Shown here: one piece after another, positions 1 to 35,247 of the stretch
How the letters are laid out: each line of letters begins with the position of its first letter
Position numbering within the stretch: position 1 is the first letter of the stretch
NCBI GenBank assembly: GCA_003166955.1
Contig: PMUI01000116.1
Location: forward strand, 17,282-52,528
Reading direction: 5' to 3'
Length of the DNA stretch: 35,247 nt
DNA from: Acidobacterium sp.
Lineage (GTDB): Bacteria; Acidobacteriota; Terriglobia; Terriglobales; Acidobacteriaceae
The notes under the pieces: model-generated
Seen by the model: only the letters and a program-made list of their open reading frames with translations
Databases searched by the model: none
Told to the model about the DNA's origin: nothing
Program-made: the position numbers and the translations under genes

Positions 1-189
1 AAGGAAATCCTGGCGCAGATGGGCTTGTCGCTGGGGATGCGGATCGACGAGCAGGGCAATGCGGTGCCGGGACCGACGAGCGTTCTGCCGGCCGCGCAGC
101 TTGCCGCCAGCTACAGCCGGTTCGACGACGACGAAGACGACGGACTGGATTCGGATTTGCCGATTCAGCCCGAGACAGAGAACTTCTAG
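1..189 (+). CDS. rpoA: DNA-directed RNA polymerase subunit alpha, 3' end only
   Basis: This is the last 62 codons of an open frame entering from the left edge and ending in TAG. The readable start contains LAQMGLSLGMRID, which resembles the end of the RNA polymerase alpha C-terminal domain. rplQ follows 87 bp downstream, as in the usual alpha operon, and this supports the call. Alpha dimerises to nucleate polymerase assembly, and its C-terminal domain contacts UP elements and activators. After the conserved end there is an acidic tail of about 25 residues with the run FDDDEDD, longer than in the Escherichia coli protein. The N-terminal domain lies outside the window, so completeness cannot be judged. 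The identity is secure from the motif and the neighbour. Confidence 0.93.
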   Translation, partial: KEILAQMGLSLGMRIDEQGNAVPGPTSVLPAAQLAASYSRFDDDEDDGLDSDLPIQPETENF

Positions 190-196
190 GAGCAGA

Positions 197-217
197 GTTT
201 AGGGGTTAGGGATTAGA
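197..217 (+). repeat. short 7-bp period array after rpoA
   Basis: Three heptads in register, GTTTAGG, GGTTAGG and GATTAGA, begin 8 bp after the rpoA stop. The rest of the 87-bp spacer to rplQ is irregular. On its own this array is too short to be convincing; it matters because similar 7-bp arrays follow other stop codons in the window. Confidence 0.45.
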
Positions 218-276
218 AAACCTGGCCCCTGAACCTGAACGCGGCAGAGTTCAGACATCAAGATAGAGAGACTACG

Positions 277-759
277 ATGCGTCATCGCAATGCGGGATAC
301 AAACTGGGACGGAACACGAGCCATCGCCGCGCGCTGCTGCGGAATCTGGTGACGTCCATTCTTCTGGAGGATCGGGTTCAGACCACGGTGGCGAAGGCGA
401 AAGCCGCTCGGCCGCACGTGGAGAAGCTGATCACGCTGGGCAAGAAGGGCGATCTTCATGCGCGGCGGCAGGCGCTTTCGTATTTGCAGACGAGCGAGGC
501 GGTCACGCGGCTGTTCGACACGGTTGCGCCGCGGTATGGCGATCGCAATGGCGGCTATCTGCGCATTATTCGCGCTGGATTCCAGCGCGGAGACGGCGCG
601 GAGAAGGTGTACATCGAGCTGGTGGACGCGGAGCAGGTGCTCGACGAGAAGCGCCAGAAGCGTGCCGAGGCTCGGACGAAGCGCCGCGAGGAATTGCAGA
701 AGGCCATGGCTGAGAAGGAACCTGCTGCCGGCGAAGGCGGGGCCGAGAAGGCGGAGTAA
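277..759 (+). CDS. rplQ: 50S ribosomal protein L17
   Basis: This is a complete 160-residue L17, a large-subunit protein near the peptide exit tunnel. It starts MRHRNAGYKLGRNTSHRRALLR, and continues with the family patterns LVTSILLEDRVQTT (about residues 24-37) and KAKAARPHVEKLITLGKKGD. The GYLRII segment follows near residue 93. The conserved core ends near residue 118. The remaining roughly 40 residues are a Lys/Arg/Glu/Ala-rich tail (EKRQKRAEARTKRREEL and onwards), longer than the roughly 120-residue proteobacterial form. The ATG at 277 matches the universal MRH start, with only a weak purine-rich GAGAGA upstream. It sits directly after rpoA as the last gene of the alpha operon, and a terminator follows at 925. 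Confidence 0.98.
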   Translation: MRHRNAGYKLGRNTSHRRALLRNLVTSILLEDRVQTTVAKAKAARPHVEKLITLGKKGDLHARRQALSYLQTSEAVTRLFDTVAPRYGDRNGGYLRIIRAGFQRGDGAEKVYIELVDAEQVLDEKRQKRAEARTKRREELQKAMAEKEPAAGEGGAEKAE

Positions 760-760
760 C

Positions 761-917
761 CGAGAAGCTGATAGCTAAGAAGCGGTCAGCTAAGGACCGG
801 TTAGCTGAGAAGCGGTTAGCTAAAGCCCGGTTAGCGGAATGAGAAAGCTGATCGCCAGGTAGCGGTCAGTCAAGAAGTGGTCAGCCACGGACCGGCTGGC
901 TAAAAAGCGACCAGGGA
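761..917 (+). repeat. degenerate 15-bp tandem repeat array with a higher-order duplication
   Basis: The array starts 1 bp after the rplQ stop. Units such as AGAAGCGGTCAGCTA (778), AGGACCGGTTAGCTG (793), AGAAGCGGTTAGCTA (808) and AAGCCCGGTTAGCGG (823) repeat in exact 15-bp register. A second set of four follows at 858, 873, 888 and 903. Each set is preceded by a related opener, GAGAAGCTGATAGC at 762 and GAGAAAGCTGATCGC at 841. The structure therefore looks like two blocks of about 77-80 bp. Each 15-mer divides into roughly 7+8 bp subunits built on AGCTAAG and GCGGTT. It lies upstream of the terminator at 925, so it should be transcribed with rplQ. No coding function was seen. Confidence 0.85.
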
Positions 918-924
918 AAATGAG

Positions 925-958
925 GGCGCATCCCGATTGGGGTGCGCCTTTTCTATTT
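925..958 (+). terminator. Rho-independent terminator of the rpoA-rplQ operon
   Basis: GGCGCATCCC (925-934) pairs with GGGGTGCGCC (939-948) around the loop GATT, giving a 10-bp stem with one T-G pair. TTTTCTATTT follows directly. The position after rplQ and its repeat array fits termination of the ribosomal operon. Confidence 0.85.
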
Positions 959-1038
959 GTGGCGGAGTCGCGGAGGAGATTGTTCACAGCGAAGAAATTG
1001 TTCACAGGTGGCGCGGCGGCTGGTAGGCTTGCCTGATT

Positions 1039-1821
1039 ATGCCCATGGAATCGGGAGCGGAGCGGCGGGGACTGCTGGGGCTCAAACTGCCGCGATCGGC
1101 GAAGAACGCCGAGGAGGAGGAGGCGCGCGCGATTCAGGCGCGGTTGCTGCCGGGCGAGATACCGCAGCTTGAGGGTTTCGAGATTGCGAGCGCATGGCGT
1201 CCGTCGACGCAGGTGAGCGGGGACTATTTCGACGTTTTTCAGCTCGACGGCGACAGGATGGCGCTGTGCATTGCCGATGTATCGGGCAAGGGGATGGCGG
1301 CAGTGACGCTGATGAGCGAGCTGCACGACGCGGTGCGGAAATTTGCTCCGGACGCGGGATCGCCGGCCCAGCTGTGCACGGAGGTGAACCAGGCGCTGTG
1401 CCGGCCGGGAGCGCAGACGCGCTACGTGACGATGTTCTATGGGGTGCTGGAACTGGGAGAGTTGCGACTGCGCTACGAAAGCGCGGGACATTGCCTGCCG
1501 CTGCTGGTGCGCGGCGACGGGAGCGTGGAGTTTCTGGCGAGCTTCAGCGGCGTGATCGGGATTTTTTCGCACTGGCTGTATCAGGATCAGGAAGTGCTGT
1601 TACGGTCCGGCGATTGTCTGCTGCTGGTGACCGATGGGCTACTGCAGGCGGAGAATCGGCGGCATGAGGAGTTCGGGTATCAGCGCATGATTGCGGCGGT
1701 GGAAAGCGGACGCGCGCTGGGGGTGGAAGGTTTGAGGGCGGAGATTCTGACGGCGGTGACGAAGTTCTGCGGGGGAAAGCTGCAGGATGATGCTTCTCTG
1801 ATTGTGGTGCGAGTGCAGTGA
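1039..1821 (+). CDS. SpoIIE/RsbU-type PP2C serine phosphatase
   Basis: This 260-residue protein is almost only a SpoIIE-type PP2C domain (about residues 30-260). Such phosphatases remove phosphate from Ser or Thr of STAS anti-sigma antagonists in partner-switching pathways. Visible motifs are QARLLPG (34-40), VSGDYFD (59-65, with D62 as a likely metal ligand), IADVSGKGMAA (78-88), SAGHCLPLL, LLLVTDGLLQAEN (194-206, D199) and DDASLIVV (250-257). No sensor domain (GAF, PAS, receiver or membrane segment) is present; only about 30 charged residues precede the domain. How it is controlled is therefore unclear. The start at 1039 has no clear Shine-Dalgarno sequence, and ATG 1045 is an alternative. 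A STAS protein at 5922 is a plausible substrate, though three minus-strand genes separate them. No anti-sigma kinase is in the window. Confidence 0.9.
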   Translation: MPMESGAERRGLLGLKLPRSAKNAEEEEARAIQARLLPGEIPQLEGFEIASAWRPSTQVSGDYFDVFQLDGDRMALCIADVSGKGMAAVTLMSELHDAVRKFAPDAGSPAQLCTEVNQALCRPGAQTRYVTMFYGVLELGELRLRYESAGHCLPLLVRGDGSVEFLASFSGVIGIFSHWLYQDQEVLLRSGDCLLLVTDGLLQAENRRHEEFGYQRMIAAVESGRALGVEGLRAEILTAVTKFCGGKLQDDASLIVVRVQ

Positions 1822-1832
1822 GCGGCGCGGTT

Positions 1833-2093
1833 CTACTGGGTCGCCGAGGATTGACGCGCTTCGAGTTTGGTGAGACGGCGGTCGATATCCAGCTTGTTGT
1901 CAACAGCCTGGATCTGCTTGCTGAGGGAGTCGAGCTTCACCTCGACGGAGGCGAACTTTACGTCCATCCCTTCGAACCTGACGTCCATGACCTTTTCGAT
2001 TGCGTCGAGGCGTGCCGAGATGGTACGCAGCTCGGGCGCCAGAAAATCCTGAATCGCCTTGCGGACGTCTTCTACCGCGCTCATAGATTCCAT
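1833..2093 (-). CDS. small coiled-coil protein, function unknown
   Basis: From ATG 2093 this gives 86 residues; an upstream ATG at 2144 would add MQMFRRFALTPKPAAAR, and ATG 2084 is a shorter option. The body is predicted alpha-helical. From about residue 12 it runs IQDFLAPELRTISARLDAIEKVMD, then a near-repetitive pattern of VRFEGMDVKFASVEVKLDSL. Hydrophobic residues spaced by 3-4 suggest a coiled coil, perhaps an oligomeriser. There is no signal peptide, membrane segment or catalytic motif. It ends 11 bp from the convergent phosphatase stop and lies downstream of the secreted-protein gene ending at 2174. I do not recognise a named family. The steady heptad pattern makes a real gene more likely than a shadow. 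Confidence 0.6.
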   Translation of the reverse strand: MESMSAVEDVRKAIQDFLAPELRTISARLDAIEKVMDVRFEGMDVKFASVEVKLDSLSKQIQAVDNKLDIDRRLTKLEARQSSATQ

Positions 2094-2173
2094 TCTCGCG
2101 GCGGCCGGTTTGGGCGTCAATGCAAATCGACGGAACATCTGCACCCATGGTACCGCGGGTTGCCGAGAGCGAT

Positions 2174-3910
2174 TCAGCGCGGCTGCACTTCCACGGCGGA
2201 CGATAGCGCGAGGGTCTTTTGCCCGGTGACCTGCACCTTGATGCCTCCGGCGAGATAGGGCGCGATGACTTCGGGGCGGGCCCAGTCCAGAGTCCAGCCA
2301 TTTTCGATGGCGACCAGCGTATAGATTCCGGGAACGACGCGATTCAGCGTGAAGCTGCCGTCGGTGTTGCTCTGATCGCGGCGGTAGAGATCGGGACCGG
2401 CGTTGCGGTTGTGCGGGACGAGGAGAATCATCGCGCCACCGCCGCCTTTGCCGTCACGATTGGCGAAGCCGGTGACGGTGGTCGATCCGGTGGCGAGGAT
2501 GGCTGCGATCATGACAGGCTCGGATGCCACCGTGATGCGATTACCCTGGGATTGCGCGCCGGAGACGGCGATCTGCGCGACGGCGAGTGCGGAGCCGGGA
2601 GCGCGTACCTCAAACTCATAGGAGCCCGGCGAGATGGAGTGCAGTTGAAATGTACCGTCGGCTTCGACGCGGATGGGGTTGACGGGAGGCCCACCATTCG
2701 CGGCCGTGAGCACAACGGTCACGCGATCCGGAAGCTTATCCCCGGAGAACATCGCCAGTTTCCCGGCGACGTCCACGCCGCCAGCGGAGGCCGCGGCGAA
2801 ATCGACGATCTGATCGCTGGTCAGATCCGCGCTGGCAGTGCGGTTGCCTTCCCCCTGCTGCCCAAACTGGCGGAGCATGTAGTGGCCGGGCGCTATGCCG
2901 CCCAGATTGGCGACGACCGAGCCGCTTTTGGCCGCCGTCGTGAACTGGGTGGCCTGCTGATATTCTTCGGTGCCAAAGACATCCTGGACCAGCTGCGGCA
3001 TGGGGATGCCGCGATTTTCTCCGGGTTGCTGCAGTCGAATCTGGATGTGGATGGAGGGAACGGCATGCAGGGTGAGATTGGCCTCCACGTGGTCGCCGGC
3101 ATTGACGGAGATGGCCGTGGCGGAGTCGGAGTCGATGGCGTTTTCGTAGAAGGTGGTGGAGTAGGCGACATCGACGGGCGAATGTGTCTGCTGATCCGCG
3201 GGAAGAATGTTGCCACTGTCATCGGTTTTGGGGCTGGGATGGAAGGCGTACCAGGGTGACGCCGCGACGGACACATAGTAGGTGCCGGGGCGGAGGCGGG
3301 CGAATTCATAGGCGCCAGTGTCGTCGGTGATGTCGTTGCCGGCGCCCAGGATTTTGCTTTCGCCGGTGCGTTGATCCTGCCGGAAGAGATGTACCTGAGC
3401 GCCGCCGATGGGCTCGCCTGCCTCGTCGGTGATGACGCCGCCGATGATCGCAGTGGGACGCAGCTCGAGCCGCAAGCCTGCTGTGTTGAGATTCGCGCCG
3501 GTGACGATGCCGGTGGAGAAGCTGTCGTGGTCCTGGTAGCCGCCGGCGATGTAGCCGCGGCGCGAGGCTTCAAGATGGTAGCGGCCTGCCTGCAGGTGAT
3601 CGAAGCGAAAACTGCCGTTCTCGGTAGTGACGGATTCGGCGATGGGCGCGCCGCGCTGTCCGGGGGTAGAGAGCGCAACTTCGGCGCGGTCGAGCGGCGT
3701 CCCGCTGGTTGCGCTGACAACGATTCCACTGATGCTGAAGGACGCAGGGCCGGAAAGGTGCGACTCCTGCTCCACAGTGTCGGAGGGTGGGGCTGTTTGA
3801 ACCTCGGGAGCGGGCGGAGGTGAAGGAGGGGGCGCGACGATTTGCGCTGCAAGGGCAAACGGGAGGCCGAGCAGCAAGGAAGCTGCGAGGGCGTGGAATC
3901 TCCGGGTCAT
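2174..3910 (-). CDS. secreted multi-domain carboxypeptidase-regulatory-like protein
   Basis: This 578-residue protein starts at ATG 3910, where MTRRFHALAASLLLGLPFALAA forms a clear Sec signal peptide. The frame stays open upstream to an ATG at 4063, but that extension crosses a palindromic repeat and hides the signal peptide, so it is rejected. A Pro-rich linker follows the signal. Next come beta-sandwich modules of the carboxypeptidase-regulatory/CnaB-like type: FSISGIVVSATSGTPLDRAEVAL...GSFRFDHLQAGRYHLEA (about 58-120) and IGGVITDEAGEPIGGAQVHLF...GAYEFARLRPGTYYVSV (about 155-220). Further copies end in GTFQLHSISPGSYEFEV and GSFTLNRVVPGIYTLVA. No catalytic domain was seen. Such proteins are expected outside the inner membrane, and a binding or structural role is only an inference. 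It is a domain-level relative of its neighbour at 4060, on the same strand. No good Shine-Dalgarno sequence precedes the start. Confidence 0.85.
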   Translation of the reverse strand: MTRRFHALAASLLLGLPFALAAQIVAPPPSPPPAPEVQTAPPSDTVEQESHLSGPASFSISGIVVSATSGTPLDRAEVALSTPGQRGAPIAESVTTENGSFRFDHLQAGRYHLEASRRGYIAGGYQDHDSFSTGIVTGANLNTAGLRLELRPTAIIGGVITDEAGEPIGGAQVHLFRQDQRTGESKILGAGNDITDDTGAYEFARLRPGTYYVSVAASPWYAFHPSPKTDDSGNILPADQQTHSPVDVAYSTTFYENAIDSDSATAISVNAGDHVEANLTLHAVPSIHIQIRLQQPGENRGIPMPQLVQDVFGTEEYQQATQFTTAAKSGSVVANLGGIAPGHYMLRQFGQQGEGNRTASADLTSDQIVDFAAASAGGVDVAGKLAMFSGDKLPDRVTVVLTAANGGPPVNPIRVEADGTFQLHSISPGSYEFEVRAPGSALAVAQIAVSGAQSQGNRITVASEPVMIAAILATGSTTVTGFANRDGKGGGGAMILLVPHNRNAGPDLYRRDQSNTDGSFTLNRVVPGIYTLVAIENGWTLDWARPEVIAPYLAGGIKVQVTGQKTLALSSAVEVQPR

Positions 3911-3969
3911 TCGGATCACTTGACAGCTTGCGGAGAAAGGTTTGCCGGAAGAAGAAAGACCTCCCGCGA

Positions 3970-4022
3970 CGGCTAAAGCCGAACTAATTTTGCGATTTCT
4001 ATGGCACAGCTGAAGCTGTGCC
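3970..4022. repeat. REP-like intergenic palindrome pair
   Basis: Two related palindromes lie between the two secreted-protein genes. CGGC-TAAA-GCCG occupies 3970-3981. GGCACAGC-TGAA-GCTGTGCC occupies 4003-4022. The second is followed by CCTTTCAAAAC and a short GTTTTT. Both have the form (G)GC-tRAA-GC(C), and the pairing is perfect. A copy in only one place cannot prove a repeat family; the REP-like label rests on the paired-palindrome design. It could also act as a weak terminator for the minus-strand gene ending at 4060, but no U-run follows on that strand. Confidence 0.55.
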
Positions 4023-4059
4023 CTTTCAAAACTGCCGAGTTTTTCCGCAAACTGGTGGG

Positions 4060-5766
4060 TCATTCTGTAGCCGCCGCTGTTACATGAATGACGTCGAGGT
4101 CGACGCTGGCGGTTCCGCCAGGGTCAACGGTGACGGTTTGGCCTTTTCCTGCCCACGCGGCGAGCCCTGGGGCGGAATGGAAGTCGATTTCCTGGGGCGC
4201 ATCGCATGCGACGACCCGGTAGGAGCCAGGCGCGAGATTGGGAATGAAGAACTGGTTATTGGACTGCAGCGATCCTTCGGGAAGATTAGCGGAGGTGGAG
4301 AATAGAGGGATGGCGTAGATCCAGACCTGGGGCCGCTCGCCTGAGGCCGGAGTGGGTCCGGAGGGCGCCGGATTTTCGGTGGCGAGTTGCCCCGTGATGG
4401 TGCCGGGATCATTGCGCAGCGTCACCTCGACGGGCAGCGGCGTGCTGCCGGGAACGACAACGAGAGGGTTGCTGCCGAGGTCGACACCGCCGCTGGTGAT
4501 GGAGCTGATGTAGTCGGGGGGAAAGCCAAAGGCCTGGACCCAGTAGCGGCCGGGCTTGTCGACGTTCAGCTCCCACTCGCTGCCGCCCGAACCGTCGGTC
4601 TGGTTCAGGCCCCCTGTCACGTTCCCGATCTCGTCGGCAGGAAGGAGGGCCAGGTTCATGCCGGGGCCGGAGGGCGGCGGTTGTGAGCTGTCGGCCGATG
4701 TGAGGAATTCGCGGCGAATGACGACGGGGATGTGCGGAACCGGAACGACGCTGACGGCGAAGCTGACAGGAGCGCCGTTGACCTGGAACGGGGTGCTGCC
4801 CCACTCCGCGTTGCGGCCATAGGCGTGGGATTCCATCGTCCAGGTGCCGTTGGGAACGGCAGCGCGGACGACGCCGTCGCGGCGATCCCAGTTCGCCGAT
4901 AAGCCGGTGGGGCGGCCGCCACTATCGAGAATCTGGAAATTCCCGGGGTTGTCGGCAGAGCTGTGGACGAGAGCGGTGACGGAGAAGAATTGCTGGCGCA
5001 CCAGGGCGATGTCGGCTTCGGCCTGCTGGCCCGCGCCGAGTGTGAGCGTGCTTGCCGCTGCAATGTCGGTGACGCCGGGATAGTACAGCGACGGATATCC
5101 CCAGATGGACAGGCGAGCATTGGCAGGCGTACTGGCAGGCAAACTGACAGACGAACCAGGGCGGTCGAGCGAGGCTTGGGTGGAGACCATGTAGGTGCCC
5201 GGTTGCAGGTTCGCGATGCGGAATGAGCCGTCGCTGCGGGAGCGGGCCTGGCCGGCAATCGACCAGTGGGGGCGGCCGTTCTGAAGCTGACGAACGAAGA
5301 CCTGGACCTGAATGCCGTCGGCAGGATCGGCGGTGGAGAGGGTGAGGTGGCCGACAATCATGGCCAGCGGGGCGATACGGATGGTGAGAGCGGGCATGTC
5401 CGGGCCCACCTGAACGCGGATCGGGGGCTGCGGGCGCGGCGGAATTCCGCCGCGCCCGATGCGCATCACCATGCCGCGTCCCATTCCTCCGAAGTCCTGA
5501 AAGCCGGGTTTGTTGACGGAGACGAAATACTGGCCCGCGGGAACGTTGTCGAAGGAAAATTCGCCGTCGCTGTTGGTGAGGATGGCCTGATCCTGGGCGA
5601 GCGCGACCAGGGCGCGGGCGATGGGCTGGCCAGTGATGGCGTTGACCACGGTGCCGCGGACACGGTAGCCAGTGGCGGCGGAGGCGTCCTGGGCAGTCGC
5701 CGGGAGCGCGGCGGCCAGCAATGCCAGCGGCAGTGAAGCGGTCAGCAGTGAGAACAGTCGGCGCAC
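4060..5766 (-). CDS. secreted carboxypeptidase-regulatory-like domain protein
   Basis: This 568-residue protein starts at a GTG at 5766, with AAGG a few bases upstream. The N-terminus MRRLFSLLTASLPLALLAAALPATAQ is a typical signal peptide. A first regulatory-like beta-sandwich follows at about residues 34-90 (YRVRGTVVNAITGQPIARALVAL, then GEFSFDNVPAGQYFVSV). Later modules carry GSFRIANLQPGTYMVST and a final NNQFFIPNLAPGSYRVVAC. A glycine/arginine-rich stretch near residues 95-115 links modules. No enzymatic motif was found. It shares design with the gene at 2174-3910. The two may be cotranscribed, but 149 bp with a palindromic repeat lie between them. The extracytoplasmic location is well supported; the ligand is unknown. 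Confidence 0.85.
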   Translation of the reverse strand: MRRLFSLLTASLPLALLAAALPATAQDASAATGYRVRGTVVNAITGQPIARALVALAQDQAILTNSDGEFSFDNVPAGQYFVSVNKPGFQDFGGMGRGMVMRIGRGGIPPRPQPPIRVQVGPDMPALTIRIAPLAMIVGHLTLSTADPADGIQVQVFVRQLQNGRPHWSIAGQARSRSDGSFRIANLQPGTYMVSTQASLDRPGSSVSLPASTPANARLSIWGYPSLYYPGVTDIAAASTLTLGAGQQAEADIALVRQQFFSVTALVHSSADNPGNFQILDSGGRPTGLSANWDRRDGVVRAAVPNGTWTMESHAYGRNAEWGSTPFQVNGAPVSFAVSVVPVPHIPVVIRREFLTSADSSQPPPSGPGMNLALLPADEIGNVTGGLNQTDGSGGSEWELNVDKPGRYWVQAFGFPPDYISSITSGGVDLGSNPLVVVPGSTPLPVEVTLRNDPGTITGQLATENPAPSGPTPASGERPQVWIYAIPLFSTSANLPEGSLQSNNQFFIPNLAPGSYRVVACDAPQEIDFHSAPGLAAWAGKGQTVTVDPGGTASVDLDVIHVTAAATE

Positions 5767-5885
5767 GAACCTTGCAGCTATTCTCCAGTCTCGCGGGGAA
5801 AAATCAAGGCTGGAGATATAGACGTAAGGCGGGAGGAGATTGTGCAGGGTGGGAGAGGAGCGTCGAGCAATTCATGGAATTGTAA

Positions 5886-5914
5886 CCGTCACGGTGCGCA
5901 TCAACCTTTATATT
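5886..5914 (+). promoter_or_regulatory. possible promoter of the STAS gene
   Basis: TATATT at 5909-5914 is a good -10 hexamer ending 7 bp before the ATG at 5922, so transcription would begin at or next to the start codon. The matching -35 position (CCGTCA, 5886-5891) is poor. A small palindrome ACCGT-C-ACGGT overlaps it and could bind a regulator. No Shine-Dalgarno sequence is visible, which fits a leaderless transcript. Confidence 0.35.
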
Positions 5915-5921
5915 TTCAGCT

Positions 5922-6266
5922 ATGTCCGCCGAACCGCTGACGCTCGAAAGCGTCGCTGGGCAGGCTCCGGGCTGCCGGATCCTGCGCCTGAATGGCCCGC
6001 TTACTCTTGGCAACCTGTTCGAGTTTCAAAGCACCCTGCGCGCCGATCCTCCGCAGGTCCTCATTTTGGATCTGACGGCGGTTCCGTACATGGATTCGGC
6101 CGGCATGGGGGCGATCATCAACTACTTCGTCTCGAGCCAGCGAGCCGGGCGGAAGCTGGTGGTGGCGGGCGTGAACGGGCGGGTGCTGGAGCTGTTCCGC
6201 ATGACGAAGGTGGAAGGTCTGCTGACGATGAAGGCAACCGTGGCCGAGGCCGAACAGGCCGTCTGA
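5922..6266 (+). CDS. STAS-domain anti-sigma factor antagonist
   Basis: This 114-residue protein is a single STAS domain of the SpoIIAA/RsbV type. The motif VLILDLTAVPYMDSAGMGAI (46-65) holds the usual phosphorylatable serine, S59, after D58. The C-terminal helix region reads NGRVLELFRMTKVEGLL. In partner switching the unphosphorylated form binds an anti-sigma kinase and frees the sigma factor; a PP2C phosphatase such as that at 1039 reactivates it. Neither the kinase nor the sigma factor is in the window, so the pathway partners are inferred. The gene is divergent from the secreted-protein gene at 5766. A 7-bp repeat, GTTACAG twice, begins at the base after its stop. Confidence 0.92.
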   Translation: MSAEPLTLESVAGQAPGCRILRLNGPLTLGNLFEFQSTLRADPPQVLILDLTAVPYMDSAGMGAIINYFVSSQRAGRKLVVAGVNGRVLELFRMTKVEGLLTMKATVAEAEQAV

Positions 6267-6557
6267 GTTACAGGTTACAGGGTGGTGCGGCGGTTCTCTT
6301 GAACCGTGCCTGTGTTTCGTTTCGATTCTCGCGAAAATCTGAGCGTGGTTACTGCGGATGCCCCAGGCGGGTGCTATCCCTTCGCACAGTGCACATTCAG
6401 AGTCGCACCAAATTTTGGGGATTGCCCCCCGCTGCGATCAGGGATACCATTCGGGGCGAACTTTAATTTCAGGAACTTCTTTGCACGTTCTCGGCCGGTT
6501 TCCGGTGGGAGCGCTGCAAATCTGTAGGCGTTTCTGTCCAAACTGCCGAGGTTGCCC
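6267..6557 (+). other. 291-bp intergenic region before the S53 protease
   Basis: It begins with GTTACAG repeated twice (6267-6280). A short hairpin follows, CGGTTC-TCTT-GAACCG (6291-6306), then a T-rich stretch TGTTTCGTTT, which may terminate the STAS transcript. The remaining 250 bp show no convincing open frame and no clear sigma-70 promoter. GAGG at 6548-6551 is the Shine-Dalgarno sequence that selects ATG 6558. Confidence 0.5.
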
Positions 6558-9500
6558 ATGAAATCCGTCCTTCGTCTTTCCGCATTTGCCCTGGCCGCAG
6601 CTGCTGTTTGCCTTCCGCTCGAATCGCAGAGTACGCAGCCTGCGGCGGTGAGCAATCGCATCACGGCTCCGATTGACGAAAGCAATCTGGTCGCGCTAAG
6701 CGGGAACATTCACCCGATGGCGCAGGCGCGCTTCGATGCCGGGCCGGCGCCGTCAGGCATGGCGACGGGACGGATCATACTGCTGTTGCAGCGGAGCGTG
6801 GCGCAACAGCAGGCGCTGACCGATTATCTGGCCGACGTGCAGAACCCGTCATCGCCGTCGTTTCACAAATGGCTGACGCCGGCGCAGTTTGGCGCGGCTT
6901 ACGGCATTTCGGATTCCGATTTGCAGACCGTGGAAGGCTGGCTGCAGTCGCAGGGATTCAAAGTGGAGAAGGTGCCGGCGGCGCGCAACTTGATTCAGTT
7001 TTCCGGCACGACCGGGCAAATCGAGAGCGCCTTCCACACATCGATCCACGCATTCTCGGTTCTGGGGGAGACGCACTACGCGAACGTGAGCGATCCACAG
7101 ATCCCTGCCGCTTTGGCTCCGGTGGTCGCCGGTGTGACGCCGCTCAATGATTTTCGTCCGAAGCCCCACGTCGTGAAGGGCGGCAGCGGCCACTACGATG
7201 CCACGACCGGTACGTTGCAGCCGGACCTGACACTGTTCAGCGGCAGTACGCCGCTGCTATTCGTCGACCCCGCGGATGCGGCCACGATTTACGACACCCC
7301 CAACACGAACCTGAACCTTAATTTCACCAGCGGAACGACGTACGACGGGACGGGAGTGAACATCGGCGTCGTGGGCGTCTCGGACCTGACGATCGCCGAC
7401 GTGCAGAACTACCGGGTGGCGTTTCTGGGGGAAACCAGCGGCACGGTGAATTTGCCGACGGTGATCATCGACGGCGACGATCCTGGACTGAACGGAGCCG
7501 GGGTGGAGACGCTGCTGGACAACGAGGTGTCGGGGGGTATCGCGCCCAAGGCGAAGGTGTATTACTACGCGGCCGCTGACACCGACCTGACTTCCGGGCT
7601 CTACAATGCGATCCTGCGCGCCATCGACGACAACGCGGTGGCGATTCTCAGCATGAGCTTTGGGGAGTGCGAAGCCAGTCTGGGAACAAGCGGCAATAGT
7701 TTCCTCGACGAGGTGGCGCAACAGGCGGCCGCACAGGGCATCAGCTGGGTAGTTTCGGCTGGAGACGGCGGCTCGGCTGGATGCGACGATTTCGACACCG
7801 AAACGCAAGCGACGGGCGGACTGGCGGTCAGCGGCATGGCTTCGACTCCGTGGACCATCGCTGTGGGCGGCACCGATTTTGACGTGCTTCCGACGGCGTT
7901 CGCGACCTACGCGAACGCGACGTCGAGTGGAACAGCGCCGTATTACCGGACCGCGCTGAAGTATATTCCGGAGAATCCGTGGAACGATTCGACCTCGGTC
8001 GATACGGCCATCGCAAACAACGTACGTTACATCAACAGCCAGGGACAGGGAAATATTGTTGCCGGCAGCGGCGGCATGAGCAACGTGTATGCGAAGCCTT
8101 CGTACCAGGTCTCCCTCACGCCTGCCGACAGCGTCCGCGATCTGCCGGACGTCTCACTGTTTGCCTCGAATGGATTTGAGCAGGCGATGTGGCTGATCTG
8201 TTCTGACAACGTGACGGACGGCAATCCCTTCCAGACGTACACCAATTGCCAGACTTCCGGCGGCGCGTTGCAAAGCGGGACCACCTTCGACGGAGTTGGA
8301 GGAACGTCGGCTTCCGCGCCGGCATTTGCCGGTGTGCTGGCGCTGGTTTCGCAGTCGCAGGGTGGAGCGCGTCTGGGACAGGCGAATTCCATCCTCTACC
8401 AGCTGGCGAAGTCGAAATACGCGACGGTGTTCCACGATGTGACGGTGGGCAACAACTCGGTTCCCTGCGTCACCGGTTCGCCGAACTGCGGCACGAACCT
8501 CTTCCTGACGGGATATGCGGCGGGGACGGGGTACGATCTGGCCACGGGGCTGGGCAGCGTCGACGTGAAGCAGCTGATCGCAAACTGGAGCAGCGTTGCG
8601 CTGACCTCTACGACGACGACGCTGTCCATCAATGGGTCTACCGCTGCTTACTCCGGCGTGCATGGAAAGTCGGTGCCGTTCGCCGTGGGTGTGACCCCGA
8701 CAGCGGCGACCGGCGCCGTGGCTGTGATCGACACGGCGAATCAGACATCGGGGGGCACGGGCAGCGGACCGCAGAACAACGGCCAGTTGTCGATTGCGCT
8801 CGCGAGCGGCGCGGGATCGGCGAGCTACAACGGTTTGCCGGGCGGGACGTACACCGTCTCGGCGCGATATGGCGGGGACACGTCTGACGCGTCGAGCACT
8901 TCGACGCCGATCAGCGTGACGATTTCGCCGGAAGCGAGCACGACGGCGCTGGAGGTGAATGCCTACAACGCCATCACGGGCAATGGGATTTCAGCGACGA
9001 ACATTCCGTACGGCTCGTACATTTTCACGGATGCGCAGATTACGGGGACGGCGGAGGGAACGGGGACCGAGGGTACTGCCACCGGCACGGTTACATTTGT
9101 GGACGGCACCACAAATTTGGCGACAGTGAATGTCAGTTCGAACGGCAATATCGCGTCATGGCCGCCACTGAATAGTAACCCCGCTGTCTTGTCGCCGGGG
9201 TCGCACAGCATTACCGCGAAATATTCCGGGGATTCGAGCTTCAATGCGAGCACCAGCGGCGCGGTCGCGGTCTCGGTGGTGAAGGGTATTACGACGCTGT
9301 CGGCTACGTCGAACTTGAATTCCATCAACTCTTCGCAATCGGTGACGATCACGGCCAGTATCACCACGCTGCAATCGCTGGGGGCTGTGCCCACGGGCAA
9401 TGTAACGCTGACAGCGAATGGATCGACGGTGGGGACGATTTCGACTCTGACAGCTACCTACCAGGGAACCAACGTGGTTCTGACGGGATCGGCGACGATT

Positions 9501-10823
9501 CAAGGCAGCCAACTGCAAGTCGGCAGCAACTCCATCACGGTCGCCTACGCGGGCGACACGAATTATGCAGCCGCAACCAGCCAGGTGGTGACGGTTACGG
9601 TCACGCCCTCGGGCAGCTTTATTCTCAGCAACAGTGGCAACGACTTTGTGCAGGTGGGAAACAGCACCACGTCGACGCTGACGGTGACGCCCACCGGCGG
9701 TTTCACGGGGGCAGTGAACTTCACCTGCGCGGTCACTGGATCGCCGGCGGGAATGACCTGCAGCGCGCCGGCGGCCACAGTGACGGGCACGAGCGCGGCA
9801 ACGTCGACGCTGACGGTTGCGACGACGGCGGCGACTCCAGCGAGCGTGTACTCGGCGACGGTAACCGCCAAAGATGCGGCCACCGGCACGATCACGTCCA
9901 GCGTGGTGGTCTCGATCACCGTGACAACGACGCCTCCGGTTGCTGGATTGTCGCTGGGGGCGAATCCTGGAACGCTGACTTTCGCGGCCGGAGCCACGTC
10001 GGGGAATACCTCGGCGATCAGCGTGAGCCCAGTGGGCGGGTTTACAGGAGCGGTGAATCTGACCTGCGCGATTACGAGTTCGCCGGGGGGTTCGACGGAC
10101 ACTCCGACGTGCACGGTCACGACGCCGGTATCGATCAGCGGAACGACTGCGGCCAGCAGCACGCTCACGGTGGCGACCCAGACTGGGACTACCAGCGGGG
10201 CGTATACGTTGACGGTGAACGCGACGGCGACTGGCATAGCTACCGCTAGTACGACGGTGACGGTGAACGTCTCTGCTGTTCCGTCGATCGCGCTGACCAG
10301 CAGCGGCAACATCACGGTGGCCCCGGGGGCGATTACCGGCAACACGTCGGTGATTTCGGTGACGCCGGCTGGCGGCTTCACGGGCCAGGTGAACGTGAGC
10401 TGTGCGCTGACGAGTTCGCCATCGGGCGCGTCCGAAGTACCGACCTGCTCGATTCCTTCTTCGGTCACCATCAGTGGGACGACGGCGGCAACGACGACGT
10501 TAATTGTGAACACCACCGCTGTAACGAGCGGAGCGCTCGATCTTCCGCTGAAGAAGTTCTTCGTGGGCGGAGCCGGAGGGGTGCTGGCGCTGGTGCTGTT
10601 GTTTGGGATTCCGGCGCGGCGGCGTGCGTGGCGGGCGCTGCTCAGCGTGATCGCACTGGTGGTCATCGCCGGAGCGATTGGCTGCGGCGGCGGAGGAAAC
10701 AAGGGCGGAGGCGGCGGCAATTCGGGAACCACGGCGGGCGCGTACACCGTGACGGTGACGGGAACGGATGCTGCTACCGGCAAGATCACGTCAACCGTGG
10801 CGGTGACGATTACGGTGAACTGA
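6558..10823 (+). CDS. pro-kumamolisin-like S53 (sedolisin) peptidase with C-terminal Ig-like repeats
   Basis: This protein has 1421 residues. GAGG upstream favours ATG 6558 over a TTG 6 bp earlier. A signal peptide (about 1-24) is followed by a pro-kumamolisin activation domain (about 45-200). The S53 catalytic domain (about 235-680) shows E317 and D321 in GVETLLDNE, the oxyanion Asp D403 in SAGDGG, and Ser S584 in GGTSASAP. FHDVTVGNN and GTGYDLATGLGS resemble the calcium-site region. Sedolisins are acid-active endopeptidases matured by removing the propeptide. The C-terminal half is Ig-like: three Big_5-like domains, then three repeats built on GGFTGAVNFTC. Hydrophobic stretches at about 1333-1352 and 1360-1376, the second ending GAIGCGGGG, interrupt the last repeat. 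The protease is therefore probably anchored, although Ser/Thr-rich repeats could also support release. The catalytic assignment is firm; the topology is inferred. Confidence 0.93.
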   Translation: MKSVLRLSAFALAAAAVCLPLESQSTQPAAVSNRITAPIDESNLVALSGNIHPMAQARFDAGPAPSGMATGRIILLLQRSVAQQQALTDYLADVQNPSSPSFHKWLTPAQFGAAYGISDSDLQTVEGWLQSQGFKVEKVPAARNLIQFSGTTGQIESAFHTSIHAFSVLGETHYANVSDPQIPAALAPVVAGVTPLNDFRPKPHVVKGGSGHYDATTGTLQPDLTLFSGSTPLLFVDPADAATIYDTPNTNLNLNFTSGTTYDGTGVNIGVVGVSDLTIADVQNYRVAFLGETSGTVNLPTVIIDGDDPGLNGAGVETLLDNEVSGGIAPKAKVYYYAAADTDLTSGLYNAILRAIDDNAVAILSMSFGECEASLGTSGNSFLDEVAQQAAAQGISWVVSAGDGGSAGCDDFDTETQATGGLAVSGMASTPWTIAVGGTDFDVLPTAFATYANATSSGTAPYYRTALKYIPENPWNDSTSVDTAIANNVRYINSQGQGNIVAGSGGMSNVYAKPSYQVSLTPADSVRDLPDVSLFASNGFEQAMWLICSDNVTDGNPFQTYTNCQTSGGALQSGTTFDGVGGTSASAPAFAGVLALVSQSQGGARLGQANSILYQLAKSKYATVFHDVTVGNNSVPCVTGSPNCGTNLFLTGYAAGTGYDLATGLGSVDVKQLIANWSSVALTSTTTTLSINGSTAAYSGVHGKSVPFAVGVTPTAATGAVAVIDTANQTSGGTGSGPQNNGQLSIALASGAGSASYNGLPGGTYTVSARYGGDTSDASSTSTPISVTISPEASTTALEVNAYNAITGNGISATNIPYGSYIFTDAQITGTAEGTGTEGTATGTVTFVDGTTNLATVNVSSNGNIASWPPLNSNPAVLSPGSHSITAKYSGDSSFNASTSGAVAVSVVKGITTLSATSNLNSINSSQSVTITASITTLQSLGAVPTGNVTLTANGSTVGTISTLTATYQGTNVVLTGSATIQGSQLQVGSNSITVAYAGDTNYAAATSQVVTVTVTPSGSFILSNSGNDFVQVGNSTTSTLTVTPTGGFTGAVNFTCAVTGSPAGMTCSAPAATVTGTSAATSTLTVATTAATPASVYSATVTAKDAATGTITSSVVVSITVTTTPPVAGLSLGANPGTLTFAAGATSGNTSAISVSPVGGFTGAVNLTCAITSSPGGSTDTPTCTVTTPVSISGTTAASSTLTVATQTGTTSGAYTLTVNATATGIATASTTVTVNVSAVPSIALTSSGNITVAPGAITGNTSVISVTPAGGFTGQVNVSCALTSSPSGASEVPTCSIPSSVTISGTTAATTTLIVNTTAVTSGALDLPLKKFFVGGAGGVLALVLLFGIPARRRAWRALLSVIALVVIAGAIGCGGGGNKGGGGGNSGTTAGAYTVTVTGTDAATGKITSTVAVTITVN

Positions 10824-10825
10824 GG

Positions 10826-10860
10826 ACAGGCCACAGGGCACAGGCCACGGGCCACAGGGC
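10826..10860 (+). repeat. five-unit 7-bp tandem repeat after the protease gene
   Basis: The units ACAGGCC, ACAGGGC, ACAGGCC, ACGGGCC and ACAGGGC are in exact 7-bp register, starting 3 bp after the protease stop. They fill most of the 56-bp gap to the DUF192 gene. No coding or promoter role is visible. Confidence 0.8.
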
Positions 10861-10879
10861 CGAGAGATAAGGTAGAGGG

Positions 10880-11371
10880 ATGAGACTGCCGATCCGGTTT
10901 GTGGGTGCCCTGTGCTTGCTGGCGGCGGGGTGTGCAATTACCCCGGCCGCAGAGGCGCAGGACGTCAAGGTTCCCTATGTGGCGCCGCGGCCGGCGAACA
11001 CACTGGTGATGCTGCCGGATGGATCGACGGTGAAGGTTGAGCTGGCGACGACGGATGCAGAGCAGGCGTACGGGCTGATGGGGCGGACGAGCTTACCGGA
11101 GGGGCGCGGGATGCTGTTCGTGCACGGCGATATGGCGAAGCATCCGTACTGGATGTACCACTGCAAGATCGGCCTGGACATTGTGTGGATGGACTCCGAC
11201 CACCGCATCGTGGAGATGAGCCCGGATACTCCGCCGTGTCTCGGGAAGTCGTCGACATGCCCGAACTACGGCGGGCATGAAGTTGCACAGTATGTGCTGG
11301 AGCTGCCGGTGGGTTCGATCAAAAAGCATCGGCTGGCGGTTGGGGAGAAGGTGGAGTTTTCGCTGCAGTAA
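10880..11371 (+). CDS. exported DUF192 family protein
   Basis: This is a 163-residue protein. The N-terminus MRLPIRFVGALCLLAAGCAITPAAEA is an export signal. It may be a lipoprotein signal with the acylated Cys at position 18 (LAAGC), or a signal peptidase I site after AEA (about residue 26). The DUF192 core follows: VKVELATTDAEQAYGLMGRTSLPEGRGMLFV (about 50-80), YWMYHCKIGLDIVWMD (91-106) and HRIVEMSP. The family is widespread and small, with no agreed function, and is often periplasmic. The segment PPCLGKSSTCPNYGGHEVAQYVLELP carries two cysteines that could pair outside the cytoplasm. An AGAGGG sits just before ATG 10880. It follows the protease on the same strand, but the repeat-filled spacer leaves co-transcription open. 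Confidence 0.88.
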   Translation: MRLPIRFVGALCLLAAGCAITPAAEAQDVKVPYVAPRPANTLVMLPDGSTVKVELATTDAEQAYGLMGRTSLPEGRGMLFVHGDMAKHPYWMYHCKIGLDIVWMDSDHRIVEMSPDTPPCLGKSSTCPNYGGHEVAQYVLELPVGSIKKHRLAVGEKVEFSLQ

Positions 11372-11469
11372 GTCACAAATCAGTGACCAACAGGCGCCTG
11401 GCCGGGATCAGTGGGTTTGAGCGCAAGGCTCGGATTGATGGAATCCGGCGGCGATGGCAGGCTTAGAGC

Positions 11470-12915
11470 ATGGCAACGACGAACGAGTCCATCCCCGAAG
11501 TCCTTTCTGCAACGACAGAGCCATACGAAGACCTGCTGCGCCAGGCTTGCGAGACAGCGCTTGCGTTTCTGGCGAAGCTCGATTCCGCCTCGGTTGCGAC
11601 GACTGCCGATCTGTCCACGCTGCGGGCACGCCTGGGGCGGCCGCTGAGCGACGAGGGAGTGGCCGCAGACCAGGTGATCGCCGAGCTGGCCGCGGATGCG
11701 GAGGGCGGGATCATCGGGTCGGCGGGCGGGCGCTTCTTCGGATGGGTGATCGGAGGATCGTTTCCGGCAGCGTTGGCGGCGGACTGGCTGACCTCCGCGT
11801 GGGACCAGAATGGGGCGGTCTACGCGACTTCTCCGGCGGAAGCCGTGGTGGAAGAAGTGGTGGGCGCGTGGCTGAAGGAGATTCTGGGTCTGCCTGGGCA
11901 CGCGAGCTACGCGCTGGTGAGCGGATGCCAGATGGCGCATGTGACCTGCCTGGCCGCCGCGCGCTATGCGGTGCTGACGCGTCATGGGTGGGATCTGGAC
12001 GAGAAGGGGCTGAGCGGAGGGCCGGAGATTCGCATTCTGGCGAGCGATCAAAAGCATGGCTCAGTGGCGCGGGCGCTGCGGCTGCTCGGAATCGGGAGGT
12101 CGCAGATTGTCGATCTGGAAACGGATGCGATGAGCCGTGTGATCCCGGAGGCTCTGGAGGACGCGCTGCAAGGGACAACGGGCGCGCCGGCGATTGTGGT
12201 GCTGCAGGCGGGCGACATCAACACGGGGGCGTGCGATCCATTCGAGGTTCTGATTCCGCTCGCGAAGCAGCATGGAGCGTGGGTTCACGTGGACGGCGCG
12301 TTCGGATTATGGGCGGCGGCGAGCCGGAAGCTTCGGCATTTGGTGCGCGGAGTCGAGGGCGCGGATTCGTGGGCGACGGACGGGCACAAGTGGCTCAATG
12401 TTCCGCACGACTGCGGGTATGCGTTTGTCGCGCATCCGGAGTCGCACCGGGCGGCGATGTCGCAGCAATCGAGCTATGTGAGCTATAGCGGCGATGCGCG
12501 GGATGAGATGGAGTGGAATCCAGAGTGGTCGCGGCGGGCGCGCGGATTTGCGACCTATGCGACGCTGCGACACCTCGGCCGCGCAGGAGTGAGCGCGCTG
12601 GTGGAGCGGTGCTGCGCGCATGCTAAGACGTTGGGCGAGCGCATCGGCGCGTTGCCGGGCGCGGAATTGCTGTGCGGTGCGACGCTCAATCAGGCGGTGG
12701 TGCGGTTTCCCGATCCGAAGCCGGGGGCGACGGAGGCGGATCACGCGAAGCGGACCGATGCGGTGATCGCGGCCATCAATGCGACCGGCGAGGCGTATTT
12801 CACGGCCAGCATGTGGAAGGGGCGGCGCGTGATGCGCATCAGCGTGAGCAGCTGGCAGACTTCGGAGCAGGATGTGGAGCGTGTGGTGCGGGCGGTGGAA
12901 GGCGTTACAGGTTGA
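11470..12915 (+). CDS. PLP-dependent group II amino-acid decarboxylase family protein
   Basis: This 481-residue protein has the fold-type I layout of aromatic-amino-acid/glutamate-type decarboxylases. YALVSGCQMAHVTCLAAARY (about 142-161) is the position where the cofactor phosphate is usually held. HVDGAFGLWA holds D275, expected to contact the pyridine nitrogen. TDGHKWLNVPHDCG holds K307, the expected Schiff-base lysine. LNQAVVRFP and the C-terminal MRISVSSWQTSEQDVERVV are also typical. Such enzymes convert amino acids to amines with loss of carbon dioxide, but some members are aldehyde synthases or lyases. The substrate cannot be told from sequence alone. It is cytoplasmic, with no signal peptide. 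The 98-bp gap upstream contains a small GTCAC-N6-GTGAC palindrome, and only a weak CAGG precedes the ATG. A GTTACAG/GTTGACA heptad pair overlaps the stop. Confidence 0.88.
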   Translation: MATTNESIPEVLSATTEPYEDLLRQACETALAFLAKLDSASVATTADLSTLRARLGRPLSDEGVAADQVIAELAADAEGGIIGSAGGRFFGWVIGGSFPAALAADWLTSAWDQNGAVYATSPAEAVVEEVVGAWLKEILGLPGHASYALVSGCQMAHVTCLAAARYAVLTRHGWDLDEKGLSGGPEIRILASDQKHGSVARALRLLGIGRSQIVDLETDAMSRVIPEALEDALQGTTGAPAIVVLQAGDINTGACDPFEVLIPLAKQHGAWVHVDGAFGLWAAASRKLRHLVRGVEGADSWATDGHKWLNVPHDCGYAFVAHPESHRAAMSQQSSYVSYSGDARDEMEWNPEWSRRARGFATYATLRHLGRAGVSALVERCCAHAKTLGERIGALPGAELLCGATLNQAVVRFPDPKPGATEADHAKRTDAVIAAINATGEAYFTASMWKGRRVMRISVSSWQTSEQDVERVVRAVEGVTG

Positions 12916-12922
12916 CACAGAG

Positions 12923-12956
12923 CGCGGCGACGAAGTTCCATGAGATTCGCGCCGCG
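12923..12956. terminator. hairpin between convergent genes
   Basis: CGCGGCG (12923-12929) pairs perfectly with CGCCGCG (12950-12956). It lies in the 57-bp gap between the decarboxylase and the convergent nucleotidyltransferase, so it could end transcription from both sides. There is no U-run on either strand, which lowers confidence in intrinsic termination. Confidence 0.4.
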
Positions 12957-12972
12957 GAGGCGAGCGGACGGA

Positions 12973-14886
12973 CTAGCGCCTTTTCTTCTTCGGCGGAGGT
13001 TTCTTTCCGGGCTTGCTGGGCTTCGCAGGTTTCTTCTTCGCCGGTTTGGCTGCGACCTTTGCCGCCTTCACTGGTTTGCGCACGGGGACAGAGGCATGCT
13101 TCTTCGGAGCAGGCTTTTTGGCTACGGCTTTCGCAGCGGGTTTGGGCGCGGGTTTCTTCACGGCAGCCTTTACGGGCGGCGCGGGCTTTTTCGCAGGGAC
13201 CTTGGTGGCGGTTTTGGGTTCGGGCTTTCCTGCGGCTTTCGGCTCGGGTTTCGCAGCGGCTTTCGCAGGAGTTTTTTCGGGAGCCTTCGGCTTCTCGGGC
13301 GCTTTGGGAGCGGCTTTGAGCGAGGCTACGGGCTTCGGGGGCTCCTTGGAAGCCTTCGCGGGCGCAGGGACCGGAGCGGGTTTCGCGCCTTTGGCCGGTT
13401 TCGCCGGAGCTTTGGCAGGTGCGGGTGCGGCGCCCTTCTTGGGCGGAAGCGGGACATTGTCGCCGAGGACGGAGGGAATCGCTTCGCGCTCCTCTTCCTC
13501 CTCGCCTTCCTCGTCGCCGTTGCGGACGGGAACCTCGATCTCTTCCTCTTCCTCGATTTTGATTTCGGCGCGGCGGCCACGGGGACGGCGAATGACTACC
13601 GGCGGCGGCGGAGCGGGCGGCGAATGCGGCGCAAGGAAAGCGCGAATCTCCTCTTCAGTCTGGAGCTTGCCGTCCATGAATTCGAAGAAAAGCATCTCGG
13701 CGATCTCGCCGTACTTTGGCAGATCGGGCGTGATGCGCATCTCGGCCATGAGTGTGGTGGGAATCTTCGTGCGGGCTTCCGGCCAGACGTTGAAAAAGTT
13801 GTTGAACTTCTCTTTGACCTGGGCATTCTTCGAACTGAAGGCGAGCCAGAGGACGGGCTCGGCCTGATAGCGGACGATGACCTTCCACGCGGACGACGGT
13901 TTGGCGGCCCCCTTACCCAGCAGCTCTTTGGAGAATTCTCTTGCGCCCTGCTCCAGATGGTTCCACTGCTCCACGAAGCCGCGGCGCGGGAAAAGGCGCT
14001 TGAGGCCGGCGAGGTCTTTGGGCTGCATCTTTGCCGTGAGCAGTTCAAGATGCGCGGCGGAAGGATCGGCGGTGACTCCGAGCATGAGCAGGCGGATGAG
14101 AATCTTGTTCAGCTCATCGAGGCCTTTGACGTCGGCTTTGGCCGAGGTCCAGGCGGGATAGAGGGTCTTCATCCAACCTTCGGCTTCGAGGGCGCGCAGA
14201 GCTTTGAGGGGGTCTTCCTCGTGGGCAATCTCCTCCAGCTCGTAACCGCGGGCGAAGGGGGAAATCTGCTCGATCAGGTTTTCCGCTTTGGCGTTCTGAT
14301 AACGGGTTTTGGTGCGCTCGTCCATCTCCCAGCCGGTGCGAGCGGAGAGACGGACGGCACGCAACATGCGGGAGGGGTCTTCGATGAAGCCGTAATTGCT
14401 GGCGAGCCGGAAGTGGCGAGCCTCGATGTCGGCGAATCCGTTGAGGGGATCGAGGAGCAGGCCCCATGATCCCTCGTTGAGCGAAATGGCCATTGAGTTG
14501 GCGGTGAAGTCGCGGCGGCGGAGGTCGTCAAGGATGGGCGCCCAATGATAGACGGGCTTGCCGGGTTTGGGATATTCCTCGCGGCGTGAGGTGGAAACCT
14601 CGACGGGGACGCTGCCCGGGAACCAGAAGAAGAGGGTGCGCGAGGGTTCGTAGTCGCCCCAGAAGGTGCCGCCCGCTTTCTCCAGCGCTTTCTTCAGTTT
14701 GAGGGCATTTCCCTGAACTGAAAAGTCGAGGTCGCGGACGGGATATCCGCTGGTGAGATCGCGAACCGCGCCCCCGGTGAGGAAGACGGTCATGCCCGCG
14801 TCGCGGGCTGCGTCTCGAACCTGGCGAAGGGCGTTTTGCTGGGCGGGGGAAAGACGATTTTCAAGAAGATAGATATAGTCGGGCAT
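12973..14886 (-). CDS. CCA-adding enzyme/poly(A) polymerase family nucleotidyltransferase with H1-like tail
   Basis: This is a 637-residue class II nucleotidyltransferase. FLTGGAVRDLTSGYPVRDLD (35-54) is the family signature, with D52 and D54 as the catalytic metal-binding pair. RRRDFTANSMAI (123-134) and DPSRMLRAVRLSARTGW (170-186) are the next conserved blocks and suit CCA addition or poly(A) synthesis. A helical body runs to about residue 420. Past the usual length there is an acidic patch (431-468, including EEEEEIEVP and GDEEGEEEEE), then about 155 residues built from Lys, Ala and Pro (KKPAPK, PAKKPA and similar), ending KKKRR. The tail resembles a histone H1 tail and might bind RNA, DNA or ribosomes; that is inference. 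The + strand is open opposite the tail, as expected for such low complexity. Choosing between CCA-adding enzyme and poly(A) polymerase needs comparison. Confidence 0.9.
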   Translation of the reverse strand: MPDYIYLLENRLSPAQQNALRQVRDAARDAGMTVFLTGGAVRDLTSGYPVRDLDFSVQGNALKLKKALEKAGGTFWGDYEPSRTLFFWFPGSVPVEVSTSRREEYPKPGKPVYHWAPILDDLRRRDFTANSMAISLNEGSWGLLLDPLNGFADIEARHFRLASNYGFIEDPSRMLRAVRLSARTGWEMDERTKTRYQNAKAENLIEQISPFARGYELEEIAHEEDPLKALRALEAEGWMKTLYPAWTSAKADVKGLDELNKILIRLLMLGVTADPSAAHLELLTAKMQPKDLAGLKRLFPRRGFVEQWNHLEQGAREFSKELLGKGAAKPSSAWKVIVRYQAEPVLWLAFSSKNAQVKEKFNNFFNVWPEARTKIPTTLMAEMRITPDLPKYGEIAEMLFFEFMDGKLQTEEEIRAFLAPHSPPAPPPPVVIRRPRGRRAEIKIEEEEEIEVPVRNGDEEGEEEEEREAIPSVLGDNVPLPPKKGAAPAPAKAPAKPAKGAKPAPVPAPAKASKEPPKPVASLKAAPKAPEKPKAPEKTPAKAAAKPEPKAAGKPEPKTATKVPAKKPAPPVKAAVKKPAPKPAAKAVAKKPAPKKHASVPVRKPVKAAKVAAKPAKKKPAKPSKPGKKPPPKKKRR

Positions 14887-15019
14887 GATGCTGATGTAGT
14901 CTTCTGGTGAGGCCCGAGAGCCCCTCCTCTGTCCCCGGAAAACCGCCCCTAACTACCAGCAAGACAAAGAGTTACGAGGCGGACAAGGGTCAATCCAAAC
15001 TACCAATGTAACACAAAAG

Positions 15020-15048
15020 TGTGCATCCGGGACGCTCGGGTATGCACA
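15020..15048. promoter_or_regulatory. inverted repeat in a divergent promoter region
   Basis: TGTGCAT (15020-15026) and ATGCACA (15042-15048) form a perfect 7-bp inverted repeat with a 15-bp spacer, followed by ATTTTTG. A further TGTGCAA lies at about 15072. It sits in the 228-bp gap between the divergent nucleotidyltransferase and the gene at 15115, so an operator is the likelier reading. A hairpin terminator is possible, but no plus-strand gene precedes it. The rest of the gap shows nothing clear. Confidence 0.4.
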
Positions 15049-15114
15049 ATTTTTGATGCTTCCAGCCGGAATGTGCAACAATCCAGGTTTCCCTGCTGCC
15101 ATACTCTGGAACGC

Positions 15115-15636
15115 ATGTCTTCGAGCCGCAAAAAGGCGATCTTCCGCAAATTTTCCCGAGACTGGGTGGCGGGATACGTGCCGGCTAGCGGGTTTGTGCA
15201 CGAGGGTCGGGTGGAGATGCTGGATCTGGACGGCAAGGTGGTGTCGCTGGACGCCGACGACCTGAAGTGGATTTGCTACGTGCGGGATTTCAATTCCGGA
15301 GAGCTGAATAATCCTGAGCGGCTGGTGCGGAAGACGTTTGCCGGGCGGCCACGGGGCGATGGGTTGTTTGTGCGCGCGCGGCTGAAGGACGGAGATGTGG
15401 TGGAGGGACTCGCGGCCAACGACGTGAGCCTGGTGAGCAGCGAGGGCGTGTTCCTGACGCCGCCGGATCTGCGGTCGAACACGCAGCGGTTGTGGATTCC
15501 GCGGAGTTCGATGGAGGAGTTGGAAGTGGTCGCGGTGATTGGGGCGGCGAAGCGGAAGCCGGTGGTGGCTCCGGCGGAGAAGGCGAAGGACGAGCGGCAG
15601 GAAGAGCTGTTCCAGGAGCGAGCCGGTAGCCAGTAG
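15115..15636 (+). CDS. hypothetical protein, small beta-rich domain with charged tail
   Basis: From ATG 15115 the protein has 173 residues and starts MSSSRKKAIFRKFSRDWVAGYVP. The frame is open back to 15019, but that stretch overlaps the inverted repeat and reads as non-coding. The body seems to be alternating beta strands: GRVEMLDLDGKVVSLDADDLKWICYVRDF, then GLFVRARLKDGDVVEGLAANDVSLVSSEGVFLTPPDL. The second segment resembles a small barrel. The last 35 residues are rich in Lys, Glu and Ala. There is no signal peptide, membrane segment or catalytic motif. I do not recognise a named family with confidence. GGAAC before the ATG is a weak ribosome-binding site. The 3' end is built from 7-bp repeat units, so the last residues (AGSQ) are repeat-encoded. 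Confidence 0.75.
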   Translation: MSSSRKKAIFRKFSRDWVAGYVPASGFVHEGRVEMLDLDGKVVSLDADDLKWICYVRDFNSGELNNPERLVRKTFAGRPRGDGLFVRARLKDGDVVEGLAANDVSLVSSEGVFLTPPDLRSNTQRLWIPRSSMEELEVVAVIGAAKRKPVVAPAEKAKDERQEELFQERAGSQ

Positions 15637-15656
15637 CCTATAGCCTGTGGCGAGCT
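15622..15656 (+). repeat. 7-bp period array overlapping a stop codon
   Basis: The units GCCGGTA, GCCAGTA, GCCTATA, GCCTGTG and GCGAGCT are in 7-bp register. The array encodes the last residues of the hypothetical protein, supplies its TAG stop (15634-15636) and continues 20 bp beyond it. The later units are degenerate. Confidence 0.7.
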
Positions 15657-15717
15657 GAACCTTTCTGGTCTGACTGCACTGGCGATGGCATTCTAGATTC
15701 AGACCGAAGCAATCCTA

Positions 15718-16152
15718 ATGGACGAGCCGTTCGAGACAGTGTTCACCGAGACCGAGTACTATGACGGCCCGCGAGCGGGGATCGCCAATTTCTGCGGTAA
15801 GCCCCACTATTACGAATGCCTATCGCCATACAATTCCACTCTCTTTCGGCTTACGCCGATTTCATCAGAGGTCTTCGATCTGGCTTTGGAGGATTGGGCG
15901 ATTTGGCGGCGGTGGTCCAGCGCACATCGGGAAGGTCGGGTATCGGAGAAAACTCATCCTGCCCTGTTAGATGACCGACCACGACACCTTGAGATCAAAG
16001 CAGTGCTCGATCAGAAGCTGACGACCGACGAAGAAAACTGCGTTATGCGCAGGGGGATCTTTCGCGTGGTCCATGAAGCAGGCAGGGAGCCAGGCTTGGA
16101 GGTGTGTTGGGCAGACCCAAATGAGCCGGGAGACAGCCTCTGGGCCGAATAG
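15718..16152 (+). CDS. hypothetical protein
   Basis: This 144-residue soluble protein starts MDEPFETVFTETEYYDGPRAGIANFCGKP. It has aromatic and acidic stretches (YYECLSPYNSTLFRLTPIS, LALEDWAIWRRW) and ends in WADPNEPGDSLWAE. No signal peptide, membrane segment or catalytic motif is visible, and I cannot name a family. Codon choice (CTA, TCA, CCA, ATT, ACT) looks less GC-biased than in neighbouring genes, which may point to recent transfer, though this was not computed. The start has no strong Shine-Dalgarno sequence. The 81-bp gap before it holds a GGTCTG/CAGACC inverted repeat. It is followed after 32 bp by the dehydrogenase at 16185, on the same strand. Confidence 0.7.
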   Translation: MDEPFETVFTETEYYDGPRAGIANFCGKPHYYECLSPYNSTLFRLTPISSEVFDLALEDWAIWRRWSSAHREGRVSEKTHPALLDDRPRHLEIKAVLDQKLTTDEENCVMRRGIFRVVHEAGREPGLEVCWADPNEPGDSLWAE

Positions 16153-16184
16153 GCGTCATGTGGACAACGAATCGGGAGTTCCGA

Positions 16185-17051
16185 ATGAAGATTGCATTTC
16201 TTGGGTTGGGGAAGATGGGCGGCGCGATTGCGCGGCATCTTGCCAAGAGCGGGGAAGAGCTGACGGTGTGGAATCGTACCGCGTCGCGCGCGGAGTCGCT
16301 GAAGAACGACGGGGCGAAGGCGGCGAAGAGTGCGGCGGAGGCGGTTGCGGGCGCGGATGTCGTCTTCACGATGTTGATGGACGATGCGGCGCTCGAGGAG
16401 ATGCTCGTCAAGGGCAAGGTGCTGGAGAGCCTCGGCAAAGGCGCGATTCACGTTTCGCTGAGCACGCTGAGCGTGGCGTACTCGAAGATGCTGACGGACG
16501 AGCACGCGAAGCGAGGGCAGTTTTTTGTCGCAGCGCCGGTGTTTGGGCGGCCACATATCGCCGAGGCGGGCAAACTGTGGATCGCGGTGGGTGGCGCGCC
16601 GGCGCCCGTAGAGAAAGTGCGGCCACTGCTGGAGAAATTTAGCCGCGGGATGACCGTGGTAGCGGAACATCCGTGGAGCGCGCACGCGATGAAGCTGGGC
16701 GGGAATTTTTTGATCACGGCGATGATCGCATCGCTGAGCGAGGGCTTCGTCTACGCGGAGGCATCGGGGATCGAGCCGGAGATTTTTCTGGAGACCGTAA
16801 ACAAGGCGCTGTTTCAGTCGCCGTTTTACGAGATGTACGGGAAGATCATGCTGGAACCGCCGGCGACGCCGGGCGCGACGATGGCGGTGGGGGAGAAGGA
16901 CATGCGGCTGTTTCGCGAGGCTGCGCAGAGCGAACACGTGAAGACGCCACTGGCGGATGTTTTCATGGCGGACTTTCATCGCGCGTTTGAGGCGGGCATG
17001 AAGGACGCGGATTGGGCGGCGGGATATCTGGCACTACAGCGCGGAGCGTGA
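16185..17051 (+). CDS. NAD(P)-dependent beta-hydroxyacid dehydrogenase family protein
   Basis: This is a 288-residue member of the 3-hydroxyisobutyrate/6-phosphogluconate dehydrogenase-like family. The N-terminal Rossmann motif is FLGLGKMGGAIA (5-16). WNRTASRAESL (about 33-43) follows the second strand, where Arg often signals NADP preference. The family catalytic lysine is K170 in HAMKLGGNF. The all-alpha C-terminal half contains EGFVYAEASGIEPEIFLETVN and MAVGEKDMRLF. The enzyme should oxidise a beta-hydroxyacid or reduce the matching semialdehyde or glyoxylate-like compound; the substrate is not evident. GGGAG at 16174-16178, 6 bp upstream, selects ATG 16185 over an earlier ATG at 16158. 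Confidence 0.9.
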   Translation: MKIAFLGLGKMGGAIARHLAKSGEELTVWNRTASRAESLKNDGAKAAKSAAEAVAGADVVFTMLMDDAALEEMLVKGKVLESLGKGAIHVSLSTLSVAYSKMLTDEHAKRGQFFVAAPVFGRPHIAEAGKLWIAVGGAPAPVEKVRPLLEKFSRGMTVVAEHPWSAHAMKLGGNFLITAMIASLSEGFVYAEASGIEPEIFLETVNKALFQSPFYEMYGKIMLEPPATPGATMAVGEKDMRLFREAAQSEHVKTPLADVFMADFHRAFEAGMKDADWAAGYLALQRGA

Positions 17052-17053
17052 AG

Positions 17054-17139
17054 CGAGCGAGAGGCGAGCAGAAGTCGAACTGAAGACTGGAAATCAGGAA
17101 GGGAGCGCGAGCAGGTCGCCATTGCTCGTCTCTCGCTCG
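17054..17139 (+). terminator. long near-perfect inverted repeat after the dehydrogenase gene
   Basis: The 17-base arm CGAGCGAGAGGCGAGCA (17054-17070) pairs with 17123-17139. Only one position differs, and it would form a G-U pair in RNA. The spacer is 52 bp. The left arm starts 2 bp after the dehydrogenase stop. A stable stem could stop transcription or shield the 3' end from nucleases; no U-run follows. Confidence 0.55.
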
Positions 17140-17145
17140 AGTGGG

Positions 17146-17201
17146 GCTCGCTGTTCGCTCGGGTTTGCTCGCTACAGGCTACCGGCTACAGGCTTCCAGT
17201 C
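17146..17201 (+). repeat. eight-unit 7-bp period array upstream of the SDR gene
   Basis: Successive heptads read GCTCGCT, GTTCGCT, CGGGTTT, GCTCGCT, ACAGGCT, ACCGGCT, ACAGGCT and TCCAGTC. The register holds for 56 bp; two units are poor matches. The array ends 14 bp before the SDR start and directly follows the inverted repeat at 17054-17139. Confidence 0.75.
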
Positions 17202-17215
17202 GTTACGATAGAGGC

Positions 17216-17998
17216 ATGGCAAAGTACAGCTTGAAGGGTCGAATTGTTTTCATCACCGGAGCGAGCGCCGGGATTGGCGCTGCGTGTGCGCGGGCGTTTG
17301 CGGCAGAGGGCGCGCGGCTGCTGCTGGCGGCGCGGCGTGTGGAGCGGCTGGAGGCGACGGCGGCCGGGTTGCGCGAGGCCGGTGCGGCGGCGGTGCACGC
17401 TTTCAAACTCGATGTGCAGGATCGCGGCGCGGTCGAGGAGGCTATTGCAGGTCTGCCTGCAGAATGGCGCGAGATCGATGTGCTGGTGAACAATGCGGGA
17501 CTGAGCCGCGGCCTGGAAAAGTTGTGGGAAGGGAAGCCGCAGGACTGGGAAGAGATGATCGACACCAACGTGAAAGGGGTGCTGTGGGTGACGCGCGCGG
17601 TGGTGGCGGGGATGGTGGCGCGCGGGCGCGGGCACGTGGTGAATCTGGGATCGACGGCGCAGGAGCTCGCGTATCCAGGTGGCGCCGTGTATTGCGGGTC
17701 GAAGGCGGCGGTGAAGCTGATCAACGATGGCTTGCGCGAGGATCTGCTGGGAACGCCATTGCGGGTGAGCGACATCGGCGCGGGCATGGTGGAGACGGAA
17801 TTCAGCGACGTGCGGTTTCGCGGCGACAAGGAGCGGGCGGCGAAGGTGTATCAGGACATCACGCCGCTGACGCCCGACGACATCGCGGACGCGATTGTGT
17901 GGGCGACGACGCGTCCGGCGCACGTGAACGTCGCGCACATGATCATGACGACCATCGACCAGGCGAATTCGCTGATGTTTAACAGAAGGACATCGTAG
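17216..17998 (+). CDS. short-chain dehydrogenase/reductase, YdfG-like
   Basis: This is a 260-residue classical SDR. The cofactor motif TGASAGIG spans residues 14-21. RR at 40-41 after the second strand favours NADP. The NNAG motif is at 92-95. The catalytic residues are S146 (NLGSTAQ), Y159 and K163 (YCGSK). The closest remembered type is the YdfG group, NADP-dependent 3-hydroxy acid or L-allo-threonine/serine dehydrogenases; this rests on overall pattern and is not certain. GAGG lies unusually close to ATG 17216. An in-frame ATG at 17141 would encode the heptad array and is rejected. The beta-barrel gene follows after 27 bp on the same strand. Confidence 0.92.
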   Translation: MAKYSLKGRIVFITGASAGIGAACARAFAAEGARLLLAARRVERLEATAAGLREAGAAAVHAFKLDVQDRGAVEEAIAGLPAEWREIDVLVNNAGLSRGLEKLWEGKPQDWEEMIDTNVKGVLWVTRAVVAGMVARGRGHVVNLGSTAQELAYPGGAVYCGSKAAVKLINDGLREDLLGTPLRVSDIGAGMVETEFSDVRFRGDKERAAKVYQDITPLTPDDIADAIVWATTRPAHVNVAHMIMTTIDQANSLMFNRRTS

Positions 17999-18025
17999 CT
18001 GGGCCAGGTTTAGAGGAGTCCGAAG

Positions 18026-18613
18026 ATGCCGCACCGCAAGCTGTGGGTCTGCATTCTGCCTTTCGTGAGTGGCCTGGCGTGGTCCCAGGCGCAACCTGCC
18101 CGTGAAGGGCTCCATGTTGGGGCCGATGTGTTCGCGGGTTACACGTACGTCTCTCCCGATTTTGGATACTACGATCAGGGTGGCGGGGAAAGCGGCGTGG
18201 ACGGCGCGCTGGATGTGCGGTTCGACCACTTTTTCGCTGTGGCCGTGGACGGCGGATATCTGCACAAGAGCTACAACCCTGAAGAGAGTTCAACCACAGG
18301 AACGGTGATGGCGGGACCGAGGTTTTTCTTTCCGCTTCGGCGCGACTCCGCGATCGAGCCGTTTGCGGATTTTCTCGGGGGGCTAACAACATTTAACTGG
18401 TCGAGCAACAGCAGCTCATCCCCGTTTACCGGCACGATTTCCGCCGCATATGCCGTCGATGGCGGCCTCGACATCCGCACAACGCGGCACATCTGGATAC
18501 GTGCGCAAGGCGGATATCTGCAAAGCAGCTTCAACTCGGTGGCTTCTTCGCTGCAGAACAATGTCCATAACAATCATGGACGGACCGCGGTTGGGGTCGT
18601 CTGGCGATTCTAA
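18026..18613 (+). CDS. outer-membrane beta-barrel protein
   Basis: This 195-residue protein has a signal peptide (MPHRKLWVCILPFVSGLAWSQA). Alternating amphipathic strands follow: GLHVGADVFAGYTYVSPDF, ALDVRFDHFFAVAVDGGYL, GTVMAGPRFFF and HIWIRAQGGYLQSSF, ending GRTAVGVVWRF. A terminal aromatic residue is the usual outer-membrane assembly signal. The size fits an eight-stranded OmpA/OmpX-like barrel; whether it is a pore, adhesin or structural protein is unknown. GAGGAG upstream of the ATG is a good ribosome-binding site. It ends 7 bp from the convergent permease at 18621, and no terminator hairpin fits in that gap. Confidence 0.85.
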   Translation: MPHRKLWVCILPFVSGLAWSQAQPAREGLHVGADVFAGYTYVSPDFGYYDQGGGESGVDGALDVRFDHFFAVAVDGGYLHKSYNPEESSTTGTVMAGPRFFFPLRRDSAIEPFADFLGGLTTFNWSSNSSSSPFTGTISAAYAVDGGLDIRTTRHIWIRAQGGYLQSSFNSVASSLQNNVHNNHGRTAVGVVWRF

Positions 18614-18620
18614 GCGGGCC

Positions 18621-21269
18621 TCATTCCTCGCGCAACAGCTTGAGTGGATCTGCTGAGAGTGCACGCTGCGCGGGGAGCCAGGTGGCTACGAGCCCCAGGA
18701 ACGCCATGGCTGCGATGACGCCGCCCAGCACCAGCGGGTCGCGGGTCGTCGCGCCGTACACAATGAACGACAGAACCCGCGTTGCCAGCATGCCAAGAAC
18801 GAGTCCTGCGGCGGAGCCCAGTGCCAGCAGCTTCAAAGCCCGTCCCAGTGCAGCGCCCAGCAGTTCTCGACGCTGCGCTCCCAGCGCGATGCGAATGCCC
18901 AGCTCGCGCAGGCGCTTGCTCACCGAATAGGCGGCCATGCCGAAGATGCCGGTGATCGACAGCATAGCGCCCATCAGGCCGAGCACGCCCAGCGCCACCG
19001 TCGCGACGCGCGAGGGAAACATGACGCCGTTGAGTTGCTCATTCCAGGTCGAGATCTCGGCGGGCAACCCTGGATCGAGCTCGCGCAGCTTGCCATGGAT
19101 CGCCGCCGCGACTTCGGCGGGATCACGGTGTGAGCGCACGATCAGCGACATCTGGCTCCACGGAACCTGCAGCACCGGGAGAAACATCGCGGGCTGCGCG
19201 TTCTCGGTCAGGCTCTGATATTTTCCGTTTTCGGCAATACCCACTACCTGCACGCGCGTTCCATCATCGAGCCGGTAGTAGCGGCCGACTCCGTCGCGAA
19301 CGGAGCCGAGAACTCTGCGCGCAAACTCCTCATTCACGATGGCGACCCGCGGCGTTCCCAGGCTGTCGTGTTCGCTGAAAGCGCGGCCGGCGAGCAGCGT
19401 GGTGTGCGCGGCATCGAAGTAGCGAGGAGAAATGACGTAGAAATACACGGGGCCAGCGGAGTTGGAAGCGCGCAGGTCCCTGGTGTCGTCTCTGTAAACG
19501 TCCCTTCTGTCGGCGCCAAGGCTGAGTGGAGGCGTATTCACCGAAGCAGCGGCTTCGACGCCAGGAATCGACGCCATGCCATCGATAAGGCGTTTCTGCA
19601 TGGGTGGCACGTCGTCGCCGGTATACCCGGCCGAGGTTATGTGGAGGGTGGCAATCATGGCGCCGCGCGGCTCGAAACCGAAGGGGCTGTTGAGCGAGCG
19701 CACCAGACCGCGGACGGCCACCAGCGATGAGGTGACCAGCACGGCGCAGATGGCGATCTGCAGGACCAGAAGTGCGTCGCGCAGAGTGATCCGCCGCCCC
19801 GGAGTGCCCGTAGAGCCCGCTTTGACGATCTCGTACGGATTGGCCCGGAGGACCTGGCGCACAGGAACAATGCCGAACAGGAAGCCGCTGACAACGGCCA
19901 AAACTAACGCCACGACGTAGACGCGGGCGTCGGGAGCGACCGGGACATGGATGGGGAATTGTCCAAACGGCCGCCATGCCCCGAGGCGATGGAGGAGAAC
20001 CACGCTGCCGATGAGTCCCAGGATGCCGCCCGCCAGAGAGATCAGCGTGGCTTCGGTCATCAACTGGCGAAGAATGCGGTTGCGGCTCGATCCGAGAGCG
20101 AGGCGCAGAGCCACTTCACGCGAGCGGTCGGCGGCGCGCGCGGCGAAGAGGCTGCCGAGGTTGGCGCACGCGGCCAGCAGGATCAAGCCAGCCAACAAGG
20201 TGAGCCCCGTGACAAAGCCCGTGATCGGGCCGCCCAGGAAACTGCCGTACAGCCCGGGCCGGACCAGCGAATATTTCTTGTGTCCTTCTGCTTTCGGATA
20301 GGTTTTTTCGAGCCAGGCGCCGATGGAGTTCAGATCGGCCGTGGCCTCGGTTGGCGTCACGCCGGGTTTCAAATGTCCCATGCTCTCGAAGACCCAGTGG
20401 TTGCCGCGGTCATCCAGGCCGTTCCAGCCGTCCACCTGTGGCTGGTTCACGATGGGAATGAAGAAGTCGGGCCGGAAGAACAGAAGGGTTCCGCGAAAGT
20501 CCGGCTGGGCGACGCCGAGGACGGTGAAGGGATGTTTGTTGATCTGCACCACGCGGCCGATCGCGTTGGGGTCGTCGCCAAAGCGGGCGTGCCAGTATGC
20601 GTACGTGAGCACGACGAACGGAGCGCTGTTGGGCCCATGCTCGTCGGAGGCGTGGAAGAAGCGGCCGAGGTAAGGCTGCTGGCCGAGCACGTCGAAATAG
20701 TTGCCGCTGGTTTCGTATACCCAGTCGTTTTCAGGATTGTTGCCCGTGTCCAGCGCCTCCTGGGTGATGCCGACGGCGGCCAGCCCTTCAAAGCTGCGGT
20801 TGCGGTCGCGCATGTCGAGATAGTTGGGGTAGGACTGGAAGCCATAGTCATCTTCATGCTCGGGGGCGTAGAGGCTGTCACTCCTGGGCAGGGCAAGCGG
20901 ACGCAGGATGAGCGCGTTGAGCACTCCGAAAACGACGGCGTTGGCGCCAATGGCGAGCGCGAGCGTGACAATCGCGGTGAACGTGAAGCCGGGCGATTTG
21001 AACAGCACGCGCAGACTGAAGCGTGCATCCTGGAGCAGTGTCTCGATGAAATTTCCGCCCAGGGCTTCGTGGGATTCCTGGCGGTAGCGCTCGTAGGCGC
21101 CGAACTCGATGCGCGCGCAGCGTGCCGCGGTTGTGGGGTCGACGCCGGACCGCTCCAGATCCTCGGTGCGGCTCCGGATGTGGGAGCGGAGCTCGTCGTC
21201 CATCTCGTGCGCGGTGCGGGAGCCGTGAAAGAACTTAGCGGTAAGAGAACGAAGCCAGGCGGAGAACAT
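18621..21269 (-). CDS. acidobacterial orphan ABC-type permease, FtsX/MacB-like (paralogue 1)
   Basis: This 882-residue inner-membrane protein has the acidobacterial duplicated orphan permease layout. A cytoplasmic prefix of about 70 residues (DDELRSHIRSRTEDLERSG) is followed by a first membrane helix near 90-115 (FTAIVTLALAIGANAVVFGV). A MacB-type periplasmic domain and an FtsX core follow, with AACANLGSLFAARAADRSRE near 365-385. Then the whole unit repeats (helix near 500-520, a second periplasmic domain, final helices from about 755). It ends ALSADPLKLLREE. No ATPase gene is nearby, as is usual for this group. The MacB relatives drive mechanotransmission or export with MacA and TolC; the role here is unknown. 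The paralogue at 27833-30490 is very similar in the core. A strong promoter with inverted repeats lies upstream. Confidence 0.93.
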   Translation of the reverse strand: MFSAWLRSLTAKFFHGSRTAHEMDDELRSHIRSRTEDLERSGVDPTTAARCARIEFGAYERYRQESHEALGGNFIETLLQDARFSLRVLFKSPGFTFTAIVTLALAIGANAVVFGVLNALILRPLALPRSDSLYAPEHEDDYGFQSYPNYLDMRDRNRSFEGLAAVGITQEALDTGNNPENDWVYETSGNYFDVLGQQPYLGRFFHASDEHGPNSAPFVVLTYAYWHARFGDDPNAIGRVVQINKHPFTVLGVAQPDFRGTLLFFRPDFFIPIVNQPQVDGWNGLDDRGNHWVFESMGHLKPGVTPTEATADLNSIGAWLEKTYPKAEGHKKYSLVRPGLYGSFLGGPITGFVTGLTLLAGLILLAACANLGSLFAARAADRSREVALRLALGSSRNRILRQLMTEATLISLAGGILGLIGSVVLLHRLGAWRPFGQFPIHVPVAPDARVYVVALVLAVVSGFLFGIVPVRQVLRANPYEIVKAGSTGTPGRRITLRDALLVLQIAICAVLVTSSLVAVRGLVRSLNSPFGFEPRGAMIATLHITSAGYTGDDVPPMQKRLIDGMASIPGVEAAASVNTPPLSLGADRRDVYRDDTRDLRASNSAGPVYFYVISPRYFDAAHTTLLAGRAFSEHDSLGTPRVAIVNEEFARRVLGSVRDGVGRYYRLDDGTRVQVVGIAENGKYQSLTENAQPAMFLPVLQVPWSQMSLIVRSHRDPAEVAAAIHGKLRELDPGLPAEISTWNEQLNGVMFPSRVATVALGVLGLMGAMLSITGIFGMAAYSVSKRLRELGIRIALGAQRRELLGAALGRALKLLALGSAAGLVLGMLATRVLSFIVYGATTRDPLVLGGVIAAMAFLGLVATWLPAQRALSADPLKLLREE

Positions 21270-21281
21270 CGAACGGTGCCC

Positions 21282-21325
21282 CCTAATCTGCTTAGGAGAT
21301 TAGCCTTCTTCTCCTAAGCTGTCAA
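21282..21325 (-). promoter_or_regulatory. sigma-70-like promoter with palindromic operator, permease paralogue 1
   Basis: On the minus strand TTGACA (21325-21320), a 17-bp spacer and TAATCT (21302-21297) make a near-consensus promoter. A perfect inverted repeat, CTTAGGAG (21291-21298) and CTCCTAAG (21311-21318), covers the spacer and -10. Further nested arms CCTAA/TTAGG lie at 21282-21296. A repressor bound there would block polymerase. The same design precedes the paralogue at 30490. Confidence 0.8.
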
Positions 21326-21379
21326 GGAGTACGTGACGGTCGAGCCGGCGGTTCCGTGAAAAGCAGATCTTATGCGTCT

Positions 21380-22651
21380 TCAGGAGAACTGGCGCATGTC
21401 GATGGTCATCGAATATCGCTCGCCGTGGCGGAGCTGTTCGTCCCAGGTCACCTCGTGGCCGCGCTGACCGGCCATTCGCCCCAGCATGCAGCTGAGCGCG
21501 CTTTCGACGCCGGCCTCGGCCTGGTGGTGGAACTTGCCGGACGTGATGCTCTCGATGAACGCGCGGTCTTTTTCCCGATCCGCAAACTCCAGGTTGTCGG
21601 TGAAGGCTCCGTTGGCGGCAAAGGTCGACGGCTTGCCGGCGGAGGGTGCTACGTCCTGGGCCTGCCATTGCCATGCGTTTTCGCCGATGATGCGCACGGG
21701 CCCGGAGTAGGGAGCCTCGGCGATAGCTTTGGTTCCGAAGACTCGCTCCGTCACGTCGAAGAACCCGTTGGCTCCCCATTGCGTGGACGAAAAGCTGACA
21801 TGCACGTCGTCGGGATACGTGTAGATGACCTGGTAGTTGTCCCAGGTATCGCCGGGACGCGTGATGGCGTTGCGTCCGCCCGTTGCTGTGGCCTGGATGG
21901 GATGGCTGCCGAGGATCCAGTTGCACAGGTCGATGACGTGGATGTTCTGTTCGACGAGAATGTCACCGGAGAGCGTGCGATCCCAGAGCCAGTTGCGCAG
22001 GCGAAATTCGTCGGCCGACCAGTTCGAGCCGGTGTGGCTGACCGCGTTGGGCGCGTTGTAGTGCGCTTCGATGCAGACGATTTTGCCCACATCGCCCGCG
22101 TGGATGCGGCGGACGACTTCCGCGATAGGCGGCGCGCTGCGGACCTGGAAACCGACGTCGAGGCTCACACGGCCTTCTGCGCGTTTGCCGATTTCGAGCG
22201 CGTGTTTGGCCTGGGCAACGTCGACGCCGAGAGGCTTTTCGCAATAGGCGTGCTTGCCTGCCGCGACGACGGCTTCGAGATGCTGCACGTGGAACCATGG
22301 GGGCGTTGAAATCTGAATCGAGTCGATGGCCGAGGACGCGGCCAGATCCTCGAAGGCTCGATAGCCGCGGAACATCAGGCTCGGATCGATGGCGGGCACG
22401 CCGAGCGAGGTGTTCAGTTCGTCGAAGTGCGCTTTGGCGGCGGCCAACTGATCCGGAAACAAGTCCGCGAGCGCCACGATGCGCGCCGGCGTGTTCTTCG
22501 CAAACGACGTGGCGACGGCAGTGCCGCGGGCGCCGCAACCGAGCAGTCCGATGCGGACTGTGGAGTTGGCTTCGTATCCGAACGCTGTACGCGCGCTGAG
22601 GAGCATGATGCCCGATGCGGCCGAGCCGCCGATGAAGTCTCTTCGATCCAT
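21380..22651 (-). CDS. Tat-exported Gfo/Idh/MocA family oxidoreductase
   Basis: This 423-residue protein starts MDRRDFIGGSAASGIMLLSA, a twin-arginine signal. The Rossmann motif GLLGCGARG spans 35-43, and CEKPLGVD (137-144) holds K139, the usual active-site lysine. The C-terminal half is the expected beta-sheet domain (VSLDVGFQVRS, VCIEAHYNAPNAV). These enzymes oxidise or rearrange sugars, inositols and glycosides with NAD(P). Tat export would carry the cofactor-bound protein out folded, as in glucose-fructose oxidoreductase. The substrate is unknown. It lies 9 bp downstream of the TIM-barrel isomerase, with AAAGGA before its ATG, and is probably co-transcribed. The pairing of an oxidoreductase and an isomerase suggests shared sugar or polyol use. 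Confidence 0.9.
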   Translation of the reverse strand: MDRRDFIGGSAASGIMLLSARTAFGYEANSTVRIGLLGCGARGTAVATSFAKNTPARIVALADLFPDQLAAAKAHFDELNTSLGVPAIDPSLMFRGYRAFEDLAASSAIDSIQISTPPWFHVQHLEAVVAAGKHAYCEKPLGVDVAQAKHALEIGKRAEGRVSLDVGFQVRSAPPIAEVVRRIHAGDVGKIVCIEAHYNAPNAVSHTGSNWSADEFRLRNWLWDRTLSGDILVEQNIHVIDLCNWILGSHPIQATATGGRNAITRPGDTWDNYQVIYTYPDDVHVSFSSTQWGANGFFDVTERVFGTKAIAEAPYSGPVRIIGENAWQWQAQDVAPSAGKPSTFAANGAFTDNLEFADREKDRAFIESITSGKFHHQAEAGVESALSCMLGRMAGQRGHEVTWDEQLRHGERYSMTIDMRQFS

Positions 22652-22660
22652 AGTTGTCCT

Positions 22661-23629
22661 TTAGGACTGCAGGGCCAGGACCTGCGTGAGAATCTTTTCG
22701 AGGTGCAGTTTCTCCGCGCGAACGTCGGCGAGTTGCTGTGGGCCGGAGGTTTCGCGCTCGATGGTGACCGCGCCCGTGTAGCCGAGCCGATGCAGCTTCG
22801 AAAAGACTTTTTCGAAGTCGACGAAACCTGTGCCGATCAGCACTTCTTCCCCCAGCTTCATCGGATCGGTGGGCCACTTGCCATCTTTTGCGTGGATGCT
22901 GCGGACGTGCGCGCCGATGATGTCGACCGCATCCACCGGATTGGCCTTGCCGTAGAGGATGAGGTTTGCGGTGTCGAGGCCGACGCCGAGGTTCGGCTGA
23001 TCCACGTCCTTCAGAGCGCGCGCCATCGTTGTCGGTGTTTCCTGGCCGGTTTCCATCAGGAACATCTGGCCGTTCGCTGCGCAGTGCTGCGCCAGCTCGC
23101 GAATGGCGAGCACGGTTTCCTCATACAGCGCATTCGCTGGATCTTCGGGAATGAATCCGCAGTGGGTCTGTATGCGGGGAATGCCGAGCAGAGCCGCGAA
23201 GTCTGAAGTCTGCTTGAGCGCGTCCGTGCGCGCGGCGCGGGTTGCGCGCGGCACGAGGCCAATCGTCGAGGGTCCATGCAGGAAATCCCAGATCAGCGGC
23301 TCGGGGCGCACGACCTCCGCTGCTGTCGCGACGACGTTGTATTTCTCGAGCAGGCCGCTGAGTTCCTGGGCGAGAGGTTTTGAGAATTTTCCGAGATAGC
23401 CGTCGAGGGAGAAGAAGCAGTTCGTCATGCCCAGGTCATGGACCTTCGCGATGGCCGCTTCTGCGCCGTTGGCCGGCTGAATGATGAGGCCGACGGCCAT
23501 GGGAGCGAGTTTTTGCTGGGGCGGAGGCGCCGAACTGGCTGCGCTCTGCCTCGGCGGAGAGTCTGCAAGCACAGACGCGCTCATGACGGTGGCGCTGACC
23601 GCTCCGGCCAGAAATTCTCTTCTTTGCAT
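22661..23629 (-). CDS. Tat-exported sugar phosphate isomerase/epimerase-like TIM barrel
   Basis: This 322-residue protein has a twin-arginine signal (MQRREFLAGAVSATVMSASV) and a xylose-isomerase-like TIM barrel. Likely metal ligands are E193 (FLMETGQE), D219 (VGLDTANLI), H246 (RSIHAKDG) and E291 (VTIERETSG), spaced as in the AP_endonuc_2 family. Members epimerise or isomerise sugars and inositols; the substrate cannot be read here. Its start is coupled to the upstream gene: the Shine-Dalgarno AAAGGG sits in a small hairpin (23633-23646) that also contains part of the preceding stop codon. It is the middle gene of a three-gene minus-strand operon, 15 bp from the upstream gene and 9 bp from the downstream one. 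Confidence 0.9.
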   Translation of the reverse strand: MQRREFLAGAVSATVMSASVLADSPPRQSAASSAPPPQQKLAPMAVGLIIQPANGAEAAIAKVHDLGMTNCFFSLDGYLGKFSKPLAQELSGLLEKYNVVATAAEVVRPEPLIWDFLHGPSTIGLVPRATRAARTDALKQTSDFAALLGIPRIQTHCGFIPEDPANALYEETVLAIRELAQHCAANGQMFLMETGQETPTTMARALKDVDQPNLGVGLDTANLILYGKANPVDAVDIIGAHVRSIHAKDGKWPTDPMKLGEEVLIGTGFVDFEKVFSKLHRLGYTGAVTIERETSGPQQLADVRAEKLHLEKILTQVLALQS

Positions 23630-23632
23630 TGC

Positions 23633-23646
23633 GACCCTTTCGGGTC
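23633..23646 (-). promoter_or_regulatory. hairpin enclosing a Shine-Dalgarno sequence
   Basis: On the minus strand GACCC-GAAA-GGGTC folds into a 5-bp stem with a GAAA loop. It holds the AAAGGG that serves ATG 23629, and its first two bases belong to the TGA of the upstream gene. A ribosome stopping there would open the hairpin, giving translational coupling. Confidence 0.5.
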
Positions 23647-24568
23647 AGTTATACGCCGAACTGAGAGGCGGCGACTGCGCGATGGCTGCTCGCTGCGCGT
23701 GGGTGACGTTCAGTTCGCTCAGGCGCAGGACGAGGCACTTGGCCGCGCCGCCCGCCTTCAGAAATTCTGTCAGCTCCACCTGAACTATCTGGAAGCCGCG
23801 CAGCTCGAGCTCGGCGCACAGGTCGTCGCTGATCTGATTCAGCAGGATGGTCCTGCCAACGTTGACCGCGTTGCAGGCGAAGCGCAGCGCGTCGCCTTCC
23901 GAAACGCAGATGCGGTGCTTCTTGCTGTAGCGCGCTTCAATTTTCATCTGCGATTCGATATCGAACGCGGGCAGGTAGACCATCACGTCTCCGTTGGAGA
24001 GCGGGCAGAAGCAGGTGTCGAGGTGATAGAAACGCGGATCGACGAGGCGCAGGGAGACGACTTCGACGCCCCACAACTCCGTTAACTGACGATGGCTGTC
24101 CTGGCGCGTGCGCGGACCGTAACCTGCCCAGAGCCGCGATCCATCGGCCTCAAACAGCGCGTCGCCTTCGCCTTCGAAGGGCGTCACGCGGGGAATGTCG
24201 CGCACGGCAAAACCCGATTCGCTGAACCAGCGGCGGAAATGCGGCTCCTCGCCCTGCCGCTCCTGGTGATGAAAACTGCTGAGCGCGACGATGCCGTTGC
24301 GCACCAGGCCCGCGTTAGCGGTGAACACCATGTCCGGCGATCCGGGCTGCGGTTCCACGAGGTGGACCTGCGCAATCTGGCGCAGCGCGCTGTGCAACTG
24401 TTCCCACTGCTCGGTCGCCTGTTGCCGCGACGAGCCGTGGACATTGCCGGCCATCCACGGATTGATGACGTAGTTCACGTCATAGTGCTTTGGCGGGCAC
24501 ATGAGGAAGGTCGGCCCGCTATCGGCCGTCCTGGTAAGGCTTCCGTCCAGGGTTCTGAGGGTTCCCAT
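23645..24568 (-). CDS. amidinotransferase/dimethylargininase-like hydrolase
   Basis: This 307-residue protein belongs to the guanidino-group modifying superfamily (DDAH, arginine deiminase, amidinotransferase). Likely catalytic residues are C278 in KAGGAAKCLVL, H182 in FYHLDTCF and E134 in FEGEGDA. DMVFTANAG (79-87) is a typical substrate-binding block. DDAH-type enzymes hydrolyse methylated arginine to citrulline and an amine; other members act on arginine or ornithine. The choice is open. The start ATG 24568 gives MGTLRTLDGS; an upstream ATG at 24622 adds 18 low-value residues and is rejected. It is the first gene of a three-gene operon with two Tat-exported enzymes, although it has no export signal. 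It is divergent from padR across 186 bp. Confidence 0.85.
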   Translation of the reverse strand: MGTLRTLDGSLTRTADSGPTFLMCPPKHYDVNYVINPWMAGNVHGSSRQQATEQWEQLHSALRQIAQVHLVEPQPGSPDMVFTANAGLVRNGIVALSSFHHQERQGEEPHFRRWFSESGFAVRDIPRVTPFEGEGDALFEADGSRLWAGYGPRTRQDSHRQLTELWGVEVVSLRLVDPRFYHLDTCFCPLSNGDVMVYLPAFDIESQMKIEARYSKKHRICVSEGDALRFACNAVNVGRTILLNQISDDLCAELELRGFQIVQVELTEFLKAGGAAKCLVLRLSELNVTHAQRAAIAQSPPLSSAYN

Positions 24569-24700
24569 GCTTGAGTGTGCCCCGGCTTGGGCGGCTCGTC
24601 CATGACCCGGCCGGAGGCACAAGCGTCACCGGATGCGAGTTACTGCCGAGTTACCGTTTGTTGGAGGGAAGTAAAAGCGGGGGAGGGAATCGGTGACCTG

Positions 24701-24739
24701 TTGCTTTCCCAAAGGAAGTGTGGCATATTCCTGTTGGAA
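24701..24739 (+). promoter_or_regulatory. padR promoter with twin palindromes
   Basis: TTGCTT (24701-24706), a 17-bp spacer and CATATT (24724-24729) form a plausible promoter. TTCC-CAAA-GGAA (24706-24717) and TTCC-TGTT-GGAA (24728-24739) are two matching palindromes 22 bp apart, about two helical turns. They flank the spacer and -10, a good place for autorepression by the PadR dimer. Confidence 0.6.
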
Positions 24740-24754
24740 ACCAAAAGGGGAGCG

Positions 24755-25102
24755 ATGAAACAGAAAACCGATGTTCCGCAGGGCACCCTCGCGCTGATGG
24801 TTCTGCGCACACTCGACGTGCTGGGACCGCAGCACGGTTACGGCATTGCGCGGCGCATCGAGCAGATCAGCGGCGATCTGCTGGCTGTGAATCAGGGCAC
24901 GCTCTATCCGGTGCTGTTGCGGCTCGAGCAGGAAGGCGCGGTCGCGTCGGACTGGGGCGCATCGGAAAACAACCGGCGCGCGCGTTTCTATCGCCTGACC
25001 CAGGCGGGGCGAAAGCAGTTGCAGGCCGAGACGCGCAACTGGGAACAGACGACGGCGCTGGTCACGCGTTTCTTTGAGGTCAAAGCGGAGGATCTGCAAT
25101 GA
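24755..25102 (+). CDS. PadR family transcriptional regulator
   Basis: This 115-residue winged-helix protein reads PQGTLALMVLRTLDVLGPQHGYGIARRIEQ (9-38), then LAVNQGTLYPVLLRLEQEGAVASDW (43-67) and RARFYRLTQAGRKQL (75-89). It matches the short acidobacterial PadR type that accompanies orphan permeases. AGGGGAG just before ATG 24755 selects the start; the frame is open further upstream, but that region is the promoter. The TGA overlaps the ATG of the permease at 25099 by four bases (ATGA), so the two are translationally coupled. It probably represses its own operon through the two TTCC-N4-GGAA palindromes upstream. The effector is unknown. Confidence 0.95.
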   Translation: MKQKTDVPQGTLALMVLRTLDVLGPQHGYGIARRIEQISGDLLAVNQGTLYPVLLRLEQEGAVASDWGASENNRRARFYRLTQAGRKQLQAETRNWEQTTALVTRFFEVKAEDLQ

Positions 25103-27813
25103 AATACCTCAGACGTTTCCTGGCTCGTTTGACCAATTTCATCACCGGACGGCAAAGCGATCAACGGCTGCGCGAAGAGATGGAGGAGCACATCACCCTG
25201 CAAACCGCAGAGAACCTGCGCGCGGGCATGTCCGCGGTGGAAGCGCGCCGACAGGCGATTTTGCGCTTCGGCGGGGTGGGGACGATCCGGGAGGAGTACC
25301 ACGCGGAGCAGGGGCTGCCGTTCTTCGAAAACCTGATTCAGGATTTGCGGTTCGCGCTGCGCATGCTCGCGAAGTCGCCGGCGTTCGCGGCGATTGCGAT
25401 TCTTACCATGGCGCTGGGGATCGGCGCGACGACTGCGATCTTCAGCCTCGTCAACGCGACGCTGCTGCATCCGCTGCGGTATCCGCACCCGGAAGAGCTG
25501 GTGCGCATCGAGGACGATCTGCCCGGCGCGGGTGTTACGGACGCGGGCATCTCGATTCCGGAGTGGAAGGATCTGCAGCGTTCGGGAATTTTTCAGTATG
25601 TTGGGCTGCAGATTTTCGGGTCGGTGAACCTGACGGGTGCAGGGCAGCCATCGCGGGTCCAGTATGAGGGGGTGTCGCCGGGGTATTTTGCGATGCTGGG
25701 CGTGAAGCCGGAGCTGGGGCACACGTTCGATCCGCAGGATCAAACGCCGGGGTTCACGTTGGAGGTGGTGATCGCCGATGGGCTGTGGAAGCGGGGTTTC
25801 GGGAGCGATCCGCACATTGTTGGGAGAAGTTTGCGGGGGGACAACGATTTGTATCGGGTGATCGGGGTGATGCCGCCGGGTTTTCACGACCCGGGGCGAA
25901 CCGTGGGCGAGAGGAACACCGAACTGTGGGCGGCGACGGGTTTTTCGGGGGATCCGGCTCCGCCCCCGAACCGCAGTTTGCGGGTGCCCCTGGAAACGGT
26001 CGGGCGCCTGAAGCCGGGGCTGACGGTTGCAGCGGCGCAGAGCCAGCTGGACGCGTTGGTTGCTTCGTTGCGGAAGCAATTTCCGGACGATTATCCGGCC
26101 GACAGCAAGTGGACGGTGCGGTTGGTGCCTCTGAAGGAAAACGTGGTAGGCAACGTTCGGCAGCCGCTGATCCTGCTGTTGGGCGCAGTGGCGCTCGTGT
26201 TGCTGATCGGCTGCGTGAATGTGGCGAATCTGCTGCTGGCACGCGCGAGCGCGCGATCGCGGGAGATGGCGGTGCGCCAGGCGCTGGGAGCGGCACGCAA
26301 GCGGCTGGTGCGGCAGTTGCTGACCGAGAGCCTGCTGCTTTCGCTGCTGGGCGGAGTGGCAGGGTTGGTGATTCTGTTCTGCATGAAGGGATTCTTGCTG
26401 CGGCTGATTCCGGAGAGCATGCCGCGGCTCAACGATCTGTCGATCAACTGGACGGTGATGGTGTTCGCGCTGGCGGCTTCGATCGCAGCCGGGGTGATTT
26501 TCGGGCTGGCGCCCGCGAAGCAGGCAGGGCGGTTGAATCTGGCGAATACGCTGAGGGTGGAGGGGCGTGGGTCGAAGGGTTCCACGGAGCAGACGCGCAC
26601 GCGGCGCGTATTGGTGGTGACGGAGTTTGCGCTGTCGCTGGTGCTGATGGTGGCCGCGGGCCTGCTGCTGCGCAGTTTTTGGGATTTGTACAAGGCGCCG
26701 CTGGGATTCAATCCGCAGCATGTGATGTCGGTTCAGTTGTGGCTGCCCAGCCCCAACGATCCGAAGACGGACATTTATGGAACGGCTGCTCAGGAGGCAG
26801 TGTTTGCGCGCGAATTGCTGCGGCGCAGCCGGTTGCTGCCCGGAGTGCAGGAGGCGGCGCTGGGATCGGAGCCGTCGATTCCGCTGCACCACGACCGCAA
26901 CCGGAGCGCGCTGATCGTGGAAGGACGCCAGACACAGAGCAAGCAGACTCCCTTGGTGGAGCGGTCGCAAGTTGCGCCGGAATATTTTCATTTGCTGGAG
27001 ATTCCGCTGCTGCGGGGCCGTCTGTTCAACGACCGCGACGACGAGAATGCGCCGCTGGTCGCCGTGATCAACCAGGCGATGGCGGAGACTTACTGGCGGG
27101 GCGAGGATCCGCTTGGGAAGCGGCTGAAGCTTGGCCGTGGGAGGGCTGGGGTTGGCCAACGAGCAAGCAAGACCTGGATCATGATCGTGGGGGTGGTCGC
27201 GGATGCTCGAACCGAGTCGCTGGCGAACGCGAGCGTTCCGCAAATCTATCTGAGCCTGTACCAGGAGACGCCCAAGGAACTGGCCATCTTTCTGCGTGGA
27301 GACCTGAATGCGAGCGCCATACCGGAAGAGGTGCGCGCGATGGTGCAGTCCGTAGACCCGGAGCTACCGGTTTACGGGGCGCAGACGCTGGACGATGCGG
27401 TGTCGGCGTCGCTGGAGCAGAGACGATTCTCGATGGATATTGTGGGGGCTTTCGCGGTGACGGCGTTGCTGCTGGCGGCGCTGGGGATTTATGGAGTGAT
27501 CTCGTATATCGTGAGCGAGCGCACGCGAGACATCGGCATCCGGCTGGCCCTGGGCGCGCAGAGGGGCAAGATCATGGCAATGGTTCTACGCCAGGGACTG
27601 GGGCTGGCGATGGCGGGCGCCGCGCTGGGACTGGTGGGATCGGTGATCGTGTCGCACCTGATGGCAGGGCTGCTGTATGGGGTGAGCCCCACGGATCTGC
27701 TGACGTTCGTGGGAGTCACGCTGGTGCTGACGGCTGTGGCGCTGGCGGCGTGTTATGTTCCAGCGCGTCGCGCGATGCGGGTCGATCCGCTGGTGGCGTT
27801 GCGGTACGAATGA
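25099..27813 (+). CDS. orphan ABC-type permease, FtsX/MacB-like, coupled to padR
   Basis: This 904-residue duplicated permease has a cytoplasmic prefix (QRLREEMEEHITLQTAENLRAG), a first helix near 98-120 (AIAILTMALGIGATTAIFSLVN), then a MacB-like periplasmic domain. LLLGAVALVLLIGCVNVANLLLAR (about 355-378) begins the first FtsX core. The second half starts near 505 (VLVVTEFALSLVLMVAAGLLL) and ends in VPARRAMRVDPLVALRYE. It is a more distant relative of the permeases at 18621 and 27833. No ATPase gene is present. The gene starts inside the padR stop, so a PadR signal sets its level. Its role is unknown; the family is suspected in envelope stress or peptide export. It is convergent with the permease at 27833, 19 bp apart, with no terminator seen. 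Confidence 0.93.
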   Translation: MKYLRRFLARLTNFITGRQSDQRLREEMEEHITLQTAENLRAGMSAVEARRQAILRFGGVGTIREEYHAEQGLPFFENLIQDLRFALRMLAKSPAFAAIAILTMALGIGATTAIFSLVNATLLHPLRYPHPEELVRIEDDLPGAGVTDAGISIPEWKDLQRSGIFQYVGLQIFGSVNLTGAGQPSRVQYEGVSPGYFAMLGVKPELGHTFDPQDQTPGFTLEVVIADGLWKRGFGSDPHIVGRSLRGDNDLYRVIGVMPPGFHDPGRTVGERNTELWAATGFSGDPAPPPNRSLRVPLETVGRLKPGLTVAAAQSQLDALVASLRKQFPDDYPADSKWTVRLVPLKENVVGNVRQPLILLLGAVALVLLIGCVNVANLLLARASARSREMAVRQALGAARKRLVRQLLTESLLLSLLGGVAGLVILFCMKGFLLRLIPESMPRLNDLSINWTVMVFALAASIAAGVIFGLAPAKQAGRLNLANTLRVEGRGSKGSTEQTRTRRVLVVTEFALSLVLMVAAGLLLRSFWDLYKAPLGFNPQHVMSVQLWLPSPNDPKTDIYGTAAQEAVFARELLRRSRLLPGVQEAALGSEPSIPLHHDRNRSALIVEGRQTQSKQTPLVERSQVAPEYFHLLEIPLLRGRLFNDRDDENAPLVAVINQAMAETYWRGEDPLGKRLKLGRGRAGVGQRASKTWIMIVGVVADARTESLANASVPQIYLSLYQETPKELAIFLRGDLNASAIPEEVRAMVQSVDPELPVYGAQTLDDAVSASLEQRRFSMDIVGAFAVTALLLAALGIYGVISYIVSERTRDIGIRLALGAQRGKIMAMVLRQGLGLAMAGAALGLVGSVIVSHLMAGLLYGVSPTDLLTFVGVTLVLTAVALAACYVPARRAMRVDPLVALRYE

Positions 27814-27832
27814 TGGATCGAAGCTTGCGGGG

Positions 27833-30490
27833 TCACTCTTCTCGCAGCAGTTGCAGTGGATCGACGGAGAGCGCGCGTTGCGCGGGGAGCCATGTGGCGA
27901 CGAGCCCCAGCAAGGCCATGGCGAGAACCGCTGCGGTGAGCACCAGCGGATCGCGCGGCGTGGCTTCATAAACGATGAAGGAGAGAACGCGGCTGGCCAG
28001 GATGCCGAGGATGAGTCCTGCGCCGGAGCCCCACGCCAGCAGTTTGACGGAGCGTCCCAGGGCGGCGTGGAGGACTTCAACGCGCTGTGCGCCGAGGGCG
28101 ATGCGGATGCCGAGTTCGCGCAGGCGGCGGCTGACGGAGTAAGCCGCCATGCCGAAGATGCCGGTGATGGAGAGCATGGCGCCCATGATGCCGAGCATAC
28201 CCAGGGATGCAGTAGCGATCCGTGAGGCAAACATCGCTCCGCTCATCTCCTCGTTCCACGTCTGGGTGAAAACGGGCAGTCCTGCATCAAGATTGCGCAT
28301 GGTGCTCCGGAGCGCCGCTGCCACCTGTTGCGGATCGCGGTTGGACCGCACCACGAGCCAGGCATCGCCCGAAGGCGATTGCAGGATGGAGAGAAACATG
28401 GCGGGCTGGGGCTCTTCCGCAATATTGGCGGTGTATTTCCCGTCTTCGACAACGCCGACGATCTGCAGGAGCACGCCGTCGGTTTTCTTGTAGTAGCTGC
28501 CGAGTGCGCCGGCGACTGAGCCGAAGAATTTGCGCGCGAAGAGCTGGTTGACGATGACGACTTGCGGCGCGTTCTTATCGTCGTGCCACGAGAAGTTTCT
28601 GCCGGCCAGCAATGTGGTCTGGGCCGCGCCGAGGTATTCCGGGGAGACGCTGAACTTGACGGCCTCGCCGAGGGCATTCGCTGGCCGCACGTCCGTGGTC
28701 TTTTCGCTGTAGACCCTGGAGATGCCCCAACCCATGTGCATAGGCGGACTATCCACCAGGCCCACCTGCGTGACGCCGGGAATGACCTGAGTGGCTTCGA
28801 TCATGCGCTTCTGCATGGCGGGTACATTGTCGCCGCGATAGCCTGTCATAGCCAGTCCGGTTTCCATCAGCATGGCGTTGCGGGGTTCGAAGCCGAGTTT
28901 TGCGTGCAGGGATCGGCTGAGGCCGCGCACGGCAACCATCGAAGCGGTGACGAGCACGGCGCAGATGGCGATTTGTCCCACGAGCAGGACGTCGCGCACG
29001 GACAGGCGGCGGCCGCGGCGGCCAGTCGACCCGGCTTTGACGACTTCGTAAGGATCGGTGCGCATGACCTGGCGCACAGGCACCGCGCCAAAGAGGAATC
29101 CGGCGGCGAGGCTAAGGAGCAATGAAACGGCGTAGACAGTGGCGTCGGGATCCACCGCGATGGTGATAGGGAATTGCGAGAACGGCTGCCATCTGTTGAG
29201 CCAGTGCAGCAACACGATGCTGCCCCACAGTCCGACAGCGCCGCCGAGCAGGGAGACGAGGATGGCTTCAGTGAAAAGCTGGCGGAGAATCCGCGTGCGG
29301 CTGGAACCGAGGGCGAGGCGCAACGCGACTTCGCGAGAGCGATCGGCCGCGCGCGCAGCAAAGAGGCTGCCGAGGTTGGCGCAGGCGGCGAGGAGGATGA
29401 GCCCGGCGAGCAACATCAGGCCAATCAGGAAAGCTCGCAGCGCAGGGGCGAAGAAGTTGCCGTGGAGGCCGGGTCTGACCAGGCTGAAGTCTGACTGGTC
29501 GTCTTCTTTGGGGTAAGTCTTATGGAGCACCGCGCCGATGGAGCTGAGATCGGAGGCTGCCTGGGCAGGAGTAACGCCGGGTTTGAGATGTCCGAGAACC
29601 TCGAAAACCCACCGGTTGCCGCGGCTATTCAGCTCGTTCAGGCCACCCACCTGTTCATGGTCGACGAGGGGCACGAAGAAATCGGGAGTGAAGAACAACA
29701 GGGTGCCGTGGAAGCTGGGCGGCGCGACTCCGACGACGGTGAAGGGGTGCTTGTTCAGTTGGACGACTCGACCGACGACGCCGGTATCGTCGTGGAAACG
29801 GCTGTGCCAGAAACCGTAGCCGAGCACGATGTATGGAGCGCTGTTGGGACCGTGCTCATCCGAGCCGTGAAGGAAGCGGCCCAGATACGGCTGAATGCCG
29901 AGCGCGTCGAAATAGTTTCCGCTGACTTCGTAGAGCCAGGAGGCGGAGGGGTTTTCGCCGGCGTCGAAGCTGGCCTGCCCGATGGTGTAGGCAGCCAGAA
30001 CAGCGAAGCTGTGGTTGCGATCGCGGAGATCGAGGTAGTCCGGGTAGGACTGAACGATGTAGGTATTGTCGCCGCGCTGGAGGGCGTAGAGAGTGCGCGC
30101 GTCGGGCACATGCAGCGGGCGCAGCACCAGGCCATTGAGGACGCTGAACACCACGGCATTCGCGCCGATGGCGAGGGTCAGCGTGAGAATGGCGGCAATG
30201 GTGACCCCTGGGGACTTGAGCAGCACGCGAATGCTGAAGCGGAGATCCTGTGCTGAGGTTTCGAGGAAATTGCCCCCGCGGGCTTCGTGGCTTTCGCTCC
30301 GGAACTTTTCGTATGCGCCGAACTCGATGCGGGCGCGGCGGTCGGCCTCGGCACGCGTCAGGCCCGAGCGCTCCAGATCGTCGGCACGATTCTGGATGTG
30401 CGAGCGAAGCTCCTCGTCTAATTCGTGCGCCGTCTCGGACCGGCGGAAGGATTTTGCAGTTACGGAACGAAACCAGGAAAGGAGCGTCAT
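27833..30490 (-). CDS. acidobacterial orphan ABC-type permease, FtsX/MacB-like (paralogue 2)
   Basis: This is an 885-residue paralogue of the permease at 18621-21269, in the same orientation. It starts MTLLSWFRSVTAKSFRRSE, against MFSAWLRSLTAKFFHGSR in paralogue 1. Both share the prefix ELRSHI, the core AACANLGSLFAARAADRSRE, and the end DPLQLLREE or DPLKLLREE. The domain order is prefix, helix, MacB-like periplasmic domain, FtsX core, then the same again. GGAGGAAGC before ATG 30490 is a strong ribosome-binding site. The promoter has the same TTGACA and TTAGGAG/CTCCTAA design as paralogue 1. The pair probably arose by duplication of gene plus promoter. The function is unknown, as for the group. 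Confidence 0.93.
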   Translation of the reverse strand: MTLLSWFRSVTAKSFRRSETAHELDEELRSHIQNRADDLERSGLTRAEADRRARIEFGAYEKFRSESHEARGGNFLETSAQDLRFSIRVLLKSPGVTIAAILTLTLAIGANAVVFSVLNGLVLRPLHVPDARTLYALQRGDNTYIVQSYPDYLDLRDRNHSFAVLAAYTIGQASFDAGENPSASWLYEVSGNYFDALGIQPYLGRFLHGSDEHGPNSAPYIVLGYGFWHSRFHDDTGVVGRVVQLNKHPFTVVGVAPPSFHGTLLFFTPDFFVPLVDHEQVGGLNELNSRGNRWVFEVLGHLKPGVTPAQAASDLSSIGAVLHKTYPKEDDQSDFSLVRPGLHGNFFAPALRAFLIGLMLLAGLILLAACANLGSLFAARAADRSREVALRLALGSSRTRILRQLFTEAILVSLLGGAVGLWGSIVLLHWLNRWQPFSQFPITIAVDPDATVYAVSLLLSLAAGFLFGAVPVRQVMRTDPYEVVKAGSTGRRGRRLSVRDVLLVGQIAICAVLVTASMVAVRGLSRSLHAKLGFEPRNAMLMETGLAMTGYRGDNVPAMQKRMIEATQVIPGVTQVGLVDSPPMHMGWGISRVYSEKTTDVRPANALGEAVKFSVSPEYLGAAQTTLLAGRNFSWHDDKNAPQVVIVNQLFARKFFGSVAGALGSYYKKTDGVLLQIVGVVEDGKYTANIAEEPQPAMFLSILQSPSGDAWLVVRSNRDPQQVAAALRSTMRNLDAGLPVFTQTWNEEMSGAMFASRIATASLGMLGIMGAMLSITGIFGMAAYSVSRRLRELGIRIALGAQRVEVLHAALGRSVKLLAWGSGAGLILGILASRVLSFIVYEATPRDPLVLTAAVLAMALLGLVATWLPAQRALSVDPLQLLREE

Positions 30491-30513
30491 GCTTCCTCCG
30501 CGAATACGGGGTA

Positions 30514-30560
30514 CTCCTAATACAATTAGGAGAGTAGCGCGGACACTCCTAAGCTGTCAA
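30514..30560 (-). promoter_or_regulatory. sigma-70-like promoter with palindromic operator, permease paralogue 2
   Basis: On the minus strand TTGACA (30560-30555), an 18-bp spacer and TACTCT (30536-30531) form the promoter. CTCCTAAT-ACA-ATTAGGAG (30514-30532) is a perfect 19-bp palindrome over the start site. A third arm, CTCCTAAG (30546-30553), lies in the spacer. Arms and promoter elements line up with those at 21282-21325. Confidence 0.8.
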
Positions 30561-30684
30561 GGAGAAACAGCGCCATCGTCGCGATGCTGCCCCCGTTCCT
30601 CACAGGTTTACGCGCAATCGCGGATTTTTGTCTAAGCTGGAGGAGGTCCGAATTCCAGGGCCCAATTTGAAAGGATCCCTCCGC

Positions 30685-31272
30685 ATGAAGCTTGCCATTA
30701 TTGCCTCTGCAGTTCTTGTTATGGCCGCGCCTATCGCCATGGCGCAAACCTCGGCGCAAACCTCAACATGGAAATCCGACCCGGCGCACAGCGAGGTCGA
30801 CTTCGCTATTAAGCACATGGCCCTGTCGAATGTTCACGGCCGCTTTGGCACCGTCGATGCCACGCTGGTGTGGGACGAACAGGATGTGACGAAATCGACG
30901 GTCAGCGCGACGATCGATGTGACCGGGGTCGACACCGGGGTGCCGAACCGGGACACCGACCTCAAGAGCGCGAGGTTCTTCGATACGGCCAACAATCCGA
31001 AGGCGACCTTCACCAGCACCAGCGTGACGAAGAGTGGTTCCGGGCTGCAAATGAACGGCAATCTCACCATCAAGGGCGTAACCAAGCCGGTGGTGCTCGA
31101 TGTGGACGGACCTACCGGCCCGCTGACCGGGATGAACAAGAAGCCGCACCTCGGCTTCTCGGCGACGACGACGGTCCATCGCGAGGATTTCGGGATCGGC
31201 GCGGGAATGCCGGCGGCGATGCTGGGCGACGACGTGAAGATCACCATCGAACTGGATCTGGTGAAGCAGTAG
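30685..31272 (+). CDS. periplasmic YceI family protein
   Basis: This 195-residue protein has a signal peptide (MKLAIIASAVLVMAAPIAMA). It is followed by a YceI lipocalin-like barrel: WKSDPAHSEVDFAIKHMALSNVHGRFG (about 29-55), DVTGVDTGVPNRDTDLKSARFFDTANNPKATF (about 85-115) and GNLTIKGVTKPVVLDV. The conserved end GFSATTTVHREDFGIG is present. YceI proteins bind polyisoprenoid chains in the periplasm; some respond to high pH or acid stress. ATG 30685 is chosen because it starts the signal peptide, and AAAGGA lies about 10 bp upstream; the frame is open back to 30628. It is divergent from the permease at 30490. No clear promoter was identified in the 194-bp gap apart from that of the permease. Confidence 0.93.
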   Translation: MKLAIIASAVLVMAAPIAMAQTSAQTSTWKSDPAHSEVDFAIKHMALSNVHGRFGTVDATLVWDEQDVTKSTVSATIDVTGVDTGVPNRDTDLKSARFFDTANNPKATFTSTSVTKSGSGLQMNGNLTIKGVTKPVVLDVDGPTGPLTGMNKKPHLGFSATTTVHREDFGIGAGMPAAMLGDDVKITIELDLVKQ

Positions 31273-31296
31273 AGTCGCTGCATTGGACCGGCTGAT

Positions 31297-31347
31297 TGCC
31301 TGGGCACGAAGCCTTCGGATCGCTTCGGGCTAACTTCGACCCAGGCA
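31297..31347. terminator. two-stem hairpin between convergent genes
   Basis: TGCCTGGG (31297-31304) pairs perfectly with CCCAGGCA (31340-31347). Inside, CGAAGC (31307-31312) pairs with GCTTCG (31322-31327). It separates the YceI gene from the convergent sulP gene, whose stop begins 1 bp away. A bidirectional terminator is likely, but there is no U-run. Confidence 0.6.
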
Positions 31348-31348
31348 G

Positions 31349-33058
31349 CTAGATCTTCATCACCTGCATGTCGTCGGCGATTTCCAGAGCCACGCCGCTG
31401 AAGCTGCTGCCGATCCGGCGGGCGCGCGCCAGGGCCTCCTGCACGTTGGGAAGAATGTTCTCGCGGCCAATTTCCTCGACGAAATCAGCTCCGGCCAGCA
31501 GCTCGGCGGGCTGATCGCGCGCGCCGCACAGCAACAGCGTCCGGCCGGTGGCGCGCAGCCGCTCCGCAAAAATCTCCAGCGCATAAAGTCCGGTCGCATC
31601 GAGCGCCGTCATATTCCGTAACCGCAGGATCACGATGGCAGGGAAGCCGTGCAGGTCCTCGGTGGCCTCTTCCAGCTTCTGCGTGGCTCCGAACAGGAAC
31701 GGCCCGTGAATGCGGAGGATCGCGACATTGGGAGGGATTTCCTTGTCCTGGAGGATGTGGGCCTGTCCGTCGCGCAGGTACTTTTCCGTCACCGGCGCCA
31801 CAGTGGTGGTTTCGGCGATGCGGTAGATGTAGAGCAGCGCCGCCAGCGCCATCCCCACACCGACCGCCACGGTGAGGTCCGCGATCACGGTGAGGGTGAA
31901 CGTTACCAGCCAGACGGCGATGTCGGCTCTTGTCATGCGCAGCACGCCGCCAATCTCGCGCCACTCGCCCATATTCCAGGCGACCACAAACAGGACGGCG
32001 GCGAGAGTGGCGAGGGGTATGAACCGCGCCAGAGGCGCCGCGACGAGCAGGATCCCAAGCAGCGTGAGCGCGTGCACGATGCCGGAAACCGGAGTCAACG
32101 CGCCGGAGCGGATGTTGGTGGCGGTGCGCGCGATCGCGCCGGTTGCGGGAATTCCGCCAAAGAGCGGCGAAGCGATATTGGCGATCCCCTGGGCTACGAG
32201 TTCGACGTTGGAGTTGTGACGGTCGCCGGCCATACTGTCGGCCACGACGGCGGAGAGCAGGCTTTCGATGGCGCAGAGCAGCGCCACCGTGAATGCCGAG
32301 GGCAACAGCGGCAGAATGTGCTCTGCGTGCAGATGGGGCATCGTGAACGGTGGGAAGCCTTGCGGAATACCGCCAAAGCGGGTGCCGATGGTCTCGACGT
32401 GCAGATGAAAAAGCGCGGAAACCGCCGTGCAGCCGAGCACCGCGAGAATCGAGCCGGGGATGCGGCGGTTCACGCGCGGCCAGAGCAGAATGATCGCCAG
32501 GGTCGCGCAGGCAACGGCCACCGTGGGCCATTGCAAGGTCCAGACGTTTTCCGCCAGCGTCTTCATGCGTGGCAGAAAGCTGCTGGGGACGGCTCCGGTT
32601 CTCAGGCCCAGGAAATCCTTGATCTGCGTGGAGGCGATCAGCAGCGCGATGCCATTGGTGAAGCCGATGATGACGGGTCGTGGAATAAACTTCACGGCCG
32701 ATCCGAGGCCGGTGAGCCCCATGATCAAGAGCATTGCGCCGGCCATGAGCGTGACGAGCGAGAGCCCCGCCGGGCCGAAGCGAGCCACGATGCCGGCCAC
32801 GATAACGACAAAGGCTCCGGTGGGCCCGCCGATCTGCACGCGCGAGCCGCCCAGTGCGGAGATGAGGAATCCGGCAACGACCGCGGTATAGAGCCCTGCC
32901 TGGGGCGTTACGCCGGAAGCGATGCCGAACGCCATGGCCAGGGGCAAAGCCACCAGTCCTACCGTCAGTCCCGAGGCCAGATCATGGGTGAAGCGCCGGA
33001 CCGAATAGGTGCGCAGCGAGGTGACGGAGCGGGGGAGCCACTGTTCCGGAAATGTCAC
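31349..33058 (-). CDS. SulP family inorganic anion transporter with STAS domain
   Basis: This 569-residue membrane protein has many helices from about residue 25 to 420. These include GLTVGLVALPLAMAFGIASGVTPQAGLYTAVVAGFL (30-65) and IGGPTGAFVVIVAGIVARFG (76-95), the SulP signature region. A cytoplasmic STAS domain follows at about 445-555 (IPPNVAILRIHGPFLFGATQ, then TALDATGLYALEIF, with Thr where antagonists have Ser). SulP proteins carry sulfate, bicarbonate or other anions, often with sodium or protons. The substrate is not clear here. The start is a GTG at 33058, with GAGGAA 8 bp upstream. It overlaps the stop of arsR by GTGA, so the two are coupled, and the ArsR-type protein probably controls it. 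Confidence 0.93.
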   Translation of the reverse strand: MTFPEQWLPRSVTSLRTYSVRRFTHDLASGLTVGLVALPLAMAFGIASGVTPQAGLYTAVVAGFLISALGGSRVQIGGPTGAFVVIVAGIVARFGPAGLSLVTLMAGAMLLIMGLTGLGSAVKFIPRPVIIGFTNGIALLIASTQIKDFLGLRTGAVPSSFLPRMKTLAENVWTLQWPTVAVACATLAIILLWPRVNRRIPGSILAVLGCTAVSALFHLHVETIGTRFGGIPQGFPPFTMPHLHAEHILPLLPSAFTVALLCAIESLLSAVVADSMAGDRHNSNVELVAQGIANIASPLFGGIPATGAIARTATNIRSGALTPVSGIVHALTLLGILLVAAPLARFIPLATLAAVLFVVAWNMGEWREIGGVLRMTRADIAVWLVTFTLTVIADLTVAVGVGMALAALLYIYRIAETTTVAPVTEKYLRDGQAHILQDKEIPPNVAILRIHGPFLFGATQKLEEATEDLHGFPAIVILRLRNMTALDATGLYALEIFAERLRATGRTLLLCGARDQPAELLAGADFVEEIGRENILPNVQEALARARRIGSSFSGVALEIADDMQVMKI

Positions 33059-33396
33059 GAACCGCGTTCCTCGGCTTTCTCCAGTTGTTCCAGCATGGTC
33101 ATCGATTCGCCGACCTGCTTATGAAAGTAGCGGCGCATCAGGTCGAGCATTTTCCAGATGAGAGGATCGCGCACAGAATAGATGACCTGGTTGCCGGCCC
33201 TGCGCGCGGTCACGATCTGGCGAGCGCGCAAGACGGCGAGATGCTGGGAGAGGTTGGCCTGTTCGAGGCCAAGGCGATCGGAAAAGGTGCCGGCGGTGAG
33301 CTCGCCCTCGCGCAGGAGGTCGAGGATCGCGATGCGGGTGGAGTGGGCCAGAGCCTGAAAAAGTTCAGCCTTGAATTGACGCAGAGAATCGGGCAT
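33055..33396 (-). CDS. ArsR family winged-helix regulator
   Basis: This protein has 113 residues from ATG 33396; a TTG at 33441 would add 15 residues. The winged helix spans about 8-75: FQALAHSTRIAILDLLREGELTAGTFSDRLGLEQANLSQHLAVLRARQIV, then AGNQVIYSV. The protein has no cysteine at all, so the classic cysteine metal sites of ArsR/SmtB are absent. It may sense another signal or act through His and Asp residues. It is coupled to sulP by a 4-bp overlap. A triplet of AT-rich repeats upstream (33407-33428) is the likely operator. Regulation of anion uptake by a non-metal signal is a reasonable inference. Confidence 0.93.
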   Translation of the reverse strand: MPDSLRQFKAELFQALAHSTRIAILDLLREGELTAGTFSDRLGLEQANLSQHLAVLRARQIVTARRAGNQVIYSVRDPLIWKMLDLMRRYFHKQVGESMTMLEQLEKAEERGS

Positions 33397-33406
33397 CTCC
33401 GTCAGT

Positions 33407-33428
33407 ATATTCGAGAATTCGCATATTC
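33407..33428. promoter_or_regulatory. putative ArsR operator
   Basis: ATATTC, GAATTC and ATATTC occur at exact 8-bp spacing, 11 bp upstream of the arsR ATG. The minus strand reads AATATA as a possible -10 overlapping the site. The imperfect symmetry and position suit autorepression. No strong -35 hexamer was found. Confidence 0.4.
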
Positions 33429-33564
33429 TTAAGTGCTGCAAAAGTTGTATGCGTGCCGTTTGTGTTTTCTTTTACGCGGGCAGACATGCCACGATCCGTC
33501 GAGCCGGATTGCTCAGACACAACGCGTCGCGGTCATTAGAGTGAAGGAAGGCAGGTGTTCACAC

Positions 33565-33705
33565 ATGAAAAGGATTCTGCTCGGACTTGCCCTCGTATTT
33601 TGCTTTGCTGCACCTCTTGCGTCGCAGGCGGAGACTACCGTGGTGGTCGTTCGTCACCACCACCACCATCATCACCATCATCACAACCCCTATCGCCGGC
33701 AGTGA
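33565..33705 (+). CDS. small secreted polyhistidine peptide
   Basis: This 46-residue protein starts MKRILLGLALVFCFAAPLASQA, a good signal peptide with predicted cleavage after A22. The remaining 24 residues are ETTVVVVR, ten consecutive histidines (31-40) and NPYRRQ. Ten His should bind nickel, zinc, copper or cobalt; a metal buffer or chaperone role is inferred from composition only. The His codons mix CAC and CAT, so this is not a simple trinucleotide slip. AGGAAGGCAGG lies upstream, further from the ATG than usual. The frame is open back to 33433, but the signal peptide fixes the start. It is divergent from arsR, and 104 bp separate it from the next small gene. Confidence 0.8.
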   Translation: MKRILLGLALVFCFAAPLASQAETTVVVVRHHHHHHHHHHNPYRRQ

Positions 33706-33809
33706 GCGGTTCGGATCTGAATGAACGAAGGCTGATCCGCCTTTGTCCAGTTGGGAAAGTAAGTTCACAGTTAATCAAGGCGATGCGGCCTGGAAAAGTG
33801 AGGGTATAC

Positions 33810-33893
33810 ATGGAAACTATTCTGATTATTGTTCTGGTGCTGTTTTTGCTCGGCGGCGGAGGCTGGGGGTACTCTCGCTGGCGCCGCAACTAG
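33810..33893 (+). CDS. 27-residue single-span membrane peptide
   Basis: ATG 33810 has a strong GAGGG at 33799-33803. The peptide METILIIVLVLFLLGGGGW plus GYSRWRRN is one hydrophobic helix followed by glycines and a basic aromatic tail, so the C-terminus should be in the cytoplasm. Similar tiny proteins occur in many bacteria without known function. The frame is open further upstream, but only as a shadow of the polyhistidine gene. It is followed 7 bp after its stop by structured RNA. Confidence 0.7.
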   Translation: METILIIVLVLFLLGGGGWGYSRWRRN

Positions 33894-33899
33894 AAATGG

Positions 33900-33992
33900 G
33901 AGACCACTTCTGAATCGCACCCTGTGCGCGCGGTCTCGAGAACCATCGCATCCCTTTCAGGTCTGCTGAACTCAGCCAGCCGGCCTGAAAGG
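33900..33992 (+). other. two consecutive compound hairpins
   Basis: Hairpin 1 pairs GAGACC (33900-33905) with GGTCTC (33932-33937) and has an inner GCAC/GTGC stem. Hairpin 2 pairs CCTTTCAGG (33953-33961) with CCTGAAAGG (33984-33992) and has an inner GCTGA-AC-TCAGC (33965-33976). ATCGCA occurs three times around them (about 33914, 33945, 33994). The region could be a terminator, the leader of the gene at 34021, or a small RNA. Confidence 0.5.
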
Positions 33993-34020
33993 TATCGCAC
34001 CTTAGCCTCCCAGGAAAGCT

Positions 34021-34233
34021 GTGTCCCCCATGCCTTCAAGTGCGATCCTGCGTGAAGCTCGTCAACTCCACCAGGTGAGCGAGCGTCTTGACTCGCTGGC
34101 CGGGCAAGATTACCAGTTCTCGGAAGCGCTCATCACCATCTCCGGAAACATTCGGCAGACGGCCATGTTGCTGGAAGTGCTGGTTGTGACGCGAATGGGG
34201 CCGGTCCCAGGACCAACGCCGGCAGACGCCTAA
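34021..34233 (+). CDS. small conserved-looking hypothetical protein
   Basis: This 70-residue protein starts at a GTG at 34021, chosen because AGGAAA lies 4-6 bp upstream; ATG 34030 is the alternative. The middle is a helical stretch (LREARQLHQVSERLDSLAGQDYQFSEALITISGNIRQTAMLLEVLVVTRM), and the end is Pro-rich. There are no membrane or export signals and no recognisable domain. The amphipathic pattern suggests a helical bundle or coiled coil. It lies just upstream of the groES promoter region, on the same strand, and is separate from it. Confidence 0.65.
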   Translation: MSPMPSSAILREARQLHQVSERLDSLAGQDYQFSEALITISGNIRQTAMLLEVLVVTRMGPVPGPTPADA

Positions 34234-34338
34234 TCGATGCAGCAGGGGCGGGTCCGGAGCGTTGGGCCGGGCTGGCGTTCCTCAGTAGGCGCGCCGATTA
34301 TATGAGTGCATTTCACTCACCTTTCACACTTCGCGAGC
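34234..34338 (+). other. first part of the 361-bp intergenic region before groES
   Basis: There is no gene here. TGAGTG-CATTT-CACTCA is a perfect 6-bp inverted repeat near 34302-34318 that could be an extra operator. AT-rich GATTATATG lies just before it. Nothing else is recognised; promoter, CIRCE and leader follow and are listed separately. Confidence 0.4.
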
Positions 34339-34368
34339 TTGACATCCACAGCGTCAGCCAGATACGTT
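34339..34368 (+). promoter_or_regulatory. groESL promoter, sigma-70-like
   Basis: TTGACA (34339-34344) is a perfect -35 hexamer. TACGTT (34363-34368, 18-bp spacer) or ATACGT (34362-34367, 17 bp) serves as -10. The CIRCE element overlaps the end of the -10 and the start site, as expected for HrcA repression. Confidence 0.75.
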
Positions 34369-34393
34369 AGCAGTCATAGGGCGAAAGTGCTAA
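34367..34393. promoter_or_regulatory. CIRCE element (HrcA operator)
   Basis: TTAGCAGTC-N9-AAGTGCTAA matches the CIRCE consensus TTAGCACTC-N9-GAGTGCTAA with one change in each arm and exact spacing. HrcA represses groESL through this site and releases it on heat shock when GroEL is occupied. hrcA itself is not in the window. Confidence 0.92.
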
Positions 34394-34594
34394 ACGGCAT
34401 TGGCTCGGCGAGCCACGGGCCGTTGCGGATCGAAGTAAGTGGTCCGGCGGTCGCCCCAACCAATATCGAACCCATAAGGAAGGCTTGTAAGATTCCGTTC
34501 TCTTCCGCAGCATCGTCGCTGCGGGAAACACCACGCGGAGCGACCGCGTTTCAAGGCGCGCGCTCCCGAGCAACTCTGAAGGAGAAGCAACGCA
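34394..34594 (+). other. long structured 5' leader of groES
   Basis: About 200 bp separate CIRCE from groES. Hairpins seen are GGCTC-GGC-GAGCC (34402-34414), CCGCAGC-N6-GCTGCGG (34505-34524) and ACGCGG-N5-CCGCGT (34533-34549). AAGGAG follows, about 10 bp before the ATG. No open frame is convincing. A thermosensor or stability role is possible but unproven. Confidence 0.45.

Positions 34595-35247
<653 letters not shown>

Follow-up and report, generated by a model that had tools for sequence, protein, structure and literature searches.

MYXO-CTERM tails, as described in the available part of PMC11980579, consist of an invariant cysteine, a transmembrane (TM) helix and an arginine-rich C-terminus, have an inverted topology and lack a defined lipobox; Lgt-like lipidation and a membrane protease are proposed for them there. 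In the GlyGly-CTERM/rhombosortase system, according to the accessible portion of PMC6219818, a Gly/Ser motif precedes a hydrophobic region and basic residues. The sorting tags of both systems, so far as these portions describe them, end in a membrane helix and basic residues. The tag analysed here is embedded in a fold, to which its final part contributes two strands. It occurs in a stretch of 35,247 nucleotides from an Acidobacterium sp. (contig PMUI01000116.1, positions 17,282 to 52,528; the window), at the end of an S53-type peptidase gene.

Among the sorting systems compared, MYXO-CTERM is the nearest that has been worked out, with order of parts and topology reversed relative to the window tail, as far as the available part of the source shows. 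Both have a C-terminal tail with an invariant Cys, a TM helix and an Arg-rich segment, carried by many exported proteins (PMC11980579). The parts run Cys, TM helix, Arg-rich end in MYXO-CTERM, whereas the window tail has a first helix (TM1), a basic loop, a second helix (TM2), the Cys and two strands, and this reversal, judged on those tails of the present kind whose sequences were inspected, rules out membership. The tail has in common with GlyGly-CTERM a Gly/Ser-rich stretch, a hydrophobic helix and basic residues near the C-terminus; unlike in GlyGly-CTERM, as portrayed in the accessible portion of PMC6219818, the Gly/Ser stretch comes after TM2, and the protein terminates in a folded segment. 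The two terminal beta strands exclude the tail from that family.

Type II lipoprotein signal peptides, the substrates of Lgt and LspA, share with the tail a basic n-region, an h-region, Gly, Ala or Ser (G/A/S) before the Cys, a Gly/Ser tether after it and a Cys at the predicted outer membrane face. They sit N-terminally, whereas the signal in the tail is internal, about 40 residues from the C-terminus and after a long exported chain; the tail is also looser at position -3, and the product cut off would be two strands of another domain.

Beta-sandwiches completed by strands that are non-covalently bound or no longer covalently joined are known from donor-strand complemented pilins and from nicked domains of the GAIN/SEA type. 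Unlike in these, both parts of the tail domain would come from one precursor, with a membrane hairpin between them and a predicted lipid on the complementing strands.

The tail is already catalogued by NCBIfam as NF058595 (invert_tail, "lipo-invert putative C-terminal anchoring domain"), a name that itself proposes a putative lipoprotein-related C-terminal anchor. The whole window protein scores 60.1 bits against a cut-off of 37; the tail alone scores 64.7 bits and matches the model over its full length (positions 1-113 of 113). We found no account of the tail in the accessible portions of the literature retrieved on Acidobacteria sorting signals and on Acidobacteria lipoproteins with Ig-like domains. 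Nor is it described in the best-ranked part of the literature on internal lipoboxes and signal peptides, or in the accessible portions of that on C-terminal sorting (Haft-type) and split beta-sandwiches (strict query). The term "lipo-invert" is absent from the literature searched, and the available part of PMC12636315 has no relevance to the tail. What the present analysis adds to NF058595 is the split fold, the insertion site, a Cys-masked test and the internal signal-peptide topology. Many secreted proteins of soil Acidobacteria carry such an interrupted terminal domain, and their last two strands may be cut off and lipidated, with these strands tethering the rest.

A membrane hairpin within the last Ig-like repeat

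The host protein ends in three GGFTG-type Ig-like repeats, the third of which is interrupted. Its layout is as follows.

6552..10823, plus strand: S53 host gene (pro-kumamolisin-type peptidase with Big_3_5 and Ig-like repeats), 1,423 aa, uninterrupted frame
9936..10274, plus strand: intact Ig-like repeat two, residues about 1129-1241, the uninterrupted reference for the split repeat; AlphaFold model
10278..10517, plus strand: strands A-E of the split Ig-like domain, before the hairpin and ending in TTLIVNTT, residues 1243-1322; model and repeat profile
10488..10820, plus strand: NF058595 invert_tail match, residues 1313-1423
From 10494, plus strand: TTLIVNTT, residues 1315-1322
10557..10613, plus strand: TM1, FFVGGAGGVLALVLLFGIP, residues 1336-1354, starting FFVGGAGG; sequence and modelled helix 1333-1352 (pLDDT blocks 62-75)
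10617..10634, plus strand: basic loop RRRAWR, from residue 1356; predicted cytoplasmic and also the n-region of the putative internal signal peptide
10635..10682, plus strand: TM2, comprising an h-region (starting ALLSVIAL) and the lipobox-like GAIG, residues 1362-1377; modelled helix 1360-1375
10683..10685, plus strand: conserved Cys1378 of GAIGC, predicted lipidation site and cleavage point
10686..10727, plus strand: Gly-rich tether GGGGNKGGGGGNSG, read from the sequence; pLDDT is at its lowest here (block mean 50)
10728..10820, plus strand: last two strands, F and G, starting TTAGAYTVTVTGT, residues 1393-1423; model and profile, likewise in the homologue L196

The open reading frame was called from a TTG, with an ATG at 6558 the likelier start and the stop at 10821-10823. 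A Pfam scan placed the pro-kumamolisin activation domain (PF09286) at residues 65-201 and found Big_3_5 domains (PF16640); it returned no match to a catalytic domain. The protein contains ETLLDNE at residue 319 and GGTSASAP at residue 583, which we take to be candidate S53 catalytic motifs, and we regard the region after PF09286 as a candidate S53 catalytic domain. The next gene downstream (10880-11371, plus strand) encodes a short exported-looking protein of 163 aa, which presumably resembles the DUF192 family.

A reading of the window from its sequence only had placed a membrane segment inside the last Ig-like repeat of the S53 protease, and the coordinates above confirm this, with the frame continuous throughout. 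The third repeat resumes at residue 1393 with TTAGAYTVTVTGTDAATGKITSTVAVTITVN and runs to the stop, so that the final 31 residues of the host are the two strands that the third repeat lacks. The hairpin itself has a layout like that of a signal peptide, RRRAWR-ALLSVIALVVIA-GAIG-C. The same order of parts recurs in all 123 loci of a set that includes the tail of the window (L002) and omits L011, L012, nine whole-gene loci and the duplicate L124; this identity of order means that the architecture is not due to chance.

Evidence for a split Ig-like domain

We compared a profile built from eight intact repeats, two from the window and six from other loci, with 181 tails at a permissive E value of 10. 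The profile finds a match before the hairpin in 176 tails and after the Cys in 154, with an E value below 0.01 in 122 of the latter; 153 tails match on both sides. Where both sides match (n = 153), the upstream match ends at a median profile position of 73 (range 52-95) and the downstream match starts at 67 (range 45-75) and ends at a median of 97, the last of 97 positions. In 84 of the 153 the two matches share more than five profile positions, and one match spans the hairpin. These limits place the insert in the loop between the fifth and sixth strands (E/F).

Several parts of the sequence-only reading can be judged by this comparison. An insertion between strands that leaves the domain split is borne out by the 153 tails in which both flanks match, and the break point, whose lack of conservation had been named beforehand as one outcome that would refute the idea, proved to be conserved when the profile was compared with the 181 tails. 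The resemblance of the last strands to repeat two is upheld by the matches to the intact-repeat profile, which also rule out a chance likeness. The suggestion that the domain might be split across the membrane probably does not hold: because the hairpin has two helices, both halves should lie on one face, the outer one, and we reject a membrane that divides the Ig-like domain.

The models were likewise searched for an arrangement in which the final strands form an independent domain, and those of both the window tail and the homologous tail L196 place the strands in the split domain. In the AlphaFold model of the window tail (101-row alignment), the last two strands have block-mean pLDDT values of 96-98 and the helices 62-77. 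The best structural match of the intact repeat (model residues 4-114) is a sialidase Ig-like domain (2ber, residues 404-502; Z 12.4, 98 residues, 2.0 Å). Matches that cover two domains extend as far as the model does; one of them, intimin D00-D0, aligns 186 of 206 residues at 4.9 Å. Many such matches have a large r.m.s.d., up to about 21 Å, presumably because the two domains sit at other angles.

In L196 (29-814, minus strand) the Cys and the two final strands are separated by a Big_3-like domain, and the model of this tail is of moderate confidence (pLDDT 71.4, pTM 0.47). Residues 13-262 align as a single domain to the same sialidase Ig-like domain (94 residues, 2.1 Å, Z 11.4). Residues 13-79 number only 67, so that at least 27 aligned positions must lie further along the chain; the last strand closes the alignment, and all of the 50 structural matches listed end at residue 262. 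According to this model, the last strands complete the split domain despite the intervening domain, which is a stronger test than the model of the window. Strand order and contacts in both cases were deduced from alignment ranges, in AlphaFold2 models that contain no membrane. Taken as predictions from sequence and model, these results make the split Ig-like domain well supported.

A modular tail across a bacterial family

The hairpin is no oddity of the S53 gene; it belongs to a modular tail with an NCBIfam model of its own. The genome of the window has 12 matches to NF058595, ten of them over the cut-off; of the two weak matches, L011 is a tail-like frame that is disrupted and L012 is an N-terminal lipoprotein. 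Eight of the ten hosts over the cut-off, plus the window, were scanned for domains, with a host of 2,991 aa (L070) left aside. Four of them have matches to pro-kumamolisin and/or subtilase-type peptidases (the window, L069, L074 and L075), and others carry GH53 together with ricin-type lectin domains, an NHL propeller or ASH/HYDIN-type repeats. Because the hosts have unrelated domains, the tail is a modular cassette and not part of one enzyme.

In the GTDB family of the window, the tail was matched in all 60 genomes sampled and exceeded the cut-off in 58. Counts over the cut-off were 88 of 151 genomes for the class, where tails are numerous in three GTDB families (f1, f83 and f84), and 36 of 297 for the phylum. 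Among the phylum matches listed, those above the cut-off come from the family of the window and from a genus outside the class, represented by two genomes. The latter tails (L048 in G268 and L052 in G323) are from the same phylum, and horizontal transfer is a possible origin. None of 14 control genomes exceeded the cut-off and five matched at an E value of 0.001; matches below the cut-off are thus partly noise, and we therefore rely on cut-off counts. At an E value of 0.001, single genomes reach up to 42 matches (G029). The 12 loci from a scan of genome contigs are, by their titles, from Acidobacteriaceae or Acidobacteria metagenome-assembled genomes, and a tblastn search of the tail against plasmids gave no match.

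The conserved cysteine and its surroundings

The residue before the Cys is G/A/S in 121 of the 123 tails; when residues were drawn at random 1,000 times from the 14 positions upstream, G/A/S came up in 45 of the 123 on average and in 61 at most. One of the two exceptions (L063) is a later Cys wrongly picked. The NCBIfam model presumably contains the Cys, and we therefore searched again with the Cys and five neighbouring positions masked in the profile. This gave 78 matches in eight genomes, among which were 69 distinct hairpin tails, and the Cys is present in all 69 (preceded by G in 50, A in 14 and S in 5). The other nine matches comprise five intact repeats (two in L198, and L199, L200 and L201), one N-terminal lipoprotein (L202), two remnants and one match of 22 bits on contig C30 that was set aside. 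One remnant (L203) has an internal stop and no second score, and the other (L204, on contig C82 of the same genome as the window) lacks both hairpin and Cys. The rescan also included L012, which is not a hit of the masked profile; L017 and the duplicates L136, L143 and L151 were dropped.

Tails from the NF058595 and Cys-masked searches were pooled, which gave 182. G/A/S precedes the Cys in 180 of these, which favours the earlier proposal that the Cys of GAIGC is a putative acylation site. The basic loop has a net charge of at least +2 in all 182, the last 12 residues before the Cys are uncharged in 176, and the Kyte-Doolittle value (17 aa) is at least 1.6 for TM2 in 177 and for TM1 in 153 (below 1.6 in the other 29). 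By eye, where host N-termini are visible, several resemble ordinary Sec signals. Together with the basic loop and the hydrophobic TM2, this predicts that the Cys terminates an N-in, C-out helix on the outer side of the membrane, and such a predicted helix ending at a Cys is the geometry of a lipoprotein signal peptide.

At -3 the tails are less strict than a textbook lipobox (among the 182: L 59, A 23, M 15, Q 11, V 10, W 9 and E 5), which counts against a standard lipoprotein signal. A PROSITE-type lipobox pattern fits only 85 of the 123 tails (a few with the Cys mis-picked), compared with a mean of 39 and a maximum of 56 in shuffles. Native N-terminal lipoproteins provided too small a reference (18 candidates, seven with G/A/S at -1, from 312 open reading frames in about 400 kb). 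In the 123 tails the distance from the Cys to the C-terminus is 33-57 residues (the window has it at residue 1378 of 1423), and none has Asp at +2. The E. coli rule relates Asp at +2 to lipoprotein routing; if it applies here, the missing Asp suggests that a lipidated tail would go to the outer membrane. On these sequence features, an internal lipoprotein signal in the tail is likely.

Possible processing and anchoring

We hypothesize that the tail serves as a cassette for anchoring, in which the E-F loop of a split Ig-like beta-sandwich contains an internal lipoprotein signal peptide that is processed by Lgt and LspA. We give this reading a probability of roughly 0.55. Sequences and models supply TM1, the basic loop, TM2, the G/A/S-Cys pair, the Gly/Ser tether and two strands that pack into the fold; from these we infer the cleavage, the lipidation, the persistence of the nicked domain and its final location. 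An N-terminal Sec signal would start export of the host, TM1 would stop it with the basic loop remaining inside, and TM2 would restart it, oriented like the signal peptide of any ordinary lipoprotein and leaving the Cys on the outer side. Diacylglycerol could then be added to the Cys by Lgt, and LspA could cut just before it. The C-terminal product would be a peptide of about 40 residues anchored by its lipid. Its two strands would remain part of the Ig-like domain, so that the long N-terminal chain would be retained through strand complementation, without a covalent bond.

Given a lipidated Cys and a cut chain, the product would be a lipoprotein in which anchor and cargo are joined by folding and not by a peptide bond, and a lipoprotein signal peptide could work about 1,370 residues into an exported chain. 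This offers a testable explanation for a possible retention of peptidases, glycosidases and other exoproteins on the cells of soil Acidobacteria.

After such a cut, TM1 and TM2 would either stay on the long chain as an inner-membrane anchor or be removed as well. Because an LspA cut leaves both helices on that chain, the lipid anchor would be partly redundant unless there is a second cut; no conserved motif was noticed ahead of TM1. Excision of the whole hairpin, by LspA at the Cys and by a second protease before TM1, would leave the exoenzyme held on the outer membrane only by the lipid-bearing strands. We consider this extension rather unlikely; were it correct, the tail would be a general and potentially releasable form of surface display for the secretome of Acidobacteriaceae and related families.

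The main rival is an anchor that is never cut, in which TM1 and TM2 pin the completed Ig-like domain to the inner membrane and lipidation of the Cys is optional. Two hydrophobic segments with a basic loop are the rule among the 182 tails, AlphaFold2 folds the domain around an uncut chain in both the window and L196, and the flexible linkers on either side of the hairpin would permit such an arrangement. However, an uncleaved anchor needs neither the Cys retained in 69 of 69 masked-search tails nor the G/A/S before it in 180 of 182, and has no need for a lipobox-shaped outer end of TM2 followed by a Gly/Ser tether. With this evidence on both sides, we would expect the uncut form to be the true one in only a minority of outcomes.

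LspA was found in 145 of 151 genomes of the class, with a single match in 139 of those, in tail-rich and tail-poor families alike. A general enzyme is thus available, and we reject a dedicated extra paralogue, none having been seen among these genomes. Two of the six genomes with no LspA match bear tails (G409, 88% complete; G449, 94%), which counts against LspA and is perhaps explained by incompleteness.

These two genomes would fit a different reading, in which a dedicated intramembrane sorting protease (CPBP/myxosortase-like or rhomboid) processes the hairpin in place of Lgt and LspA, with lipidation of the Cys possible, along the lines suggested for MYXO-CTERM. The relaxed -3 position would suit a non-standard enzyme, and the abundance of tails in the three families named above is what a dedicated sorting system would give. 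CPBP-family proteins occur in all six genomes tested (three to eight each), but also in 11 of 14 controls, so that their counts do not discriminate. The predicted topology matches an ordinary lipoprotein signal peptide and is opposite to the one given for MYXO-CTERM in the available part of PMC11980579, and the presence of exosortase does not track the tail. Exosortase (PF09721) had no match in the tail-rich genomes G277, G301, G008, G013 and G031 and has matches in many genomes of the tail-poor family f2, which rules it out as an obligatory enzyme of the PEP-CTERM/exosortase kind. A dedicated protease is, in our estimate, improbable. Another role for the Cys (in a disulfide, a metal site or a thioester), with the tail only a secretion or folding signal, is very improbable, given that the Cys sits at the membrane edge in a hydrophobic, G/A/S context with a flexible Gly/Ser stretch behind it, and that the last 110 residues of the 123 tails hold on average about half another Cys and thus no regular disulfide partner.

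Variant tails and remnants

The remnant L204 in the genome of the window (C82:60417-60590, minus strand) reads TTAGLYGLMITGTDAATGKFTSSVAVTVTVN, almost like the last strands of the window tail. It follows closely on the tail of another peptidase gene (L004/L069), in a different frame, and its sequence looks as if a tail cassette had been replaced by recombination and the old end left behind.

Two loci have the basic loop, TM2, Cys and last strands without the upstream Ig-like strands: L237, a short frame around 2934-3173 (plus strand), and L239, around 1651-1977 (reverse-complement coordinates). They may be remnants or separately encoded lipidated strand pairs, and their assemblies are fragmented (50 and 450 contigs).

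In five tails the Gly run is replaced by an aromatic stretch soon after the Cys: CNPRYRYL (L007), CGARYGYL (L142), CNARWGYL (L144), CNPRYYYF (L060) and CSAQYWYY (L135). Each is in a short open frame of 314-360 aa, and the five are perhaps a distinct short subfamily.
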